64,000 nucleotides of DNA from a virus (IMGVR_UViG_3300046656_000199:1-64000), one strand, 5' to 3'; shown: positions 1-64,000, counted from the first letter of the stretch. Translations and numbers: made by a program. The notes: generated by a model from the letters alone, not told the origin.

Positions 1-1
1 G

Positions 2-478
2 GACTCGGCCAAATCGCAACGGGAATCCGCCAAGCGCCAGAAGGTCACGGCCTTCTGCGAGGCGATGGCCAAGCCCAACGCTCGCGGCGAGGTTCACGTC
101 CTGCCGCGCGACCTGCTCGCCGACAACCCGGCCAACGTCATCGACCATCTCATGAGTCTTGACGACGGCGACGATCTGACCAAGGTCAGGAAGTTCAAGG
201 AGGGTGGCAAGGAGATCGCCGCGACCCAACTCGACATCGCAATGCGGCGCATCAGCGGTGGCCAGCCGTTCAAAATCGGCGAGAAGTTCCGCGACCCGAA
301 GACGGGTGCGACCGTGGCGGACGATGAGGCCGAGCGCGTTCGCAGTCATGCCGAGGCCAACCGCGACGCCTACGCCAAGGCCGGCAAGACTCCCGAGCAG
401 GTCGTTGAGAAGTTCTCCGAACTGCGCAAGAAGCATCCGAGCCTGACGGCTGCTCAGTACGGCGTGCCCGCTGCCTGA
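2..478 (+). CDS. C-terminal part of head protease/scaffold protein (5' truncated by window edge)
   Basis: The frame is open from base 2, so the ATG at 65 is probably internal. The visible 158 residues are charged and Lys/Glu/Ala-rich, with a helical KSQRESAKRQKVTAFCEAM stretch, then a region typical of the C-terminus of Mu gpI-like protease/scaffold proteins (a short MSLDD motif and a late F-x-EL segment). It lies directly before decoration and major capsid genes, where this protein is expected. The gene ending at base 64000 is the matching N-terminal part. The C-terminus should act as an internal scaffold that the protease domain removes during head maturation. Confidence 0.75.
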   Translation, partial: DSAKSQRESAKRQKVTAFCEAMAKPNARGEVHVLPRDLLADNPANVIDHLMSLDDGDDLTKVRKFKEGGKEIAATQLDIAMRRISGGQPFKIGEKFRDPKTGATVADDEAERVRSHAEANRDAYAKAGKTPEQVVEKFSELRKKHPSLTAAQYGVPAA

Positions 479-546
479 GCCGCAGAACCAAGCAACCACG
501 ATGTTACGACCCGTAACCCGCCCCTGAACCATCTGGAGAAATAGCC

Positions 547-1350
547 GTGGCCAACGCAACCGCACGGGTCGCACGAGCAAGCGTTTCCGTCGTCAACGAG
601 AACACGACTCACTCCTACGGGACGCTGTCCTCGCCGCTTCAGCTCTACGCCGGCGCCATGGTCGGGTTGAACGCGGGCTATCTCGCCAAGTTCGACGACA
701 CGGCGTCGCTGAAGTTCTTCGGGATCATTCTCGAAAAGGATGGCAACCCGAAACTTCCGAACAACGGGGCCGCGAGCGGCACGGCGGGGGACGGCACGCT
801 CGATCTGGACGTGAAGCAACCGAAGCTCATCGAACTGGCCGTTGCCAGCATCGCCATCACGGACATCGGCCGGCGCGTCTATGCCGTGGACGACCAGACC
901 GGCACGCTCGACCCAAGTGCCACGACCTACGCCAACCTGATCGGTGTCGTTGCCGATTTGGTGTATGCCGCGAGTGCCGCCTCGCCCGTGGCCGGCTACT
1001 GTCGGGTGCGTCCGATCTACGACGCGCCCAACGGCGACCAGATTCAGGTTGCGGCCAACTCCGGCGCGGTGCTCATCAAGGCCAGCACGGTCTTCATCAC
1101 GAAGTCCAGCGCCGCCGCCCTGACCATTGCCGACCCGACCACCGGCGTTCACGACGGCATGACGATGTCGTTCATCTCGACCACGGCCCAGACGCACAGC
1201 CTGTCGAACGCGGCGGGGAGCGGCTTCAACAATGGCGGCGCCGGCACGGACGTCGGCACGTTCGGCGGGGCCATCGGCGACAACATCACCATCCGCGCCT
1301 ACGGCGGCAAGTGGCTGGTAGATCGCAAGACCAACGTCACGCTTGGCTAA
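547..1350 (+). CDS. Putative head decoration / capsid cement protein
   Basis: A 267-residue protein starting at GTG 547 behind CTGGAGAAATAG. It sits between the protease/scaffold and the gpT-like major capsid gene, the usual place for head decoration proteins. The N-terminal 170 residues are Ala/Val/Thr-rich beta sequence resembling DUF2190-type cement proteins. The C-terminal part (IADPTTGVHDG, GGAGTDVGTFGGAIGDN, KWLVDRKTNVTLG) looks like a separate beta-sandwich surface domain. Role inferred from order and composition; no catalytic motif seen. Confidence 0.6.
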   Translation: MANATARVARASVSVVNENTTHSYGTLSSPLQLYAGAMVGLNAGYLAKFDDTASLKFFGIILEKDGNPKLPNNGAASGTAGDGTLDLDVKQPKLIELAVASIAITDIGRRVYAVDDQTGTLDPSATTYANLIGVVADLVYAASAASPVAGYCRVRPIYDAPNGDQIQVAANSGAVLIKASTVFITKSSAAALTIADPTTGVHDGMTMSFISTTAQTHSLSNAAGSGFNNGGAGTDVGTFGGAIGDNITIRAYGGKWLVDRKTNVTLG

Positions 1351-1388
1351 TCGGTGAATGCAGCGAACGAGCAACCAGAGGCACCGTG

Positions 1389-1883
1389 ATGTTCCGCATC
1401 AAGAGACTGAAGAGGCCGCCGCAGGAACGCATGCCGGACGGCACCCTGTCGCCGCAGATGCCGGCCGCCGTCGCCTACGCCGCCAGTGCCGCCCCGGAGG
1501 GCAACGTCACCGGCTGGACGAAGGACGTTGCCAAAGCCGGCGCCTTCACCGCGGAGATGATGGCGGACATCCGGGCGCATTACGCGAACCGCGCCAACAC
1601 CGGCACGCTGGAGATTGAAGGCGTTGACGCCTCCGTCGCGGTTCCACCGACCGGGCACGAAGCCGAGATGAGCAAGGCGAAGGCGGCAATGGCCTCGGCG
1701 TCCGCGCGGATCGGCGAGCTGGAAACCCTGCTGGCGACCCGTGCCAACGCCGAGGAGCAACTGGCCGCCTCTGTGCGGCGCAACGGCGAACTGGCCGCCC
1801 GCGTCGCCGAACTGGAACAGCGCCTCGCCCCGACGGAAGAGCCGAAGGACGCCCCGGCGCCTGCGCCCGCCAAGAAGAAGTGA
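1389..1883 (+). CDS. Small coiled-coil protein in capsid module
   Basis: 164 residues from ATG 1389 (a GTG at 1386 is an alternative). The N-terminal 30 residues are basic. The C-terminal half is a long heptad-like helix (IGELETLL, NGELAARVAELEQRL) ending in an Ala/Pro/Lys tail. Position between decoration and major capsid genes suggests a capsid-associated or assembly factor. No family recognised. Confidence 0.6.
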   Translation: MFRIKRLKRPPQERMPDGTLSPQMPAAVAYAASAAPEGNVTGWTKDVAKAGAFTAEMMADIRAHYANRANTGTLEIEGVDASVAVPPTGHEAEMSKAKAAMASASARIGELETLLATRANAEEQLAASVRRNGELAARVAELEQRLAPTEEPKDAPAPAPAKKK

Positions 1884-1936
1884 ACGCGACCTCAAGGCCC
1901 ACCAAGGCCCGAGACGCCTAACACCGGAGAGAGACA

Positions 1937-2905
1937 ATGGGCATTGACGTCAGTGCATTCACGCCGATGGCGAAGCAGGAGTTCCAGAACCAGCTCCTCG
2001 AAGCCTACGCCCGGCCGATCCCGGCGGACATCGACGAACTGGTAGACGAGTATCCCTCGACGTCCGCCGTCGAAACCTACCCGTACATGACGAACATTCC
2101 TCGTCTGCGGGTGTTCCGGCGAGACTCGCCCGCCGTGCAGTTGGCGGCTGACAAGTGGCAGGTGGCCAACGTCACCTATCGCGCTGGTCCCATCGTCGTG
2201 CAAAAGGAAACACTCGACGACGATCAGGTCGGCGGCCACCTGAAGGCCATCGCCGCGCTGCCCAAGGGTGCGCAAAAGGACATCAAGTACAAGGTGCTGG
2301 CGACGCTGGCCGGTGGATCTTCGACCACCTGCTTTGACGGCACGTCGATGTTCGCCTCGTCGCACACGGTCGGCACGGGCAACAACCTGATGACCGACAA
2401 CAACGCCAGCAACGACGGCGTCACGCACAAGATCATTGCCGTCATCACCGAAGGACCGGCCAAGCCCGTCCTCTTTCAGAACCGCGAACCGCTGAAGAAC
2501 TTGCAGGACAATATCAGCCCGCAGGCGATGGAGCAGCGCGAGTATCGCTACTGGGCCGATACTCGCTTCGGTGTGACCTGCGCGGCCTGGTTCACGGCGG
2601 TCCTCGACACGATCACCGACACGCCGACGCTGCCGGAACTGACCACGATCATCCTGGGCATGTTCAACCGGCTGCGGACGTTCTACTTGCCCAAAGGCAA
2701 CGACGTCGACGACCCGATCTACTTCCACGAGGGGTGGACGCCGGCGAGCAACAACTGCACGCTCCTGTGCAACCTGCAACTGGCGACCCTGCTGGAAACG
2801 ATCCGCGATTCGGCCCTGATCGCCAGTGGCACCGGCGGCGGGGTAATTACTAATTATCTTCAAAATAAATTTAAGGTTTTGCCGACCAGTGCCCTGGGCG
2901 CGTAA
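1937..2905 (+). CDS. Major capsid protein, Mu gpT-like
   Basis: 322 residues starting at ATG 1937 behind CCGGAGAGAGACA. The sequence fits the Mu gpT-like major head subunit family: early PMAKQEFQNQLLEAYARPIP, a central DDDQVGGHLKAIAALPKGA segment and a FASSHTVGTGNN loop where this family commonly has an S-x-x-H motif. Length matches gpT-type proteins. It lies two genes after the protease/scaffold and before small connector-like genes. The last 15 codons (about 2843-2885) are AT-richer than the rest. Confidence 0.85.
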   Translation: MGIDVSAFTPMAKQEFQNQLLEAYARPIPADIDELVDEYPSTSAVETYPYMTNIPRLRVFRRDSPAVQLAADKWQVANVTYRAGPIVVQKETLDDDQVGGHLKAIAALPKGAQKDIKYKVLATLAGGSSTTCFDGTSMFASSHTVGTGNNLMTDNNASNDGVTHKIIAVITEGPAKPVLFQNREPLKNLQDNISPQAMEQREYRYWADTRFGVTCAAWFTAVLDTITDTPTLPELTTIILGMFNRLRTFYLPKGNDVDDPIYFHEGWTPASNNCTLLCNLQLATLLETIRDSALIASGTGGGVITNYLQNKFKVLPTSALGA

Positions 2906-2923
2906 GTCGGAAAGAAGGGCATC

Positions 2924-3100
2924 ATGGTAGAAGTCAACCCGGAGATCGGCAATCGGTTCGAGCCTGTGGCCGACGTGGACGCGATCCTGAACGGTGGCCA
3001 GCCTGGCGCGACGGTGACAGCGCTGCTCATGGCGATCCTTCTGGAACTTCGCCTACTGCGGGCGGCTGGCTGTGAACCCGATCAAGGCACGGGAGTGTAG
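2924..3100 (+). CDS. Small hypothetical virion-module protein
   Basis: 58 residues, ATG 2924 behind GGAAAGAAGGGC. Acidic N-terminus followed by a short hydrophobic stretch (VTALLMAILLELRLL). Its stop is directly followed by the ATG of the next gene, indicating translational coupling in the capsid operon. No family recognised. Confidence 0.6.
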   Translation: MVEVNPEIGNRFEPVADVDAILNGGQPGATVTALLMAILLELRLLRAAGCEPDQGTGV

Positions 3101-3316
3101 ATGGAAGAGACACTGAAGATAACCCTGACGCAACGAGCGGATGGCAAGGTCGGCATCGCCATCGAGGGGCCGCAGTCCGACACCATGACGGCTCTGCTCG
3201 GCCTGCTGGAGTTCGCCAAGCACAGCATCATGAGTCGGGGCCAGCCGAGGCAGGAGCCAGCCTCGCCCATCACGCTCGCCACGATGGTTCCGGGCATGCC
3301 CAATGGTCGGAGGTAG
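3101..3316 (+). CDS. Small hypothetical protein
   Basis: 71 residues, ATG 3101 immediately after the preceding TAG. Starts with a short beta-like segment (LKITLTQRADGKVGIAIEG) and a helix (TALLGLLEFAKHSIM), then a basic, Pro-rich tail. Coupled to its neighbours in the virion operon; function unknown. Confidence 0.6.
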   Translation: MEETLKITLTQRADGKVGIAIEGPQSDTMTALLGLLEFAKHSIMSRGQPRQEPASPITLATMVPGMPNGRR

Positions 3317-3319
3317 GAC

Positions 3320-3727
3320 GTGTTTGAACCAAACATCAAAAACCTGACCATCGCCGACGGCCAACTGGCCGCGACCGCCACGCAGATTGTGGCCGGACCG
3401 GGCAACCACGCCCGTCAGATCAACGTCGTGCTGAGCAACACTGGCACGCAGGACGAAACCATTGTGCTGACCTACAGCCGCAATGGTGGCACGCAGCGGC
3501 GTGTCTGGCGCTGTGTGCTGTCGGCCAACTGGCAGGCCCGCGTTTGCGGTCTGCCCATCAACGTCGCCGACGTGCTCTATGGGTCGGCCAGCGATGCCAG
3601 TGTCGTGGATTATCTCGTCTCGATCAGCGGCCCCAACGCCCCGTTGACGATGGCGATTTACGACGACAACGGTTACGAGGTAGCGACGCCGCAGATTCTC
3701 GACCAGCTTGTCGCGGCAACGGGCTGA
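3320..3727 (+). CDS. Hypothetical virion protein, beta-rich
   Basis: 135 residues from GTG 3320 (upstream GGTCGGAGGTAGGAC supplies a ribosome site). The sequence is mostly beta strand (QINVVLSNTGTQDETIVLTYSR) with a conserved-looking WRCVLSANWQARVCGLP core. It lies between the capsid protein and the duplicated gene pair at 3751/4466, so a head-surface or head-completion role is plausible. No domain named with confidence. Confidence 0.6.
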   Translation: MFEPNIKNLTIADGQLAATATQIVAGPGNHARQINVVLSNTGTQDETIVLTYSRNGGTQRRVWRCVLSANWQARVCGLPINVADVLYGSASDASVVDYLVSISGPNAPLTMAIYDDNGYEVATPQILDQLVAATG

Positions 3728-3750
3728 TAGACAGAAATGAGGATACGACA

Positions 3751-4410
3751 ATGGGCCTGAATCTGACGCTCAACTGCAACGTCCGCACGACCACGCCGGA
3801 AAGTTACAACTCCGGGCAGTTTCAAGTCGACCAGAATCCGCGCGGCGACTTGCTGGTAGCGCCCTCGCTGCTGCCGAAGACCGAACTGACGCGGCTGGGG
3901 AATTCGTGGTACTGCGTCATCGCCACCGGCAGCGCGTTCAATCTCGTGGCCGGCTACCCAGGATCGACCGGCACCCGTGCTGAACTGGCCTTTTACAACG
4001 GCTACACCGACACGACCTGCATGGTCATCGACCAGATCTGGTTTCAGAACATCGTCACGCAGGGCGCCATCAGCGGCTACACGCTGCTCTATCAGGTGCT
4101 CTCGGTTGCTGCTCTGGCCAACGACACGGCCCAACTCATCAGCAGTCCGCTCGGCAAGGCTTACGGTGGCAGCGTGACCCGTGCCGTCGCCGTGACGACG
4201 ATGGTTACGAACAAGTGGGGCGTGGCCGGCACCGGCTCCAGCAATGGTGCGTCCGTTTCCATCGGGGCCAGCGTGGTCGCCGAAATGGGCGGCAACGTCA
4301 TCGTCAAGCCGGGTTTCACGATCGGCCTCAACGTGATGGCGGGCACGGTCGACACCGCTGGCGGACTGATGGGCATGTCGTGGCACGAGGTTAAGCTACC
4401 TCTCGTATGA
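3751..4410 (+). CDS. Virion protein, first copy of a tandem duplicated pair
   Basis: 219 residues from ATG 3751 behind GAGGATACGACA. Rich in Thr/Ser/Gly/Val, predicted beta. Aligns end to end with the next gene: shared MGLNLTL start, SGQ-x-QVDQNPRGDL, SPLGKAY/VYSGSVTRAVAVTT, and a common end (MG-M/I-SWHEVKLP). No family recognised; operon position suggests a head or neck surface protein. Confidence 0.65.
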   Translation: MGLNLTLNCNVRTTTPESYNSGQFQVDQNPRGDLLVAPSLLPKTELTRLGNSWYCVIATGSAFNLVAGYPGSTGTRAELAFYNGYTDTTCMVIDQIWFQNIVTQGAISGYTLLYQVLSVAALANDTAQLISSPLGKAYGGSVTRAVAVTTMVTNKWGVAGTGSSNGASVSIGASVVAEMGGNVIVKPGFTIGLNVMAGTVDTAGGLMGMSWHEVKLPLV

Positions 4411-4465
4411 TTGATGCCGCTGATCTGAGAACAACCCGACGACGGTCAAGAAAGAGGATACTTCG

Positions 4466-5113
4466 ATGGGCCTGAACCTGACTCTGTACGCCAATGTCCG
4501 CCAGACCGCGCCGGAAACGTACTCCTCCGGACAGTCGCAGGTGGACCAGAACCCCCGCGGTGATCTGTGCATCTCGCCAGCCCTGCTCCCCAAGACGGAG
4601 CTAACCCGTCTGGCGAACACATGGTACACAATGATCCCCACCGGTAGCGCGTTCACGAACGTCGCCGGTATGCCGACGACTCGCGCCGAACTGGCGATCT
4701 ACAACGGTTACGTCGACACGACATGCCTGGTCATTGACCAGATCTGGTTCACGTCGCTGACCTCGATCACCGCTGCGGCCAACATCACGATTATCTATCA
4801 GGTGGCGCAGGTCACAGCGCTGACCGATGCCACCACCATCCTCATCAGCAGTCCGCTCGGCAAGGTCTATTCTGGCTCCGTGACGCGGGCCGTGGCCGTC
4901 ACCACGATGACCGCGAACAAATGGGCACTGGTCGGTGCCGGCACGAGCGGTGGCGCCTCGGCGTCCATCGGTTCGGGTGCCGTGGCCGAGATGGGCGGCG
5001 GCGTCATCGTCAAGGCTGGATTTACGCTCGGCGTGAATGCGGTTGTGGGCACGGCTGCCGGTACGAGTCTCATGGGTATCTCGTGGCACGAGGTCAAACT
5101 TCCGGCGGCCTGA
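4466..5113 (+). CDS. Virion protein, second copy of a tandem duplicated pair
   Basis: 215 residues from ATG 4466 behind AAAGAGGATACTTCG, a leader similar to that of the copy at 3751. It shares the same start, middle and end blocks, while variable stretches (residues about 50-120) differ, showing duplication followed by divergence. Probably a component of the same structure with different surface loops; function unknown. Confidence 0.65.
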   Translation: MGLNLTLYANVRQTAPETYSSGQSQVDQNPRGDLCISPALLPKTELTRLANTWYTMIPTGSAFTNVAGMPTTRAELAIYNGYVDTTCLVIDQIWFTSLTSITAAANITIIYQVAQVTALTDATTILISSPLGKVYSGSVTRAVAVTTMTANKWALVGAGTSGGASASIGSGAVAEMGGGVIVKAGFTLGVNAVVGTAAGTSLMGISWHEVKLPAA

Positions 5114-5199
5114 TTGCCGCAGCAACTTATTCCCACGAGCCGGCCGTCGGCCCTGTCCGGCAGTCGGCTCGTGTCAGTTCCAACGCAGCGAGGCGCAAC

Positions 5200-6117
5200 G
5201 TGGAAGCGATCACCAGCCGCAAATCGTCCCGTCATCTGCTGGCCGCCCGGCAGCGCCACCTCGAAGCCCTGCACCAGCGCGTCCGGGCCGTCGTCACCGA
5301 AAACTATCCCGGCTTTCGCGGTCGCGGCGACGGCTGTCGACTGGAGATCCGCCGTGGCGACCGGATCGAGAAGCGTCTGCGCTGCGGCCCCAACGAGGTT
5401 CACGCCGCCATCTTCCGCAATGATGGCTCGTGGGAAGACCTGGGCGTCAATCACAACCTGCTGACGAACATCGGCCGCGACTGGTGGAGTTCGCAGTGGG
5501 GTTTCATCCCCACTGGCATCACGACGGCCAGCCCGTCCACGGCCGTATCCTCGTCGTCCATCACGACGACCGCTACGCCGCTGACCGCCTCCAACCTGGC
5601 CTCGCCGCAACTCGGCGTTGCCGGTCTGCGCGTCTACGCCGCCCCGCACACGACCACCAATCCCGTCACCTACGGGAACATCGTCAGCAACACCACGAGC
5701 GTCATCACCATCGACAAGTGGTGGACTGCGGCCGATGGCACGGGCACGACGCCGACCTCCGGCGACGGCTTCATCATCGCCCCCGGTGGTATGGCCGCGC
5801 TGCGATTTGTGGCGCTGAGCACGAACGCCAGCGCTGCCAGTGCGTCCGATCTGACACTCGCCAACGAGGTGACGAGCAACGGCGGCGCCCGCGTGCTGGC
5901 TCTCTATGCTCACACGTTCGGGACATCGTCGCTGACGCTCTCGAACACGTTCAGCATCGCGGGCACCATCACGGCCATCCACAAGGCCGGTCTGTTCGCC
6001 GCTCTCACCAGTGGCGGCGCCGATCTGATGGGATACGAGACAGTTTTGAATGCCGACGCCACGGTCGTGAGCGGCGACAGTCTTGCACTCACGTGGACGG
6101 TGAATCCGTCAGGCTGA
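5200..6117 (+). CDS. Putative virion/fibre-like protein
   Basis: 305 residues if translated from GTG 5200 (GAGGCGCAAC upstream). N-terminal 70 residues are basic and helical (RKSSRHLLAARQRHLEALHQR), followed by a charged segment with a WEDLGVNHNLLTNIGRDWW block, then about 200 Ser/Thr/Ala-rich beta residues. The latter resembles phage tail-associated or decoration proteins with a 'GRDWW' entry motif. The start is inferred; no ATG is well placed. Confidence 0.55.
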   Translation: MEAITSRKSSRHLLAARQRHLEALHQRVRAVVTENYPGFRGRGDGCRLEIRRGDRIEKRLRCGPNEVHAAIFRNDGSWEDLGVNHNLLTNIGRDWWSSQWGFIPTGITTASPSTAVSSSSITTTATPLTASNLASPQLGVAGLRVYAAPHTTTNPVTYGNIVSNTTSVITIDKWWTAADGTGTTPTSGDGFIIAPGGMAALRFVALSTNASAASASDLTLANEVTSNGGARVLALYAHTFGTSSLTLSNTFSIAGTITAIHKAGLFAALTSGGADLMGYETVLNADATVVSGDSLALTWTVNPSG

Positions 6118-6161
6118 CCCCATTGTCTACACGTTGCTTCATCGTCTGAGAGGACTCGATC

Positions 6162-6599
6162 ATGTACGCCTTTCGCTGCCGGCACTGCGGCCATTTGCAC
6201 GAGGCCGAACACGCTGGCGAGAGTTCGCATCCGCACGCCTGCCGCGTCTGCGGTCACGGCATCGCCGCCGCCATCGGCATGGACGACACGCTGCGCCACC
6301 CGCACGCTCAGGCCCACGCCAAGGCACTGGCCGGCATTCCGCGCGAGACGCTGGAGAAGCATCCCTCCAAGGGCGGGCGCACCTTCAACCTACCGCACGG
6401 TCTGAAGAAGGTGCTGATCTTCGAGAATTGGGAAGTCCTCGCCGACGCCACGGATGAACGTCTCGCCGAGCTGGGCCTGACGCGGGCTGAGGTGTGCCGG
6501 CACGAACCGAAGACCAGCGAGCCGGGCCGCGATCCCCAGGTAGTCACCGTCAGCGCCACCGACGGCGTCCACACCACCGATTCCGCCAGTGCGGGGTAA
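6162..6599 (+). CDS. Zinc-ribbon hypothetical protein
   Basis: 145 residues from ATG 6162 behind TGAGAGGACTCGATC. N-terminus carries a zinc-ribbon pattern (CRHCGH at residues 5-10, CRVCGH at about 28-33) embedded in His-rich sequence; the middle has a FENWEVLAD element. Function unknown; it lies between virion genes and the glycosyltransferases. Confidence 0.6.
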   Translation: MYAFRCRHCGHLHEAEHAGESSHPHACRVCGHGIAAAIGMDDTLRHPHAQAHAKALAGIPRETLEKHPSKGGRTFNLPHGLKKVLIFENWEVLADATDERLAELGLTRAEVCRHEPKTSEPGRDPQVVTVSATDGVHTTDSASAG

Positions 6600-6605
6600 G
6601 GCATC

Positions 6606-6800
6606 ATGACGGAAGAGCGTATGGCCGAAATCAGACACGCTGTCGAGCAGAACGGCAAGGACTGTCAGTTTGGTGACGGGTATTGGGAGGCCGCCGGCGC
6701 CCAGATCGCCAAAGAACTGCTCGCGCACATCGACGAGTTGGAATCGCAACTCGATGCCATCGACCAGCAAGGCATCGAAGGAAACACGGCTGACTATTGA
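6606..6800 (+). CDS. Small hypothetical helical protein
   Basis: 64 residues, ATG 6606 only a few bases after the previous stop. Acidic and helical throughout (MAEIRHAVEQNG, ELLAHIDELESQLDAIDQQ). No known family. Part of the same transcription unit. Confidence 0.55.
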   Translation: MTEERMAEIRHAVEQNGKDCQFGDGYWEAAGAQIAKELLAHIDELESQLDAIDQQGIEGNTADY

Positions 6801-6826
6801 GGTCGCATCCCCGGAGAGGGCCGCAC

Positions 6827-8101
6827 TTGCGCATCTTCCACTACGCCCCGCTGCATTTCGAGCCGTGGGACTTCCGCACGCCGGACACGACCGGTATCGG
6901 TGGCTCGGAGACGGCCGTCGGCGAGACGGCGCGCCGTCTCGCCGAGCGCGGTCACGAGGTGACGGTGTACGCGCCGCTCGCCGACGGCTGCCCTGAGTTC
7001 GACGGCAAGGCCCGCTGGCGGCACGTTCGCGACGCCGATTTCACGCAGCCCGGTCTGTGGATTTTGCATCGCTGCCCGTCGGCGTTAGATGAGTTCGCGG
7101 AAGAGCATCTGGGACAGACGACCTGGCTTGTGTGTCAGGACGTGTTTTACCCGCCACAACTGAGCGACGGCCTGACGCCCGAACGGTCGGCGAAACTGGA
7201 TAGATGCTTGCCGCTCTGCACGGCTCATGAGAAGTGGCTGCTAGAGAAGTCGCCGGAACTGAAGGGCAAGCTATTTCTGTCGAGCAACGGTATTCGCGGC
7301 GACCTGATCCTCGATATCTGCGGCTATTCGTGCCCAAGCTGTCGCGATGGTGCCGCCATTTCTGAAAGCGGCTGCTTGGACTGCGGTCGGCCTGACTCGA
7401 TCAGGGTCATGATGGCCGATGGCAACGGAGGCTGCTATCCGAGAATCACCCGGCGAGAGGGCATCGTCCGCGATCCCTACAAGCTCGTCTTCACGTCCTC
7501 GCCCGACCGCGGCCTTGTGCCACTCCTGAAAATCTTCAAGCGTGCCCGCGAGTGGGAGCCGCGACTGACGCTGTCGGCCGCCTACGGCTTCAACAACATT
7601 GACCGCTGCGAGGGCAAGCACTGGAAGCAGGTCCGGGCCGAGTGCGAGAAGTGGATGGACCAGCCCGGCGTGACGTGGCTGGGCCGGATGCCGCAGGAGC
7701 AACTCTACCGCGAGTTCCTGTCCGCCGGCCTGTGGGTCTACCCGACCACGTTCACGGAGACGAGTTGCATTTCCTGCATGGAGGCGCAGGCACTCGGCGC
7801 TATCCCGATTACCGTGCCGCTGTGGGCGCTGGCCGACAATGTCCGCCACGGTGTATTTCTCCAGGGAGATCCGGTCAACGACCCGTTGTGTCGTGCCCGC
7901 TATGTCGGCGAGATCCTGCGCCTGACACGCGACGTGTCGCTGCAAGAGAGCATCCGGTCGGAGATGATGCCCTACGCCCGGCAGCGCTTCGATTGGGAGC
8001 GGGTGGTGGATCAATGGGAGGGCTGGGCGCAGGAAGACGATGAGCGGGACAGGGGGGCAACGCGGTCGCTGTGCGAAATGGAGCCGGCATGTTGCTCATG
8101 A
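6827..8101 (+). CDS. Glycosyltransferase family 4-like with zinc-ribbon insertion
   Basis: 424 residues. TTG 6827 is chosen because GGAGAGGG ends six bases before it and the protein then begins with a normal Rossmann strand (MRIFHYAPLHFE). GT-B/GT4 signs: GIGGSETAVGETARRLAERG near the N-terminus and an E-x7-E motif (ETSCISCME) in the C-terminal domain, which binds the nucleotide-sugar donor. Around residues 165-190 there is an insertion with four cysteines (CPSC...CLDC), not part of the GT4 fold. Likely transfers a sugar to a virion or cell-surface acceptor. The next gene overlaps its end by 13 bases. Confidence 0.75.
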   Translation: MRIFHYAPLHFEPWDFRTPDTTGIGGSETAVGETARRLAERGHEVTVYAPLADGCPEFDGKARWRHVRDADFTQPGLWILHRCPSALDEFAEEHLGQTTWLVCQDVFYPPQLSDGLTPERSAKLDRCLPLCTAHEKWLLEKSPELKGKLFLSSNGIRGDLILDICGYSCPSCRDGAAISESGCLDCGRPDSIRVMMADGNGGCYPRITRREGIVRDPYKLVFTSSPDRGLVPLLKIFKRAREWEPRLTLSAAYGFNNIDRCEGKHWKQVRAECEKWMDQPGVTWLGRMPQEQLYREFLSAGLWVYPTTFTETSCISCMEAQALGAIPITVPLWALADNVRHGVFLQGDPVNDPLCRARYVGEILRLTRDVSLQESIRSEMMPYARQRFDWERVVDQWEGWAQEDDERDRGATRSLCEMEPACCS

Positions 8102-8772
8102 ACAAATGCGTCGGCACCATCGCGTACCTGGGCGGCATCCCCGCGCTCCTTGAGGAGTTCGTGCATTCGTGGACGCAACTCATTGCCTGGAACCACGAGT
8201 ACCTGTGCGGATCCGGTGAGTACGTTCATTACGACCGGGCCAAGGTGTCGGTTCATGACGTGGCGCGCAACATCCTCGCCGAGTCGATGCGGGGCGACTG
8301 GTTGCTCCAGCTCGACACCGATCACGCCTTCGAGCCGGACATCGCCGCCCGCCTACTGAGGATTGCCGACCAGACGGGCGCCGATGTGGTGACGGGGCTG
8401 TACCTCCAGCGCTTCGCTCCGTTCGCACCCGTGGCCTACCGGCAGACCGAGGTGGGCCTGTCCCAGATCGGTAATTGGGACCGCACGCTACCCGCCATTG
8501 AAGTGGACTCGGCCGGCGGCGGCTGTCTGCTCGTCAAGAGGGCGGTCTTCGAGCGCCTCCGCGACGAGACGGGCGAGCAGCCCTTCGAGCGCATCAAGGG
8601 GCTGGGTGAGGATCACTCCTTCTTTCTGCGCTGCAAGAAGCTGGGCATCCGCACGGTGTGCGCTACGCAGGTTGAGTGCCACCATCTGCATGTCAAGGCG
8701 CTGACGGTGGACGATTACGACCCGGCGTCCATGTCCCTCGAAGAGCCGGTCGCCGCGGCCGGATACAGGTAA
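8089..8772 (+). CDS. GT-A type glycosyltransferase-like protein
   Basis: 227 residues from ATG 8089 (AAATGGAG five bases upstream; GTG 8071 is the other option). A DTDHAFEPD segment at residues about 75 fits the DxD metal/nucleotide-sugar site of GT-A enzymes, and GGGCLLVKR followed by GEDHSFFLRCKKLG fits the acceptor-side block of GT2-like proteins. Overlaps the GT4 gene, so both probably work together, perhaps on virion proteins or the host envelope. Confidence 0.7.
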   Translation: MLLMNKCVGTIAYLGGIPALLEEFVHSWTQLIAWNHEYLCGSGEYVHYDRAKVSVHDVARNILAESMRGDWLLQLDTDHAFEPDIAARLLRIADQTGADVVTGLYLQRFAPFAPVAYRQTEVGLSQIGNWDRTLPAIEVDSAGGGCLLVKRAVFERLRDETGEQPFERIKGLGEDHSFFLRCKKLGIRTVCATQVECHHLHVKALTVDDYDPASMSLEEPVAAAGYR

Positions 8773-8784
8773 GAGAGGTGCCTT

Positions 8785-9168
8785 ATCGCCGTCGCAACTC
8801 CCGTAATCACCTGGCTGGCCACCATCCAGGCCGGCGTCGGCATCGGCCAGAGCAGTTCGTTCACGTTCACCATCCATCTGACGCAGGCGTGGCAATTGGT
8901 CTGCCCCATTCAGGTCCGATTCCCCACCAACGTCTCGGCCGGGCCGCAGATCAGTGTCTATCGTTCGCTCGACGGTGGCCTGACCTTCGACACGGTGGCG
9001 ATTCAGCCGCTCGGAATTAACCGGCAGAGTGGCGGCGTGGCCACCATCTCGCTGAAGCTGGAAACGGGCCAGTACGCCGTGCAAGTCCTAAGCGGCGGCG
9101 GCTCGTCGGCGACGTGGACCATTGCGGTTTTAACGCAGCAGACGCTTACCAGCATCTCGAATATTTGA
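8785..9168 (+). CDS. Hypothetical virion protein with non-standard start
   Basis: The open frame after 8772 reads as sensible protein (IAVATPVITWLATIQAGVG...) but has no ATG, GTG or TTG until TTG 8896, which would cut off about 37 sound residues. An ATC at 8785 follows GAGAGG by six or seven bases, so an ATC start is proposed. The 127 residues are beta-rich (SVYRSLDGGLTFDTVAI, QYAVQVLSGGGSSATWTI), as in planctomycete phage structural proteins. Start uncertain; frame confident. Confidence 0.5.
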   Translation: MAVATPVITWLATIQAGVGIGQSSSFTFTIHLTQAWQLVCPIQVRFPTNVSAGPQISVYRSLDGGLTFDTVAIQPLGINRQSGGVATISLKLETGQYAVQVLSGGGSSATWTIAVLTQQTLTSISNI

Positions 9169-9177
9169 ACGCTTAAT

Positions 9178-9205
9178 TTGACTAGCGGCTAGTAATCGGT
9201 AAAAT
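9178..9205 (+). promoter_or_regulatory. Sigma70-like promoter for HNH gene
   Basis: TTGACT (9178-9183), 16-base spacer, TAAAAT (9200-9205), in a short AT-rich island about 30 bases before ATG 9237. It gives the HNH gene its own transcription inside the late operon. Confidence 0.5.
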
Positions 9206-9236
9206 GTCGTAATCCTGCCGTAAAAGGAGAACGACA

Positions 9237-10004
9237 ATGATGACAAGATGGCGAGAACTGTCGGAAGTCGTGGGGTACGAAACGTGCGCCGGCTATCGCG
9301 TATCCGACACCGGTCAGATGCAGACTCGTAAGGTGCGATCGAAGGGGAAAAATCCGCCAGGACAAAGAGGGGTACGGTGGGTGATCGGAAACATTTGGCT
9401 TCCACTGAAGGTCACAAAAAACACGCTCACAGCCTATGGGCAGGTGCAACTGCTGGTGAACGACAAGCAAAGGACCGTTCTTGTTCATCACCTTGTGATG
9501 CTCGCGTTCGGCTCTCCGAAGCCGCATCCGAAAGCATGGGTGCTGCACCGCGACGACAACAAGGACAACAACGCCATCGGCAACCTGTATTGGGGTACGC
9601 CCAAACAGAACTGCGATGATCGCGCCCGCAACGGTCACCAGATCAATCTTCGCGGAGAGGATTGCCCCTATGCCAGATTGACCGAGGATCAGGTGCGAGA
9701 AATCATGGCCAGTCCAGAGTCATACTCTGTGATCGAATCTCGGTTCGGAGTCAGCAACAGCATGGTGAGCTTCATCAAAAGCGGCAAGCGATGGGCGCAT
9801 GTCCAAGGGGAAAAGTTGCGACGTAAACAAGGGCCGCCGGTGGGAACTCCTTCTGTGAGGCGATCTCTGACCGATGCGCAAGCCGCTGATGTCCGTCGTC
9901 GAGCGTTGGCGGGCGAGAGTCAGCGGTCACTAGCCACCGAGTTCGGCATTCCGCAACAATGCGTGTCGAAGATAAAGTGCGGCCTCATTTACTCCAACGC
10001 CTGA
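9237..10004 (+). CDS. HNH homing endonuclease (NUMOD4/HNH plus two HTH-like repeats)
   Basis: 255 residues, ATG 9237 behind AAAGGAGAACGACA. N-terminal block (W-x-ELSEVVGYETCAGYRVSDTG) fits a NUMOD4 DNA-binding module. The HNH core follows: VHHLVMLAFG (His84/85), HRDDNKDNN (104-112) and NLYWGTPKQN. The C-terminus has two related helical repeats (LTEDQVREIM... and LTDAQAADVRRR...) ending in HTH segments that should set site specificity. Classic free-standing phage homing gene, inserted between glycosyltransferase and fibre genes; its codon use and base composition are less GC-rich than its neighbours. Confidence 0.85.
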   Translation: MMTRWRELSEVVGYETCAGYRVSDTGQMQTRKVRSKGKNPPGQRGVRWVIGNIWLPLKVTKNTLTAYGQVQLLVNDKQRTVLVHHLVMLAFGSPKPHPKAWVLHRDDNKDNNAIGNLYWGTPKQNCDDRARNGHQINLRGEDCPYARLTEDQVREIMASPESYSVIESRFGVSNSMVSFIKSGKRWAHVQGEKLRRKQGPPVGTPSVRRSLTDAQAADVRRRALAGESQRSLATEFGIPQQCVSKIKCGLIYSNA

Positions 10005-10011
10005 GCGAGAC

Positions 10012-12279
10012 ATGGCCGGCACCAACTCCCTGCTTCAGCGCATCTTCGGCCTGACGGACACCCACAACCGGCGTCCGCAGCGGTCGGATTTCATCGGACT
10101 CAATCAGGAGTCCGAGCAGATGCGGAATCTGGTCGCCGTCTTCCCACTTTGGGAAGGCGGGGGCACCATCTTCGACGTCGGCCCCTACGGTTTCATCGGC
10201 AGGCCGACTAATACGTTGTGGGCCTACGATCCGTACTTCGGCATCGTGTCGCAGTGGGACGGGGGATTACCGAGCGGCGCCAATAACACACCGACGCTGG
10301 CCCGCAACTACAAGGTGACTGGCAACACGGGGTACGTCAGCGGGTTCCCCGACCCGCTCGATTTTGGGCGCATCAGCGGCGGCCTGAACCCCGCCAAACT
10401 AACCTCCAAGTCCTTCAGCATCGCTGCATGGGTCAAGGTCACGATTCCACCGGGGCAGGTGGACAAGGCGAACAACCCGCCGAACATGTACATTGTGACG
10501 TTTGATTGCCTCGATGGGGCGAGTTTCCCCGGCTACGGATTCGGCTGCTCGATGCCAAACGCTCAGGACCGCATCATCGCGGAATGGGACGTGGACGGCA
10601 GCGGCTCTCAGGCCAGCATCTTCGGCCGCGTGCCGATCAACGACGGTAACTGGCATCACATCGTTGCCGTCTATGAGAGTCCCGACGTCGGCGGCGGCAC
10701 AATGGCTACCTACGTCGACGGGCAATTCGACATGGACCAGTCGGGCGGCTCGCCCTCGGGCACGCTGGTCACGCCAGTACCTTTCCTGCTCTCAGCGGGA
10801 GACAACGCGCCTCAGGGCATTTTCTTCATTGGTTCGGACGACGACGGCAAGGGGTCACAGTTCAACGGCCTGCTGTGCGACCTGCGCCTCTACAATCGTG
10901 CCATCACACTGCCCGAAGTGCTGGCCATGTTCGCGCCCGATACGCGCTGGCAGCTTTACAACCCGCGCCGCAGTTACACGGCGTTCCCGAAGCCACCGCC
11001 CCCGCCGATTACCGCTGCGGATTCGCCGCTGACCACGGACAGCGTGGACCGGGTCGCCTCGGCCGCGCGCACGACCGATGATTCGCCCGCCACGACGGAC
11101 AGCGTGGTGCGAGCCATCACGTTCGTCCGCACGACCAGCGATGCGCCGCAGACCACTGATAGCGTCTCGGCGGTGCGCACCCTCATTCGCGTGCCGGTCG
11201 ATTTCCCCTCGACATCGGAAACACTGGCCGTTGCATCGACGCTGGTCCGGGCCATTGCGGACAGTCCGGCGACGACCGACAGTGTCAACGCGGTCAAAGC
11301 TCAGCTACGTTCGGCCACGGATGCGCCGGCGACCACCGACGCCGCCACCCGCGTTCTGACGGTGACCCGTTCGCTGACCAGCGCTCCGGCGACCACGGAC
11401 AGTATCGTTCGCATCGCATCGCTGGTGCGGACGGCGAGCGATGCACCGGCGACGACCGATGTGGCGTCTCAGCTCGTCTTCGTGACTCGCGCCTTCGCCG
11501 ATGCTTCCGCCACGACGGACAGCATCGCCATCGTCAGCACGTTGGTCCGCGCTGCCAGCGATTCACCGCAGACGACGGACGCCACCGTTCGTGTCGCAGC
11601 ACTGGTGCGGACGACGTCGGATTCGCCGCAGACGACGGATAGCATTGTCCTCGTCAGTACGTTGGCGCGTACGGTGAGCGATTCGCCCCTGATGACGGAC
11701 AGCGCTGCGCGGGTTGGCACATTTTTCCGTTCGATCTCGGACGCCCCGGCCACGACGGAAAGCGTGGTACGGTCCTTCGTCATCATCCGAACCACCACGG
11801 ATTCCCCGGCCACAGCCGAGTCGATCGCCAGCACGTCCGCGAAAATCCGCACGGTATCCGACAGCCCGACCACGACGGACGCGGCGCCGCGCGTCTTGAC
11901 ACTGGTGCGCGTTCTCGTCGATTCTGTGTCCACCGTAGACGTGCCGGTACGCAACGCGCTGCTGGTACGATCGGCCACGGAAACGCCGACGACGACGGAT
12001 AGTGTTGTGCGTGTGCAGTCAAACAGCCGGACGGCGCACGATACGCCGTCGAGCACGGACGCCCTCGCTCGCATTCTGGCCATGGCGCGCTCGATCAGCA
12101 GTGCGCCGACGACGACGGATGCGGCAGTGGCCACGATCATTCAGCCCGTGGCGTTCGAGGCGGGCGGTACGCCGTTCGGGAGTGTTGACCCCGGACGAGG
12201 CTTCACTCTGCGGGATCAGGGCCAGAGGTTCGAGGGTTTCGATCCTGGCCGATCGTGGAAGGGAGGGCCGTCACCATGA
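10012..12279 (+). CDS. LamG-domain fibre protein with nineteen 20-residue repeats
   Basis: 755 residues from ATG 10012. Residues about 130-310 form a concanavalin/LamG-like jelly roll (SFSIAAWVKV, NDGNWHHIVAVYES, YVDGQFD, LCDLRLYNRAITLPEV), a fold that often binds sugars. A PPPPP linker at about 330 leads into nineteen tandem 20-residue units (336-715) with consensus like SDSPATTDSVVRV-x-TLVRT. A short Gly/Phe-rich tail follows (GSVDPGRGF, FDPGRSW). Likely receptor-binding or head-fibre protein whose repeat stalk sets length. Overlaps the next gene by ATGA. Confidence 0.7.
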   Translation: MAGTNSLLQRIFGLTDTHNRRPQRSDFIGLNQESEQMRNLVAVFPLWEGGGTIFDVGPYGFIGRPTNTLWAYDPYFGIVSQWDGGLPSGANNTPTLARNYKVTGNTGYVSGFPDPLDFGRISGGLNPAKLTSKSFSIAAWVKVTIPPGQVDKANNPPNMYIVTFDCLDGASFPGYGFGCSMPNAQDRIIAEWDVDGSGSQASIFGRVPINDGNWHHIVAVYESPDVGGGTMATYVDGQFDMDQSGGSPSGTLVTPVPFLLSAGDNAPQGIFFIGSDDDGKGSQFNGLLCDLRLYNRAITLPEVLAMFAPDTRWQLYNPRRSYTAFPKPPPPPITAADSPLTTDSVDRVASAARTTDDSPATTDSVVRAITFVRTTSDAPQTTDSVSAVRTLIRVPVDFPSTSETLAVASTLVRAIADSPATTDSVNAVKAQLRSATDAPATTDAATRVLTVTRSLTSAPATTDSIVRIASLVRTASDAPATTDVASQLVFVTRAFADASATTDSIAIVSTLVRAASDSPQTTDATVRVAALVRTTSDSPQTTDSIVLVSTLARTVSDSPLMTDSAARVGTFFRSISDAPATTESVVRSFVIIRTTTDSPATAESIASTSAKIRTVSDSPTTTDAAPRVLTLVRVLVDSVSTVDVPVRNALLVRSATETPTTTDSVVRVQSNSRTAHDTPSSTDALARILAMARSISSAPTTTDAAVATIIQPVAFEAGGTPFGSVDPGRGFTLRDQGQRFEGFDPGRSWKGGPSP
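11017..12156 (+). repeat. Nineteen tandem 60-bp coding repeats
   Basis: Each 60-bp unit encodes 20 residues built on [ST]D[SA]PxTTDSVxRVxxLVRT. Units are diverged at the DNA level, so this is an old, selected protein repeat rather than a recent slippage product. Confidence 0.85.
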
Positions 12280-12569
12280 GTACGTTGATTGCGACGGTCC
12301 GCACCAAGCGCGTTGACTGGTCGCGCGTGTACAACTTTGACTTCTCGGCGTTCGGCGAATTCTCCGAGGACTCCGAGACGATCTCGACCGCCGAGGTTAC
12401 TTCGTTGCCGTCGGGTCTGACGGTCGGATCAGCGACCATTGACAACCTGCTGGTGCAGGTCCGCATCTCCGGGGGCGTGGCCGGCGTGTCCTACACGCTC
12501 GAATGCCAGATCACCACATCGAGCGGTTCCGTACTCAAGTTGCAGGGCATCCTCAACGTCGTGGCCTGA
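12276..12569 (+). CDS. Small beta-rich virion protein
   Basis: 97 residues; ATG 12276 overlaps the stop of the fibre gene and is preceded by GGGAGGG eight bases away. Contains TAEVTSLPSGLTVGSATIDNL and a VSYTLECQITTSSG strand pair, similar to small tail/fibre-associated beta proteins found beside head-tail genes. Function unknown. Confidence 0.6.
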   Translation: MSTLIATVRTKRVDWSRVYNFDFSAFGEFSEDSETISTAEVTSLPSGLTVGSATIDNLLVQVRISGGVAGVSYTLECQITTSSGSVLKLQGILNVVA

Positions 12570-13048
12570 TGCCGGTTTGCTCCCGCCCCGCCGCGGTCGG
12601 CATACTGCCGCTCATGCCGACAACCATGTTTACGACTGACGAGCAGGTCAAGCAGGATCTCGCCGACGCCCTCAAGGTCGACGTGGATGACCTCGTGTCG
12701 TCGTGGTCCAACAACGTCGGGCGCTGTCACGCGCTAGCCGCGGGCGAGGTCGCAACCATTCTGCTGGCCCGAGGCTACACATCAGATCAGATTGACGCCT
12801 GGGATGACGGGGCGGCATGGGAGAGGCAGTTATCGCTGTGGTACTTGAGCAGCATGCCACAGGGGCAGAGTGTTTTCGATAAGGTGGCGATTGACGCCTA
12901 CGACGTGCGAAAGAAACTGGCGTGCATCACGCTGCGGGTCAGCGCCAAGCTCATCAAGCCCGACAGCACCGACGGCAACGTGTCATTCGGCGCGATAACG
13001 ACATCTGACTATGACGTCTTCGGCAACCCCGACGAAATCCGGTGGTGA
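12569..13048 (+). CDS. Putative head-tail connector/adaptor protein
   Basis: 159 residues from ATG 12569, which overlaps the previous TGA; ATG 12614 (MPTTMFTTDEQVKQ) is an alternative and may be the real N-terminus. Helical protein (DLADALKVDVDDL, DKVAIDAYDVRKKLACITLRVSAKL). In this order (before a gpG-like and a tail-terminator-like gene) such proteins are neck adaptors. Family not identified with certainty. Confidence 0.55.
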   Translation: MPVCSRPAAVGILPLMPTTMFTTDEQVKQDLADALKVDVDDLVSSWSNNVGRCHALAAGEVATILLARGYTSDQIDAWDDGAAWERQLSLWYLSSMPQGQSVFDKVAIDAYDVRKKLACITLRVSAKLIKPDSTDGNVSFGAITTSDYDVFGNPDEIRW

Positions 13049-13049
13049 T

Positions 13050-13520
13050 GTGGCCGACGAGACAATCACCCTCGACAATCTTCCCTCGTGGGCCGCGGCC
13101 AAAGCCCGTGCCCTCGCCGGCGCCTCGTTTGTGCCGCTCATCAAGATTTTCCGGCTGCTCATCATCGGCGACGTTCGCCAGGCGTTCGCGAAGGAAGCCG
13201 ATCCCGTCACCGGCGCAGCGTGGGCACGCTTCGCCCCGTCCACGCTGAAGAAGAAGAAACGTGGTACGTCGCCGAAACTGCTCCGCGACACGGGCATCCT
13301 CGCCGCCAGCGTGTCCGCAGCCGGGGGCGCGGGCAACATCGACGAGGTGACGGCGACCAGCCTGCGTTTCGGCTCGGCCCTGCCGCGGGCGGCGTGGCAT
13401 AACGAGGGGACGCGCAGGATCCCGCAACGGCGGTTCATCGGCGTGGGGCCGTCTCTCGTCGCCAGGATGGAGCAAGCCACGGCGGAATTCGCCGCCGGGC
13501 TGATCGGGGGCAAGCCGTGA
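13050..13520 (+). CDS. Phage virion morphogenesis protein, Mu gpG-like
   Basis: 156 residues from GTG 13050, just after the previous TGA (ATG 13011 would overlap by 38 bases). Matches the phage virion morphogenesis family: SPKLLRDTGILAASV, RFGSALPRAAWHNEGTRRIP, and RRFIGVGPSL near the C-terminus. These proteins join tail to head or complete the tail. Overlaps the next gene by four bases. Confidence 0.75.
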   Translation: MADETITLDNLPSWAAAKARALAGASFVPLIKIFRLLIIGDVRQAFAKEADPVTGAAWARFAPSTLKKKKRGTSPKLLRDTGILAASVSAAGGAGNIDEVTATSLRFGSALPRAAWHNEGTRRIPQRRFIGVGPSLVARMEQATAEFAAGLIGGKP

Positions 13521-14212
13521 CGCTCGCACTGACCGTGACGGATAACGGTGACGGCACCGGCGCGCTGGCCAGCATCACGGGCAGCGCGGGCGCGTCGAAC
13601 ATCGTCTACGTCCAGTCGGCAAGCGGCAACTCGCTCTCTCCCGTAGGCAGTCGCACGGGGGACGGCAACGTCCCTCTCTCGCTCAACGATGGGCACTATC
13701 TCGCACTCGTGCAGGCCAACGGCGGTGTCTTCACCTCGCTCTACCCCTTCCTCGTCACCAACAACGCCGAGGCCGTTCATGAGCGCTGCGTGCTGGCGAT
13801 CAAGGCGATCATTCAGACACTCGTTCTGCCGAACCTCGACCCGTCCCGCGTGGTGGACCAGATTCTCCCCACCGACGCCAACCTCATGTATCCCGCCGTG
13901 CTCATCACCATCGAGGGCGAGGCTGAGGAAGAAGACCTGACGATGACGAGCACGGACGACATCCTCTACCCCGTGCGTGTGTGGATCTGTGACCGCTCCG
14001 ACTCCATGTCCGTCGAGAAGCGATCCCGTTACCTGCTCTGGCGACAGCGCATCCACCGGGCACTGCGGCACCGGCGCCTTCTGCCCAGCGTCACGGAAGT
14101 GATCGACGTGCGGACGCGCCTGATGCCCGTGGTCGATTTCAAGGTGCAGGAGTTTCAGGTGGTGACGATGGGGCTTGTCGTGCTGTGTCGATCGCGCGAG
14201 CCGCGCGGGTAG
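13517..14212 (+). CDS. Putative tail completion/terminator protein with N-terminal beta extension
   Basis: 231 residues, GTG 13517 overlapping the previous stop (GTGA). Residues 1-85 are an Ig-like beta segment (LTVTDNGDGTGALASITGS). The remainder (LAIKAIIQTLVLPNL, YPAVLITIEGEAEEEDL, DVRTRLMPVVDFKV) fits small tail-completion proteins that sit between gpG-like and tail-tube genes. Role inferred mainly from order. Confidence 0.55.
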   Translation: MTLALTVTDNGDGTGALASITGSAGASNIVYVQSASGNSLSPVGSRTGDGNVPLSLNDGHYLALVQANGGVFTSLYPFLVTNNAEAVHERCVLAIKAIIQTLVLPNLDPSRVVDQILPTDANLMYPAVLITIEGEAEEEDLTMTSTDDILYPVRVWICDRSDSMSVEKRSRYLLWRQRIHRALRHRRLLPSVTEVIDVRTRLMPVVDFKVQEFQVVTMGLVVLCRSREPRG

Positions 14213-14276
14213 CCGGTTTGCCTTCACTGCTCGTCTGCGGTCACACTGTCAGCGTCATCAATTGCGGGGGTGAAGC

Positions 14277-15188
14277 ATGTCGAGTGGCGTTTACGGGTGG
14301 GCAACCAGACTGGCCGTTGCCGCGGCCGATCCTGCCATTGCCGGCGAACGGCTCAATTTCGACGAGGCCAACGTCGTTCTCGTCGAGGACATCTTCGACG
14401 GTAACGGCATGCGCGGTACGCGCTCCTCGTCGAAGGAGAACACGCGGCCCGGCCTGCGCCACGTTTCTGGGCCGATTCGTCTCAAGCCCACGCCAGTCGA
14501 ATGGGCGGTGCTTCTGCCGTGGATCTACGGTGGCACGCCGTCAGGAACTTCGTATCCTCTTGCCGACGCTCTCGGCGAAAAGTATGTGATGATCGGCAGG
14601 GATGACGGCACCTCGGGCAAGGTCTACGTCTACAACGGCTGCAAGGTGGACAAGGCCACGATCCGTTCCACGCGCGGCGGTGCTGTGACGCTGGACCTCG
14701 AAGTCGTCGGCAAGGATGAGACGGTAAGCAACGCGGGTACGGCTGGATCGTTCCCCGCCCTGACGTTCGACGCCACCGCCGGACCGTTCATGTTCTTCGA
14801 CGCCAGCGGCGCCATTACCGTCGCCAGCACTCCCCGCGAAGTCGAGTCGTTTGAGCTGGTCATCGACAACCATCTGGATCGGGAGCGATTCGAGAACAAC
14901 ATCACGCTCTCGCAAGTCAACCCGATGGACCGGACCATCACCTGCAGTATGTCGCTGCCCTACGGTGCCGCCGAAGCCGTGTACAACTCAGGGTCGGCAG
15001 GCGTGGCAACCGTGGCGACCTTCACGAACGCGAGCGTCAGCCTTGCTCTCACGATGGCGGCCCTCGTGTTCGGTCGGCGTTCTCCGACGTGGCAGGGCAA
15101 AAACGAGGTTATGCAGTCGATCCAGGGACGCGCCTACATGAGTTCCACGACGAAGGAGCTTACGACGGTTCTTGACAGCACGTTCTGA
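14277..15188 (+). CDS. Tail tube protein
   Basis: 303 residues, ATG 14277 behind GGGGGTGAAGC. Has the long siphophage tube layout: N-terminal strands, a SKENTRPGLRHVSGPIRLKPTPVE block, and a C-terminal beta half (ESFELVIDNHLD, ITCSMSLPYG). Directly followed by the two frameshift-linked chaperone genes and the tape measure, the standard position for the tube gene. Confidence 0.75.
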   Translation: MSSGVYGWATRLAVAAADPAIAGERLNFDEANVVLVEDIFDGNGMRGTRSSSKENTRPGLRHVSGPIRLKPTPVEWAVLLPWIYGGTPSGTSYPLADALGEKYVMIGRDDGTSGKVYVYNGCKVDKATIRSTRGGAVTLDLEVVGKDETVSNAGTAGSFPALTFDATAGPFMFFDASGAITVASTPREVESFELVIDNHLDRERFENNITLSQVNPMDRTITCSMSLPYGAAEAVYNSGSAGVATVATFTNASVSLALTMAALVFGRRSPTWQGKNEVMQSIQGRAYMSSTTKELTTVLDSTF

Positions 15189-15222
15189 CATCCTCTCGCC
15201 CATCTCCACGAGACAAAAGACA

Positions 15223-15558
15223 ATGGCCGAACCCATCGACGACGGGCAGACCTACGACGATAAGGTCGACGAACGACCCGGCTCGAAACGGCAGATCGGT
15301 TTCACCTACCGCCCGCTCAGCACGCGACAGACGTACCGCTACAACCACAAGCGCGTCCGGGGTACGGCGGACGAGCAACTGGACGCTGACCTCGCCATGC
15401 TGGTGGAGCAGATCATCAGCTGGGACCGAGCCGGCACCGTCGTCAGCAAGGCCACGCTCGAAGCCCTGCATCCGCAGACGCTCTCCGGCATCCTTGCCTT
15501 CGTGTGCGGCTACGTCCCACGCAGCAAGGACAGCAGCGAGGACGCGGAAAAAAACTGA
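15223..15558 (+). CDS. Tail assembly chaperone, gpG-type (upstream frame)
   Basis: 111 residues from ATG 15223. Between tail tube and tape measure, with a small helical C-terminus (KATLEALHPQTLSGILAFV) as in lambda gpG-like chaperones. The gene ends in GAA AAA AAC TGA, where the bases just before the stop form the slippery heptamer A AAA AAC. Most ribosomes should stop here; a minority slip -1 into the downstream frame and make the longer GT-type product. Confidence 0.8.
   Translation: MAEPIDDGQTYDDKVDERPGSKRQIGFTYRPLSTRQTYRYNHKRVRGTADEQLDADLAMLVEQIISWDRAGTVVSKATLEALHPQTLSGILAFVCGYVPRSKDSSEDAEKN
15549..15555 (+). promoter_or_regulatory. -1 ribosomal frameshift site (A AAA AAC)
   Basis: A perfect X XXY YYZ heptamer in the right phase, placed directly before the TGA (15556-15558). 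The downstream -1 frame stays open to 16007. Confidence 0.85.
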
Positions 15559-16007
15559 CGCTGGATCGGCTGCGCACGGCGGCGCGGGTGCTGATTCTGC
15601 ATCCCGAGGTAGCCGACCGATCCTGTGCCGATTGCCAGCGCTTCCTCTACGATGACACGCCGGACCGCATGGGGCCGCGCTCGCTGCGTCGGGACAGCAC
15701 AGGCAAGAAGACGCTTCCCATGTACCGCCCTCTCAACGCCGGCACGCCCTGTCACCAGTGCCCCAAGACGCCGACGAAGCAGCGTGCCGATGCCGTGGAG
15801 ATCACGCCGCGCGTCTGGTACGCTTACCAGCACTACCGCGAATGTCTGGCCGTCGGTAATTTTCCCGACGACGCTCTTGTGCGTGAGCAGGCGGCCGTCT
15901 TCCGCGACATCGAGGACGAACGCGACCGGCTGGACAGTGCGACGCTGGCGGCGAAGATTGACGGCCTGCTGATGTTGCTGCCGAGTCTGATGCTGAGAGG
16001 ACGGTGA
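15555..16007 (+). CDS. Tail assembly chaperone, T-type extension made by -1 frameshift
   Basis: Downstream frame of the chaperone pair; the full product is 15223-15555 joined to 15555-16007, about 262 residues. The extension begins LTLDRLRTAARVL and carries two Cys pairs (CADCQ and CHQCP, about 45 residues apart), a probable zinc site, then a helical tail (REQAAVFRDIEDERDRLD). In lambda-like systems the T extension binds the tail tube while G coats the tape measure. It has no good start of its own, which supports expression only by frameshift. Confidence 0.75.
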   Translation: MTLDRLRTAARVLILHPEVADRSCADCQRFLYDDTPDRMGPRSLRRDSTGKKTLPMYRPLNAGTPCHQCPKTPTKQRADAVEITPRVWYAYQHYRECLAVGNFPDDALVREQAAVFRDIEDERDRLDSATLAAKIDGLLMLLPSLMLRGR

Positions 16008-16010
16008 GCC

Positions 16011-17849
16011 GTGGCCACGACAATTTCCGTGGATGTACAGTTCAACGCCAACAACCTCGCGGCAGCTGCTCAGGCAGCGCAGGCTGCGGTCGCACGGGCA
16101 GCGGCGCCGCCGACCATGCCGAGGCCGCTACCGCCCGGTCCGCCGTCGCTGCCCTTCGTTCCGCCGACCATGCCACGGGCGCCGTCGACCATGCTGGCGG
16201 GCATCGCGGGGATTCCGACAACGCTGATAGCGCCACGACCACCGATTCCGCCGGGTGGGACGGTGCCGGGGACGCAGCCGGGGCCGGGCGGCGGCGGTCC
16301 TGTGTCCGCACTCGACGAGTTTACCAAGCGCATCAACAATGCCTCGCTCTCGCTCCAGCAGTTCGCGGAGAAGATGCGGGGCGGGGCGGGTGGCACAGGG
16401 ACGGGCGGGACGCCACGATTCGGGGGGAAGGAACCGCCGGAAAAGGCTGACGCCTTCGGTGGCATCAAGGCGGCGCTGGCGGCGATCGGTCCGGTTTACG
16501 CAGTTATGCGCGGCCTTCAGTCTGGCGCAGAGTTTGGGGCCAACGCCCTGAACATCCAGCAGAACGCCAGTCTCTCCAACTTCCAGAAGGAACGGGCCAC
16601 GGCGGAAGCGCTACCCATCGTCGGCGGGCTGTCGCGCTCACTGCACAACCTCGAAGACGCCATCAACGGCACGACCGAGGCCATCCGCAAGAACCGCGAA
16701 CAGATGGAGCGCGACACGGCCTACGCGACTGCGGCCATGCAATCAGGTCGGGCGATTCAGGGACAGCGCTTCCAGCAGTTCGAGGCGCAGGCCCGCGACG
16801 AGGCCAACCGCGCCATTCCCTTCACGCGACCCCGCTACAAGGGTGACATTCTCGACGAGCGGGCCATTCGGCAATTCGAGCGTGAGGCGCCGCTGGCGCT
16901 GGCGGACACGCAGGCCAAACGCGGAGTTGAGACGCAGAAGAACCTGATCGGCAAGCTCGATAGCGAACTGGTGACGCGGCAGGAGGAACTTGGCATCCGG
17001 CAGCGCGACGCGGCACGCCTCGCCTCGCAACGCCGGGCCATCGACCGCGAAGGCAAGAAAACCAGCGAGCCGGGATTCTTCGATGCCGTCGCCGGGTTCC
17101 ATCAACACGCCCTCAATCCGATCAACAAGTTCATCGCCAATCGGATTGAGGGCGCCGCGACCGCTGGCGGCGTGCCCCTGCCGGGCGAGGATCGCCGCAA
17201 GGAAGCCGTCGCTGTCGTTCGCAAGGAGAATGAGGCGATCCTGGGCGTTGAACGCAACATCGCTGCGGTGCAGGCGATTCAGGAGCAGAAGAAGCAGGCG
17301 CTCGTCAATCTCGCCAGGGCCGAAGCGGAGCAGGCCAAGGCCGCACTCGAACACGACAAGGCACGCCTCGCTGGAATGCAGGAGATCGAGGGACGGTTCC
17401 GCGGTCAGGCAGCCGCGGCCGGCGGCATGAACGCGGCGGAAAAAGCGCTCGCCCTGCAAGCCTTGCGACAAGCCAAGGAAAAGGGCTTTGAATCGCTCCA
17501 GCCTGTTCAGCAGCAATGGGCGGACCGGGTGGCGCACGATTGGGTGGAACAGCAACGCATCCGCAAGGGCGAGGCCGATCCCTTCACTCGCGAAGTGCGG
17601 GAGTTGACCGGCGAGCGCAAGGAGGACATTGCCAAGGGACTGGCCGGAGTACGGCAGGAGCGGATGGAAGTTCAGGCTCGCGTTGACGTGCAACTGAACC
17701 TCAACCAGCAGGATCTCGACGCCAAGGTCGCCAAGGCCATCGACAGAATCGGCGATTTGATTATCGACGCCATCAAGAAGAACGAAGCGGTCCAGCGGCA
17801 GAAATTTGACCTGAGCATCTTCCTGCGGCATATTCTCGGCGGACAGTAG
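16011..17849 (+). CDS. Tail tape measure protein
   Basis: 612 residues, start GTG 16011 just after the chaperone stop. Residues 35-100 are unusually Pro/Gly-rich (PPTMPRPLPPGPPSLPF). The rest is a long Gln/Glu/Arg-rich helix with few aromatic residues and a hydrophobic patch (AALAAIGPVYAVMRGL) near 160, as tape measures have. At about 1.5 angstrom per residue it predicts a tail below 100 nm. Position after the chaperones is diagnostic. Confidence 0.8.
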   Translation: MATTISVDVQFNANNLAAAAQAAQAAVARAAAPPTMPRPLPPGPPSLPFVPPTMPRAPSTMLAGIAGIPTTLIAPRPPIPPGGTVPGTQPGPGGGGPVSALDEFTKRINNASLSLQQFAEKMRGGAGGTGTGGTPRFGGKEPPEKADAFGGIKAALAAIGPVYAVMRGLQSGAEFGANALNIQQNASLSNFQKERATAEALPIVGGLSRSLHNLEDAINGTTEAIRKNREQMERDTAYATAAMQSGRAIQGQRFQQFEAQARDEANRAIPFTRPRYKGDILDERAIRQFEREAPLALADTQAKRGVETQKNLIGKLDSELVTRQEELGIRQRDAARLASQRRAIDREGKKTSEPGFFDAVAGFHQHALNPINKFIANRIEGAATAGGVPLPGEDRRKEAVAVVRKENEAILGVERNIAAVQAIQEQKKQALVNLARAEAEQAKAALEHDKARLAGMQEIEGRFRGQAAAAGGMNAAEKALALQALRQAKEKGFESLQPVQQQWADRVAHDWVEQQRIRKGEADPFTREVRELTGERKEDIAKGLAGVRQERMEVQARVDVQLNLNQQDLDAKVAKAIDRIGDLIIDAIKKNEAVQRQKFDLSIFLRHILGGQ

Positions 17850-17851
17850 CG

Positions 17852-18268
17852 CTAGAGTTCGTGGTTCACGACCATGTACATCAGCAGGACGATGTTGACA
17901 ATCAGGCCGATAAAGGAGACGGTGAAGCCGAGTATGGCAATGCCTTTGCTGCGACAAAGCACCATGCCGACGACGCCGAGAACCAGCCCGGCGAGGCAAA
18001 AAAAGAACGGGAAGAAGATCACGCCGATGGCACCGAGGACTAGCGACAAAATCGAGCAGATCAACCCGCCTGGCGATTCGTCGCGCCGCCGATGCGACGG
18101 TACGAGGTCGTTGTTGGGAGACTGGTCGAAGTCGAAGGGATCTTGGCGCGGGGACGGAACCTCGATGGGATGCCCGCAACCCGGACACGATCCCTTCGAC
18201 CCTGCCCGGTTCGCGCTGGTGGTGAACGGCTGCCGACAGTTGGGACATGAAAAGCGAATGATGGACAC
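17852..18268 (-). CDS. Zinc-ribbon membrane protein on the opposite strand (moron candidate)
   Basis: 138 residues; GTG 18268 is chosen because TGGAG lies eight bases before it. N-terminus is a four-Cys zinc ribbon (CPNC at 8-11, CPGC at 28-31), then an acidic/basic linker, then two or three membrane segments (about 67-134: ICSILSLVLGAIGVIFF, AGLVLGVVGMVL, ILGFTVSFIGLIVNIVLLM), a DUF4190-like layout. It is the only gene against the direction of the late operon between 54 kb and 31.8 kb (via the ends), which suggests independent expression from the prophage. Confidence 0.7.
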   Translation of the reverse strand: MSIIRFSCPNCRQPFTTSANRAGSKGSCPGCGHPIEVPSPRQDPFDFDQSPNNDLVPSHRRRDESPGGLICSILSLVLGAIGVIFFPFFFCLAGLVLGVVGMVLCRSKGIAILGFTVSFIGLIVNIVLLMYMVVNHEL

Positions 18269-18394
18269 GGCGAATCTCCAGTGATGTGAAGCCGTCGCCG
18301 ATTCTCGCACGCCCCGGACCGCACCGCAAGCGCTAACCATTTTGCCTCCGTCCTCCCCGACCGCTTACCCTGAGCGGCTCGGAGGGCGCTACCG

Positions 18395-19123
18395 TTGCAG
18401 CTGGGCTTCGGCAATTTCCTGTGGGTCGCCAACGCGACCGAGGTAACGACGCACCGCGACCTCGTGTACAACCACGGCGGTCAGGTGATCGCGCAGCGCG
18501 TGGCGTGGAACTTCGGCGGTTACGTCTACGGAGATGGTCAGGCCGCCGTCTCGCTCCAGATGGAGTTAGTCGAAGCCGCCCTCATTCAGCCGTTCAAGGA
18601 TCTGGTTCTCTTCACGGACACCGGCTCGCCGTCCGCGACGCTGCTGCTCAACCGTGGCAGTACAACGGGCGTCCGCATCACCAGCGGGCCGAATTGGGAC
18701 CACACGAAGGGCGCGGCCTACGCCCTGGAGCAGCACTTCACGGCCACGGCGGAAGCCGAGTATCCACTGCCGCAGGCGCTACGGATGCTAATGGACTTTC
18801 AGGAGTCGATCAGTTTCAGCGGGGGTGGGCCGGTTCGCATTGCCCGGCGCGCCATCAACGGACCGCCGCAGATTCAGACCACCTTCCGGCAGACGGAATA
18901 TCTGGCCACGCAGAGCGGCGTGATGGTCGGCTACCTGTCGCAGCCCAACCCGCTGACCATTGCGCCGCCGAAGTTCCCGGCGTTCCTGGTCGAGACGCCG
19001 ACCATCACGCCGCACGCTCCGCGGCGGATGGGGTTGAAGTATCAGGACTACCGCGTCGAATACTCGTACAAGTTCGTCTCGACATCGCCGTTGATTGCGG
19101 TGCCGACGTTGTGGGTGAGGTGA
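18395..19123 (+). CDS. Putative distal tail protein
   Basis: 242 residues from TTG 18395. Beta-rich (RVAWNFGGYVYGDGQAAVSLQMELVEAA...), ending KYQDYRVEYSYKFVSTSPLIAVPTLWVR. It follows the tape measure, the place of distal tail (Dit-like) proteins, but sequence alone does not prove this. Confidence 0.55.
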   Translation: MQLGFGNFLWVANATEVTTHRDLVYNHGGQVIAQRVAWNFGGYVYGDGQAAVSLQMELVEAALIQPFKDLVLFTDTGSPSATLLLNRGSTTGVRITSGPNWDHTKGAAYALEQHFTATAEAEYPLPQALRMLMDFQESISFSGGGPVRIARRAINGPPQIQTTFRQTEYLATQSGVMVGYLSQPNPLTIAPPKFPAFLVETPTITPHAPRRMGLKYQDYRVEYSYKFVSTSPLIAVPTLWVR

Positions 19124-19126
19124 CGC

Positions 19127-20359
19127 ATGGCCAACAAGTTCTTTCGTGGCGACGCGGTGGAAGTCGCGCAGGTGATGACGACGCAGATCACGGGGTATGA
19201 CGCCGCGACCACCTATAAGGAAACCTTGAACGGCAAGGTCGTGTCCGTCCTCGGCGACACCAACGCCAACACCACGGCGGCGGACCTCAAAGCGGCGCTG
19301 GCCGCCTCGACAATCGCCGAGTTCGCCGAGATCACCTATTCCGTGTCGACGGACACCGTCACCCTGACGGCTACCGTGGCGGGCGTGCCGTTCACGGCAG
19401 TTTCCAGCGTCAGCGGCGGATCGGGAACGACCTCGGATACGGCGGTCACAACGTCGAGCGGCCCGAACGACTGGAACGTGGCGGCCAACTGGTCGGCGTC
19501 CGGCGTGCCCGGTAGCGATAGCGTCTACCTTTCCGACACCACCACGGACATTCTGTACGGACTCGATCAGAACGCCGTGACGCTCACCAGCCTCAATCTG
19601 CACAGCACGTTCACGGGCGATCTGGGCCTCCCCGACATCAACGTGACGAGCGGCTACTACGAGTACCGTCAGAAGGAATTGCTGGTCGGCATCACTACGC
19701 TCAACGTCGGCGAGGGCGGCGGGGGAGGTTCGGGACGCATCCGCATCAATGGACAGGCGATCCAGACCACGCTCAACGTCTACGCCACTGGCGCGTCCAA
19801 GGAGGCGGGCGTTCCCGCTCTGCGCTGGCGGGGCACGCACGCCTCCAACGTGGTGACGGTACGGTCCGGGGACGTGGGCATCGCCTGGGACAATACGTTC
19901 TCGGCAACGGTGGCAACGCTCAACCTCGGCTCGGAGAGCAACCCATCCTCCGACGCCGTGGTGTGGTGCGGTGCGGGTTGCACGCTCACGACCATCAATC
20001 AGAACGGTGGCGTTCTCACGGTCAACGGGGCCGTCGGCGGAACGTGGACGATCACGAAAGGCGACGCCTACGTTCGGCTCTCGGGCACGCTGACGGCTGT
20101 CAAGATGCAATTCGGGGCCGGCACACTGTTCCACGATTCGTCAGGAACCATCACGGCCCTGACCATCGGCAAGGATTGCGTCTTCGACGCCAGCCGATCC
20201 AAGGTCGCATTCACGATCACAAACTGCACCATGTATGGCGGGGCGAAGTTGCTCGATCCGAACAAGCGGATAACCTTCAGCAATCCCATCACGCTGACGG
20301 AATGCGGCTTTGAAGACGTCACCATTCAGCGCGGCAAGAACATCACGCCGACCATCTGA
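19127..20359 (+). CDS. Tail-associated beta-helix protein
   Basis: 410 residues from ATG 19127. The first 110 residues form a small alpha/beta domain with an Ala/Thr-rich helix (TAADLKAALAASTIAEFAEI) seen in planctomycete phage tail proteins. The remainder looks like a right-handed beta helix: NDWNVAANWSASGVPGSDSVYL, repeated TLNLGS/TLNV turns, Gly-Asn ladder. Probable tail tip or spike component. Confidence 0.6.
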   Translation: MANKFFRGDAVEVAQVMTTQITGYDAATTYKETLNGKVVSVLGDTNANTTAADLKAALAASTIAEFAEITYSVSTDTVTLTATVAGVPFTAVSSVSGGSGTTSDTAVTTSSGPNDWNVAANWSASGVPGSDSVYLSDTTTDILYGLDQNAVTLTSLNLHSTFTGDLGLPDINVTSGYYEYRQKELLVGITTLNVGEGGGGGSGRIRINGQAIQTTLNVYATGASKEAGVPALRWRGTHASNVVTVRSGDVGIAWDNTFSATVATLNLGSESNPSSDAVVWCGAGCTLTTINQNGGVLTVNGAVGGTWTITKGDAYVRLSGTLTAVKMQFGAGTLFHDSSGTITALTIGKDCVFDASRSKVAFTITNCTMYGGAKLLDPNKRITFSNPITLTECGFEDVTIQRGKNITPTI

Positions 20360-20370
20360 GGGCCGTCAGC

Positions 20371-23300
20371 ATGGCCGGAGAAATCTACGGGACGGTTAGC
20401 TGGCCGGGCGTCGTCTCCATCCAGGGGGCGACCACGACCATGTCGCACGGCATCACGCCGAGCGTCACCGTGCTGCGATGCAATCCGCAGACGCCGGACG
20501 TCGTCGTCGCTCAGTACGGCAACCTCGTCTACACCGACGAGCAGGGCACGGCGGTCGTGCTGTATGACTGCCGGCTACGCAATGCTCGTGCCCACAAGGA
20601 CGAGCAGGGCGAGTGGCTGCTGCTGGAGATTGAAGACCGTCGCTGGCGCTGGTCGCTGGGCTGGGTGGACGGCGTCTTCAATACGGTCGACCCGAGCGGC
20701 GGGTACTTCGGTCCGCTCAATCCCAACGCCGGGCCGCGACTAGCGCCGGCGAAGAAGTACCTACCGTGGAGTCTGCAACGCCCCGGCGACCTGTGCAAGA
20801 TCCTGCTCGATAGGATGCAGGAAGTCGGCTACACCATCATCATTCCCAACGACGAACTACCGCCCGTGTCGTGGGATCACGCGAATCCCGCCCAGATGCT
20901 TCAGCAGCTCGCCGAGGCGTTCGGCTGCCGCATCGTCCTGCGCCACGACTCCAACACGGTGGCCATCGTCCCCGTCGGCATCGGCGACACGCTGCCGGAC
21001 GGGAGCATCCAGAAGGATAGCCTCGTCCTACCCAAACTCGGACGGCCCGACTCGATCCTGTGCGTCGGCGACATCACGCGCTACCAACTCCGCATGCAGT
21101 TACAGGCCGTCGGCGAGGATTGGGACGGGATGCTGCGGCCGATCGACAATCTGTCCTATGCGCCGCCCGGTGGCAAGGTGCGCCAGCTCGTCGAGTTCGA
21201 CCCGGCGACGGTGAGCATCGGCAAGGTGTTCACGCTCATCCTCGACGGGATCGCTGTCTCGTTCACGGCCACGGCGGGCACGGTGGCCAACGTCACGGCG
21301 GGCCTGGCCGCGGCGGTTAACGCCAACGCTCAATTGGCTGCCCTCAAGATCACGGCTTTCGACGGTGCCAGCATTTTCACGGGTGTCAACGGCAACCCCA
21401 ATGGCGACCCGTTCACCTACATTGCCGCGGCGACGGCGCCGGCCCGGCTGACGCCCAACTTGAAGAAGGCGCCGAAGAAAGGATCGTGGGACAACGACAT
21501 CCCGCCCGTGTTCGCCAACGTGGTAGCGACCGATCGGCTGACCAGGCTGGAAGCGCTGCAACTCGCTCGAAAGAGCGTGTTCAAGTATTACCGCGTCGTG
21601 TTGCAGGATCCCACCGACGCCACCATTCCGCTGAACATTCCCGGCTTCGGACGGATTCTCCGCAAGGAACAACTGATCCTGCAATCGGAGCAGGTGTTGC
21701 AGATCGTGCCGACGAAGCAGGACGACAACGTCATTGACCAGTTCGACGGCTCGACGTTGACGCTCGACTTTTACAACGGGTACGCCAGGAATAGGCCCGC
21801 GAAGGTTTACGGTTCCTACTTCTGGCCGACGACCGGCGTGGTCCGCGTGGCGGGCCTGGAGATCACCAAACCAAACGAAGAAGTGCGCGTGCCGTTCAGC
21901 ATCGACGCAGCGCGGCATTTGGTCACATTTTCGGATCACGTCTTCAGTCTGGAAAATCCGGGCGGCACCATCTTGCAGCAGTTGGAAGCGGCGGCCACGG
22001 CATCGACGGGCATCATCAGCGCGTCGAGCCTCGTCCTTGAAACCGCCGTGCAGGTCCGCGACCCCATCAATCATCAGGTAGTGCGTGCCGAAGAGGTCTA
22101 CATCTTCCCCGGCGCGCAGGCGGGAACGGCGCCCTTGATAATCAAACACGACGACGTGCAGGTGAATTACATCACCATCTACGACCCCACGAAGATCGCC
22201 AAGCCGCTCGCCACCGTCAACGACCTGCCGGACGCCAAGAAGCGGGCACGGTTCTATCTGCTGCTGGAGGCGTCGAAGTACGATCAGACTCGCCTAGGCC
22301 GTGAGCGGATCTACAACGGCTTGGTTCCCGTCGTCATGGACGGGGCCATTCAGCAAGTGACGTGGACGCGCGATGAAAACGGCATCGAGACGCGGGCCAG
22401 CCTGAACAGCGAACACGACCTGTACGTCCCGCAGTTCCCGTTGCGTCTGCAACTGGAGTACCTCAAGGCATTGCAGAAGGCCGCCGTGGCCACGCAGACA
22501 AACCCCGAGGCGGCGGGCGAATCCATCGGCGACATCCTCGCTGCCGGTGGCGAGGTCAAAGGGTGGTTCGAGCGGGCACCCAAGGGCACGGCCGACCGTT
22601 CGCCGCTCTACGATGCCGTGCGCTGGATCGCCGTCCGCAACACGGGCACCGATCCGATTCCGGCCTACGGACTCGTGACCCTGACGGGACAGGACACGGA
22701 CGGCGTTGCCACGGCCACGGCGCCAACGCTGGACTCGCAGCCGCGACTGTTCGTCAACGGTCCGGTCGATATTCCGGGCGGCAGTCGGGGTCAGGTTCAC
22801 CGCTCCTTTCCCGCCGCGGTGCTGTACGACGTCAACGACGGCACGCCCGCCTTCGGCGCGGCGTGGGGTAGCAAGGCGGGCACGTTCACGCTGACGAAAG
22901 ACAACGGCGGCTTTCGCATCCTCGGTGCGCCGGATGCTGGCATCGTCAACGTCGAAGAGGACACGGAAGGCAGCGACACCGACGCCAGCCACACGAACAG
23001 CGGCGACGTCAACCTGTCGCATCAGTATCTCGGGGCCGGCAGCAAGGGTGTCGATGCTCTGGTGATCGGCGTTGATGACAATTCCTTCATCGACCCGCCG
23101 GGCAATCTCTGGATCAACTGCGAGGGTGTCGGAGGCATCGAGTTTGGCTCTGACTCCACGTTTGACGCCAGCGGTGCCATCCTCTACATCCCAACGACCA
23201 CTACTTCGATCGCGACCGGTGATGACATTATTGCGATTCGATCAGCCAATGACGGTACGGCATCATGGCGAACCGACACCGGCTACTCAATCTGGGTACT

Positions 23301-24186
23301 AAACGCTAACCCCGCTTCAGCCTTCGCGGTGGTTCGCACTCTGTCTCTGTTCGTGGGCGTCGAGAAGACGCTGGCCCAGGCCATCAGCGACGGCGACGTG
23401 GTCAAGGGTGGGATCGTCGTACCGGCGACCGCCGTACCGTGGCCACCTCCTCCACCCCCACCGCCTCCCCCTCCACCGCCTCCACCGCCTCCGCCCGTTC
23501 CGCCGTCGCCTCCCCCTCCGCCACCTCCACCGCCTCCGGCTTGCAGTGTGTCGCGGACGCCTCTTGGGTCGTTCAGTAACACGGGCAGCAGCACGCTCAG
23601 CGCGACGAGTCTGAGCGTCAGCACGGGCATCGTCATCGCCGTGGTAACGGTCACGCGCAACGACGGCGGCAGCATCACCATCACCGGCGTAACCTTCGAC
23701 GGCAATGCCATGACGGACGATGACAGTCGCTTGCTCGCCTCCAACTTCGACAGCGTCACGGGCTACGTCGCCATCTACTCGATGCCGGTAACGACGGCGT
23801 CGGGGAAGACCATGACGTTGACCGCCAGCACGGGGACGAACGCCACCCTTACGCTGGAAATCATCAATGTGACGGGGCTCGTCAACAACTTCCGCGACTC
23901 GGGCGGCAACGCCAGTATGACCAACAACTCGCCCGATGTGGTCATGAGTGGAGTGACGGCCGCCGACTGCGAATACGCTCAGGCCGGCTTCCTCCTGATC
24001 GGCGTCATGGGGGCGTGGACGTGGGCCTCACCGTTCACGTCTGGCGGACAGGACGTATCGCCGAGCATTCTGGTCAGCGCCACGGAAGGGTATGATGTAG
24101 CAGCGTCGGCGGGATCAACGCCGGATGCCACGCTGAGCACCGGACCGCTGGTGGCGTGGGCTGCGGTGATGAGCGTTTACGGGTGA
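20371..24186 (+). CDS. Large tail-tip/fibre protein with polyproline hinge
   Basis: 1271 residues from ATG 20371 behind GAGGGCCGTCAGC. N-terminal 400 residues contain a phage baseplate-hub-like region (LQRPGDLCKILLDRMQEVGYT, PAQMLQQLAEAFGCRIVLRHD) followed by an inserted beta domain (FTLILDGIAVSFTA). Residues about 1025-1058 are almost only proline, a rigid hinge. The last 210 residues form a Ser/Thr/Gly-rich beta domain (SISVSTGIVIAVVTVT-like), a probable receptor-binding tip. Length and position after the distal tail gene fit the host-recognition module. Confidence 0.7.
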   Translation: MAGEIYGTVSWPGVVSIQGATTTMSHGITPSVTVLRCNPQTPDVVVAQYGNLVYTDEQGTAVVLYDCRLRNARAHKDEQGEWLLLEIEDRRWRWSLGWVDGVFNTVDPSGGYFGPLNPNAGPRLAPAKKYLPWSLQRPGDLCKILLDRMQEVGYTIIIPNDELPPVSWDHANPAQMLQQLAEAFGCRIVLRHDSNTVAIVPVGIGDTLPDGSIQKDSLVLPKLGRPDSILCVGDITRYQLRMQLQAVGEDWDGMLRPIDNLSYAPPGGKVRQLVEFDPATVSIGKVFTLILDGIAVSFTATAGTVANVTAGLAAAVNANAQLAALKITAFDGASIFTGVNGNPNGDPFTYIAAATAPARLTPNLKKAPKKGSWDNDIPPVFANVVATDRLTRLEALQLARKSVFKYYRVVLQDPTDATIPLNIPGFGRILRKEQLILQSEQVLQIVPTKQDDNVIDQFDGSTLTLDFYNGYARNRPAKVYGSYFWPTTGVVRVAGLEITKPNEEVRVPFSIDAARHLVTFSDHVFSLENPGGTILQQLEAAATASTGIISASSLVLETAVQVRDPINHQVVRAEEVYIFPGAQAGTAPLIIKHDDVQVNYITIYDPTKIAKPLATVNDLPDAKKRARFYLLLEASKYDQTRLGRERIYNGLVPVVMDGAIQQVTWTRDENGIETRASLNSEHDLYVPQFPLRLQLEYLKALQKAAVATQTNPEAAGESIGDILAAGGEVKGWFERAPKGTADRSPLYDAVRWIAVRNTGTDPIPAYGLVTLTGQDTDGVATATAPTLDSQPRLFVNGPVDIPGGSRGQVHRSFPAAVLYDVNDGTPAFGAAWGSKAGTFTLTKDNGGFRILGAPDAGIVNVEEDTEGSDTDASHTNSGDVNLSHQYLGAGSKGVDALVIGVDDNSFIDPPGNLWINCEGVGGIEFGSDSTFDASGAILYIPTTTTSIATGDDIIAIRSANDGTASWRTDTGYSIWVLNANPASAFAVVRTLSLFVGVEKTLAQAISDGDVVKGGIVVPATAVPWPPPPPPPPPPPPPPPPPPVPPSPPPPPPPPPPACSVSRTPLGSFSNTGSSTLSATSLSVSTGIVIAVVTVTRNDGGSITITGVTFDGNAMTDDDSRLLASNFDSVTGYVAIYSMPVTTASGKTMTLTASTGTNATLTLEIINVTGLVNNFRDSGGNASMTNNSPDVVMSGVTAADCEYAQAGFLLIGVMGAWTWASPFTSGGQDVSPSILVSATEGYDVAASAGSTPDATLSTGPLVAWAAVMSVYG
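23442..23540 (+). repeat. Polyproline-coding C-rich tract
   Basis: About 100 bases of CCx codons encoding some 30 prolines with single Val and Ser breaks. It separates the hub/shaft part of the tail protein from its C-terminal domain. Confidence 0.85.
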
Positions 24187-24193
24187 GGTCGAC

Positions 24194-24712
24194 ATGCCGA
24201 CGCCGTTGATCGTGCCCGGATTCATGAAAGCAGATGTCTGCGCCGAATTGCGGACGGTCTACGCCGCCGGCCTCGCCTCGGGAAGTATCCGGCCACGCGG
24301 CATCACCACGACGGACATTGCCCTGACTGCGGTTCTGGCTGTGCCCACAGTGGTCGACGACGTGGCCGATCTTCTCCGCGCCCGCTTCGATTTGCCTGAA
24401 CTTCGTCCCGACTATGTCGCCTACACGCGCGTCCTGGCGGGAGGCAGTCACGTTCTGCACGCCGACGGGGTTAAGCTCGACGGCACACCCAACCACACGC
24501 CGCGGCGTGTGGCGTCGGCGATGCTCTACCTTTCCGATGGCGAGACGGATTTCACGGGCGGGCTGCTGCGCTTCCCGATGCTGGGCATGGAGATCGTGCC
24601 GCATCCGGGCTTGCTCGTCGGCTTCCTGACCACGCTGGAGCATCAGCACGAGGTCACGCTGGTGACGTCCGGCGTGCGGGACGCGATTGCGATGTGGTTC
24701 TTCCCGGCGTGA
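24194..24712 (+). CDS. 2-oxoglutarate/Fe(II) dioxygenase, prolyl 4-hydroxylase-like
   Basis: 172 residues from ATG 24194, seven bases after the stop of the polyproline tail gene. Shows the double-stranded beta-helix ligands in order: His89-x-Asp91 (VLHADG), distal His152 (HQHEV), and Arg162 (GVRDAIAMWFF) for 2-oxoglutarate. ASAMLYLSDGETDFTGGLLR is the typical strand before the distal site. The family hydroxylates proline or other residues in proteins. Adjacent to a gene encoding a long polyproline stretch, the tail protein is an obvious candidate substrate (inference). Confidence 0.75.
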   Translation: MPTPLIVPGFMKADVCAELRTVYAAGLASGSIRPRGITTTDIALTAVLAVPTVVDDVADLLRARFDLPELRPDYVAYTRVLAGGSHVLHADGVKLDGTPNHTPRRVASAMLYLSDGETDFTGGLLRFPMLGMEIVPHPGLLVGFLTTLEHQHEVTLVTSGVRDAIAMWFFPA

Positions 24713-24765
24713 GTTGATTTGTTCGCGCGCTCGATTTGTGCTAACTTCTCACTTCAGAAGCGGCA

Positions 24766-24804
24766 GGAGGCGGCTCACCAAGCGCAACCCGGTGAGTCGC
24801 CTCC
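24766..24804 (+). terminator. Strong hairpin ending the tail operon
   Basis: Arms 24766-24779 and 24791-24804 pair over 14 bp with one G-U, 11-base loop. A weak pyrimidine tract (CCTTCCTTACC) follows. Lies in the 125-base gap after the hydroxylase gene. Confidence 0.6.
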
Positions 24805-24837
24805 CCTTCCTTACCGCTGCAAATCCCATCCGACGCA

Positions 24838-25236
24838 ATGATTGTACGCTATTTGCCTCCCACGCAGAAGGGGTTCTGTGTGCTGATGCAGCGCAGGGTT
24901 GCGAGTCTCGTCATGCCGCGCAAGCGATCCGCCGCAGAGCGCAGCGCCGCCAACGCTGTCCGTCTGATCGAGGCTCTGGAGAAGCGCGACCACCAACTGA
25001 CGCTTGCCGAGTGGGGCGCGCTGCTGCTGCACTGGCAGCCCGAGGAGTACGCCGAGCCGGAGCGGGGCATCCCCGAGCCGGTAGCGGTCAAGTCTCACGA
25101 AGCCCTGATCCGCTTCTACATCTGGCGCGAGAGCAACGGCTACGATCTGTTCCACCCCGATGACCGCTGTCAACGTCGCCCCCGACAAATTGCGGAGTCT
25201 GAACATGCCGCTGATGATCGAGAGACTGAGCAGTGA
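24838..25236 (+). CDS. Hypothetical protein
   Basis: 132 residues from ATG 24838; ATG 24913 (MPRKRSAAERSAANAV) may be the true start because the upstream 25 residues are not clearly coding. The core is helical and charged (VRLIEALEKRDHQLTLAEWGALLLHW) with an EEYAEPERGIPEPV linker and RFYIWRESNGYDLF. First gene after the tail-operon hairpin. No family recognised. Confidence 0.5.
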   Translation: MIVRYLPPTQKGFCVLMQRRVASLVMPRKRSAAERSAANAVRLIEALEKRDHQLTLAEWGALLLHWQPEEYAEPERGIPEPVAVKSHEALIRFYIWRESNGYDLFHPDDRCQRRPRQIAESEHAADDRETEQ

Positions 25237-25867
25237 GGAGGGCCATGAACTGGCGCACCGCGAAGGGGCCATCGAAACGGCCCTGCGGTCCTATCGTGTG
25301 GCCGGTACGCACCTGCGGGCCATCCGCGACGCTCGCCTCTACCGGCAGGATCACGTCACGTTTGAGGCGTACTGCCAGGCCCGTTGGGGCATGGAGCGGG
25401 CGCACGGCTACCGACTGATCGAGGCGGCCCAGGCCGCGGACGACGTGTCTCCAGTTGGAGACGGCACACCGGCCCCGGCGAACGAGGCTCAGGCCCGACC
25501 GCTGACCCGGCTCGATACCGTCGAGGAGAGGCGCCGCGTCTGGTTCGGCGCCGTGGCCGTCGCGGAGGGATCGCCGACGGCGGAACTCGTCGAGCAGCTG
25601 ACGAACCGGGTTCTCGCCGGGCTGCCGATCGAGGAACGCCTGAAGATCGTCAACGACCACGAGGAGCAGGCTTTCGAGCGCACCAGGCCCATCGTGGCCG
25701 AGAGCAAACAGCAGCGCGGCGAGCGCGGTTACACCCGACTTCAGCAGGCCCGGAAGCAGTTCACGAAGGCGGGCTTTGGCGAGGACAGCGACATCATCGC
25801 GGCCCTCGATGCGGCCCTGGCTCTCATGCGTCGATTTGCTCCCAAGCCCAAACGCAAGGCATCGTAG
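25205..25867 (+). CDS. DNA-binding-like helical protein
   Basis: 220 residues from ATG 25205 (CGGAG eight bases upstream; ATG 25160 is in frame but lacks a site). Overlaps the previous gene by 32 bases. Contains the block LRAIRDARLYRQDHVTFEAYC-x-RWGMERAHGYRLIEAAQ, found in many phage and actinobacterial proteins related to plasmid/phage DNA-binding factors. The C-terminus is basic (FAPKPKRKAS). Specific role unknown. Confidence 0.55.
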   Translation: MPLMIERLSSEEGHELAHREGAIETALRSYRVAGTHLRAIRDARLYRQDHVTFEAYCQARWGMERAHGYRLIEAAQAADDVSPVGDGTPAPANEAQARPLTRLDTVEERRRVWFGAVAVAEGSPTAELVEQLTNRVLAGLPIEERLKIVNDHEEQAFERTRPIVAESKQQRGERGYTRLQQARKQFTKAGFGEDSDIIAALDAALALMRRFAPKPKRKAS

Positions 25868-25957
25868 ACGGTACGAATCAATCAGGGGTGGCGCCTGAAA
25901 CGGAGGCGATGGGAACGGTTGGTGACGCAGCGATAGACCCCAACTGAGGCAGTAGCG

Positions 25958-26320
25958 GTGGAACCTCTCTCGGTCATCATTGGGGCAGTGGCGACGGCTC
26001 TGGTCGCTATTCTCGCCGCCGTGGTCAAGTTCATCCGCGACCGCAAAGCCGCAGACGTCGAGTCGCAGGAAGCCGGGCAGAAGGTGCGGCAGAGCGACCA
26101 GAGTTTCATCGCCGACCAGTACCGCAAACTGGTCCGCGACCACCAGAAGGACGCGGCTGACCTGCAAGAACAGCTGGAGAGTCTGCGGGAAGCGTCCTCC
26201 CGCGAGGCACACGCCCTGCGGGATCAGTTGCAGGCCGTGTGCATGTCGGAGGCACTGTACAAGGAACGCTGTCGGGTGCTGGAGGATCAGGTCAAGGAAC
26301 TCAGGAGCAAGCCGCAATGA
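25958..26320 (+). CDS. Inner-membrane spanin-like protein
   Basis: 120 residues from GTG 25958. One N-terminal membrane segment (LSVIIGAVATALVAILAAVVKFI, about residues 4-26) followed by a long coiled coil (about 40-118). This is the layout of inner-membrane spanins, which bridge to an outer-membrane partner in the last step of lysis. It stands at the head of a block containing a holin-like and a protease gene. No lipoprotein partner was found in standard form nearby. Confidence 0.5.
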   Translation: MEPLSVIIGAVATALVAILAAVVKFIRDRKAADVESQEAGQKVRQSDQSFIADQYRKLVRDHQKDAADLQEQLESLREASSREAHALRDQLQAVCMSEALYKERCRVLEDQVKELRSKPQ

Positions 26321-26712
26321 AAGTGCTGCTCGTCGAGAACAAGGATGCCTGTATCGGCGCGTTGATGGCTCTGCTGACGTCGGCCGACAAGCAAGTCGAG
26401 GTGTGCCACACGCTCGAAGAGGCCGAGGTCCGGCTGACGAAAAACTCCATCGACGTGGTGATTGTCAGTCAGGAGTTGGCCGGCGAGCCTGATTTCTTCA
26501 AACGGCTGGCCGGCATCAGCATCGTGATTGTCACCAGCGAGAACTACCTGCAAAAAGCGATGCGCTGGACGCAGGAGGCCAGCGGTGCCCGGCTCAACGA
26601 ATCGGCGCAGTGGGCGTTCGAGCGCAAGGACGGATTCGAGCGGGCCGAGCGGATCGCCCGGCGCATGAAGGAGCGAACCGACGCGGCGGCATTGCTGCTG
26701 CCAGGAGCGTGA
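26317..26712 (+). CDS. Response-regulator receiver-like protein lacking the phospho-aspartate
   Basis: 131 residues; ATG 26317 overlaps the previous stop (ATGA). The N-terminal 85 residues follow the CheY receiver pattern: MKVLLVENKD (beta 1 with acidic pocket Glu7), DVVIVSQEL (beta 3) and ISIVIVTSEN (beta 4 with Thr/Ser). The position of the phospho-acceptor Asp is Ser51, so phosphorylation is unlikely. A helical, basic C-terminus follows. May be a pseudo-receiver that binds a partner protein. Confidence 0.55.
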   Translation: MKVLLVENKDACIGALMALLTSADKQVEVCHTLEEAEVRLTKNSIDVVIVSQELAGEPDFFKRLAGISIVIVTSENYLQKAMRWTQEASGARLNESAQWAFERKDGFERAERIARRMKERTDAAALLLPGA

Positions 26713-26718
26713 GACGTC

Positions 26719-27027
26719 ATGTTCCATGAAATCGTCAAGCGTCTCGATGTGATCGAGGCAACCCTGAAAGCCCTCCAACAACTGATCGGAGTCAAGATCA
26801 TGGCTACGCAAGCCGAACTCGCCGTACAGATCAACACCCTGACGGCGCAGGTCCAGAAGATCGCCACGGAGTCATCGAAGACGCTCCAGATGGTGACGGA
26901 CCTGCAATCCCTGATTGCGGCGGGCGGCACGGTCACGCCGGAGTTGCAGGCATCCGTGGACGCCCTGGCCGCGCAGATCAAGGTGACGGACGATCTCGTG
27001 CCGGATGCCCCGGCACCGACGCCGTGA
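26719..27027 (+). CDS. Coiled-coil hypothetical protein
   Basis: 102 residues from ATG 26719. Heptad-rich nearly throughout (LAVQINTLTAQVQKIATESSK, LQASVDALAAQIKVTDDLV) with an acidic/Pro tail. Common type of small phage protein; in the lysis block it might help the spanin-like protein, but no evidence beyond location. Confidence 0.55.
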   Translation: MFHEIVKRLDVIEATLKALQQLIGVKIMATQAELAVQINTLTAQVQKIATESSKTLQMVTDLQSLIAAGGTVTPELQASVDALAAQIKVTDDLVPDAPAPTP

Positions 27028-27102
27028 GTCCTTGCGGCGGCGGCCGGAGGCTTGAGAGGAGGCGCCGGCCCGCCGTCCGCAATCCCGTGGAGGAGACGTG
27101 TC

Positions 27103-27309
27103 ATGTTCGCCGACATCATGATTCGGACGCAGTGGAGCATCGGCGATCTGCTCATCGCCGTCATCATCATCGCGGCGTGCATCGGAATTGTGTACGTCGC
27201 CCTGCGCGTCTTCGGCGTGTCGATCCCCGCGTGGGCCGTGCAGATATTCTGGATCGTCGTCGTGGCCTGCGTTGCGATCTTTGCGATTCGCCTCGTGCTG
27301 AGTCTGTGA
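27103..27309 (+). CDS. Holin-like two-TM membrane protein
   Basis: 68 residues, ATG 27103 behind GGAGGAGA. Two hydrophobic segments (LLIAVIIIAACIGIVYVAL, residues 16-34; WAVQIFWIVVVACVAIFAI, 44-62) with a short turn and few charges, as in class II holins. One gene separates it from the secreted protease, so a holin-lysin pair is likely. Confidence 0.6.
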   Translation: MFADIMIRTQWSIGDLLIAVIIIAACIGIVYVALRVFGVSIPAWAVQIFWIVVVACVAIFAIRLVLSL

Positions 27310-27324
27310 GCGGAGGGATTCGCC

Positions 27325-27564
27325 GTGAAAGCGCCGCTGGTTCGGCCGATCATCCGGTCCGATACATGGGGCTACCTCGATCAGTGGTTCGTCCACGTTC
27401 GCGAGTCGATCGAGGAGAATTCAGGGTGCCAGTTCACGGAGCAAGACGCCCTCATGTTTGAATCGCTGGCCGAGCAGGTGCGGGAGAAGATCGCCTTGAG
27501 CGAGCGCGGTCGCAAGGCCGCTGAAGCATCGCTGAAACTGAAATACCAGAGGGTGAAATCGTGA
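27325..27564 (+). CDS. Small hypothetical protein between holin-like and protease genes
   Basis: 79 residues from GTG 27325 (CGGAGGGATTCGCC upstream). WGYLDQWFVHVRESIEE followed by helical, basic C-terminus. Overlaps the next gene by four bases (GTGA). Function unknown. Confidence 0.6.
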   Translation: MKAPLVRPIIRSDTWGYLDQWFVHVRESIEENSGCQFTEQDALMFESLAEQVREKIALSERGRKAAEASLKLKYQRVKS

Positions 27565-29057
27565 ATCGCATTCTCCACATCGCTCTGAGCATGGCTCTGC
27601 TGTCGCTGGCGGCCATCGTGGCGCCGGCTCCCGAGATTCAAGCGTTGCAGAAGGCGCCCGATGCCGTCGAGAAGCCGAAGGATGTCAAGGCCGACGCTCC
27701 TCCTCGTGCCACCGGTTACCGGCCCTCGACGCCCGCCGTCAAGCAAGCACTCCACGCGGAGCGGCTCGTCAAGCATAAGGGCCGCATGGCCTCGCTGGTG
27801 CGGGCCACCACGCCGCCGGCCGAGTTTGACGCGGCAGACATGGGCTGGGCCGGCGATCCCGGCGATCAGGCCGATTGTGGAAGCTGCTATCTGTACTCGA
27901 CCTGCAAGACCGCCACGACCGCTTTCGTGAAGTCCGGTTACGGCAAGGTCAACGAATTCCGGTTGGCCACGCAATACGGGATGGATTGCCACAACTTCGG
28001 CGGTTGCAACGGTGGTAACGGAACCGAGGTCATTGACTGGATGGTCAAGAACGGCTGGCCCGCCGAGTCCTACGTCACGGCGGACGGCCAGCAGCACAGC
28101 GACTATCCAGCGTATCAAGCGCGGAGCGGTCAATGTCGGCTTCCCGCGAACGCGAAAAAATGGTTCCCGAAAGACTGGCTGTTCATCACGGACGACCAGT
28201 CCGACAAGCCGGCGCCAGTCGAGAATTACAAAGCCGCGATCATGGCCTACGGGCGTGTCAACGTCGCCCTTGATGCGGGAGGCCAGTTCAGCAACTATAG
28301 CGGCGGGGTCATCACGTCGCTAGGTCGCAGCATCGACCACGAAATCAACGTGCGGGGATGGTCGGATGCCAAGCAAGCGTTCTTGCTGGAGAACCAGTGG
28401 AGCGGCTGGGGCGGCGCCAAGGAGAAGGGCGACTCCTGCGCGTGGTTGTCGTACAAAGCCGTGGCCGCGCTGCAAGATCCATTCGTCGTCTCGGCTGTGC
28501 CGTTGCCCCCACCCCCACCGGGTCCGAATGCCCCCGTGGTAACGTCCTCGTCGGCATCGGCTCAAGTCGGGGCGCCGTTCACCTACCAGATTGTCGCCAG
28601 CAACACACCGACCAGCTACGGCGCGTCGGGGCTTCCCACAGGGCTGACGGTGCAGGCCACGACGGGAGTGATCTCGGGATCGCCCACGGGCAGCGGCGTT
28701 TACCCGGCCACGGTGACGGCAACCAACACGGCGGGGACGGGGACGGGCACGCTGTCGTTGACGGTTGGCACTGGTCCTCCTCCATCGCCAGTTCCGGTGG
28801 GCACGCAGACGATTGCCCTCAGCGGCTTCGGCAAGAGTGACGGTGTGTACGAGGCCAACCCCGTAGGCACGGCGTCGACAATCATGGACATTCGCCGGCA
28901 GCTGGACGTTCTGTTCCCGCCGTTGGTGCCACCCCCGCCGTCGCCGGGCATCTCGCCAGAGCAGGCGGTCATCAACAAGCAGCAGGAAGCCATCAATCAG
29001 GCCATCCTGAAGAACCTTGAAGCGCTGAACAAGGCCATCCTCGGACCAGGGAAGTGA
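27561..29057 (+). CDS. Secreted papain-family (C1) cysteine protease with Ig-like domain
   Basis: 498 residues from GTG 27561. A signal peptide (residues 1-28, MNRILHIALSMALLSLAAIV) and a pro-like segment precede a C1A core: Gln103 and Cys109 in QADCGSCY, the family GCNGG motif at 148-152, His260 in DHEINVRGW, and Asn278 in ENQWSGWG. All catalytic positions are present. After a PPPPPP linker comes an Ig-like He_PIG type module (ASGLPTGLTVQATTGVISG), a second Pro linker and a helical C-terminus. Beside a holin-like gene in a genome without a visible muramidase or amidase, it may serve as the lysis enzyme. Confidence 0.8.
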   Translation: MNRILHIALSMALLSLAAIVAPAPEIQALQKAPDAVEKPKDVKADAPPRATGYRPSTPAVKQALHAERLVKHKGRMASLVRATTPPAEFDAADMGWAGDPGDQADCGSCYLYSTCKTATTAFVKSGYGKVNEFRLATQYGMDCHNFGGCNGGNGTEVIDWMVKNGWPAESYVTADGQQHSDYPAYQARSGQCRLPANAKKWFPKDWLFITDDQSDKPAPVENYKAAIMAYGRVNVALDAGGQFSNYSGGVITSLGRSIDHEINVRGWSDAKQAFLLENQWSGWGGAKEKGDSCAWLSYKAVAALQDPFVVSAVPLPPPPPGPNAPVVTSSSASAQVGAPFTYQIVASNTPTSYGASGLPTGLTVQATTGVISGSPTGSGVYPATVTATNTAGTGTGTLSLTVGTGPPPSPVPVGTQTIALSGFGKSDGVYEANPVGTASTIMDIRRQLDVLFPPLVPPPPSPGISPEQAVINKQQEAINQAILKNLEALNKAILGPGK

Positions 29058-29061
29058 AACC

Positions 29062-29280
29062 GTGAAAGGAAGCCGTGACATGACGTACAGCCTCGAATGG
29101 AACGGCGAGACGCCCCTGCCCTATGGCCGTGTGCTGCTGCTCGTGTGCCCGGTGGACATGGGCGTCTACCATTTCGCCTGCAATGCCGACGACGTGGAGC
29201 GAGCCGTCAACGAGTTGCGGCCCCTGTTCGCGGGGGCGATGTTGTATCAGGCCACCGTGCTCAAGCAGGAGCAGTTCTGA
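29062..29280 (+). CDS. Small hypothetical protein
   Basis: 72 residues from GTG 29062 (GGGAAG upstream); ATG 29080 (MTYSLEWNGE) with AAAGGA nine bases upstream is equally likely. Alpha/beta composition (VLLLVCPVDMGVYHFACNADDVERAVNEL). No family recognised. Confidence 0.55.
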   Translation: MKGSRDMTYSLEWNGETPLPYGRVLLLVCPVDMGVYHFACNADDVERAVNELRPLFAGAMLYQATVLKQEQF

Positions 29281-29495
29281 TGACGCCCGAGCAAGAAGAA
29301 CTGGTCATCGTCTTTACTCAGCCAGCTCGCCTATCCGACGAGCGCTTCAAGGAGATTCATCAGTATGCGATTCATTTTGACCCTGACTGCCCTGTGTGCG
29401 TTCGCTGGTGCGAGCCGTGCCCAGAGCATCGTCGACAGGCTCGACGCGCTGGAGAAGCAGACGGTGCAGATCAACGCTCTCAACACCAAGGTTGA
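29280..29495 (+). CDS. Possible small overlapping gene
   Basis: 71 residues from ATG 29280, which overlaps the previous stop and has AGGAG seven bases upstream. Contains a Cys cluster (CPVCVRWCEPC). The 3' half overlaps the secreted protein at 29365 by 131 bases, so it may be real only in its first part or be a chance frame. Confidence 0.3.
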   Translation: MTPEQEELVIVFTQPARLSDERFKEIHQYAIHFDPDCPVCVRWCEPCPEHRRQARRAGEADGADQRSQHQG

Positions 29496-29778
29496 TGCGT
29501 TGTCGGCCAAGGTTGACGCCCTGGCCGTGAAGATCGACAAGCTGGCATCGGCACCGACCACGCCGCCCACCGTCAAGACGCCCGTCGCCGACGCGGGCAA
29601 GGCGTGCGTGTGCAGCTCGGCCTGTACTTGCGGCTGCAACCAGGGTCAGCCGTGCGACTGCGCCACGCGGGTGGCGACGGTGCCGGCGTACTACTCGGCA
29701 CCGGCCTACTACTCCGCTCCAGCGTTCGGCGGCTTCCGCTCGGCGCGTGGTTCCTGTGCGTCGGGATCCTGTCGCTAA
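29365..29778 (+). CDS. Secreted cysteine-rich coiled-coil protein
   Basis: 137 residues from ATG 29365 with AAGGAG ten bases upstream. Signal peptide (MRFILTLTALCAFAGASRAQ), heptad helix (QINALNTKVDALSAKVDALA), then a Cys cluster (CVCSSACTCGCNQGQPCDC) and a Tyr/Ser/Ala repeat (YYSAPAYYSAP). Exported planctomycete proteins with such Cys clusters are common, so this may be host-derived. Function unknown. Confidence 0.6.
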   Translation: MRFILTLTALCAFAGASRAQSIVDRLDALEKQTVQINALNTKVDALSAKVDALAVKIDKLASAPTTPPTVKTPVADAGKACVCSSACTCGCNQGQPCDCATRVATVPAYYSAPAYYSAPAFGGFRSARGSCASGSCR

Positions 29779-29816
29779 CGGTACGGCACCCGTGCGGTGC
29801 TCACAGAGGATGGATC

Positions 29817-29990
29817 ATGACGAGTGCAACCTACGAGGATGGAGTACGCGACGCGCTCAAAGTTCTCGACGGAGTGGAGCCGCAGTATCCGGTACAGGTG
29901 CCCTACTCCCCGCCGAATTACGAGGACAAGGGCGCCCAGGCGCTGCTCGACGAGTGCCGGCAGGCGGTGGAGCGGCTGCTGAAGAAGTGA
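29817..29990 (+). CDS. Small hypothetical protein
   Basis: 57 residues from ATG 29817 (AGAGGATGGATC upstream). Acidic, with YEDGVRDALKVLDG and a C-terminal helix DECRQAVERLLKK. A short gene between two secreted/early-type small genes; no family recognised. Confidence 0.5.
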   Translation: MTSATYEDGVRDALKVLDGVEPQYPVQVPYSPPNYEDKGAQALLDECRQAVERLLKK

Positions 29991-30033
29991 GTGCCCACAG
30001 TGGAGACGCAGCCGATTTCTTTCAGAGGAGCAA

Positions 30034-30213
30034 ATGAACACACGCAACGTCTGGGTAGAAATCTGGAACGCCGAATTGAAGAAATGGGAGTCGCTGGCCA
30101 CATTTTCGACGGCGACGCTCGCTGACAACTGGATCAGGAAGAACGGCTACGGCACCGAAGTGCGCGTGGTGCGCGACCGCAAGAAGGCTGATGAAGCGAA
30201 GGTGAGTGCGTGA
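30034..30213 (+). CDS. Small hypothetical protein
   Basis: 59 residues from ATG 30034, preceded by AGAGGAGCAA. MNTRNVWVEIWNAELKKWES with a central helix and a basic C-terminus. Good ribosome site and codon use support a real gene. Confidence 0.55.
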   Translation: MNTRNVWVEIWNAELKKWESLATFSTATLADNWIRKNGYGTEVRVVRDRKKADEAKVSA

Positions 30214-30254
30214 AATACATCGGCGCGGCGGTATCCACAGAGGAGACGTAGCCG

Positions 30255-30485
30255 ATGACAGCTGAAATCCTCGAAGACCTGGCGGCCATCGTCGACATCC
30301 GCCAACGGCAGTACGACCGTGCCTTGCGGCTGCGCAAGGCCGAGGTCGCGTCAGACTCGGACGTCGAGGAGGCCGAAGCCTCGCTACGACTGGCCCGCGT
30401 CGAGTGGCTGCGGGCGACCGAAGAAACCACCAAAGGAGAAAAATGCCAACCGCAACAACCAAGTCGGCAAAAGCCGAAGTCGTGA
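30255..30485 (+). CDS. Small helical hypothetical protein
   Basis: 76 residues from ATG 30255 behind GAGGAGACGTAGCCG. Helical throughout (ILEDLAAIVDIRQRQYDRALRL, VEEAEASLRLARVEW), basic tail. Its 3' end overlaps the next gene by 43 bases. Confidence 0.55.
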   Translation: MTAEILEDLAAIVDIRQRQYDRALRLRKAEVASDSDVEEAEASLRLARVEWLRATEETTKGEKCQPQQPSRQKPKS

Positions 30486-30853
30486 AGCTAACCGGCCTGT
30501 CGGCCGAAGCCGTGAAGCGGCTCAAGGTTCAGTCGATCATCAGCCGCGTTACCGCCGAGACGGGCCTTCAGGCCACGCCGTCCTTTATCACGATCCTGCT
30601 GCAGCTCTTGCCCCTGCTCCTGCCGCTGCTGGCCGGCTGCGGCCTGGCCTCGCCGCAGGATGTCAGCGACCGGGCACAGTCGCCGCGACCGTTCGACCAT
30701 CTGCGGACGAGGCTGATGCTTCGCTCGGCATGCCGTCAGGTCGACGGGGACACGTCGTTCGTGACGAGCAATCTTGAGTCGTTCGCGTGGAGCTTCCAGG
30801 CCGAGGCTGAGGCGTCAACCGTGGAAGAGATGACGCTGGCACTGACGCCGTGA
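30443..30853 (+). CDS. Membrane protein with one TM segment and a lipobox-like motif
   Basis: 136 residues from ATG 30443 (AAAGGAG close upstream). A basic, helical N-terminus (TKSAKAEVVKLTG) precedes one very hydrophobic stretch (ITILLQLLPLLLPLLAGCGL, about residues 49-68) whose end, LAGC, resembles a lipobox. A signal this far from the start is unusual. If processed, the rest could be the outer-membrane partner of the spanin-like protein; this is speculative. Confidence 0.5.
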   Translation: MPTATTKSAKAEVVKLTGLSAEAVKRLKVQSIISRVTAETGLQATPSFITILLQLLPLLLPLLAGCGLASPQDVSDRAQSPRPFDHLRTRLMLRSACRQVDGDTSFVTSNLESFAWSFQAEAEASTVEEMTLALTP

Positions 30854-30869
30854 CAGGGGAGTAGGAGGG

Positions 30870-31016
30870 ATGTTCGTCGTGCATTTTCTGGAGTGGACAA
30901 CGCGCAACGTGAGTCGCAGGGTCGGCCTTGTGTTGCTCGTGGCCGCTCTTCCGGGCCTGCTGGCCGTTAGCATGTGCATTAACGCGGACCGTCTCTGGCA
31001 TGACGGCCGCTGGTGA
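30870..31016 (+). CDS. Small membrane protein
   Basis: 48 residues from ATG 30870 behind a strong GGAGTAGGAGGG site. One hydrophobic segment (VGLVLLVAALPGLLAVSMCI). Function unknown; could be a second holin or antiholin. Confidence 0.5.
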   Translation: MFVVHFLEWTTRNVSRRVGLVLLVAALPGLLAVSMCINADRLWHDGRW

Positions 31017-31049
31017 TACTGACTGATCCGAACCGAGGAGGGAAGAATC

Positions 31050-31220
31050 ATGAATCCCGAGACTGCCAAGGCGTTTGTTGACGAGTTCCTGACCTACCTG
31101 GAAAGCAAAACCGCGAACCCTCTCATCAAGCTGGCCATCGCGTCCGTCGACCATTTCGCCGACGGCGTGATTGACGAGTTCCTGACGTCGCCGGCCGGCA
31201 AGAAGTTTGTCACGGAGTAG
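31050..31220 (+). CDS. Small hypothetical protein with internal repeat
   Basis: 56 residues from ATG 31050 (GAGGAGGGAAGAATC). Acidic, with VDEFLTYLES and IDEFLTSPAG forming a short internal repeat. No family recognised. Confidence 0.55.
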   Translation: MNPETAKAFVDEFLTYLESKTANPLIKLAIASVDHFADGVIDEFLTSPAGKKFVTE

Positions 31221-31314
31221 TGCGCGACGGCTTCATGCGACGGCGCGCACGCCGCCCCGGTGCGTTGTGGAGAGCGGCTGGGGTGGTTTTCATTTCGCCG
31301 CAGGGAGGCTTGTC

Positions 31315-31821
31315 ATGTCCAGTCGTGCGCGCGGGGATCTGCTGTTCTGGGTCTTCATCGCCGCTCTGTTCGCCGTTGCCGTGTGGCTGTCGCAGGTCCG
31401 CGGCGCCCCTCTGCCGGCACGTCTGCCCGTCCCCGAGCCGACGCCGCAACCCGTTCCCGAGATGAAGCGCGTACCGTGGTCGGGCGATCTGGAGCGCTTC
31501 CCCGACATTGGGACCACGCGCGACGCCGTGGCCTGGGCGGATCGCCACCGGGCATGGCTGGAGTGCCAGCGTTCGCTCGATCTGGTCTACCCGGAGTTCT
31601 GGTCGGCATGGCTGCACGACGCGGACGCGGCCTCGATGCCGTGGCGCCTGCTGCTGGCCGCACAAACGCGCAGTTGGGATGGGGTCGGCGTGGTGTGGGA
31701 TCGCCGGGGCAATGCCGAGGCGATCGACTTGCTGGCCGAGGTGCTCGGCGCGGAGCGGTACGCCACCGGGGACATGCCGCCGGTCACGCCGCTGGTGCGG
31801 CGCTTCCGGCGGGGCGAGTGA
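31315..31821 (+). CDS. Membrane-anchored hypothetical protein
   Basis: 168 residues from ATG 31315 (GCAGGGAGGCTTGTC). One N-terminal membrane helix (LLFWVFIAALFAVAVWLSQV), a Pro-rich linker, then a globular domain with W-rich motifs (AVAWADRHRAWLECQ, YPEFWSAWLHDADAASMPW, RGNAEAIDLLAEVLG). Last gene of the long rightward unit; function unknown. Confidence 0.6.
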   Translation: MSSRARGDLLFWVFIAALFAVAVWLSQVRGAPLPARLPVPEPTPQPVPEMKRVPWSGDLERFPDIGTTRDAVAWADRHRAWLECQRSLDLVYPEFWSAWLHDADAASMPWRLLLAAQTRSWDGVGVVWDRRGNAEAIDLLAEVLGAERYATGDMPPVTPLVRRFRRGE

Positions 31822-31824
31822 GGG

Positions 31825-31950
31825 TTAGTATCCGCAGTACTCGCGATCAGCGCGGGGGCTGCGAACCAGCCGAGCGTACAGTTTGGCGTAGCGGTCGCCC
31901 TGCACCTGATGGCGTTTGGCCCATGCCCACCATTTCTGAGATGTGCTCAC
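31825..31950 (-). CDS. Small basic protein, leftward cluster
   Basis: 41 residues from GTG 31950, which has GGGAG about eight bases upstream; ATG 31965 would add five residues. W/K/R-rich (STSQKWWAWAKRHQVQGDRYAK). Last gene of the leftward cluster, ending four bases from the end of the rightward unit. Confidence 0.45.
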   Translation of the reverse strand: MSTSQKWWAWAKRHQVQGDRYAKLYARLVRSPRADREYCGY

Positions 31951-32010
31951 TCGATAATCTCCCATGTCACGTTGCCGAGATCGGCTAAGATTGCCACCTG
32001 TAGTTGGAAA

Positions 32011-32199
32011 TTACTCGCTGTCCACCGCCTTCACCGAGTTCGCGAACTCACAGGCCGCGTCCGCCGGTGTGCCGTCGTAGGGCCACGCGGCCGAGACGAA
32101 CCCGTACAGGTCGGCGCGGTTGTAGTTTAGCTCCGGGTCGATCTGGTTAATGACCACTTCGGCCTCACCAGCGAAGTCGGCAATCGTAATCTCGTTCAT
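32011..32199 (-). CDS. Small acidic protein, leftward cluster
   Basis: 62 residues from ATG 32199. Acidic (ITIADFAGEAEVVINQIDPEL...). Its leader has ACACGAACGGGAGA close to the start, the same element that precedes the gene at 32565, so the two are probably regulated alike. Confidence 0.55.
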   Translation of the reverse strand: MNEITIADFAGEAEVVINQIDPELNYNRADLYGFVSAAWPYDGTPADAACEFANSVKAVDSE

Positions 32200-32241
32200 C
32201 GTCCTGTCTCCCGTTCGTGTTTTTCGTTTCGTCTTCGTCGG

Positions 32242-32565
32242 CTAGTACAGCGTGGGCGGGCGTGGGCTGGTGCGGCGCGGTTCGCTCAGCCACTTCCGCT
32301 CCTGGGCCGTGTACGCTGGGCGGCCGGACAGCGGCTCGGCGCCGGGGCCGATAATGTCCTGAAAAATCGCGGCCATGTTCGGCGACTGGAGGTAGACCAC
32401 GAAATTCTGGTAGGCGTCCCAGTCCTGCGGCGACTCCTGAAGCCCGTCTTCGGCCGCCGTGAGCAGCTCGACGAACTCGTCAAAGCAGCCCTTTTCGTAG
32501 CCGGCCGCGTCGAAGCGGCACTCGTCCACGGTCGCCGCCTTGGCGAGCAGTTCGTTCGGCGTCAT
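32242..32565 (-). CDS. Acidic hypothetical protein, leftward cluster
   Basis: 107 residues from ATG 32565, chosen because GGGAG sits six bases upstream (an in-frame ATG at 32571 overlaps the site). Contains DECRFDAAGYEKGCFDEFVELLTAAE and AIFQDIIGPG. Function unknown; downstream of the RHH gene and a GACTATAGTC palindrome. Confidence 0.55.
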   Translation of the reverse strand: MTPNELLAKAATVDECRFDAAGYEKGCFDEFVELLTAAEDGLQESPQDWDAYQNFVVYLQSPNMAAIFQDIIGPGAEPLSGRPAYTAQERKWLSEPRRTSPRPPTLY

Positions 32566-32627
32566 CGTCATCTCCCGTTCGTGTGTTTCGTTCATCCATC
32601 CGACATAGGTATCTTACACCCTAGTCA

Positions 32628-32637
32628 GACTATAGTC
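32628..32637. promoter_or_regulatory. GACTATAGTC palindrome (operator copy 2)
   Basis: Perfect 10-bp palindrome identical to the one in the RHH promoter at 32885-32894, located between the RHH gene and the next leftward gene. Confidence 0.5.
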
Positions 32638-32641
32638 GATA

Positions 32642-32842
32642 CTACTTTGCCTCTTTTCCTAACTTTTTTTCCGATGCCGCAAGTGATGCCACGATCATGT
32701 ATTGTGTCATCGGACGTCGGTCGAGTTCGGCAGCAGCGCGGATTTTCTCGTGATCGTCTGGCTTCAGGCCGATCAGTACGGCCTTGCGCCCGGACAGTCC
32801 CAGACGCTTGCCGCCGGACAGGAGTTTCTTCGCTTTGGCCAC
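32642..32842 (-). CDS. RHH transcription factor / antitoxin-like repressor
   Basis: 66 residues from GTG 32842, behind GACGAGG and downstream of a good promoter. Core KAVLIGLKPDDHEKIRAAAE followed by DRRPMTQYMIVASLAASEKK fits a ribbon-helix-helix DNA-binding protein (strand, helix, helix). It faces away from the integrase. Two identical palindromes flank it, suggesting autoregulation and control of the leftward genes. No toxin gene was recognised beside it. Confidence 0.65.
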   Translation of the reverse strand: MAKAKKLLSGGKRLGLSGRKAVLIGLKPDDHEKIRAAAELDRRPMTQYMIVASLAASEKKLGKEAK

Positions 32843-32884
32843 GGTGGATACCTCGTCGTGAGAGATGGGGCAGTCTACCAGATA

Positions 32885-32914
32885 GACTATAGTCGGTGCC
32901 ATGTCAGCAGTCAA
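32885..32914 (-). promoter_or_regulatory. Leftward promoter with embedded palindromic operator
   Basis: Reading leftward: TTGACT (32914-32909), 17-base spacer, TATAGT (32891-32886). The -10 lies inside the palindrome GACTATAGTC (32885-32894), so repressor binding would block it. Confidence 0.6.
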
Positions 32915-32924
32915 CCACTTTCCT

Positions 32925-32948
32925 CCGTTATCGGATTTCCGATAACGG
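32925..32948. promoter_or_regulatory. 24-bp inverted repeat between RHH gene and integrase
   Basis: Perfect 10-bp arms CCGTTATCGG / CCGATAACGG with spacer ATTT, in the 219-base gap between divergent genes. Probable operator for a repressor controlling integrase or leftward transcription. Confidence 0.55.
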
Positions 32949-33061
32949 CCACCATCGCCGGATTCTCCGACACACCCATCCCCTACCGTCCTTGCCCCTG
33001 CCCGCACGTCGGGGGTACACTGATCCTGCCTCGTTCCCGTCACGGACGTCATCCTCTCACC

Positions 33062-34330
33062 GTGAGTCCCATCGTGGCCCGTCCGCGCGTGCAGCCGCAT
33101 CCCGTCAGAGTCACCGTCGTCCGCTACCTCGATGCCGAGGGCCGACCCGTCCGCAAGGGCACAGAGGGCGCCCGGCACGTCGTCACACAGTCGGACAGCT
33201 ACTACGCCGTCCTCTACACGGGCGGCGTCAAGCGACGGGTACCGCTCAAGACCACGGACCTGAGAGGCGCCTGGGTCGCCCTGGACGCACTCCAGAAGCG
33301 TCTGGAGCGAGAGGGTGCTGGCATCGTCGACCCGACCCTTGCCGCGGCACGTCGGCCCATCGCCGAGCTGGTGGAGGAGTGGGTGCGCTCCGTGCGGAAC
33401 AGCGGGGTCGCGGAGAAGCGCGTCACCGATCTGAGGTCGCGGGTTCTGCGGCTGGTGACGCTGGCCGGCTGGAGGAGGGTCACGGACATGACGGCGGATT
33501 CGCTCAGGCAAGCGCTGGCGGCCCTGGCAACCGTGATGGACAGGCACGGACCATCCAGCCGAGGACGGGGCAGGGGGCCGAAGACGCGCAACCACTACCT
33601 CTCGCACGCCCGCCAGTTTGCCGAGTGGTGCGTCGAGGGGGACAGGCTGTTGCGCAATCCGTTTCGCAGTGTGCGGCCGGTGTCGACCGAGGAGGACATC
33701 CGCCACGCCCGACGGGAGCCGACCGACGACGAGGTGCGGAGGCTGTTCGACTACCTGCCCACCGCGCCCGTGCGGATCGGCACCAGCGGCCCGCAACGGC
33801 TACTAGCCTACCAATTAGCGATGAGTACCGGCTTCCGGGCAGGGGAGTTGCGTCGGCTGGTACGGGCGTCGTTCGCGCTTGACGGCGTGCCCACCGTGAC
33901 CGTGGCGGCCAGCTTCAGCCGGAAGAAAAAGCGTTCAGCCACGCAGCAGCTTCCCGCCTGGCTCGCCGACGAGTTGCGTGCGTGGCTCGCCAAGGGCGGC
34001 GGCCTGTGGACCTCGTGGACGCGAACGGGATCGCCGGGGCTGTGCCTGCGGGCGGACCTCGAAGCGGCTGGCGTGGAGCGGACGAAGCCCGCGGCGGACG
34101 GGGTGACGCCGCTGCACCTCGATTTTCACTCGCTGCGTGGGTGGTATATTTCACGACTTGCCGATCAGCCCGATATCAGCCCGAAGACACTGCTGGAACT
34201 GGCCCGGCACTCCGACAGCAACCTGACACTCAGGATCTACGCCAAGCGGTCGGAATCTGGCATCGGCCACGCCGTTGACTCGCTGCCTCGACCAGGAGCA
34301 ATCAAACCAACGAAAGGGGGGAAGGAATGA
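33062..34330 (+). CDS. Tyrosine recombinase (phage integrase)
   Basis: 422 residues from GTG 33062. N-terminal part is basic and likely binds arm sites; residues about 95-200 fit the SAM-like core-binding domain (LVEEWVRS ... YLSHARQFAEWC). Catalytic domain: Arg259 (TGFRAGELRRL), Lys near 289 (SRKKKR), His356-x-x-Arg359 (FHSLRGWY), His383 (ARHSDSNLTL) and Tyr393 (RIYAK). All expected active-site residues are present. It should integrate the phage at attP, probably in the non-coding zone at 35.1-35.5 kb. Confidence 0.85.
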   Translation: MSPIVARPRVQPHPVRVTVVRYLDAEGRPVRKGTEGARHVVTQSDSYYAVLYTGGVKRRVPLKTTDLRGAWVALDALQKRLEREGAGIVDPTLAAARRPIAELVEEWVRSVRNSGVAEKRVTDLRSRVLRLVTLAGWRRVTDMTADSLRQALAALATVMDRHGPSSRGRGRGPKTRNHYLSHARQFAEWCVEGDRLLRNPFRSVRPVSTEEDIRHARREPTDDEVRRLFDYLPTAPVRIGTSGPQRLLAYQLAMSTGFRAGELRRLVRASFALDGVPTVTVAASFSRKKKRSATQQLPAWLADELRAWLAKGGGLWTSWTRTGSPGLCLRADLEAAGVERTKPAADGVTPLHLDFHSLRGWYISRLADQPDISPKTLLELARHSDSNLTLRIYAKRSESGIGHAVDSLPRPGAIKPTKGGKE

Positions 34331-34343
34331 TCGACCTGACGAA
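34274..34343. repeat. Direct repeat, copy 1 (3' end of integrase and beyond)
   Basis: Covers the last integrase codons and following bases (ACTCGC, CAATCAAACCAACGAA, then GAATGATCGACCTGACGAAC). The second copy is at 34651-34712; together they bracket about 350 bases. Confidence 0.7.
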
Positions 34344-34362
34344 CGATACTCGCAGGAAAACA

Positions 34363-34394
34363 CAAACGGCAAGTGACGAATCACCCGCCGTTTG
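34363..34394 (+). terminator. Hairpin after the integrase gene
   Basis: Outer arms CAAACGGC (34363-34370) and GCCGTTTG (34387-34394), inner arms GTGA/TCAC with CGAA loop. Followed by GCTGTTTCGCCC. Probable terminator for integrase. The rest of 34331-34694 has no convincing gene and holds also a 16-bp palindrome (GCACCCGTACGGGTGC, 34509-34524). Confidence 0.5.
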
Positions 34395-34650
34395 CTGTTT
34401 CGCCCTTCACCTAGTCCGCGTTGTGGTGTCCAGGTCGCCAAACTCAGTCACCACGGCACGGATCGCAGCGAAAGGAGGCGGTCCTGATGGACCCGATAAC
34501 GGCCTGACGCACCCGTACGGGTGCCGTCCGTTGCTTTCCGTATTATCGGCAACTTCCCCGGCGCAATCAAGAGCTTTATCGCGAAACGAGTCGACGCAGG
34601 AGTTCCTAGCGGCTCTCGCAGACGAAACCGGAATTCCGGTTTCGGTTCTT

Positions 34651-34712
34651 GTCGACTCGCGGCCGGGAACAATCAAACCAACGAAGGAGACAGAATGATC
34701 GACCTGACGAAC
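34651..34712. repeat. Direct repeat, copy 2 (leader and start of the 34695 gene)
   Basis: Imperfect copy of 34274-34343: ACTCGC, then CAATCAAACCAACGAAGGA and GAATGATCGACCTGACGAAC. The integrase end is echoed in translation (VDS-RPG-IKPTK). Confidence 0.7.
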
Positions 34713-35069
34713 CTGACGCCGGCACCGTGGTTCAATTTGAGTTTCGGCACGAAGGGAGATTTCGGCCTGTTCTACGGCGATCCGAAGGACGCCAGCGAGA
34801 TATTCGACCTCATCGAGTCGAACAAGCCGGGTGACATGGAATTCATCGCCCTGGCGCGCAACGCCTTCGACATCATGCTGAGGCGAGGCTGGCACGCACA
34901 GAAGACCGAGGAAGGAACGCTGTGGGTGGTCCTGCAATCGCAACCGTCTTATTTCCCGCTCGAACTGTTTCAGGACTGGACCGATCACGCCTACCACTCC
35001 GATCCCTTCACCGCTCTCGTCGAGGCCGACCGTTGGTATCGGGAGCATGTCGAGACGCCGAAACCGTAG
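34695..35069 (+). CDS. Hypothetical protein
   Basis: 124 residues from ATG 34695, behind GAAGGAGACAG. Begins MIDLTNLTPAPWFNLSFGTK, a start seen in small planctomycete proteins, then FIALARNAFDIMLRRGWHA and DRWYREHVETPKP. Its first codons are repeated downstream of the integrase. Function unknown. Confidence 0.6.
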   Translation: MIDLTNLTPAPWFNLSFGTKGDFGLFYGDPKDASEIFDLIESNKPGDMEFIALARNAFDIMLRRGWHAQKTEEGTLWVVLQSQPSYFPLELFQDWTDHAYHSDPFTALVEADRWYREHVETPKP

Positions 35070-35116
35070 GATTATGCGCTTTCTAACCCCTGACTTACCA
35101 GCGGTATGCGCTCGGT

Positions 35117-35136
35117 ATGCGCGGCGCGCCGCGCAT
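35117..35136. promoter_or_regulatory. 20-bp perfect palindrome
   Basis: ATGCGCGGCGCGCCGCGCAT, with a further TATGCGC copy on each side. Possible binding site for integrase, excisionase or a repressor. Confidence 0.5.
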
Positions 35137-35209
35137 ATGCGCCGGGGATGGATAGAGGACGCCTCGCCCCGGATTGTAACGGTTGCGCGATTGGGTTGCC
35201 CTGAACCTT

Positions 35210-35249
35210 GTCCACTCGGGTCCACTCCGGTACACTAGGGTACACTGAA
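35210..35249 (+). repeat. Four phased 10-bp direct repeats (GTMCACTNNG)
   Basis: GTCCACTCGG, GTCCACTCCG, GTACACTAGG, GTACACTGAA in immediate succession. One helical turn per unit means all bound proteins would face the same side, as with arm-type integrase or iteron-type sites. Confidence 0.65.
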
Positions 35250-35551
35250 CGCAGAGAGGCAACGGGCGGTATTCTGGGCTATACTCGCAAATGGTTCGTG
35301 AATTGCCGAGAAGTGCAGACAGAGACGCCGGTGGGAGTCGAAGACATTTGCCGCCCGGCTGGATGTTATGCGGATGGAAAGCGTTAGGGAAAACGGCCAG
35401 TTCCGGTTGCCCGGTCGGTTGCTCGGAATGACTCGCTACTGACCTTGCAATCAGGATCGGGCCAGCTGTTAAGTGTACGCCGGTTCAGAGTCGACGGATC
35501 GTCCCGCCTCGGTCTGTCGGCATCCTGCCAGGAGAAGGGGACTCACATCTC

Positions 35552-35791
35552 ATGCAGGACTCTCCGCACCCCGCGGGGGTGGCTCAGCTCGTTACCCTCG
35601 ATCAACTCGCCGTGGTGGTTGGCCTCTCGAAACGCAGTCTCGAACGGTACAAGGGCAGGGGTCTACCATCCCCCGTTCGAACAGGACGCAACGGCCGGGC
35701 GCACCTCTGGAACTACACAGCGGTGCGGTCCTGGCTCGAAGACACTTTTGGTGTTCTGCTTCCAGAAAGATACCCCGGAATCGTCTGGTGA
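35552..35791 (+). CDS. Excisionase-like HTH protein (first of three)
   Basis: 79 residues from ATG 35552 (AGGAGAAGGGG upstream). Winged-helix/MerR-type pattern: LVTLDQLAVVVGLSKRSLER followed by basic wing RTGRNGRAHLW and TAVRSWLEDTF. Such proteins act as recombination directionality factors or regulators. Confidence 0.65.
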   Translation: MQDSPHPAGVAQLVTLDQLAVVVGLSKRSLERYKGRGLPSPVRTGRNGRAHLWNYTAVRSWLEDTFGVLLPERYPGIVW

Positions 35792-35880
35792 GGTGCACCC
35801 CGCAAGTGCCTCAGGGTACCCCGCAAGGATTCGAGGGTACCTGGCAACCCGCAACCTTACGCAACCGCACATGCACCGTT

Positions 35881-35886
35881 TATAAT
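35881..35886 (+). promoter_or_regulatory. TATAAT -10 box for the HTH gene pair
   Basis: Perfect TATAAT 42 bases before ATG 35928. No strong -35 at 16-18 bases; instead upstream repeats (GGGTACC twice, CCCCGCAAG twice) suggest an activator or repressor site. Confidence 0.5.
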
Positions 35887-35927
35887 CGTTGGCGACACCG
35901 GCGGAACCGGAGCAAGAGGGGGCACCC

Positions 35928-36125
35928 ATGCAGGGCATCGAGATCAAACCCGACGCCTGGTACACCGAGCAGGAATTGCGTCGGTGGGGCTTCGACACGG
36001 ACGAGTTGTCGCGTGGCCGATCGGCTGGCGAGTTGCGCTATCTGGATCGCGGCCGGAGCAGCATGAGGCTGTATAAGGGCGAGTGGTTGCTAAAGTGGCT
36101 CGAAGGAAAGGCGGTGCCCGCGTGA
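35928..36125 (+). CDS. HTH protein (second of three)
   Basis: 65 residues from ATG 35928 (AGAGGGGGCACCC). DAWYTEQELRRWGFDTDEL and RYLDRGRSSMRLYKGEWLLKWLE follow the HTH-plus-wing pattern of planctomycete phage excisionase-like proteins. Ends overlapping the next gene (GTGA). Confidence 0.6.
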   Translation: MQGIEIKPDAWYTEQELRRWGFDTDELSRGRSAGELRYLDRGRSSMRLYKGEWLLKWLEGKAVPA

Positions 36126-36322
36126 CCCCACGTCTCGCCGTCTACACCGTGGCCGAGGTCGCCGCCCTCCTGCGTGTCTGCGAGCGGACGGTACGGCGCC
36201 TGATCGACTCCGGCGAGCTGCGCCCCTGCCGGCGTGTGCGGGGGCGCACGGGGCAGCTCAGCCGCAGCATCCGGATCCCCGAGAGCGAGGTACGTCGGCT
36301 GCTCGATCCCGTCCCGGCGTGA
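36122..36322 (+). CDS. Excisionase-family HTH protein (third of three)
   Basis: 66 residues from GTG 36122. Standard helix-turn-helix motif: VYTVAEVAALLRVCERTVRR, LIDSGELRPC, then RIPESEVRRLLDP. Likely Xis or partner regulator. Confidence 0.75.
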   Translation: MTPRLAVYTVAEVAALLRVCERTVRRLIDSGELRPCRRVRGRTGQLSRSIRIPESEVRRLLDPVPA

Positions 36323-36473
36323 CCTAACGTGGCCCAACATGACCTAACCATCTGCGTGCCCTGCGTCCGGGGTGCGCGCGTCGTACACGGCCCCGGTGCC
36401 GACAGTCGCCGGGCCGTCCGCGCCATGGAAGGCGCGGTGTTCACCTTCGCCCGTCACCCGAGGAGATCAGCAA

Positions 36474-36698
36474 ATGGCCTTTGAGAAACCGACCAAGGAG
36501 CAGCTTGGCAATCGCTTCCGGCACCATGCGCCCAAGGGCGACCAAGCCGAGCGATACGCCAGGGTGCGCGAGGAAATCTTCGCCGCAGCAATGGTATGCG
36601 TCGATCTGACGCCGTGCAGCCCCGAGCAGACGCTGGCGCTCAACGCGCTCGACGAAGCCATGATGTTCTTTGTCGCGGCGATCACACGCAACGAATGA
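36474..36698 (+). CDS. Acb2-like cyclic-nucleotide sponge (anti-CBASS)
   Basis: 74 residues from ATG 36474, behind GAGGAGATCAGCAA. Matches the pattern of Acb2/Tad1-hairpin small proteins: N-R-F-x-x-H-x-P-K near the start, QAERYARVREEIFAAAMV helix, D-L-T-P-C-S-P-E-Q-T turn, then LALNALDEAMMFFVAAITRNE. Acb2 proteins form hexamers and bind the cyclic signalling nucleotides of CBASS, blocking the defence. It lies in the lysogeny-to-early boundary where anti-defence genes are common. The two hairpins ahead of it (36393-36435) could modulate expression. Confidence 0.7.
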   Translation: MAFEKPTKEQLGNRFRHHAPKGDQAERYARVREEIFAAAMVCVDLTPCSPEQTLALNALDEAMMFFVAAITRNE

Positions 36699-36728
36699 CG
36701 GAATGACCACGCACGGAGGACACGCAGG

Positions 36729-36938
36729 ATGGACCCCGAGACGCTGGCCCGGATCGACGATCAGATCGAGAAGCTGGAAGACGAGCTGATCGCCCTCCAG
36801 CGGTCCGGCAGTGTACTGGACGTGACGCGGGTAGCCATTCTGCGGCGTTGGCTGCGCTGGCTGGAGGGGCTGCGGCAGGAGGCCACGGGAGGCGACGAGG
36901 CTGGCGTACACGAACACGACCTGGGCGGGGAGGGCTGA
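36729..36938 (+). CDS. Small coiled-coil hypothetical protein
   Basis: 69 residues from ATG 36729 (ACGGAGGACACGCAGG). Helical (LARIDDQIEKLEDELIALQ) followed by RRWLRWLEGLRQEA and an acidic end. Downstream of the Acb2-like gene; function unknown. Confidence 0.55.
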   Translation: MDPETLARIDDQIEKLEDELIALQRSGSVLDVTRVAILRRWLRWLEGLRQEATGGDEAGVHEHDLGGEG

Positions 36939-36970
36939 GGCGCGCCGGCGAGTCTGCGGCGCGCGGGGCG

Positions 36971-37171
36971 TCAGGAGGATTTCGGCGATGATGGGTCGGC
37001 GTTCTCAGCCTTGAGATGTCGGCGGATGGCACGGAGCAGTTCGGCCGTCAACGTGCGGTCCTCACGCTCAGCGAGAGCGAGCATAAGGTCCAACTCGTGA
37101 TTGGGCAAACGCAGGGTGATCCGACGTGCCTTGTGCCGATCGCTTTTCTTTTTCGGAGACATGATGAGCAT
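36971..37171 (-). CDS. RHH repressor (second)
   Basis: 66 residues from ATG 37171 (AGAGGACGGC nine bases upstream; ATG 37162 is less well placed). RRITLRLPNHELDLMLALAE (strand plus helix) and RTLTAELLRAIRRHLKAE form a ribbon-helix-helix fold. Divergent from the SWIM-protein gene; the shared gap contains TATAAT on the minus strand (37215-37210) and the 18-bp palindrome at 37273-37290. Likely controls the early genes. Confidence 0.65.
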   Translation of the reverse strand: MLIMSPKKKSDRHKARRITLRLPNHELDLMLALAEREDRTLTAELLRAIRRHLKAENADPSSPKSS

Positions 37172-37269
37172 AGTAGCCGTCCTCTGACATGGAATCAACG
37201 ACGCATGACATTATAAGGCGTCCACTTGCGTCTACATACATCAATCTGAGAAAAATGTGCATATTGGGG

Positions 37270-37298
37270 TTGCATGTGGACGTCCACATGATTAAGAT
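37270..37298 (+). promoter_or_regulatory. Early promoter with 18-bp operator in the spacer
   Basis: TTGCAT (37270-37275), 17-base spacer, TAAGAT (37293-37298). The perfect palindrome CATGTGGACGTCCACATG fills 37273-37290, so binding would block the polymerase. A half-site GTCCAC recurs at 37220. Confidence 0.65.
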
Positions 37299-37355
37299 AC
37301 CTCTGTTGGGTTGACGTTCGCACTTCGCGGCGGACCCGACGAGAGGATTACGGCG

Positions 37356-37691
37356 ATGACGACGACAGCAACAGCAACGCGGCAGGGTGGCGTTCGGGTT
37401 CTCGGCAAGCTGAGCAACGGCGAGTTGCTGGTGCAGATCAGGACCGAATGCCGCAAGGGTAGCGTGGTCGGCAATTACACCGTGGCCCGCATCCCGAGCG
37501 ATTTTGGTGATGCGTTTGCCGTGGTCAAGGTTCCCGACGCCGGAGCGGGCACGAGCGACGACGAGACGGTGTACCACGTCAACCTCGACGATTCCGGTAG
37601 TTCGTGCTCGTGCCCGGATCACGTTTATCGTTCGTCGAAATGTCGCCACATCAGCGCCTGCATGGCGTTGAGTGACGCGCGGAGAATCTAA
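37356..37691 (+). CDS. SWIM-type zinc-finger protein A
   Basis: 111 residues from ATG 37356 (GAGAGGATTACGGCG). The C-terminus has the C-x-C-x(n)-C-x-H pattern of SWIM fingers (CSCPDH...KCRHI). The upstream half is beta-rich (GELLVQIRTEC, YTVARIPSDFG). First gene of the early operon; resembles the gene at 41873. SWIM domains bind nucleic acid or protein. Confidence 0.65.
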   Translation: MTTTATATRQGGVRVLGKLSNGELLVQIRTECRKGSVVGNYTVARIPSDFGDAFAVVKVPDAGAGTSDDETVYHVNLDDSGSSCSCPDHVYRSSKCRHISACMALSDARRI

Positions 37692-37745
37692 CCCGACTGC
37701 CAGAGAGACAGGGAAGTCTCTTTTTGATCTTTGCAGGGCAGGTCG

Positions 37746-37950
37746 AGGAAGGGCCAGGAATGGCCAGGCTGGGAACGGCGAGTCCCGGCGCGGCCTGGAC
37801 CGGCATGGCCAGGAACGGAGCGGCATGGCAAGGACTGGCATGGGGTGGCGAGGAGCGGCGGGGCCGGTCCGCGCGGGGCTCGGCACGGTGGGGCACGGCG
37901 AGGCACGTCCAGGCGTGGACTTGCTAGGCTCGGCCGGGAAAGGCAAGGCT
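37746..37950 (+). repeat. 41 tandem NGGNN pentamers
   Basis: In strict 5-base phase, GG occupies the same place in about 36 of 41 units; flanking bases vary. Fills most of the 440-base gap between the SWIM gene and the next regulator; no gene seen in it. Such (GG-N3) spacing could form two-layer G-quadruplexes on the + strand. Confidence 0.8.
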
Positions 37951-38129
37951 ACCCGTTTTCCGTCCACGGCCACGCCATTGGCCGCTAACGGCACCCTACC
38001 AATGTGCCGAGTGGTTGCCCTAGCCGTGGAGTGGGCACCCTGTCGTCTGGGACTAACCGCGGCCGTCTGAGTGAACCTCCATTACGCCTCCGCTCGGGAC
38101 CGCCACCGAGCGGAGGAGGAGAACCCGAC

Positions 38130-38429
38130 ATGAAACCGCAAGATGCACACGATATCGCCGTGATAGCCCGCAACACTGACAAGGGATTAAACTCGTCGGC
38201 GTTGACGCTGCTCAATGCCATCTGGCACGGTCGCAATCAGGCCCATCCGCCAAGCGTTCGCGAACTGATGGACCTGACCGGAATCGACAGCACGAACGGC
38301 ATTGCTTTCCATCTCAATCGCCTGCGCAAACTCGGCCTGATCGAGTGGGACGTGGCCAAGGGTCGCACGCTGTCGCCGCGCTGCCGGTTCATCCCGGCGG
38401 ACGAACTGGCCGCGCTGCCGTTGTCCTGA
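38130..38429 (+). CDS. LexA-like winged-helix DNA-binding protein (N-terminal domain only)
   Basis: 99 residues from ATG 38130 behind GGAGGAGGAG. Pattern LNAIWHGRNQAHPPSVRELMD, SFHLNRLRKLGLIEW-like wing (IAFHLNRLRKLGLIEW) and GRTLSPRCRF fit the LexA N-terminal wHTH. The autocleavage/dimerisation domain is absent, so it is a stand-alone regulator. Confidence 0.65.
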   Translation: MKPQDAHDIAVIARNTDKGLNSSALTLLNAIWHGRNQAHPPSVRELMDLTGIDSTNGIAFHLNRLRKLGLIEWDVAKGRTLSPRCRFIPADELAALPLS

Positions 38430-38637
38430 CCGTACACGGCGGACCGCGGCCCCGATCGACTCTCCATCCCGAGCGAGGAGTCCTGACGGCCTGTCGCGGT
38501 CGGCCACCTAGTTGCGAGGATGAACGATGCGCCGCTGTCACCGATTCGCCCTGTACCGCCGCGGTGTGCCCCGCACTATGCCGGCCTTCGCCCTGCGCGA
38601 TCTGGGTATCGACCGACTCGGCCTCACAGGAGACATC

Positions 38638-38907
38638 ATGTTTGACGGGCTGGAACGCGGCATGATCATCGCCGTGGACACGATCAGCTTCCCCTTCGTG
38701 GGCGAGGTGGACGGCTTCGGCGAAACCTTCATCCGCCTGAAGAACGCCGTCAAGATCCTGTGGGACGGCAGGCATGGCGAGTACGCGGCGGGCAAACCTC
38801 CGACCACAGCCGAGATCGAGAAAACCTACCCGCTGTACACGATCTCGGCCGACGCAATCATCGGCTGGGGTCGCTACCCCGGCGGGAAAATTCCGGAGCC
38901 TCGCTGA
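38638..38907 (+). CDS. Hypothetical protein
   Basis: 89 residues from ATG 38638 with CAGGAG six bases upstream; an in-frame ATG at 38527 is possible but the preceding 37 codons read poorly. MIIAVDTISFPFVGEVDGFGETF and YPLYTISADAIIGWGRYPGG suggest a small beta protein. Its stop overlaps the start of the Gly-rich repeat gene. Confidence 0.55.
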   Translation: MFDGLERGMIIAVDTISFPFVGEVDGFGETFIRLKNAVKILWDGRHGEYAAGKPPTTAEIEKTYPLYTISADAIIGWGRYPGGKIPEPR

Positions 38908-39239
38908 TGCGAAAAACGACGTCGCAGAAATACGAGTCGAACTACTACGAGAGCGGCGGTCGGAGCGTCGGTCTGAGCGGCGGTCTGAACGGCGGTCGGA
39001 GCGGCGGTCGGAGCGTCGGTCGGAGCGGCGGTCTGAACGGCGGTCTGAGCGGCGGTCTGAGCGTCGGTCGGAGCGTCGGTCGGAGCGACGGTCGGATCGG
39101 CGGTCGGATCGGCGGTCGGAGCGGCGGTCGGAGCGGCGGTCTGAGCGTCGGTCGGAGCGGCGGTCTGAGCGACGGTCGGAGCGACGGTCGGATCGGCGGT
39201 CGGATCGGCGGTCGGAGCGGCGGTCGGAGCGGCGGCTAA
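38907..39239 (+). CDS. Gly-Gly-Arg-Ser tetrapeptide repeat protein
   Basis: 110 residues from ATG 38907 (TGATG overlap, GGAG eight bases upstream). The first 16 residues are unique and Tyr-rich (RKTTSQKYESNYYES). The rest is 23 tetrapeptides of the type GGRS/VGRS/GGLS/GGRI, coded by a 12-bp DNA repeat. Arg/Gly-rich repeats often bind RNA or form condensates. All frames of the repeat are open, so this reading rests on the ribosome site and coupling. Confidence 0.5.
   Translation: MRKTTSQKYESNYYESGGRSVGLSGGLNGGRSGGRSVGRSGGLNGGLSGGLSVGRSVGRSDGRIGGRIGGRSGGRSGGLSVGRSGGLSDGRSDGRIGGRIGGRSGGRSGG
38957..39232 (+). repeat. 23 tandem copies of a 12-bp repeat (CGGTCNGANCGN)
   Basis: Units differ at three positions only (C/G-G/T, G/A/T, G/T/A) and show higher-order blocks, a sign of slippage or unequal exchange. 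No spacers between units. Confidence 0.9.
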
Positions 39240-39249
39240 TCGAACGGTG

Positions 39250-39305
39250 AGCCGCATCACCTGAATGCGGCTGGCGTGAGCAGGCACGGCGATGACGGTG
39301 CCTGC
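39250..39305 (+). other. Two successive hairpins after the repeat gene
   Basis: GCCGCAT/ATGCGGC (39251-39257/39265-39271) and GCAGGCAC/GTGCCTGC (39280-39287/39298-39305). They lie in a 234-base gap without gene; a third small stem CCCC/GGGG follows near 39315. May terminate or process the transcript. Confidence 0.5.
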
Positions 39306-39473
39306 ATCGCTCCCCGGATACAGGGGATAGCCACGCACGCGGCGAATTGGCGTGATACGGAGTCGGCGCGGAAGCCAGCCGACACGACGACGGTTCGGTC
39401 GATCCCACGCGAGCGCTGCGAATCGGGGCGTTGCTGTCCCGAGTGGGACTGGAGTCACTTACACGAGGTAACG

Positions 39474-39836
39474 ATGGCACTAGATTGCGAAGTCATGATT
39501 GAGCAGGCCATCCGAGACGGTCTTCGTCAGGGCGTGGCCGAGAAACTGCGTTACTTCACGCAGTTCAACGAGTTGCTGGCTCAAGCCTTTGAGACGCAGA
39601 AGCCCAAACTTCGCCGCATCATCGACGAGGTTTTTAACTCCTGCCTCGACGACCCGCAGTTTCGCGCCGACCTTGCCGAAGAGCTGCGGCACAAACTGTC
39701 CAAGACACTTGTCCAGCGCTTCGGCGGCGAGATGGAGAAACAGGTCAACGTCCTGAAATCTGACCCTCTGACGCGAGCGCGAATCACACTGGCCATCGAG
39801 CAGATTGTCAAGGAGCGGTCGGTAGCGACTGCTTAA
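39474..39836 (+). CDS. Hypothetical helical protein
   Basis: 120 residues from ATG 39474 (ACGAGGTAACG). Almost wholly helical (MIEQAIRDGLRQGVAEKLRYF, LAEELRHKLSKTLVQRFGGEM), mixed charge. No family recognised; early region. Confidence 0.55.
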   Translation: MALDCEVMIEQAIRDGLRQGVAEKLRYFTQFNELLAQAFETQKPKLRRIIDEVFNSCLDDPQFRADLAEELRHKLSKTLVQRFGGEMEKQVNVLKSDPLTRARITLAIEQIVKERSVATA

Positions 39837-40005
39837 GCGTGCTCCCACCCCTCTTCGGTACGGCGAGACGGGGCCGCTGGCTACGGCCGGTGGAGTATGG
39901 GCGTTTGAGCGAAGTCGTACCAGGCCGAACGCGGGCGGGACAAGCCGATTGCAAGCGGCAGCGTGACAGCCGGGAGAGACCGGCAAATACATCCGAGGAC
40001 GGATT

Positions 40006-40287
40006 ATGCCGGAACCCACTGTCAACCCGCTCTACACCGACGAGACGCGCTGTCTGGTCCTGAGCGAGCGCGGCCTGACGATTCGCGCCCACATGGCGGC
40101 GATGATGTTGGCGGGAATCGTGTCACGCCAGCAGAACGGTCCTGTGTACATGCCCGCTCTGGCCCGTATTGCCGTCGACTACGCCGACGCCCTGATCGCC
40201 GCCCTCAATCCGCCGCCTGCGCCGCCCACGCCGGTCGACGACGCAAGCGATTGGATGCCCGAGGACGTGCTGAGGAACGAAGGATGA
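40006..40287 (+). CDS. Hypothetical protein
   Basis: 93 residues from ATG 40006 (CGAGGACGGATT). Helix-rich (IRAHMAAMMLAGIVSRQQNG, LARIAVDYADALIAALN), Pro-rich linker, acidic end. Overlaps the next gene (ATGA). Confidence 0.55.
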   Translation: MPEPTVNPLYTDETRCLVLSERGLTIRAHMAAMMLAGIVSRQQNGPVYMPALARIAVDYADALIAALNPPPAPPTPVDDASDWMPEDVLRNEG

Positions 40288-40535
40288 AGACCAAGCCGAC
40301 CACGATCGCCGACGACTGGACGCGGTTCGCTGCGTCCGTGTTGCCGCCCAACGTCTCGGACATCCAGCGTTCAGAAATGCGTCGTGCCTTCTACGGGGGC
40401 GTGGCAGTCATGTTCGATCACGCCTATCGGCTTGGCGATCCCGACGGCAGCGAGGCCGATGCTGTTGCCATGCTGGAGCGGATTCGCGCCGAGATACAGT
40501 TGTTCTCTCGCCTCGTCGCGGAGGGCCGCGCATGA
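40284..40535 (+). CDS. Hypothetical protein
   Basis: 83 residues from ATG 40284. TTIADDWTRFAASVLP, SEMRRAFYGGVAVMFDHAYRL and EADAVAMLERIRAEIQLF; the centre resembles small phage proteins of unknown role. Coupled on both sides by ATGA. Confidence 0.55.
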   Translation: MKTKPTTIADDWTRFAASVLPPNVSDIQRSEMRRAFYGGVAVMFDHAYRLGDPDGSEADAVAMLERIRAEIQLFSRLVAEGRA

Positions 40536-40720
40536 ACACCTTCCCCCCGCAACCGTCCGTCCCCGAACGCATCGACAAGACCTGTTGCGTCTGTGGCGTG
40601 GCCTTCACCGCCGTCGGCTACCGCCATCGCCGACAGAAGACGTGCGGCCAGACGCAGTGCGTCAAGGCGGCCCGGTCGCGGGGCAACCTCGTTCCGCGTC
40701 CCCGGAGAGATCACGAGTGA
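40532..40720 (+). CDS. Small zinc-finger protein
   Basis: 62 residues from ATG 40532 (ATGA overlap). Cys pattern CCVCGVAF ... CGQTQCVKAARSRG fits a small treble-clef-like finger with a basic tail, as in phage and transposon-associated proteins. Confidence 0.55.
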   Translation: MNTFPPQPSVPERIDKTCCVCGVAFTAVGYRHRRQKTCGQTQCVKAARSRGNLVPRPRRDHE

Positions 40721-40914
40721 ATATCAGCATGAATGATGTGGATGACCTGCGTCTGCAACTCGCACAGTGCGAGCAGGACGCCTCAGAGTTGTGCAAGGAA
40801 AACGCCGCGCTTCGGGAAACCCTCGTCGCGGTCGAGGCATGGCTCGACCTGAACGGCCGCAAGGGTTCCGTCATTTACCCAAAAGTGCGCGAGGCACTGC
40901 AAAAGACCAAGTGA
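40717..40914 (+). CDS. Small coiled-coil protein upstream of csrA
   Basis: 65 residues from GTG 40717 (GTGA overlap; CGGAGA upstream). Coiled coil (DDLRLQLAQCEQDASELCKENAAL) then EAWLDLNGRK. No known family. The 130 bases that follow hold hairpin-forming GGCGCCGGG/CCCGGCGCC arms ahead of csrA. Confidence 0.5.
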   Translation: MNISMNDVDDLRLQLAQCEQDASELCKENAALRETLVAVEAWLDLNGRKGSVIYPKVREALQKTK

Positions 40915-41044
40915 GTCCAGCGGCGCCGGGGCGAGGCTCGCTTGTGGCGAGTCGTCCTGATTGCGGAGCGGTGGGTTTCGATTACTGGCCTGCCGCCCGC
41001 ATTAGTCCCGGCGCCGCCCAAACCAACGAACGCAGGGAGAGCGA

Positions 41045-41221
41045 ATGTTAATCCTGAACAGAAAGCGCGACGAAACCATCGTCATCGGCGACATCGTCAT
41101 CCACGTCATCGAGATCCAGCGCGGCCGGATCCGCCTCGGCATCCAGGCACCCGCCGACGTGCTGGTGCTGCGGGGCGAACTGCTGGAGCGGGTGCGGCCG
41201 GCAGAGGAAGAGCCGAAGTGA
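41045..41221 (+). CDS. csrA: CsrA/RsmA-family RNA-binding regulator
   Basis: 58 residues from ATG 41045 behind AGGGAGAGCGA. Full-length CsrA: MLILNRKRDETIVIGD, then VIHVIEI, RIRLGIQAPADVLVLR and ELLERV match the five-strand dimer fold; conserved Leu4 and Arg43 at the RNA-binding faces are present. CsrA binds GGA motifs in mRNA leaders and changes translation or stability. On a phage it could reprogram host mRNAs or regulate phage genes. It is directly followed by a structured RNA with several GGA motifs. Confidence 0.9.
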   Translation: MLILNRKRDETIVIGDIVIHVIEIQRGRIRLGIQAPADVLVLRGELLERVRPAEEEPK

Positions 41222-41225
41222 GGAT

Positions 41226-41450
41226 GCTTCCGGGGCGGGCACGGCGACCCGCGCTGACTGAGAGGAGCGGCGAGAACCAAGCTCTGGCGTCGGCTGGTAA
41301 CAGTCGAGGATACCAGCCAGAGACGAGACTGCGAAGTCCCTGGGTCCGGGGGTAACAGTTCTCGGTCGTGAGGTTTCTCAGAAAGTCGGGGCGGGATGTG
41401 CGGCCCCGAGGATGTACCGCCGCAAGCCGGTTCGACTCCGGCCGGAAGCC
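41226..41450 (+). ncRNA. Candidate structured RNA with tRNA-like ends next to csrA
   Basis: A 7-bp closing stem GCTTCCG (41226-41232) / CGGAAGC (41443-41449) encloses about 210 bases. The 3' side joins it directly to a T-arm-like hairpin GCCGG-TTCGACT-CCGGC (41426-41442), and the 5' side is followed by a D-arm-like GCGGG/CCCGC hairpin. Inner hairpins present GGA: one with loop containing CGAGGA (arms near 41291/41311) and TGCGGC/GCCGCA (about 41399-41424) with AGGATG in its loop. No canonical anticodon arm found. May be a tmRNA-like, split tRNA-like or CsrA-sequestering RNA. Confidence 0.45.
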
Positions 41451-41470
41451 ATCATGAGAACCGCGTGGTT

Positions 41471-41507
41471 CGCGGGTAGCGGGTGGAGTCATCACCCGTT
41501 GCTCGCG
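41471..41507 (+). terminator. 15-bp hairpin after the csrA/RNA unit
   Basis: Arms 41471-41485 and 41493-41507 pair over their whole length with three G-U pairs, 7-base loop GAGTCAT. No clear U tract; may end or stabilise the upstream RNA. Confidence 0.5.
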
Positions 41508-41606
41508 GACTGCGTGTTATTCGGGCGATTCGTCTGACATGAGGCCACGAGCGATGAGCGCTTCTTCAACCAGAATGGCCAGCAACGTCACACAGAGGAC
41601 GCAGCG

Positions 41607-41876
41607 ATGATTGAAGCCGAAGCCGACGCCCTGCTCGACCACTTCGACCGGCTCAGCCGTTCGGAGCGAAACCGAATGTTGATGGCGGCCGTGTTCCGCG
41701 AACGTCGCGAACTGCTGGCCGCGTGCAAGAGATTGCTTCACGCCGCGGGCATCGGTTCCGGCGCGGCACAGGCGTTTGCGACCGGATCGGCTGGATTCAT
41801 CGCCCACGCCGATCAGATCGTGGAAGCGTGGAAGGAAGTCAAGGCGGCTGTGGAGCACGCGGAGAAAGCGCCATGA
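41607..41876 (+). CDS. Hypothetical helical protein
   Basis: 89 residues from ATG 41607 (CAGAGGACGCAGCG). Helical, mixed charge (LLDHFDRLSRSERNRMLMAAVF, DQIVEAWKEVKAAVEHAEK). Overlaps the SWIM gene by ATGA. Confidence 0.55.
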   Translation: MIEAEADALLDHFDRLSRSERNRMLMAAVFRERRELLAACKRLLHAAGIGSGAAQAFATGSAGFIAHADQIVEAWKEVKAAVEHAEKAP

Positions 41877-42274
41877 GCCTGAACCTGTGCAGCACCGACG
41901 GCGAGATTAACCACACCATCGCCGAACCGCTCCGCTTCGCCGGCGCTCGTACCGGCTTCGTCGAGGTTGAGCCGGAACTGACGCCCGACGGCAACCTCGT
42001 CGTGGTGATCGTGTCGTTCGGCAAGGGCAAGCCCGTTCACAAGCGCTTCGCCGTGCGGGAGATACCGAGCGACTTCGGCCGCGCGTTCCGCATCGACAAG
42101 CAGGACGCGCTCAAGAAGAACGAGGAGCCGGGCTACGACGTGAATCTCGACGGGCAGACGTCGGCTTGTTCATGTTTCGATGCTGGACACGGTCAGTGCA
42201 AACACCAACTCGCCCTGCAAACGCTTCTCCACGCCGGGTACTTTCGCATCAAGGACGCATCGAAGATTGGATAG
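41873..42274 (+). CDS. SWIM-type zinc-finger protein B
   Basis: 133 residues from ATG 41873. Same layout as the gene at 37356: beta half with F-x-V-x-E-I-P-S-D-F-G (REIPSDFGRAF), a V-N-L-D segment, then SWIM finger CSCFDAGHGQCKHQ. Directly upstream of the primase-polymerase gene, so a role at replication or with its RNA is possible. Confidence 0.65.
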   Translation: MSLNLCSTDGEINHTIAEPLRFAGARTGFVEVEPELTPDGNLVVVIVSFGKGKPVHKRFAVREIPSDFGRAFRIDKQDALKKNEEPGYDVNLDGQTSACSCFDAGHGQCKHQLALQTLLHAGYFRIKDASKIG

Positions 42275-42278
42275 CGAC

Positions 42279-44360
42279 ATGGTTGTTGACTCCGTGGCCG
42301 CAACTGCGGCTGAGACTCTCGTTGATTATCACCACACCGCCAGCGCTGCCGGGGCCGAGTGCCTGACGGCGGCCCTGGATTATCTGGCCCTCGGCTGGTC
42401 CGTGCTGTGCCTGTGCCCACCCGATCACGTCGGCGTCGGCAAGTCGCACCGCGGCTGCGGCAGTCCGGGCAAACGCCCCCTGGCCGATGACGGCAGGTGG
42501 AAGGACTGGCAGAGCGAACGGGCAAGCCCGGAGCGTGTGCGTCAGTGGTGGGACCACCACCCCAACGCCAACGTGGGGATAGCCCTCGGTCCGGTGTCAG
42601 GACTCGTGCGTCTCGACACCGAAGGCGAGGCCGGCGAGGCGCGATTGCTGGAAGTGTCGGGCGGGGATCTTCCCCCTACGCTGGAGTTCGCCAGCGGCGG
42701 TGGCGGCCGGGGCAGGTTGTACGCGCTTCCGCCCGGCGTGGAGGCTCAGACCTCGGTCGACGGGCTGCGCGACGACGAGATGCGGATTCAGGGACTCGGG
42801 GCACAGACCGTGTTGCCGCCGTCCCGCCACGCCTCGGGCGGACGGTACGAGTGGTTGGAGGGACGCGGGCCGACCGATCTGCCGGCGACCATGGCGCCGG
42901 CATGGCTGCTGGCCCGGCTGAGCGCGGGCCGGTCGGCATCGACACCGATCGACCCCCTGTCCGACGGGGAGGTGATCGCGGCCGGAAACATTGACAGGAT
43001 TCTTGCGTCAATGGCCGGTTCCATGCGGCGCCGGGGCTTCTCCGAAGAGGCCATGCGCGCCGCCCTCGAAATAGAGATCGCGAGCGGCAGATGCGAAAAG
43101 GAAGAAGGCAAACGGGCATACGACGCTACTGATGCGGAACGAATCGCACGGAGCATCGCCAGGTATGAGCCGGACGCTTACGCCAACGTCACGATAAAGC
43201 TAAACGGTCAGGCTCAGGCCGCCAACGGCGAGAAGCTCGACTACATGGGCCTGAAGTTGACCGTAATGTCCGACCTCTACCCGCAGCCGTTACGCTGGCT
43301 GGTGCCCGGCTACCTGCCTCTGGGCAAGTTGGTCCTGCTGGCCGGCGACGGAGGGCACGGCAAGTCAGCCGTCACGCTCGACGTCGCGGCCAAGCTGTCG
43401 CGCGGTCGTATACCGTTCGGTCTTCCTGGCCTCGTCGACCAGTCGTCCGCCCTGCTGGTGTCCTGCGAGGACGATTGGGAGGACACGATCCTTCCACGCC
43501 TCATGTCGGCAGACGCAGATCTGACCAGAGTCTACCGAGTTGATGGCGTCGAACTGGCGGACGGAAAGAAGGCGCAATTCAGCCTCATCCATTACGAAGC
43601 GATCGAGGCTGAACTCGAGCGCCGTCCCGAAGTCAAGTTGGTCGTGATCGACCCGGCCGGAGCGTTCATCGGCCGATCGGGAATCGACGACCACAAGGAT
43701 AGCGAGCTGCGGGCATTGCTCGGGCCGCTGACGGAACTGGCCGCACGTCGCGCCGTGACCATGATCCTTGTCAAGCATCTGAACAAGGGCGCGTCAGCGA
43801 AGGCGATTCACAAGGTAGGCGGATCGACTGGCTACGTCAACGCGGTGCGCGCCGCCATGCTGATTGCTCCGACCCCGGACGACGACAAGCAAAAACTGTT
43901 CATGCCGCTCAAATTCAATCTGGGTCCGAAGCCGTCCGCGCTGGCCTACCGATTGTCAGCCCTGAGTCCGACCGAGCAGGCGGCCATTATCAACGACCCG
44001 CGTTGCTCGAAACTGAACGTCAGCGACAAGAAATCTCTCGCCCTGCAACTGTTCCGCGTCGAGTGGCTCGGAGACGCAGACGTGGACGTGGACGAGGTAA
44101 TGGCCGCTCGAAAAGACGGCGGCGAGAAGTGTCAGGATGCGTCTGAATGGCTTCTCGGCTATCTGTCCGGCGGCCCGGTTCCGTCCAAGCAACTTATCGC
44201 AGAAGGATGCAAGGCAGGGCACGCGGAGCGGACCATCTGGCGCGCGAAAAAGGATCTGGGGAAGCGTGTCACCGCCAGCAAAACAACCGAGGACGGCGTC
44301 GACCGATGGGTATGGAAGCTGTGTGTCGATGAGGAAAAAACGCCCGAGTTGCAGAGTTGA
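42279..44360 (+). CDS. Bifunctional primase-polymerase / RepA-like helicase
   Basis: 693 residues from ATG 42279. N-terminal 210 residues fit archaeo-eukaryotic prim-pol: ALDYLALGWSVLCLCPP, GKRPL, NVGIALGPVSGLVRLDTE with acidic metal ligands Asp113 and Glu115, and a later His (PPSRH). The C-terminal ATPase (about 335-600) has Walker A AGDGGHGKS (355-363), Walker B VVIDP with Asp458, and KHLNKG, as in RepA/DnaB-like AAA_25 helicases. The final 90 residues look like a winged helix (LIAEGCKAGHAERTIWRAKKDLG). It is the main replication gene; an inverted-repeat array follows immediately. Confidence 0.85.
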   Translation: MVVDSVAATAAETLVDYHHTASAAGAECLTAALDYLALGWSVLCLCPPDHVGVGKSHRGCGSPGKRPLADDGRWKDWQSERASPERVRQWWDHHPNANVGIALGPVSGLVRLDTEGEAGEARLLEVSGGDLPPTLEFASGGGGRGRLYALPPGVEAQTSVDGLRDDEMRIQGLGAQTVLPPSRHASGGRYEWLEGRGPTDLPATMAPAWLLARLSAGRSASTPIDPLSDGEVIAAGNIDRILASMAGSMRRRGFSEEAMRAALEIEIASGRCEKEEGKRAYDATDAERIARSIARYEPDAYANVTIKLNGQAQAANGEKLDYMGLKLTVMSDLYPQPLRWLVPGYLPLGKLVLLAGDGGHGKSAVTLDVAAKLSRGRIPFGLPGLVDQSSALLVSCEDDWEDTILPRLMSADADLTRVYRVDGVELADGKKAQFSLIHYEAIEAELERRPEVKLVVIDPAGAFIGRSGIDDHKDSELRALLGPLTELAARRAVTMILVKHLNKGASAKAIHKVGGSTGYVNAVRAAMLIAPTPDDDKQKLFMPLKFNLGPKPSALAYRLSALSPTEQAAIINDPRCSKLNVSDKKSLALQLFRVEWLGDADVDVDEVMAARKDGGEKCQDASEWLLGYLSGGPVPSKQLIAEGCKAGHAERTIWRAKKDLGKRVTASKTTEDGVDRWVWKLCVDEEKTPELQS

Positions 44361-44365
44361 AACAG

Positions 44366-44437
44366 TTGGCAGAGTGGCAGACTTGGCAGAGTTGACTGTC
44401 AACTAACGCAAGGCTGCCAAGATTGCCACACTGCCAA
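44366..44437. repeat. 72-bp dyad of TGGCAG repeats (replication-origin candidate)
   Basis: Three copies of TTGGCAG/TGGCAG (44366, 44375, 44383) face three inverted copies of CTGCCAA/TTGCCA (44414, 44423, 44431) about one exact centre at 44401.5; 21 of 24 arm positions pair. The middle holds the palindrome AGTTGACTGTCAACT (44390-44404). Lies directly after the primase-helicase gene. An alternative is a large terminator. Confidence 0.6.
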
Positions 44438-44466
44438 GTGTGTTGAGTTCCGAACATTAGGCAGAC

Positions 44467-44862
44467 ATGACCATGAATCGGCGTCTAAGCGTGTACAACC
44501 GTTACGAAGGCGAGACGTTCCGAAGCCTGCTGGAGTCCAGTTGGGCGAAGGCGTTCGACGCGGCTGGGATTGCCTGGTCCTACGAACCGACCCGTCTCGT
44601 GGTCGGCAATCGGACCTATCTGCCAGACTTCTATCTCGACGGCATCGGCTACCTCGAAATGAAACCGGTGGTACCGACTCTGCCGCAGTTCTTCCTTGCC
44701 GCTCGCTTCGCCGAGTTCGACGGCGGCCCGTTCTATTTCTTCGTCGGCTACCCGGACTGTCGAAACGGCGAGCCAACGTTCTTCACCGCGAAGCGCATCC
44801 TGGCCGCGCGCGGCGTTCGCGTTGCCTTTGTGTCATGCTCCTCGCCGGTGAGGTGGCAATGA
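44467..44862 (+). CDS. PD-(D/E)XK nuclease-like protein
   Basis: 131 residues from ATG 44467 (ATG 44473 in frame). Nuclease core: Glu23 (LLESSWA), Asp54 in TYLPDFYL, Glu64-x-Lys66 in YLEMKP, followed by an alpha/beta region (RFAEFDGGPFYFFVGYP). Similar to phage endonucleases acting on branched or damaged DNA. Overlaps the next gene by ATGA. Confidence 0.7.
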   Translation: MTMNRRLSVYNRYEGETFRSLLESSWAKAFDAAGIAWSYEPTRLVVGNRTYLPDFYLDGIGYLEMKPVVPTLPQFFLAARFAEFDGGPFYFFVGYPDCRNGEPTFFTAKRILAARGVRVAFVSCSSPVRWQ

Positions 44863-45041
44863 TCCCGCCGCCCCCACCCCGTCCCCGCTTCGTCGCCTGG
44901 CGACGCTACAAGGGCGGACGCTGGCAGCCGATCGGGGCCGCAGTCACGCGGAAGGCGGCGTGGAAGCTGGTGTACGAACTGATCCGGACGGATCACCGCA
45001 GCGGCGAGTCGCTGGTGCTGCCGTCCGGCAAGAAGCCCTGA
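44859..45041 (+). CDS. Small basic hypothetical protein
   Basis: 60 residues from ATG 44859. Pro-rich start (IPPPPPRPRFVAWRRYKGG) and AAWKLVYELIRTDHRSGES; basic, may bind nucleic acid. No family recognised. Confidence 0.55.
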   Translation: MIPPPPPRPRFVAWRRYKGGRWQPIGAAVTRKAAWKLVYELIRTDHRSGESLVLPSGKKP

Positions 45042-45075
45042 CCACGTCGGATGTTCCGACAGGTCATCTCTGTCC

Positions 45076-45090
45076 GGCCCCATCGGGGCC
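45076..45090 (+). promoter_or_regulatory. GGCCCC-ATC-GGGGCC leader hairpin
   Basis: Six-bp perfect stem, three-base loop, ending seven bases before the AGGAG of the gene at 45110. A similar hairpin precedes the gene at 45808. Confidence 0.45.
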
Positions 45091-45109
45091 ATCCCGTAGG
45101 AGTCTGTTC

Positions 45110-45754
45110 ATGTTGCTCCGCAAGACTGAATCGAAGTTCGGTGCCCCCGCCGATGTGTACGTCGGCAAGTTCAAAGGCGTCAGCCAGATGAAGGACGAAG
45201 GCAAGCCGCGTCTCGGCAAGGACGGCAACCCGATGGAGCCGGGGATCGAGTGGCAGTGGGAGATTACCGAAGGGGAGTTCCGCGGCCAGCTCGTCGGTCG
45301 CATCACAGGATCCACGCCCACCACCAAGAACGCCTGCGGGACGCTGCTGGACGGCGTGCTCGACCGCAAGGCCAACATCGGCGAGGACACCGACCCGAAC
45401 AGCATGATCGGCAAGCTGTATCGCGTCGTCGTCAGTCCGTCCAAGGATAACCCAGAGCGGACCAACGTCACGCAGGTCAAGCTAATGTCCGCCGGCACGG
45501 CGCCGGCCCCCGCATCCCGTCCCGCACGCCCCACACCTGCCCCCAAGCCCTCCGCGGCCAACGGCTACGCGGCCTCGACGTTCTACGTCGCTCATGAGGC
45601 CGTTGCTGAGGACGCCGTACTCGACCGCCAGGGCGTGCAGGCGGCCATCAACCAGCACAACATTAGCGCCGACGAACTGCAGCTCTGCCCCTTCGGGGAG
45701 CAGACGTGGCGGTCGGCGAAGTCGTTCGGCTTCGAGGATGGTATCCCGATCTGA
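45110..45754 (+). CDS. Possible ssDNA-binding or replication accessory protein
   Basis: 214 residues from ATG 45110 behind TAGGAGTCTGTTC. Residues 10-125 are beta-rich (VYVGKFKGVSQMKD, EWQWEITEGEFRGQLVGRITG, GKLYRVVVSPSKDN), then a Pro/Ala linker and a C-terminal domain with an acidic end (FGFEDGIPI). Layout and position between replication genes recall phage ssDNA-binding proteins, but no motif is decisive. Confidence 0.45.
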   Translation: MLLRKTESKFGAPADVYVGKFKGVSQMKDEGKPRLGKDGNPMEPGIEWQWEITEGEFRGQLVGRITGSTPTTKNACGTLLDGVLDRKANIGEDTDPNSMIGKLYRVVVSPSKDNPERTNVTQVKLMSAGTAPAPASRPARPTPAPKPSAANGYAASTFYVAHEAVAEDAVLDRQGVQAAINQHNISADELQLCPFGEQTWRSAKSFGFEDGIPI

Positions 45755-45766
45755 CCATCGACTCTA

Positions 45767-45786
45767 CGGGGCCACGGACGGCCCCG
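45767..45786 (+). promoter_or_regulatory. CGGGGCC...GGCCCCG leader hairpin
   Basis: Seven-bp stem with loop ACGGAC, nine bases before CAGGAG and the ATG at 45808; sister of the hairpin at 45076-45090. Confidence 0.45.
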
Positions 45787-45807
45787 CATTCCGTCAGGAG
45801 TATCCCC

Positions 45808-46047
45808 ATGAGCACCGACATGCCCGACCGCTCCGACCTGCCGACCCTCGGCAAGCGCACGAAGGTTATCGTCGACCCCGACGGCTCGATTCGCCTGCCG
45901 CGATACGGCATCACCCTCGACGCCAGCGACGCCCTGGAGCTGGCCCGCAACCTGCTCTGTGGCGTGGAGTTCGTCAAGGACAAGACGTTGGCCGATCTGC
46001 CGAAGGTGCAGGCTGGCGCCACGGGATGCACGGGAAAGGGGTACTGA
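45808..46047 (+). CDS. Hypothetical protein
   Basis: 79 residues from ATG 45808 (GTCAGGAGTATCCCC). KVIVDPDGSIRLPRYGITLDA then ALELARNLLCGVEF; small alpha/beta protein. Function unknown. Confidence 0.55.
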   Translation: MSTDMPDRSDLPTLGKRTKVIVDPDGSIRLPRYGITLDASDALELARNLLCGVEFVKDKTLADLPKVQAGATGCTGKGY

Positions 46048-46048
46048 G

Positions 46049-46240
46049 ATGCGAGAGGACACCATCACGCCGACCGCCCAGGCCACCCGGCCCGGACGCC
46101 TCGCCGAGCGTGCCCACGGCGCCCGACGCTGCGTCCTGCCGCCCGCCCAGGATGACCTGGCTGCCCGCATCGCCGCCCACACCCTGCGCGTGCAAGCGGA
46201 ACTGGCGCGGCTCAATCGCAAACCGACGGAGGGGAAGTGA
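46049..46240 (+). CDS. Small basic protein
   Basis: 63 residues from ATG 46049, one base after the previous stop (GGAAAGGGG upstream). Arg/Ala-rich (RPGRLAERAHGARRCVLPP) with a C-terminal helix. Overlaps the next ATG by one base. Confidence 0.5.
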   Translation: MREDTITPTAQATRPGRLAERAHGARRCVLPPAQDDLAARIAAHTLRVQAELARLNRKPTEGK

Positions 46241-46704
46241 TGTGTTTCACGCAAGACTGCGATTGGACAGCCGAGATCAACGAATCGTCTGACGTCATTG
46301 CCGAGAAGCCAACACGCTGCGACGAATGCCTTGCCACGATTGCCGTAGGCGCGTTCGTCCACCACATCCACCAGCAGGAGCATGAGGAGTGCCAGGACTG
46401 CTACGCGGGCGAGTGCGCATGCGAGAAGAATCGGTGCTGTCAGTGCGAGAGTCCGTCTTACGGCGAGACGTTCGACTACGACCGTTGCGAGGACTGCCAC
46501 AAATTCCTTCAGGCGATCCACGATGTCGAGATTGAGGCGGGCTGCCGGGAGTGGGAATCGCAACCTCTCCTGCTCAGCATGGTCGAGTCAGTTCAGGAAG
46601 GCGACAAGGATCAAGCGAAGAAGTACGTCCGCAAGGCAATCCAGATGTTCCCCGAGTTGAAGGTGACCGGATACATCACCCGGATTGCGAAACGGATTTT
46701 TTAA
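46240..46704 (+). CDS. Cys-rich multi-zinc protein
   Basis: 154 residues from ATG 46240 (GGAGGGGAAG). About 17 cysteines in the first 90 residues, arranged as CDEC, CQDC...CAC, CCQC and CEDC pairs, enough for several zinc sites; HHIHQQEHEEC adds histidines. The rest is helical (QAKKYVRKAIQMFPEL). Function unknown; similar Cys-rich proteins occur widely in phages. Confidence 0.6.
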   Translation: MCFTQDCDWTAEINESSDVIAEKPTRCDECLATIAVGAFVHHIHQQEHEECQDCYAGECACEKNRCCQCESPSYGETFDYDRCEDCHKFLQAIHDVEIEAGCREWESQPLLLSMVESVQEGDKDQAKKYVRKAIQMFPELKVTGYITRIAKRIF

Positions 46705-46715
46705 GGAGCAACCCC

Positions 46716-46922
46716 ATGCCGAAGGAAACCCCCGCTACCCCGCCCCGTGTCCGCGCCCGCCAGGCCGACCCCGGCGACGCCATGAGCGCGCTGGCGGCCA
46801 TCTGCAAGAGACTGCGGTATCTGACGCCCGAGGCGCGGCGGAAGACGTTAAAGATGCTGGCGATCGAGTTCGACGAGGCGATACCGTGCGACATCAAGCC
46901 GGGCGGCGATGTGGCACCGTGA
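46716..46922 (+). CDS. Small hypothetical protein
   Basis: 68 residues from ATG 46716 behind TTAAGGAGCAACCCC. Helical centre (MSALAAICKRLRYLTPEARRKTLKMLA). No family recognised. Confidence 0.55.
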   Translation: MPKETPATPPRVRARQADPGDAMSALAAICKRLRYLTPEARRKTLKMLAIEFDEAIPCDIKPGGDVAP

Positions 46923-46926
46923 CGGA

Positions 46927-47121
46927 ATGTGGCCGTGCCGCATCGAGGGCAACGCCGTCGTGTCGCTGGCGGGCGAGGTATCGCGGGCCGTGCGGCTGGT
47001 GATCGGCACGGACGATGCGCTGAAGAGTCTTCAGGTGCGCCTGCTGAAGATGGGATACTACAAGGTCGAGACGCGGGAAGGAATTCGGAGCAACCGAGAT
47101 GGACAACCCGATGCGATCTGA
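46927..47121 (+). CDS. Small hypothetical protein
   Basis: 64 residues from ATG 46927, five bases after the previous stop. MWPCRIEGNAVVSLAGEVSRA, then DDALKSLQVRLLKMGYYKVE; alpha/beta. Last gene before the structured leader at 47132. Confidence 0.5.
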   Translation: MWPCRIEGNAVVSLAGEVSRAVRLVIGTDDALKSLQVRLLKMGYYKVETREGIRSNRDGQPDAI

Positions 47122-47131
47122 TAAATTGAGC

Positions 47132-47197
47132 GTGCCCGAACAGGTGCTATCAACACCTGACGGGCACTACACAACAACCCTGGTAAGAGGGTGCGTC
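47132..47197 (+). ncRNA. Two-hairpin leader RNA, copy A
   Basis: Hairpin I: basal stem GTGCCCG/CGGGCAC (47132-47138/47161-47167), apical stem AGGTG/CACCT with loop CTATCAA. A CA-rich linker follows. Hairpin II: ACCCT/AGGGT (47177-47181/47188-47192), loop GGTAAG, masks the AGGG ribosome site of the ATG at 47198. The same architecture with changed base pairs stands at 53164-53226. Confidence 0.55.
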
Positions 47198-47275
47198 ATG
47201 TCTCAACAGTCTACCAATCCGCTTTCCGTCCGCAAGCCCGCACTCCTCGCCAAGAGGAGTACCCATGTTCTTTGA
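47198..47275 (+). CDS. 25-residue ORF behind leader copy A
   Basis: ATG 47198, seven bases after AGGG, ending inside the start of the membrane gene at 47265. MSQQSTNPLSVRKPALLAKR. It may be a leader peptide, or the remnant of a gene that once followed this leader as the HNH gene does at 53233. Confidence 0.35.
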   Translation: MSQQSTNPLSVRKPALLAKRSTHVL

Positions 47276-47483
47276 ATCGTTCAAGTGGGCTACCGCCGTC
47301 CTGTCCCTCGTCGGCGTGGTCCTCAATATCCATCGCAAGCGTGCGTGCTTCCTCGTCTGGGCGTTCACGAATTCGGCGTGGACCGCCATCGACGTCTATC
47401 ACGGCGTATGGGCACAGGCTGCCCTGCAAGCGGTGTACGTCGGGCTGGCGATCTACGGATTGCGGAAGTGGAGGGTGGCATGA
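47265..47483 (+). CDS. Small multi-pass membrane protein (PnuC-like fragment)
   Basis: 72 residues from ATG 47265 (AAGAGGAGTACCC). Three hydrophobic stretches (WATAVLSLVGVVLN, CFLVWAFTNSAWTAI, AALQAVYVGLAIYG). The pattern of W/N/Y positions (FTNSAWTAIDVYHG, LAIYGLRKW) recalls half of a nicotinamide-riboside transporter PnuC-type repeat; short phage proteins of this type are known. Function unproven. Confidence 0.5.
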   Translation: MFFESFKWATAVLSLVGVVLNIHRKRACFLVWAFTNSAWTAIDVYHGVWAQAALQAVYVGLAIYGLRKWRVA

Positions 47484-48961
47484 TCGTCAACCTCGACACA
47501 GACCGCCTCGAGGACTATCGGATCTTCCTGCGCATCAAGGCGCTGCCACGCTACCGCTTTATCGGCCACACGGCCGAGTTCCCCGACGAGTACGCCAGCC
47601 TCGTGGGAATGGATGCGCCGGCGACAGCGGACGGAGCCTACAGGCCGATTCAACGCCTGTTCGACTACCAGTCAGCCGTCTCAAAGCTGGCCATCCGCAA
47701 GCGCAAGTTTGCGGCCTTCATCGAGCCGGGGTATGGCAAGACGCTCATCGGCGCCGAGTTCGCCCGCCACTCGCTCGACGTCTTGCCGCGCAACCGCTGC
47801 GCCCTGTGGCTGTCTCCGCTCATGGTGGTACGCCAGACGATTGCCGAACTGCGCCGGTTCTACGACGAGGATCTGCCCATCGTACAGGTGCCGTCGAAGG
47901 ACTTGCAACGGTGGCTGGACAGCGGCGATGAGCGTTTCGGCATCACCAACTACGAGGCACTGACCGAGGATATTCGGCCGGGACGTCTCGGCTCCATCGT
48001 GGCCGACGAATCGAGCATCATGAAGTCGTCCTACGGCGTCTGGGGTCAGAACCTCATCGAGTTGGGACGCGGCATTCCCTGGAAACTGTGCCTGACCGGA
48101 ACGCCGGCACCGAATGACCGCATCGAGTACGCCAGCCATGCCGTGTTCCTCGATCAGTACCCCACGACGAACGCTTTCCTCGCTCGCTTTTTCGTCAACC
48201 GTGGCCAGACGAACGAGCGATGGGAGTTGAAGTCTCACGCTTTGCGGCCGTTCTATACCAGTCTGTCCCACTGGTGCTTCTTCATGACCAACCCGTCCAC
48301 CTACGGCTTCAAGGACAACGCCGGCACCATCCCGCCGATTCACGTCCACATTCACGATGTTGACCTGACCGAAGAGCAACGCGAGCGCGTGTGCGAGGCA
48401 GGAGGGAATATGTTCGGCCTGCCCGGAGGCATCACGTCGCGCGGCAAGCTGTCGCAACTGGCCAAGGGGCGATATCAGGGAAAGGCGGTGGCGACCAACA
48501 AGCCGGAATACATCCGCGCTCTGGTTCATTCGTGGCCCGACGAATCAACGCTGGTGTGGTGCATCTACAACCCGGAACAGGAGTCGATGGAACGAATGTT
48601 TCCCGAGGCGGGTAGCATCAGCGGCGACACGCCCTACGACGAACGAGAACGCATCATCGAGGACTTTCAGGCCGCCCGCACCCGCACGCTCATCAGCAAG
48701 GCCAAGGTTCTCGGCTTCGGACTCAATCTTCAGGTGGCGACTCGGCAAGTGTTCTCCGGACTCGTGGACAGCTACGAATCCTACTTCCAGTGCGTGAAGC
48801 GCAGCAACCGCGTCGGCTCGACGAAGCCTCTTAACGTCCATCTATCAGTTACCCCGATCGAACACGCCATGATCGACACGGTGCTGGCCAAGGCTAACCG
48901 CGTCGAGGCAGATACCCGCGAACAAGAGCGCATCTTCAAGGAGGTGGGCATTGGCTTCTGA
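47480..48961 (+). CDS. SNF2-type DNA helicase
   Basis: 493 residues from ATG 47480 (ATGA overlap with the membrane gene). Helicase superfamily 2 motifs: FDYQ (Q motif), EPGYGKT Walker A near residue 85, ITNYEAL, VADESS as DEAD-box variant, CLTGTPAPN (motif III), and the C-terminal RecA block ending FQCVKRSNRVGS (motif VI). Phage members of this group unwind or remodel DNA during replication and recombination. Overlaps the methyltransferase gene by 11 bases. Confidence 0.85.
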   Translation: MIVNLDTDRLEDYRIFLRIKALPRYRFIGHTAEFPDEYASLVGMDAPATADGAYRPIQRLFDYQSAVSKLAIRKRKFAAFIEPGYGKTLIGAEFARHSLDVLPRNRCALWLSPLMVVRQTIAELRRFYDEDLPIVQVPSKDLQRWLDSGDERFGITNYEALTEDIRPGRLGSIVADESSIMKSSYGVWGQNLIELGRGIPWKLCLTGTPAPNDRIEYASHAVFLDQYPTTNAFLARFFVNRGQTNERWELKSHALRPFYTSLSHWCFFMTNPSTYGFKDNAGTIPPIHVHIHDVDLTEEQRERVCEAGGNMFGLPGGITSRGKLSQLAKGRYQGKAVATNKPEYIRALVHSWPDESTLVWCIYNPEQESMERMFPEAGSISGDTPYDERERIIEDFQAARTRTLISKAKVLGFGLNLQVATRQVFSGLVDSYESYFQCVKRSNRVGSTKPLNVHLSVTPIEHAMIDTVLAKANRVEADTREQERIFKEVGIGF

Positions 48962-49889
48962 ACTGTTCAGCATTGCACGTTCCCTGATCGGCGACAAGAA
49001 CTACGAACTGGTTCACGGCGACTGTATCGAACACATGGCGACCATGCCGACGCAATCCGTTGACCTGGCGGTATTCTCGCCTCCGTTCCCGGCCCTGTAC
49101 GCATACACATCTGACAATGCGGACATCGGCAACAGCGAGGACTTGCAGGCCGAGGCGCCGCTGCATCTGGGATTCTTCTACTCCCAGATTGCCCGTATCT
49201 TGAAGCCCGGTCGCGTCATGGTCGTTCACGTCGCGCAGATCCCGCGCATGGCCCGTGCCGGTGGCCGCGGCCTGCACGACTTCCGCGGCCTCAACATTCG
49301 CCTCGGCGAACGGGCTGGCCTGACGTTCGAGTACGATTGGGTGATCCGCAAGAACCCCCAGGCCCAGGCCATTCGCGGCAAGGCGTGGGAGTTGAAGTTC
49401 CAGGGCGTCGAGACGGATCGTTCCATGAGTCGCGGTGCCCTGCCCGATTACCTGCTCAAGTTCCGGGCGCCGGGAGAGAACACGGTCCCTGTCGACTCCG
49501 AGGGGGAAGTGTCGCGCAACGACTGGATCAGGTGGGCCGAGTGTTGCTGGTCGGACATCAAAGAAACCGAAACACTCAACGGCGAGCGGGGCAAGAAAGC
49601 GGCCCGCGGCGACGACGACACCAAGCACATTTGCCCGCTGCAGCTTGAGGTCATCCGGCGCATCGTTCTGCTCTACACCAACCCCGGCGAACTGGTGTTC
49701 TCGCCCTTCGCCGGGATTGCCAGCGAGGGGTATGTGTCGATCCGGCATGGTCGCCAGTTCTACGGCATCGAGTTGAAGAAGGAGTATCACGACGAGGCAT
49801 TGCGGAACCTGAAGCGAGCCGTGCGAGATTATCAGGAGTCGCAGCGAAGTCTGTTCTCGGCGCTCAACGGAAAGGGGGTGAATCCATGA
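48951..49889 (+). CDS. DNA methyltransferase, N4-cytosine/N6-adenine (beta-group type)
   Basis: 312 residues from TTG 48951 (AAGGAGGTGGGCA upstream). Catalytic motif SPPF (residues 43-46) comes before the SAM site, FSPFAGIASEGYVSIRHGR followed by FYGIELKKEYHDEA, the order of beta-class enzymes; SPP(F/Y) favours N4-cytosine. Between them is a target-recognition region of about 150 residues. No cognate restriction gene is visible, so it probably protects phage DNA. Confidence 0.8.
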   Translation: MASELFSIARSLIGDKNYELVHGDCIEHMATMPTQSVDLAVFSPPFPALYAYTSDNADIGNSEDLQAEAPLHLGFFYSQIARILKPGRVMVVHVAQIPRMARAGGRGLHDFRGLNIRLGERAGLTFEYDWVIRKNPQAQAIRGKAWELKFQGVETDRSMSRGALPDYLLKFRAPGENTVPVDSEGEVSRNDWIRWAECCWSDIKETETLNGERGKKAARGDDDTKHICPLQLEVIRRIVLLYTNPGELVFSPFAGIASEGYVSIRHGRQFYGIELKKEYHDEALRNLKRAVRDYQESQRSLFSALNGKGVNP

Positions 49890-50146
49890 GGACGGCACGC
49901 TACCGACCACTGACCGCCGCTCCGCAATCGTGGCTGGACGCCATCGGTCGACGCATCGAGGACGAACGCCGTCGCCTGCGTCTGTCGCAGTGTGGCCTTG
50001 CCGAGCGAGTGGGTTGCTGTGCGGCCTTCGTCATGCGAATGGAGATGGGTCGGCAACAGCCGTCCGCCCACATGCTGATGCGCGTAGCGAAGGCTCTCGG
50101 CGTGTCGGCGGACTACCTGCTCGGCATTGTCCTGACGGAGTCGTGA
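49886..50146 (+). CDS. Xre-type HTH regulator
   Basis: 86 residues from ATG 49886 (AAAGGGGGTGAATCC; ATGA overlap). Classic five-helix HTH: IEDERRRLRLSQCGLAERVG, AAFVMRMEMGRQQPS, LMRVAKALGVSADYLLG. Could regulate early or late genes. Confidence 0.75.
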   Translation: MRTARYRPLTAAPQSWLDAIGRRIEDERRRLRLSQCGLAERVGCCAAFVMRMEMGRQQPSAHMLMRVAKALGVSADYLLGIVLTES

Positions 50147-50147
50147 C

Positions 50148-50534
50148 ATGATCCTCGACCCGGACACCACGCGCAAATGCCTCGCCCTGGCCGGCGCCCC
50201 ACCGTTCCCGGCCCCGCCGCTGGACTGCTCCGAGCGGGAGTTCATGGCTGCCGTGATTGCGTTGGCACGGTCGTGCGGCTGGGTTGTCGCGCATTTCAGG
50301 CCAGCACGGACGGCTACCGGCTGGCGGACGCCCGTAGCCGCCAATGGCAAGGGCTTCGTCGATCTGGTGCTGGCCCGCTACTGCCTCCTGTACGTCGAGC
50401 TGAAGACGGAGAAGGGTACGCTGAGCAAGGATCAAAAGAAGTGGCGGGATGCCATCCTGTACGCCGGTGGCGACTGGCGGTTGTGGCGGCCGCGGGACTG
50501 GAGCGATATCGAGCGAACCCTGAGAGGAGAGTGA
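50148..50534 (+). CDS. VRR-NUC domain nuclease
   Basis: 128 residues from ATG 50148. Core GKGFVDLVLA (Asp72), LYVELKTEKG (Glu84-x-Lys86), LSKDQKKW (Gln96) and GGDWRLWRPRDW fit VRR-NUC, a PD-(D/E)XK type often paired with SNF2 helicases in phages, as here. Probably cuts structured DNA. Confidence 0.8.
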   Translation: MILDPDTTRKCLALAGAPPFPAPPLDCSEREFMAAVIALARSCGWVVAHFRPARTATGWRTPVAANGKGFVDLVLARYCLLYVELKTEKGTLSKDQKKWRDAILYAGGDWRLWRPRDWSDIERTLRGE

Positions 50535-50537
50535 GCG

Positions 50538-50789
50538 ATGAGTTGCCCGACGTGTGGACACACCATGCACGGCATCGGCGACGTACCAGCCGTGGGTGGT
50601 CGACCTACTTTCTGGTGTCCGCGATGCGGAACCATTCAGACCGCCAACGATCTACCCGAGGCGCCCAAGCTCGTGGAGCGCTGTCGGCTGTTCGCCTTGG
50701 CCGGCGCCAATGGTGGGGCGAACCGAGACATTTGGCAACGCCTCGGTATCGCCGAAGCCATCTATCCGCACGAGGATCGCAAGACGTGA
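50538..50789 (+). CDS. Zinc-ribbon protein
   Basis: 83 residues from ATG 50538 (GAGAGGAGAGTGAGCG). CPTCGH near the start and CPRCGT at 27-32 form a zinc ribbon; the rest is helical. Function unknown. Confidence 0.6.
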   Translation: MSCPTCGHTMHGIGDVPAVGGRPTFWCPRCGTIQTANDLPEAPKLVERCRLFALAGANGGANRDIWQRLGIAEAIYPHEDRKT

Positions 50790-50959
50790 GCGCCCTCTTC
50801 AACGCCATCTGCTCACACTGCGGTCAGCAACGCCCCCGCTGTGCCACGGTTACGCTTATCCGCGATCACCGGTCGATCCGGGCGGTGCTGTGCGAGGTCT
50901 GCCGCAAGGTGCTGGCAGGGGAATACCGGCTAGTCACCGAACACAAGGGGAAGAAATGA
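50786..50959 (+). CDS. Small zinc-finger protein
   Basis: 57 residues from GTG 50786 (GTGA overlap). CSHCGQQRPRC and CEVCRKVL pairs suggest one zinc site between short strands. Overlaps the next ATG. Confidence 0.55.
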   Translation: MSALFNAICSHCGQQRPRCATVTLIRDHRSIRAVLCEVCRKVLAGEYRLVTEHKGKK

Positions 50960-51201
50960 TCTGCCGCGTCAAGCCTCTGGAGTGGAACAAGGTCGCCAAC
51001 CGTAACTGGTGGACAGCCCCCACGATCTTCGGCGATATTAGCGTCGAGATGGATGATGAAGTCTGTCACTGGCGTTACTGCTTCGACGAATTCTACGACG
51101 AAGCCAGCCACGAGTGCGAATCCATCGAGGCCGGCAAGGAAGAGGCCGAGAAGTTCTATCTGAGCAGACTGTTACCTGCTCTGGAAGTGCAAAGTCCGTG
51201 A
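50956..51201 (+). CDS. Hypothetical protein
   Basis: 81 residues from ATG 50956 (GGGGAAGAA; ATGA overlap). MICRVKPLEWNKVANRNWWTA followed by an acidic, YCFDEFYDEA part; this 'KPLEW' opening is common in phage proteins of unknown function. Confidence 0.6.
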   Translation: MICRVKPLEWNKVANRNWWTAPTIFGDISVEMDDEVCHWRYCFDEFYDEASHECESIEAGKEEAEKFYLSRLLPALEVQSP

Positions 51202-51229
51202 TCCGAAACTGTCCAGGGAGGGGCGACAC

Positions 51230-51451
51230 ATGCGACGTACCAAAACCGGCAAGCCGATCAAGCCCCGGCCGCCGACGCTACGCAGCCGAATGCTCGACGT
51301 GGTGCTGACGCTCGGCTCGGCGATGGGCCTGCTGCGGACGATGTACGCCGAGGCGCTGGCGGGCAAGGCCGTCTCGCCGGACCTGCTGATCCTGTGGCAA
51401 CGGCAACTGCTGGTCCTCGACCGACGGGCGAACGAGGTGACGGGAGAGTGA
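51230..51451 (+). CDS. Small basic hypothetical protein
   Basis: 73 residues from ATG 51230 (CAGGGAGGGGCGACAC). Basic start (RRTKTGKPIKPRPPTLRSR) then hydrophobic helix (MLDVVLTLGSAMGLLRTMYAEAL). Unknown function. Confidence 0.55.
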   Translation: MRRTKTGKPIKPRPPTLRSRMLDVVLTLGSAMGLLRTMYAEALAGKAVSPDLLILWQRQLLVLDRRANEVTGE

Positions 51452-51452
51452 T

Positions 51453-51989
51453 GTGGGCAAGACCATCCCTGTATCCGCACTACGTCTGAGATACCGCAAG
51501 GACATTCAGGACGCCCTTGATGCGCTTCCGAACGGTTCTACCTTGCAGGCGATGGCCGATGCGTGCCGCAAGCTGATGCCGCGCAGAACGTACTGGAACA
51601 GCACGATCGAGATAGATGACACGACGTTCTCCAAGGAACGCCTGAACGCCTGGCGCGCTGAGCGTGAGCGTGCGTTGCGACAATTCCGTGCCGGCAGGTA
51701 CAGCGAAGCGAAGATCGTCCTTGATTATCGTCGCTGGTGGTTGCAAGTGGCGTGCGGATTCTGCGACCAAAAGAGTAGCCGTCAGGGTCATACCATCGGC
51801 TGCATCCTGTGCTGTCACCTGACCGAACGCATCAAGGATCTCGTCGCCACGTCCGCGTGGCAGGAGATCCGGAAACATCTGCGCGAAGGAATGCCACCGG
51901 CCATCGCTGCGGATCGGCTGGAGGAGATTGTGCCGTCCGAGGTGTACGACACGGCCAATAAAGTGGCTGATTTATTGAGGGCGATCTGA
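51453..51989 (+). CDS. Hypothetical protein with Cys motif
   Basis: 178 residues from GTG 51453 (GGGAGAGTGAT upstream). Helical, basic; contains CGFCDQ and CILCCH about 16 residues apart, a possible zinc site, and repeated WRAERERALRQFRAG. Ends overlapping the next gene. Confidence 0.55.
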   Translation: MGKTIPVSALRLRYRKDIQDALDALPNGSTLQAMADACRKLMPRRTYWNSTIEIDDTTFSKERLNAWRAERERALRQFRAGRYSEAKIVLDYRRWWLQVACGFCDQKSSRQGHTIGCILCCHLTERIKDLVATSAWQEIRKHLREGMPPAIAADRLEEIVPSEVYDTANKVADLLRAI

Positions 51990-52468
51990 TGGAATTCCAC
52001 GCTGAACTGCTCGATCACGGTCTGATCGACCCGGCCTGGGAATACTGGATGCCCGATCCAGATATTGCGGAATTGATCGAAGAGTCTTCGGGAACGAAGG
52101 CGGACCAGGCCGACGAACTGTTCAGGCATTCGGTCGGCATCCACTTCGGGAACGGCAACCCCAACCGAGGGCAGCGAACAAGGCTTGCCGCCAGCAAGCC
52201 GGTCAAAGACTCGCCGCCTGAACGTGGGCCTGCCAACTGCAATGGCTGTCACAAAGTTTTCATGCCCAAACGATCCGAGCAGGTCTACTGCTGCTCAGCC
52301 TGCCAACCGCGCGCCGGAAGGCCGAGGACGAGGATTGACGGAAGGTTGCCACAAGCGAAGGTATGCCCGGAGTGCGCGGGCGAATTCTTTCCGTGGCGTC
52401 CGCAACAGGTTTGCTGCGGCAAGCGATGCAGCGCGAAGAGAGGGCGCCGAATTAAGGGGAAGGCATGA
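51989..52468 (+). CDS. Protein with two zinc ribbons
   Basis: 159 residues from ATG 51989 (TGATG overlap). N-terminal acidic domain (DPDIAELIEESSGTKADQADE). Then two similar fingers, CNGCHKVFMPKRSEQVYC-type and CPECAGEFFPWRPQQVCC-type, each followed by basic residues, as in DNA-binding fingers. Overlaps the next gene by ATGA. Confidence 0.6.
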   Translation: MEFHAELLDHGLIDPAWEYWMPDPDIAELIEESSGTKADQADELFRHSVGIHFGNGNPNRGQRTRLAASKPVKDSPPERGPANCNGCHKVFMPKRSEQVYCCSACQPRAGRPRTRIDGRLPQAKVCPECAGEFFPWRPQQVCCGKRCSAKRGRRIKGKA

Positions 52469-53109
52469 CTGAAGCTGAGTGGTTGGCGGCTGCGGACCCG
52501 TTGCCGATGATGCGGCATCTCCGAACGTCGGAGCATGAGGACCGCTGGCATTCCCGCTGTACCAAGTGGAAACTGCGCTGCTTCGCCGAGGCATTGCTGG
52601 GGCTGATACGCTGTGGGGCATACGGAAAACACGTCGGCCCAGACCTTGAAGAGTGCGTCTGGCATCTCATCAAAGACTGCACCGGCTTCAACGGTTTCAA
52701 CGGTTTCACGCAGCACCCCAAGCCCGCCGCTGCCGCCCTCCTGCGTGACATCGTAGGCAACCCATGGGCGCCGCTGCGACTGCCTAACGGATCACCGATC
52801 CCGTGCAGACGATGCGAAGGTGACGGGTGGGTGTGCCTCGACGACGGTTGGGGGGCAAGAGGCACCTGTAAAGTGTGCAACGGCAAAGGGCATCTCAATA
52901 TGTTTCTGCCGTGCCCGTGGCTCACACCGCAAGTCCTCGCCATCGCTCAGTCGATCTACGAGCAACGGACGTTCGGCGACACGCCGATCCTCGCGGATGC
53001 TCTGGAGGACGCGGGGGCTGATACTGCTGATTTGCTCGACCATCTACGAAGCGACAGGATTCATGTCAGAGGATGTTGGGCAATCGACCTGATTCTCGGA
53101 AAATCCTAG
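52465..53109 (+). CDS. Planctomycete TEAEWLA-type protein with DnaJ-like zinc insert
   Basis: 214 residues from ATG 52465. MTEAEWLAAADPLPMMRHL and LRCFAEALLGL match the opening of a protein family expanded in Gemmata-type genomes, and LTPQVLAIAQSIYEQRTFGD ... PILADALEDAGADTADLLDH ... RGCWAIDLILGKS matches its closing block. In between is CRRCEGDGW ... CKVCNGKGH, two C-x-x-C-x-G-x-G-like units as in the DnaJ zinc domain. Probably taken from the host; function unknown. Confidence 0.75.
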   Translation: MTEAEWLAAADPLPMMRHLRTSEHEDRWHSRCTKWKLRCFAEALLGLIRCGAYGKHVGPDLEECVWHLIKDCTGFNGFNGFTQHPKPAAAALLRDIVGNPWAPLRLPNGSPIPCRRCEGDGWVCLDDGWGARGTCKVCNGKGHLNMFLPCPWLTPQVLAIAQSIYEQRTFGDTPILADALEDAGADTADLLDHLRSDRIHVRGCWAIDLILGKS

Positions 53110-53163
53110 ATTTCAGGATGATTTTGTGGAATCTATCCGATGGTTGCGCATCTAACATACAGC

Positions 53164-53232
53164 GGGTCGGAAGGTGCTGATAACACCATTCCGACCCTGA
53201 CCACAACCAACTCCTTGATAGAGGAGCAAGTC
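53164..53232 (+). ncRNA. Two-hairpin leader RNA, copy B
   Basis: Hairpin I: GGGTCGGAA/TTCCGACCC (53164-53172/53189-53197) with apical GGTG/CACC and loop CTGATAA. CA-rich linker. Hairpin II: CTCCT/AGGAG (53211-53215/53222-53226), loop TGATAG, masks the ribosome site of the HNH gene. Matches copy A at 47132 in order and loop sizes, with different paired bases. Confidence 0.6.
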
Positions 53233-53760
53233 ATGGCTGCTGAACAGGATAATCGCCGGCTGCCGTTCTTTCAACCTCTCGCTGAAAACGACACCCTTCA
53301 GACCGCATTCCTTCTTTATCGGCTCGCGGACAAGGTGGAAGTTTCGGATGATGGCTGCTGGATCTGGACTGGTTTCCGCAATGCGGACGGCTACGGATCG
53401 GCTTCAAACGGGCATTCGAGAACCGAAAATGTGCATCGGATAATCTATCGGATGTGCGTCGGTCCCACACGTCCTGGGGATGAGGTCTGTCACACCTGCG
53501 ACAACCCTCCATGTGTCAATCCGAAACATCTCTTTATCGGCACCCACGCCGATAACATGCGGGACGCTGCCCGCAAGGGCAGAATCAAGTCGCGAGACAG
53601 TAGCGGAGAAAAGAACCCATCGGCCAAACTGGACACGTTAAAGGTCAAGGCGATTCGAGAGCGTCACGCAAGCGGAGAACGGTCGATCGTTCTCGCGACA
53701 GAGTTCGGCGTCAGTCAGGCAACGATCTGCCGTATTCTTCGAGGGGCTACTTGGAGATGA
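53233..53760 (+). CDS. HNH homing endonuclease (Cys-rich type) with HTH tail
   Basis: 175 residues from ATG 53233. WIWTGFRNADGYG opens the domain; HRIIYRM (His68) and CHTCDNPPCVNPKHLFIGTH (85-104) form the zinc-supported HNH core with THADNMRD. A C-terminal HTH (IRERHASGERSIVLATEFG) gives specificity. Typical free-standing homing gene between early and late regions; its translation may be controlled by leader copy B. Confidence 0.85.
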   Translation: MAAEQDNRRLPFFQPLAENDTLQTAFLLYRLADKVEVSDDGCWIWTGFRNADGYGSASNGHSRTENVHRIIYRMCVGPTRPGDEVCHTCDNPPCVNPKHLFIGTHADNMRDAARKGRIKSRDSSGEKNPSAKLDTLKVKAIRERHASGERSIVLATEFGVSQATICRILRGATWR

Positions 53761-53851
53761 CCAATCTAACGCCCCCGGCTGGCGTTCGCGTACCGTCCAG
53801 TGCTGCCGAGGCTGTCACATTTTCGACGCCCTGTTGAACAAGGAGTGAGTG

Positions 53852-54151
53852 ATGCTCTCTGCGTTCCTCGCTGGAGTCATCTATGCGGCACCGTTGCCGC
53901 CTCGTCAAGTCGAGAGCATGGTCTACGTCAAGACCACAGCCAACGACGAGGGATGGGAGGTTTCGATAGCCAGCGTCGTACTACCCGTGAGTGGTAAGGT
54001 GTGGCTCGACGGAAACCCAGGAAAGGGTATCCTCTGGTCCGAGGCACGCACAAACGTCGGTGAATGGACGCACATGTACATGGCGAAGGCTCTGATCCAA
54101 AATGGCGTAGTGGTGGAGCTGTACCTGGAGTCGAAGAAGGAGCAGCCATGA
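53852..54151 (+). CDS. Hypothetical protein, possible exported
   Basis: 99 residues from ATG 53852 (AAGGAGTGAGTG; GTG 53849 also possible). N-terminal hydrophobic run (MLSAFLAGVIYAAPLPP) may be a signal peptide; then beta-rich (VYVKTTANDEGWEVSIASVVL, VVVELYLESK). First gene of the late unit; function unknown. Confidence 0.5.
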   Translation: MLSAFLAGVIYAAPLPPRQVESMVYVKTTANDEGWEVSIASVVLPVSGKVWLDGNPGKGILWSEARTNVGEWTHMYMAKALIQNGVVVELYLESKKEQP

Positions 54152-54255
54152 CCCCCTACGAAGCCACCTGTGCCGCACTGCTCGCCGACATCTGCCAGCA
54201 CCCGGCGGACATCGGACGTGCGTTCGCCACGCGCGAACGGTATCATGAGGCTTGA
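54148..54255 (+). CDS. Very small protein upstream of terminase
   Basis: 35 residues from ATG 54148 (AAGGAGCAGCC; ATGA overlap). MTPYEATCAALLADICQHPA with basic end. Good ribosome site, but too short to be sure. Confidence 0.4.
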   Translation: MTPYEATCAALLADICQHPADIGRAFATRERYHEA

Positions 54256-54283
54256 TTCTTGAAATCATTCAAGTGGAATCAAG
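54251..54283. promoter_or_regulatory. Nested inverted repeat before terminase
   Basis: Outer arms CTTGATTC/GAATCAAG (54251-54258/54276-54283) enclose TTGAA-ATCA-TTCAA. AT-rich island directly before the small terminase gene; could be operator, promoter element or packaging recognition site. Confidence 0.45.
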
Positions 54284-54284
54284 C

Positions 54285-54647
54285 ATGGCGCACGGTGGCA
54301 AGAGGAACGGAGCCGGACGAAAACCAAGTTCCGCCACGAAGAAGACGCGGGTGGTCGCTGACAAGATCGCCACCGACGGTATCACACCGCTGGAGGTGAT
54401 GATTGACGCCATGCGCAAGCACTACGATGGTGAGGAGTGGGACGCGGCCGCGGCCATTGCCAAGGATGCGGCGCCTTACGTTCACCCCAAACTGTCGGCC
54501 GTTGATTTCAAAGGGACTGTGACCAGCCGCCATGAACTCGACCTCTCGAAACTCACGGACGACCAGCTCGCCACCCTCGCCGCCATCGTTGCCCTCGCCG
54601 ACCCTGGTGGAGATCGAGGTGGAGCAGTGCCGGCGCTCCCTGGCTAG
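54285..54647 (+). CDS. Putative terminase small subunit
   Basis: 120 residues from ATG 54285. Starts AHGGKRNGAGRKPSSATKKT, a basic opening frequent in phage small terminases, then ITPLEVMIDAMRKHYDG, AAAIAKDAAPYVHPKLSA and LSKLTDDQLATLAAIVA. Its 3' end overlaps the large-subunit frame by up to 116 bases. It should recognise phage DNA for packaging. Confidence 0.65.
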   Translation: MAHGGKRNGAGRKPSSATKKTRVVADKIATDGITPLEVMIDAMRKHYDGEEWDAAAAIAKDAAPYVHPKLSAVDFKGTVTSRHELDLSKLTDDQLATLAAIVALADPGGDRGGAVPALPG

Positions 54648-56094
54648 GTTCGTGCGCTCGGCCTGGCACGTTATCGAACCGACAACGCCGCTGGTGTGGG
54701 GCTGGCATCTGGACGCGATCTGCGAGCATCTGGAGGCCATCAGCAGTCGGCGCCTGCGCGGTCTGCTCATCGAGGTGCCACCCCGTTCGTCGAAGTCGAC
54801 GATTGTCTCAGTTCTGTGGCCGGCGTGGGAATGGGCCTGTCGTCCCCAGACGAGACTTCTGACTGCGTCCTACGCGCTGAACCTCGCCATTCGCGACGCC
54901 CTGCGCTCGCGGCGGGTGATCGAGTCGCCGTGGTATCGCCAGCGCTGGGGTGGCCTGTTCACCCTGTCGGGCGATCAGAACGTCAAGTCGCGCTATGAGA
55001 ACGACCGAACTGGATACCGCATTGCCATCTCGGTCGATTCGGCCACTACGGGCGAGGGTGGCGATATCACGCTCATCGACGATCCGCACAACGTCGTTGA
55101 GGCCGAATCGGACGCTACGCGACAGGCAACCCTGCGCTGGCACGACGAGGCGTTCTACAACCGTCTCAACGATGCCAAGACCGGGGCGCGCATCATCATC
55201 GGCCAGCGTGTCCACACGGGCGACCTGATCGGCCACCTGCTGCCAAGCAACGAGTTTGAGGAGCTGCGCATCCCCGAGGAGTTCGAGGCATCCCAGCGCT
55301 GCGCGACGGCGATGGGATGGTCCGACCCGCGCCAGAACGATGGCGATCTGCTCCGTCCCGAGCGATTCGGTCCTGTCGAGGTTGCCAAGGCGAAGTCACG
55401 TCTCGGCGCCTACGGCTACGCCTCGCAGTACCAGCAGCGTCCCGTGCCTCGTGCCGGCGGCCTGTTCAAGCGTGAGTGGTTCCGCAGCGTGGAGAGCATC
55501 GCCGGTTCCGTCGCGGCCCGCGTGCGCTTCTGGGATCTGGCCGCGTCTAAAACGGGGGACTACACAGTCGGCGCCCTGATCGCGCGCACGTCGGAGAACA
55601 GGTTTTACATCGAACATGTCGTGCGCGGTCGCTGGTCGCCGCGCGAACGCGACGCCGTCCTGCTCCAGACGGCCCGGCAGGACGGTTGCGAGGTTCGCAT
55701 CTGGATCGAGCAGGAGCCAGGCAGCGCCGGGCTGAGCCTCGTCGATTCACTGGTGCGTCTGCTCATCGGTTTCCCCGTCCAGGGAGAACGGCCGACCGGC
55801 GACAAGATCGTGCGGGCATCGCCGCTGTCGTCGCAATTCGAGGTCGGCAACGTGCTGCTCGTGGCGGGCGAATGGAACAAGGACTTCGTCGATGAGTTCT
55901 GCCTGTTCCCGACCGGCCCCCATGACGATCAGGTCGACGCCGCCGCTGGAGCGTTCAACAAGGCGGCCGCGCTGTTCGGCGGCGACTGGACCTACAACCC
56001 GCATCCCGACTCGCTGAGCCTCGTCGAGAAAGCCCCCGCCGGGGTATTTCTTCCGGACGTGGGCGGGGATATGTACGCACCGAGGGATGACTAA
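54532..56094 (+). CDS. terL: Terminase large subunit
   Basis: 520 residues from ATG 54532; GTG 54607 is a likely alternative since residues 1-25 are Ser/Pro-rich. ATPase domain: Walker A-like PPRSSKST (83-90), Walker B LIDD (181-184). Nuclease domain: Asp335 (FWDLAASKTGDYT), Glu393 (WIEQEPGSAG), Asp465/466 and Asp469 (PHDDQVDA). This is a T4/Mu-type two-domain motor that packages and cuts DNA. Confidence 0.9.
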   Translation: MNSTSRNSRTTSSPPSPPSLPSPTLVEIEVEQCRRSLARFVRSAWHVIEPTTPLVWGWHLDAICEHLEAISSRRLRGLLIEVPPRSSKSTIVSVLWPAWEWACRPQTRLLTASYALNLAIRDALRSRRVIESPWYRQRWGGLFTLSGDQNVKSRYENDRTGYRIAISVDSATTGEGGDITLIDDPHNVVEAESDATRQATLRWHDEAFYNRLNDAKTGARIIIGQRVHTGDLIGHLLPSNEFEELRIPEEFEASQRCATAMGWSDPRQNDGDLLRPERFGPVEVAKAKSRLGAYGYASQYQQRPVPRAGGLFKREWFRSVESIAGSVAARVRFWDLAASKTGDYTVGALIARTSENRFYIEHVVRGRWSPRERDAVLLQTARQDGCEVRIWIEQEPGSAGLSLVDSLVRLLIGFPVQGERPTGDKIVRASPLSSQFEVGNVLLVAGEWNKDFVDEFCLFPTGPHDDQVDAAAGAFNKAAALFGGDWTYNPHPDSLSLVEKAPAGVFLPDVGGDMYAPRDD

Positions 56095-56136
56095 CCGTTT
56101 TGCCCATCCTGTTCGCCCCGTGCTACCCTGCCCCGC

Positions 56137-57627
56137 ATGGCGCCGGCTCCCTCACCACCGTTCCGCTACCGTGTCGCAGGAGACTCGTTCCCCGGCTCGG
56201 CCCCTGCCGCCGGCAACGTCGCCCTGCCGTCGCTCGGCCATGCTCAGCATGTGCAGGACATGGAGCGGCAGGAGGACCGCTACGGCGAGCAGATCCGCAG
56301 CGGGCCGTCGATCAAGCTGCCCGCCTTCCTGCCCTACTTCGACGATCAGACCGGCGAGACGCAGCAGGCACGCCTCGCCTACCGGCGGATGATCGCCGAC
56401 CCCAATTGCAAGGCCGCCCTCCTCGGCCAGATCCTCGACGTGGCCGCCCTGGATCTGCAAGTCAACCCCGCCGACAAGAAGAACGAACGCGATCAGGAGG
56501 TTGCCAAGTTCGTCAAGTGGAACCTCTTCCAGCGCCTCGGCGGGGGCGTCCCCGAGCTGTGCTGGTCCATCCTCAGCGGTGGTTGCATCGACGGCTTCTC
56601 CGTGTGCGAGAAGGTGCTCGCCCAGGAGGAGCGCGGCCGCTACAAGGGCAAGTTGGTGATCGACCGCCTGAAGGCCAAGGATGTGTTGAACGATATCGTG
56701 CTGGAGCAGGATGAGTACCGCAACATCGTCGGTATCCGTGGTCTTCGCTGGAACGCGGGCGCGTATTTCGACCCGAACGATTTCTTGATCTACCGGCACC
56801 TGCCGCTGTACGAATCGCCGACGGGCATGTCCGCGTACCGGGCCGTGTACTCCCGCTACTGGATGCTCGACACGATCCTGAAGCTCCGCGCCCGCATGCT
56901 GGAGACGAAGACCATCCCGATTGTGTGGGGCACCTACCAGACCCCGAGTCAGCAGACCGCTCTCGAATCCATGCTGGCCAACCTCAAGAGCCGCAATTGG
57001 GTCAGCGTCCCCGAGGGTGTGCAGATCGATGTACTGAGCCTCGCCGGGGCTGCCGACGATGTGTTCCAGAAGGCCATCGACTCGCTCAAGCATGACATCT
57101 TCCTCGGCGTGCAGTTCGCCACCCTCCAGAGTCTCGAAGGCATCACGCACGACGCCGCGGGCAACTCGCAGGTGCATCGCTCGACGGCGGACCTCGGCGT
57201 GTGGTATCTGGCCGCGACCGTGACCGCCCTGCTCAACGACCGCCAGCATGGACTCATCAAGGGACTGGTCGACCTGAACTACGTCGTCGAGGAGTATCCG
57301 CAGGCCACCCTGTCCGCCGCTGACGTCAACGAACTGGCGCAGGAGTGGCAGATCGACCAGGGCTTGCACGGTGCCGGCGTGGATCTGTCGAAGGAGGAGT
57401 TGTACGAGCGCTACAATCGCCGCCCGCCCATCGACGAAGGCGACCGGCTGGCAGGGCAGAGCGGCGCGTCTCCAACTGGAGACAAGGGCCAGCAGCCCGG
57501 TGGCGGTCTGCCGTTCGCCGACGTGGACGCGACCACGACAGTGAACGGCAAGGAGGAGGTGCAGGCTCCGGCCGCGCCCTTTCGCGGATTCTCCGAAAGC
57601 GGATGGGCTGCCTACCTCAACGGCTGA
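56137..57627 (+). CDS. Portal protein, DUF935 (Mu gp29-like)
   Basis: 496 residues from ATG 56137. Fits DUF935 portals: ILDVAALDLQVNPADKK, RGLRWNAGAYFDPNDFLIYRH, PSQQTALESMLANLKSRNW, then the helix LKHDIFLGVQFATLQSLEG and HRSTADLGVWYL near the C-terminal third. Forms the DNA channel at one vertex. The last residues, FSESGWAAYLNG, echo the EGW-x-AYL motif in the following proteins. Confidence 0.85.
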   Translation: MAPAPSPPFRYRVAGDSFPGSAPAAGNVALPSLGHAQHVQDMERQEDRYGEQIRSGPSIKLPAFLPYFDDQTGETQQARLAYRRMIADPNCKAALLGQILDVAALDLQVNPADKKNERDQEVAKFVKWNLFQRLGGGVPELCWSILSGGCIDGFSVCEKVLAQEERGRYKGKLVIDRLKAKDVLNDIVLEQDEYRNIVGIRGLRWNAGAYFDPNDFLIYRHLPLYESPTGMSAYRAVYSRYWMLDTILKLRARMLETKTIPIVWGTYQTPSQQTALESMLANLKSRNWVSVPEGVQIDVLSLAGAADDVFQKAIDSLKHDIFLGVQFATLQSLEGITHDAAGNSQVHRSTADLGVWYLAATVTALLNDRQHGLIKGLVDLNYVVEEYPQATLSAADVNELAQEWQIDQGLHGAGVDLSKEELYERYNRRPPIDEGDRLAGQSGASPTGDKGQQPGGGLPFADVDATTTVNGKEEVQAPAAPFRGFSESGWAAYLNG

Positions 57628-57628
57628 C

Positions 57629-58960
57629 GTGGCTCCGGCGGGACCGGACGGCGCGAAGATCGCCGAACTACTCCGCACGTCGCTGCGCGTCGGCACGGCC
57701 ACGCTCGGCGAACTGACGGGCGCGGCGGTCAAGCGATTGCTGGAGAAGGGCAACGCGGGCAAGGCGAAGCGGCTGTTCGACGATGCGGAGCGAAAGCAAT
57801 TAGCTCGTTTAATCGGGGCCACCAATGCGGCGGGCGAATTGTTGGGCCGTTCGCGGGTTCGTCTCCGCATGGAGAAGGTGCAAAAGCACGACGAGCAGTT
57901 CAGCGTCTTCGACGATGCCAGCCCCATTCATCCCATGGCGCCGATCGAGGCTCTCAGTTACTTCAAGAGGCTGGTGCCAACGCTCAACCTTGATCCGCAG
58001 GACTTTGCCACCGACATCGGCCAAAGTGCCTTCACCATTGCGGGTATCACCGAGGAGTCGTTGCTCGAACGTATTCAGGAGATCATCGCGAACGCGCTGG
58101 CGACGGGAGGCGACAAGGCTGTCGTTCCGAGCGTTGACGAGATTCTCAACGAGGCCGGTCTGAGTCCCCGCAATCCGCAGCGGGCAGAAATGATCGTGCG
58201 AACGAACATGATGAAAGCCGTTTCGGAAGGCGTCACTCGCGAGATGCAAGACCCCGATGTCGCCGACTACTTCCCGGCCTGGATGTACAGCGGAGTTCGT
58301 GACGGTCGACAGGGCAAGGACCACGAACAGCACTTCGACAAGTATTTCCCGAACAGCGTCACGTTCGACGAGGTGCGCGGGCCGCGCGTGTTCAACTGCC
58401 GCTGCGTGCAAATTCCCATCGACAAGCACACCTGGGCCGACCTGCAAGCGCGGGGCACGCGATTCGCGTCGTTCGCCGAGGCGCCCGTCCCCGCCGTCGA
58501 GCAGAATCGCCCGTGGACGTGTGGCCCTGCCGCCCTCGTCGCCGTGCTGAGCCGCTACGATCGCACCGTGGACGAGGCCGATGTCAGCCGCACGCTGGGC
58601 ACGACGGAGGAAGCCGGCACGTCACCCGAGCAGATGGAAGCCGGGGCGCGCTCGCTCGGTCTCGACGTGGAGGCGTTGCACGGCATGACCACGCCGCAAC
58701 TGGAGCGGGCCATCATCATGGGTCAACCGGTGATCGCCTGCGTCCAGATGCACGGGGACGCGGCAGCAATGGCCGACGAGGAAGCAGGGCACTGGATAAT
58801 CTTCACAGGTAGGCATCGCGGTACGCTCGACTGCATGGATCCGGCCACGGGTGAGACGGCGGAGATCGCGAAGGCCGACCTGCCACGGGTGTGGCGCGAC
58901 CGGGACGCGGAGGGGATGCCGTTCAGGAGATACGGGTTGGTGGTGAGGGGCACGTCATGA
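57629..58960 (+). CDS. Mu F-like head morphogenesis protein fused to a C39-peptidase-like domain
   Basis: 443 residues from GTG 57629. Residues 60-280 match the Mu gpF/SPP1 gp7-like minor head protein (RAEMIVRTNMMKAVSEGV, HEQHFDKYFPNSVTFDEVRGPRVFNCRC). From about 290 a papain-fold C39-type domain begins: Cys298 in WTCGPAALVAVL, His388 in GHWIIFTG, and Asp404 in CMDPATG, in the expected order. C39 domains usually cleave after double glycine. Overlaps the next gene by ATGA. Confidence 0.8.
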   Translation: MAPAGPDGAKIAELLRTSLRVGTATLGELTGAAVKRLLEKGNAGKAKRLFDDAERKQLARLIGATNAAGELLGRSRVRLRMEKVQKHDEQFSVFDDASPIHPMAPIEALSYFKRLVPTLNLDPQDFATDIGQSAFTIAGITEESLLERIQEIIANALATGGDKAVVPSVDEILNEAGLSPRNPQRAEMIVRTNMMKAVSEGVTREMQDPDVADYFPAWMYSGVRDGRQGKDHEQHFDKYFPNSVTFDEVRGPRVFNCRCVQIPIDKHTWADLQARGTRFASFAEAPVPAVEQNRPWTCGPAALVAVLSRYDRTVDEADVSRTLGTTEEAGTSPEQMEAGARSLGLDVEALHGMTTPQLERAIIMGQPVIACVQMHGDAAAMADEEAGHWIIFTGRHRGTLDCMDPATGETAEIAKADLPRVWRDRDAEGMPFRRYGLVVRGTS

Positions 58961-59874
58961 ACAAGCCGCAGGCACGCGCCGTCATGATGAGCGAGGGCTG
59001 GACTGCCTACCTCGAACGCTTCTGCGGCGGGGCGGGTAGCAAACGCCCCGGCCCGTGTCCCAAGGGCGTACACAATGCCCACATCGCCAGCGGGGCGCGG
59101 CTGAACGCCGCCAAACACAATCTCGGCAGAGCGCAGGCACGCCACGAGCAGCACGGCACCGAGGCGACGAGCCTCGCCCTGTCGCGTGCTCGCTTGCTGC
59201 ACACGGCTCAGCAGCGGGCGCACGCCGTGGCCACGAAGCAGGCGCAGGCAGCCGGGGCGAAGCCGCCCATCGCCGCGGGGCATCTGCCGAAGGCGAAGCG
59301 GGCGAGCCGGGCACTGCTGACGCCGGAGAAGCGGAAGGAGATCCGGGCGAAGTTGGCGGCAACAAATCTGAATAAAAAGACAAATGATAGTAAAACAGAC
59401 TTGACTACTACTGCGAAGAATGATACGATACCTCCGGTGGCAACGAAACCCGAACCGGAGGCGAAGAAAGTGGAAACCACAAAGATCGGTCTTGAACCGG
59501 CGGCACGATCCAAGGACGCCAATCAATGGCTGAATGACATGGAACTTCCGGCTGGTGTCCTGCAAACGAAGCCGACAAATCTGATCGGCGAACGTATCCA
59601 TCTGGACGACGGCAGTTCGTTCGTCATCGCTCCCGATGGGGCGGTCTGGAAGTTCTGGCCGGGGGCTGGCCCGAAGGATGAACAGGTCGTCGATATGGAC
59701 GGGGTAAAGGGTCGCGCCGTCCGATCAGAGTCGACCGATGGGCACCGCAACCACCTCCGCGAACTGGCGTCGAAGGCACCGAAGCCGCCGAAGCAGAAAC
59801 CGGCAAAGGGCAACTCAGGCTACCGTGGCAATGCTCACCCGGAGTCGATCCCTGGCATGGGAAAGGATGACTGA
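58957..59874 (+). CDS. Head-region protein with PGPCP module
   Basis: 305 residues from ATG 58957. Near the start: EGWTAYLERFCGGAGSKRPG then PCPKG, one copy of a module found again in the giant protein downstream. A long basic Ala-rich helix follows (about 45-150), a Thr/Lys-rich linker whose DNA (59365-59440) is AT-rich compared with the rest, and a compact end domain (IGERIHLDDGSSFVIAPDGAVWKFWPG). Unknown function, probably virion-associated. Confidence 0.6.
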   Translation: MNKPQARAVMMSEGWTAYLERFCGGAGSKRPGPCPKGVHNAHIASGARLNAAKHNLGRAQARHEQHGTEATSLALSRARLLHTAQQRAHAVATKQAQAAGAKPPIAAGHLPKAKRASRALLTPEKRKEIRAKLAATNLNKKTNDSKTDLTTTAKNDTIPPVATKPEPEAKKVETTKIGLEPAARSKDANQWLNDMELPAGVLQTKPTNLIGERIHLDDGSSFVIAPDGAVWKFWPGAGPKDEQVVDMDGVKGRAVRSESTDGHRNHLRELASKAPKPPKQKPAKGNSGYRGNAHPESIPGMGKDD

Positions 59875-60148
59875 AATGGACGCCTTTCTCCTCGCCATGC
59901 TCGACGCTCCCGATGATGCGACGCCGCGATGTGTGCTGACCGACTGGTTGGAAGAGCGCGACCAGTCCGACCTCGCCCGATGCTTGCGCAGCAATTGCGA
60001 TCTCATCGTTGAGCCGCGCGGCCGCGGCGTGTTCGTCGGCTTCGCTTTCCCTGATGGTGCCGAGCAAGACGTTCGGCACTGTCCCGGCTATGCGGAGCTG
60101 ACGGCGCAACTGGCCCATCTGGAAATGAGGCGCCGCCTTGCCGCCTAA
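59867..60148 (+). CDS. TIGR02996-type planctomycete protein
   Basis: 93 residues from ATG 59867 (MTEMDAFLLAML; ATG 59876 is in frame). AFLLAMLDAPDDATPR and CVLTDWLEERDQSDLARCLR match the TIGR02996 domain (repeat-companion type), which is characteristic of Gemmata-like planctomycetes. Strong hint at the host. It sits inside the head operon, overlapping the gene before and after. Confidence 0.75.
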   Translation: MTEMDAFLLAMLDAPDDATPRCVLTDWLEERDQSDLARCLRSNCDLIVEPRGRGVFVGFAFPDGAEQDVRHCPGYAELTAQLAHLEMRRRLAA

Positions 60149-60350
60149 ACGATCCTTCGCCTCTGCCCTTCGCGCCGTCCTGAACGCAGAGGGCATCAGC
60201 GTCTATGAACTGGCTCAGCGCTGCGGCGTGTCGCGTCAACTGCTCGGCTCGTACCTCAATGACGGCGCCGCCCCATCCTTCGCCAACGTGCTGAAGATCG
60301 CCGAAGCACTCGGCGTGACGGCGAACGATCTGGCCTATCGGCCGGAATGA
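60138..60350 (+). CDS. Xre-type HTH protein inside the head operon
   Basis: 70 residues from TTG 60138, overlapping the previous stop. EGISVYELAQRCGVSRQLLG, SYLNDGAAPSFANVLKIAE and LGVTANDLAYRPE form a complete HTH. Unusual location between head genes; may regulate late genes or be a moron with the TIGR02996 gene. Confidence 0.75.
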   Translation: MPPKRSFASALRAVLNAEGISVYELAQRCGVSRQLLGSYLNDGAAPSFANVLKIAEALGVTANDLAYRPE

Positions 60351-60442
60351 GCCGACGGCAATCACTTCTCAGGCTGGCGGGGCAACTCGCCGGCCTTCCT
60401 CCATTTTGACGCCCCCCGCGTCCGCGTGGCATCGTGGCGGCC

Positions 60443-63400
60443 ATGCCACTCGACACGGGGACAAGCCGGGACGCTGTAAGCAGCAACATCCGCACAGAAG
60501 TTGCTGCGGGAAAGCCGCAGAAGCAAGCGGTGGCAATCGCCCTGTCGAAAGCGGGGCTGTCCAAGGCCGCCGAACGCCGCGCTTACCTGATGGAGCACGG
60601 GTGGGGCAAGTACGTCGAGAAATTCTGCCAGGAAGGGACAAACAAGGGCAAGCCTGGCCCGTGTCCGAAAACAGGTGGAGCAACGCCAGGAAAACCGGCT
60701 GACAGTGCAACCAGGCCGGCAGCGAAGAAAACCGCCGCCCGCCGCAAGCCGAAGGCCACGCCGGATAGCGTTCACGCCTCGATCGCACACGTCCTGTCCA
60801 ATCCGAGCGCGATCACGCCCGAGGCAACGACGTCGGTTGTGTCGGACCTGTCCTCGCTCACCATTCCGCAGATGAAAGACATTCATGCGCGTCTTGGAGG
60901 CGTCGGCAAGTTGACGGGCAAAAAGGCGGAACTGGCCCAGAAGATCGCAGATGCGGCTATCACTTCCGTCAAGGCTGGATCGAAGACGTCGGCAGCGCCC
61001 GAGTCAGTTGCTGATACACGAAAACGACTCGGCTATGATACGGGTACGCCGCCAGCCTCAACGTCATCGACATCAACCCGCACTGTTAAGCGTGGCGGCG
61101 AACCGCCGCAAACTGCGGGAGGATTCTCGCTCGACTCGTCGCGGGGCTTTCTCTTCAACACGATGACGTCTCTCCTCAAGGGCTTTGACGAACATCCTAA
61201 CGAGGTCGAGGGGCGCGAAGCCATCATTCACGCCGCTCTGCAACTCGCGGCGATGGGCGACGCAGGCAAACCGGCGCTCGACGTGCTGGCGCAGGTACTC
61301 CAGCGGCAACCCGAACAGAACGTCGATCAGCATTGCGAACCGGGAACGCCGCAAGCAAAACCGGGGCCGTGTGCAACGTCGGGACAGGCCATTGAGAGCA
61401 TCGCCGCCAAATTCCCCGGCAGCGAGAGCATGGGCAAGGACGAAGTAGTCATACCAAACGGTGACGGCCGATACATCTCTCTTGAATCGTCCCAGAAATA
61501 TGGCGGACCAGCGAATGGCGTGCACATTGGTTTCTTTCAAGAAACCCCCGGAGGCGATCAGGACTTCGACAAAAACAACAAGAAACTTCAGCCCGGCACC
61601 ATTGACCTGATGCGCAAACTATCCGGTGTTCTCGGCGAACTGGAAACGGCAAAGACGCCGGCGTCCTACAAGGCCGAGCCGAAGCGAGCCGCTTTGTACG
61701 AGAAGATTTTCCGCCGTCGTGGTTGGACGCTAACGACATCCAAACGCGGCAACGATAAGACGTTCGCCGTCTGGCAACCACCTGCTTATCCATCGTCCCA
61801 CGCTGAACGCAGCGCCTACATGATGGAGCACGGCTGGGGCAAGTACGTCGAGCGGTACTGCGACCACGGGCCGAACGCTCACAAGCCGGGACCGTGCCCG
61901 GACGAGGGTGGGGGATCTTTCGAGACAGTCCCCGGCGGACACAAGGGCACCGAGAGAGCGAATACTGCAACAAGGGCAGCGGTGGAAGCCAGTGCCAAAG
62001 CGAACGCTTCTGGATCTGCCGCCGATCACCGGATGGCTGCCAGGCGCCATCGGGCGGCACAGGAAGCCCACTGGAAAGAAGGCGACGAAGCCGGCGTCCA
62101 TTACACGAAGACGATGGGGCGCAAGGATCCCGAGACGGTAGCCCTGGCTGCCGATCTTCTTCGCCGCACGAACGCCCACGACGCATTGCACAAAGCACAT
62201 CAGAACGCCTACGAGACGCACAAGGCGGCGATGCGTGCCGCACTGAAAAGCGAAGGTGGCCAGCACGCCGAACAACGCTACTGCGACCACGGGCCGAACG
62301 AGCACAAGCCGGGGCCGTGCCCGGATGAGGGGAGCGGATCGACGCCGACTCCGACGCCGGCCGCAACCTCTGCCACGCCTGCCGCTGGCCCGAAGGAGTT
62401 ACCGAAGGGGACGCTTTTCGAGCATTCCAAGAACGCTGTCGACCAGCAGCACCAGAATATGTCGGTACTGCTGGCCAAGATGGTCAAGGGCGAGTACGTC
62501 CCCGAAGACGTCGTCAGCGACGCCAAACACTACACGAACAACGCACTCGCTCGCAATGACAAGGGCTGGAACGGACGCTTTAGCGCCTACGCCGCCAACG
62601 CCAAACACTACTTCCCGCCCGAGGCATTTCAATCCGAGGAGTGGGGCAAGGTCAAGCAGGCGTTTCGCGATGCCCGCGACGCCAACGCTCAGCACATCAG
62701 CGATCTCGGCGAACACGTCGCCCATCTCGGCGAGTATGCCCAGAAGAGCGGCAATACCAAGATCAAGCAGAACAGCGATGACGCGCAGTTTCTCGGACGT
62801 GAAAAAACGGCAGCCTACGCCACCGCCGTGAAGGAACAGGAGAAAATCTACGCCGCCCTGAACGCACTCGAAAAGAAGTTTCCACGCAGCAAGCCAACCG
62901 GTCGGCACCTGTACGCCGAACGCTTCTCCGAAGGCAGCAGCCAACTCCGCGATGTCGAGGTCTTCCCCGAGGGCACCCACCGCGGCAAGCCATATTCCCT
63001 CGCCGACCTGCACGACATGGCCATCAACTTCAACCGCTACTCGGCGGGCAAAAAGCCGTGGGTGCGCGTGCCTGCCGTGCTCGGTCATGAGGAGACGCAG
63101 GAATATCTCGAGCGCTCCGACCTGCCCGCCGCGGCCTGGGGCGCGAAAGCCTACGTTGGCAAGGGCACCGATCCCGACGGCAAGCCGATCAATGTCCTCA
63201 AGATGAATTTCACGGACGTGCCGCAGAAGGTGGCGAGGCTCATCAAGGGCCGCCGCTACCGTACCGTTTCCGCCGAAGTCTACGACGACATCCCCGAGGG
63301 TCTACCAGGCGCCGGCACAAAAACGAAGATGCTTCGGCGCGTGGCATTTCTGGGCGGCGACATTCCGCAATGCAAGTCGATCGACGAATTGCCCATGCCC

Positions 63401-64000
63401 GAACCGCACAGCGAATTTGACTCGAAATATACGGTCGTGGTTTCCTCGCTCGTGCCATCAACGGCAGCGCAGTTCAGCGAGCCGCGCAGCGTGCAGGGGG
63501 CGACGTGGTGCTTTTCCGAGCAAAAGGCGAGATCAATGAACCGCGACGAAATGATTCAGCAGCTCGGCGACCTGGGCGTTGACACGAGTGTTTGCACGCC
63601 GGAGATGCCGGACCCCGCGATTGCCGAATGGCTGCGGTCGCTGACGGACGAGGGCGAGACGCCGGCCGAAGAGACGCCCGCCGAACCGAAGCCCGGCGAC
63701 ACGAACAACCTCGACGATATGCCGCCCGAAGAGCCGACGCCCGGCAGCGCTGCCCCGGCCTACGACGAGGACGCCAAGCCCGAAGACCCCGAGAAGATGG
63801 GTGAGTGGGCCAAGCGGATGCACGACAAATATTGCTCGCAAGACAACGCCCGGCCGATGGCTGACGCCCCGGCCCCTGGGAGTCCCACCATGCCGACCGC
63901 GCCGAAGAAGATCACCACGACGGAGCACTACAGCGAACTGAAGAAGAAGGCCGACGCCGCTCTTGCTTCGCTGACTGCGGCGACCAAGGCTGCGGAGGAC
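60443..64000 (+). CDS. Giant head protein with PGPCP modules and Mu gpI-like protease domain (3' truncated)
   Basis: Open from ATG 60443 to the window end (1186 codons, no stop). Four modules of the type Y/F-C-x-G...KPGPCP occur near residues 70, 305, 480 and 620, two preceded by MEHGWGKYVE. Residues about 640-870 are helical and basic (AKHYTNNALARND, GEYAQKSGNTK). Residues about 870-1010 match the Mu gpI-like protease (VGKGTDPDGKPINVLKMNF, GRRYRTVSAEVY, MLRRVAFLGG). An acidic, Pro-rich tail follows (ETPAEETPAEPKPGDT). The C-terminal scaffold part is at 2-478. No strong ribosome site seen before 60443. Confidence 0.75.
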   Translation, partial: MPLDTGTSRDAVSSNIRTEVAAGKPQKQAVAIALSKAGLSKAAERRAYLMEHGWGKYVEKFCQEGTNKGKPGPCPKTGGATPGKPADSATRPAAKKTAARRKPKATPDSVHASIAHVLSNPSAITPEATTSVVSDLSSLTIPQMKDIHARLGGVGKLTGKKAELAQKIADAAITSVKAGSKTSAAPESVADTRKRLGYDTGTPPASTSSTSTRTVKRGGEPPQTAGGFSLDSSRGFLFNTMTSLLKGFDEHPNEVEGREAIIHAALQLAAMGDAGKPALDVLAQVLQRQPEQNVDQHCEPGTPQAKPGPCATSGQAIESIAAKFPGSESMGKDEVVIPNGDGRYISLESSQKYGGPANGVHIGFFQETPGGDQDFDKNNKKLQPGTIDLMRKLSGVLGELETAKTPASYKAEPKRAALYEKIFRRRGWTLTTSKRGNDKTFAVWQPPAYPSSHAERSAYMMEHGWGKYVERYCDHGPNAHKPGPCPDEGGGSFETVPGGHKGTERANTATRAAVEASAKANASGSAADHRMAARRHRAAQEAHWKEGDEAGVHYTKTMGRKDPETVALAADLLRRTNAHDALHKAHQNAYETHKAAMRAALKSEGGQHAEQRYCDHGPNEHKPGPCPDEGSGSTPTPTPAATSATPAAGPKELPKGTLFEHSKNAVDQQHQNMSVLLAKMVKGEYVPEDVVSDAKHYTNNALARNDKGWNGRFSAYAANAKHYFPPEAFQSEEWGKVKQAFRDARDANAQHISDLGEHVAHLGEYAQKSGNTKIKQNSDDAQFLGREKTAAYATAVKEQEKIYAALNALEKKFPRSKPTGRHLYAERFSEGSSQLRDVEVFPEGTHRGKPYSLADLHDMAINFNRYSAGKKPWVRVPAVLGHEETQEYLERSDLPAAAWGAKAYVGKGTDPDGKPINVLKMNFTDVPQKVARLIKGRRYRTVSAEVYDDIPEGLPGAGTKTKMLRRVAFLGGDIPQCKSIDELPMPEPHSEFDSKYTVVVSSLVPSTAAQFSEPRSVQGATWCFSEQKARSMNRDEMIQQLGDLGVDTSVCTPEMPDPAIAEWLRSLTDEGETPAEETPAEPKPGDTNNLDDMPPEEPTPGSAAPAYDEDAKPEDPEKMGEWAKRMHDKYCSQDNARPMADAPAPGSPTMPTAPKKITTTEHYSELKKKADAALASLTAATKAAED

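Follow-up and report, generated by a model that had tools for sequence, protein, structure and literature searches.

An exported papain-family protease of a temperate phage as a candidate accessory lysis enzyme

Introduction

What does an apparently exported papain-family protease do in a phage that has no recognised endolysin? The question is raised by P0001, a gene that lies beside small membrane-protein genes in a stretch of viral DNA of 64,000 nucleotides (hereafter the window, meaning the whole stretch analysed). The initial annotation read the protease as a probable endolysin, suited to the thin or unusual walls of planctomycete hosts. Here we describe the gene and its surroundings, compare it with papain-family (C1A) proteases across viral contigs, and weigh a role in place of an endolysin against a role beside one and against functions of other kinds.

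Results

The window covers practically the whole of the virus record (64,003 bp, linear). The first and last seven bases of the record are identical (GGACTCG), and joining them puts the terminal ORFs in frame, so that the large head-region ORF g97 continues across the ends (Table 1). The counterpart of g97 in a sibling phage is a single ORF of 1237 aa. From the in-frame overlap and this undivided counterpart we conclude that the genome is essentially complete. An endolysin hidden in a missing piece was therefore ruled out: the ends join in frame and no sizeable piece is absent. The modules follow the order terminase, portal, Mu gpF-like head protein, g97, gpT-like capsid protein and tail genes up to position 24186, then the P0001 block, which is thus placed between the tail genes and the integrase, and finally the integrase with the replication genes.

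Pfam and PHROG searches of the approximately 97 called genes, with a rescan of the less clear ones, gave no muramidase, amidase, transglycosylase, CHAP or NlpC domain among the matches listed. The initial annotation had found none of the first three in the window, and this is borne out, with one papain-fold exception. The minor head protein g93 (Pfam matches to PF13529, 5e-10; PF03412, 8e-9; and PF04233, 1e-6) carries a C39-like peptidase domain, which makes it a rival candidate for a wall-directed peptidase; this virion-linked enzyme might cut wall peptides at entry or at lysis.

Table 1. Features of the window, in order of position
Feature	Position	Strand	Description
g33	25958..26320	+	120 aa; first gene of the block; N-terminal TM segment (residues 5-23) and coiled coil; spanin/holin-like topology
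g34	26317..26712	+	131 aa; weak resemblance to response-regulator receivers (PF00072, E=0.002, below cut-off); ATGA overlap with g33
g35	26719..27027	+	102 aa; coiled-coil protein; weak matches to coiled-coil families only
g36	27103..27309	+	68 aa; two TM segments (12-30, 41-59); holin-like
g37	27325..27564	+	79 aa; stop overlaps the P0001 start (GTGA)
P0001	27561..29057	+	498 aa, GTG start; C1A papain-family protease, predicted to be secreted; signal peptide, pro-region to about residue 85, C1A domain 86 to about 300, He_PIG (Ig-like) domain 325-402, C-terminal helix about 466-494
g40	29365..29778	+	137 aa; seems by eye to have a signal peptide, with a coiled coil and a tail rich in Cys and Tyr; candidate envelope protein
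Integrase	33062-34330		PF00589, phrog_1
Acb2/Tad1-like gene	36474-36698		short protein with similarity to Acb2/Tad1 hairpin proteins (PF24729, 4.8e-10; gene assigned by eye); nucleotide-sponge anti-defence
Low-complexity ORF	38907-39239		repeated GGRSGG/SVGRS units; probably a repeat array, not a globular protein
CsrA	41045-41221		phage-encoded CsrA (PF02599, 2.7e-18)
g93	57629..58960	+	Mu gpF-like minor head protein with a C39-like (papain-fold) peptidase domain at residues 287-422
g97	60443..64000	+	large head-region ORF; runs off the right end, continues at 2-478 via the 7-bp overlap

P0001 is a real coding sequence, with a GC3 of 0.79 (genome mean 0.80 ± 0.05). The Pfam scan placed Peptidase_C1 (PF00112) on residues 86-284 (E=3.5e-21; 76.7 bits against a cut-off of 20.7) and He_PIG further downstream; these are its only Pfam domains, and a peptidoglycan-hydrolase catalytic domain is absent. 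Its best relatives in the PDB were plant papains, including actinidin, with E-values down to 1e-10. The oxyanion Gln (Q103) and the catalytic Cys, His and Asn (C109, H260, N278) stand in the canonical C1A order, together with W280, and none of the five varies when 12 divergent phage C1A proteases are aligned. The invariance of the Q/C/H/N set over such divergent proteins suggests that activity is under selection. Residues 4-22 form a strongly hydrophobic segment that fits a signal peptide and indicates export by the Sec route. The description of P0001 as a secreted C1A protease with these four residues intact is thus confirmed, down to their exact positions. An AlphaFold2 model from the single sequence had a mean pLDDT of 35 and was confident for the C-terminal helix only.

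P0001 overlaps the preceding gene, g37, by 4 bp. With the similar overlap of g33 and g34, this makes g33-g38 look like one operon in which two junctions are translationally coupled; g40 may also belong to the block. The small product of g36, with two TM segments in a lysis-like operon, has the size and topology of a holin (small, 1-3 TM), and its pore function is putative; it matched no holin or other family in the Pfam and PHROG scans. For g33 the PHROG matches were 'hol-like chemotaxis' (E=3.4e-4) and, weakly, Rz-like spanin families (E 0.03-0.3), and its TM and coiled-coil topology makes it a candidate Rz-like i-spanin. Both labels, holin-like and spanin-like, draw mainly on topology. Of the earlier statement that P0001 has a holin-like and a spanin-like neighbour, then, the topology and the shared operon stand, whereas family membership finds no match for g36 and a weak one for g33.

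Portal and capsid searches returned one close relative, the sibling phage (G001/L082, 64,887 bp), whose capsid protein is 79% identical, and found no related prophage in genomes. The sibling has no close P0001 homologue. It encodes instead, at 60895-61986, a papain-like protein whose Peptidase_C1 match is below threshold (E 0.028). Other contigs encode five relatives of this protein, and a GDC...DH pattern is conserved. Aligned with the phage C1A proteases in HHalign, this family scored a probability of 92.5 (E 5e-7, 170 columns); a PDB profile search with it yielded chance matches only, and its AlphaFold2 model (pLDDT 45) was so poor that a fold search from it is meaningless. A gene for a 69-aa protein with two TM segments directly follows the papain-like gene, in parallel with g36 and P0001, in a different genomic place.

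Several other features were observed in the two phages. The Acb2/Tad1-like gene has a homologue in the sibling at 765-1010, and contigs L142 and L100 also have CsrA-like genes, near C1A genes. Secreted coiled-coil proteins with Tyr/Cys-rich tails, possibly o-spanins or envelope proteins, are present in both phages (g40 in the window; L083:1007-1510 and L086:3928-4644 in the sibling). The last of these has a c-type cytochrome domain (PF13442, 9e-7), an unusual phage cargo, and two genes upstream of it lies a secreted CxxCH protein (L086:2235-3818). Among relatives of the sibling's papain-like gene, L089 has a lysozyme-like gene two genes upstream (by eye, no Pfam match) and L090 a Tlde1-domain gene nearby.

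Searches with peptides of P0001 itself found no close relatives in phage records, viral contigs or genome contigs, and in plasmids an unrelated repeat match only. Phages related through TerL were rejected as a source of a shared block, being too distant. A Peptidase_C1 scan covered 45 viral records, most of them related through TerL and the others being the window, the sibling and the sibling-gene relatives; only the window matched and, weakly, the sibling. A profile built with actinidin gave no confirmed viral relatives.

We therefore turn to the wider family, for which the motif QGxCGSCWxF was scanned over 2.9 million viral contigs. It occurred in 62 contigs, 60 of them with an in-frame C1A ORF, nearly always with a hydrophobic N-terminus or signal peptide; these counts are lower bounds because the motif misses variants, for example the QADCGSCY of P0001. 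All 50 C1A records retested exceeded the Pfam cut-off. Endolysins were present in 13 of the 50 (Amidase_2 in 12, GH24 in one other), and in 9 of these 13, or 10 if one contig is taken as circular, the endolysin lay within 1.2 kb of the C1A gene (270-1064 bp). Uniform placement predicts 1.3 such close pairs (P about 1e-7 to 7e-9), a generous null where late genes cluster in general; in addition, five of the cases belong to one clade. Clear cassettes have an amidase beside the C1A gene (L097, L125, L126, L141, L156) or consist of a C1A gene, a small TM (holin-like) gene and a GH24 lysozyme (L106). Placed on a tree of 47 C1A domains, the pairing takes five changes, of which supported branches force three or more, so it is not a single inheritance event. 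With endolysins so often close by, C1A proteases appear as recurrent lysis companions and not as obvious substitutes. C1A genes also adjoin small TM genes in L099, L106, L112, L131 and L136; in some other phages the C1A gene has nothing lysis-like beside it.

Other genes and gene forms were seen in the same contigs. Apparently secreted thioredoxin-like (AhpC/TSA) proteins are encoded beside C1A genes in L167, L185 and L187, and trypsin-like genes lie near them in L161 and L165. In L142 (15-1433) and L124 the His/Asn half precedes the half with the catalytic Cys, which could reflect circular permutation of a papain domain or two tandem copies that are broken; these two sequences are similar to the P0001 clade and were left out of the tree.

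In the tree, L129, L136 and L145 share a long branch with P0001 (support 98/92). Where searched for, Amidase_2, GH24, M15_4, SLT and NlpC/P60 domains gave no matches in the records of this clade. In L136 the C1A gene stands between genes for portal and capsid proteins, several small genes for TM proteins lie downstream, and a second gene is common to this contig and the window (g53, 44%). The C1A gene of L129 is downstream of a portal-like gene, and that of L145, which has no clear signal peptide, is among DNA-metabolism genes.

Discussion

We favour, with a probability of about 0.5, the reading of P0001 as an accessory, LysB-like lysis enzyme that would cut envelope proteins, and not as a peptidoglycan-cutting endolysin. 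Its association with lysis, already proposed in the initial annotation, is supported by the anatomy of the operon and by the nine or ten endolysins, out of 13, that are close to C1A genes in other viral records. P0001 would be expressed from a late operon together with the holin-like and spanin-like genes and exported late in infection to the periplasm or cell surface. There it would cut protein components of the envelope, which may be outer-membrane lipoproteins or porins, a surface layer or protein tethers, and so help virion release; peptidoglycan would fall to a separate cutter, maybe the product of an unannotated gene or the C39 domain of g93. Against this reading, no known endolysin adjoins the C1A gene in P0001's own clade (L129, L136, L145), two members of which have it between portal and capsid genes (L136) or, lacking a clear signal peptide, in a DNA-metabolism region (L145). 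The holin and spanin assignments are topological and some C1A phages have no lysis-like neighbour, while the uniform-placement test takes no account of late-gene clustering, and some of the amidase cases come from a single clade of relatives.

The proposal that P0001 is itself the endolysin, replacing the peptidoglycan hydrolase and bursting the cell through a load-bearing protein layer or peptide crosslinks, appears unlikely. To our knowledge C1A is not a family that cuts peptidoglycan, and in other phages conventional endolysins, where found, are accompanied by the protease (L097, L125, L126, L141, L156, L106), so the claim is not supported. It draws on the lack of conventional lysin families in the window, in the sibling and, where searched for Amidase_2, GH24, M15_4, SLT and NLPC, in the C1A relatives G078, G084, G082, G066 and G071; yet no function is known for about 87% of PHROG families, and an unrecognised lysin is therefore easily missed. 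Papain-superfamily domains (C39-like, NlpC-like) do occur in mycobacteriophage endolysins (PMC3314691). The argument from a thin or unusual planctomycete wall fails on its premise, since planctomycetes, the presumed hosts, possess peptidoglycan sacculi that lysozyme destroys (PMC4432640). Substitution is disfavoured, and keeps a small share of probability only since none of the endolysin families searched turned up in the phage itself, in its sibling or in its closest C1A relatives; that papain-family proteases took over the endolysin's job in this group, bursting cells by proteolysis, is quite improbable.

Readings outside lysis also deserve weight. A secreted C1A protease that carries Ig-like modules resembles the exoenzymes of bacteria, and the phage, which carries an integrase, is temperate. 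P0001 could accordingly be a host-derived exoenzyme or lysogenic-conversion factor that serves the lysogen's nutrition, competition or superinfection exclusion, a tentative alternative that we regard as rather unlikely. It would fit L145 and the other C1A genes without lysis-like neighbours, as well as the trypsin-like and thioredoxin-like secreted proteins near some C1A genes and the cytochrome-like secreted gene of the sibling. However, the 4-bp overlap places P0001 within the TM/holin-like operon and not in a separate moron unit, tight linkage to endolysins recurs over the tree, and the GC3 of P0001 equals that of its genome. It is very doubtful that P0001 is a particle-borne protease acting in capsid or tail processing or in entry: the positions of the closest homologue, in L136, and of the L129 gene beside head genes suggest such a role, but a Sec signal peptide would send P0001 out of the cytoplasm, where virions assemble, and the sibling, despite its 79% identical capsid, has no close homologue.

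No C1A lysis protein was described in the open-access literature searched, where absence is weak evidence, and an accessory lysis role for these proteases is apparently undescribed so far. If P0001 does act in this way, phage lysis has an apparently unnamed and widespread enzymatic step, the removal of envelope proteins alongside the endolysin, and protein layers probably obstruct the release of virions in the hosts of such phages. The proteases would then form a new class of candidate envelope-active enzymes and a lysis-cassette marker for phages of uncultured bacteria. With many independent C1A cassettes now listed, the question is directly testable.

Comparison with known systems

P0001 shares with peptidase family C1A (papain, actinidin, cathepsins; PF00112) the domain order and the intact Q/C/H/N(W) residues. 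It differs from these papains in being phage-encoded, in its short pro-region with a TG[L/Y] element, in the added Ig-like domain and C-terminal helix, and in having Tyr in place of Trp after the catalytic Cys. Endolysins exported by signal peptides likewise use the host Sec route and are encoded with small TM proteins, but P0001 has no peptidoglycan-hydrolase domain.

Papain-like folds are known from other phage enzymes. The cysteine-peptidase domains N4 and N5 of mycobacteriophage LysA are NlpC/RipA-like and C39-like (PMC3314691); like P0001 they are papain-superfamily peptidases in phages, and they are used in lysis, whereas they are not C1A and form part of modular endolysins, which in most cases also include an amidase or a muramidase. 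Among Bacillus phages, tail genes encode permuted papain-like amidases of the NlpC/P60 type (PMC9703825), which also have a papain-like fold but are tail-associated and cut the wall at entry, unlike a secreted C1A protease.

The closest functional parallel may be mycobacteriophage LysB, a second, non-peptidoglycan hydrolase whose gene stands in the lysis module beside the endolysin and which removes the outer, mycolic layer of the envelope (PMC6116114). LysB belongs to the Ser esterases and has the alpha/beta-hydrolase fold, whereas P0001 is a Cys protease, so the likeness is one of functional analogy only, with a putative substrate layer for P0001. An endolysin gene adjoins, as it does for LysB, in nine or ten of the 13 other C1A records that have an endolysin; in the window phage, with no recognised endolysin, the neighbours of the protease are the holin-like and spanin-like genes, among which P0001 would serve as the LysB-like enzyme of the cassette.
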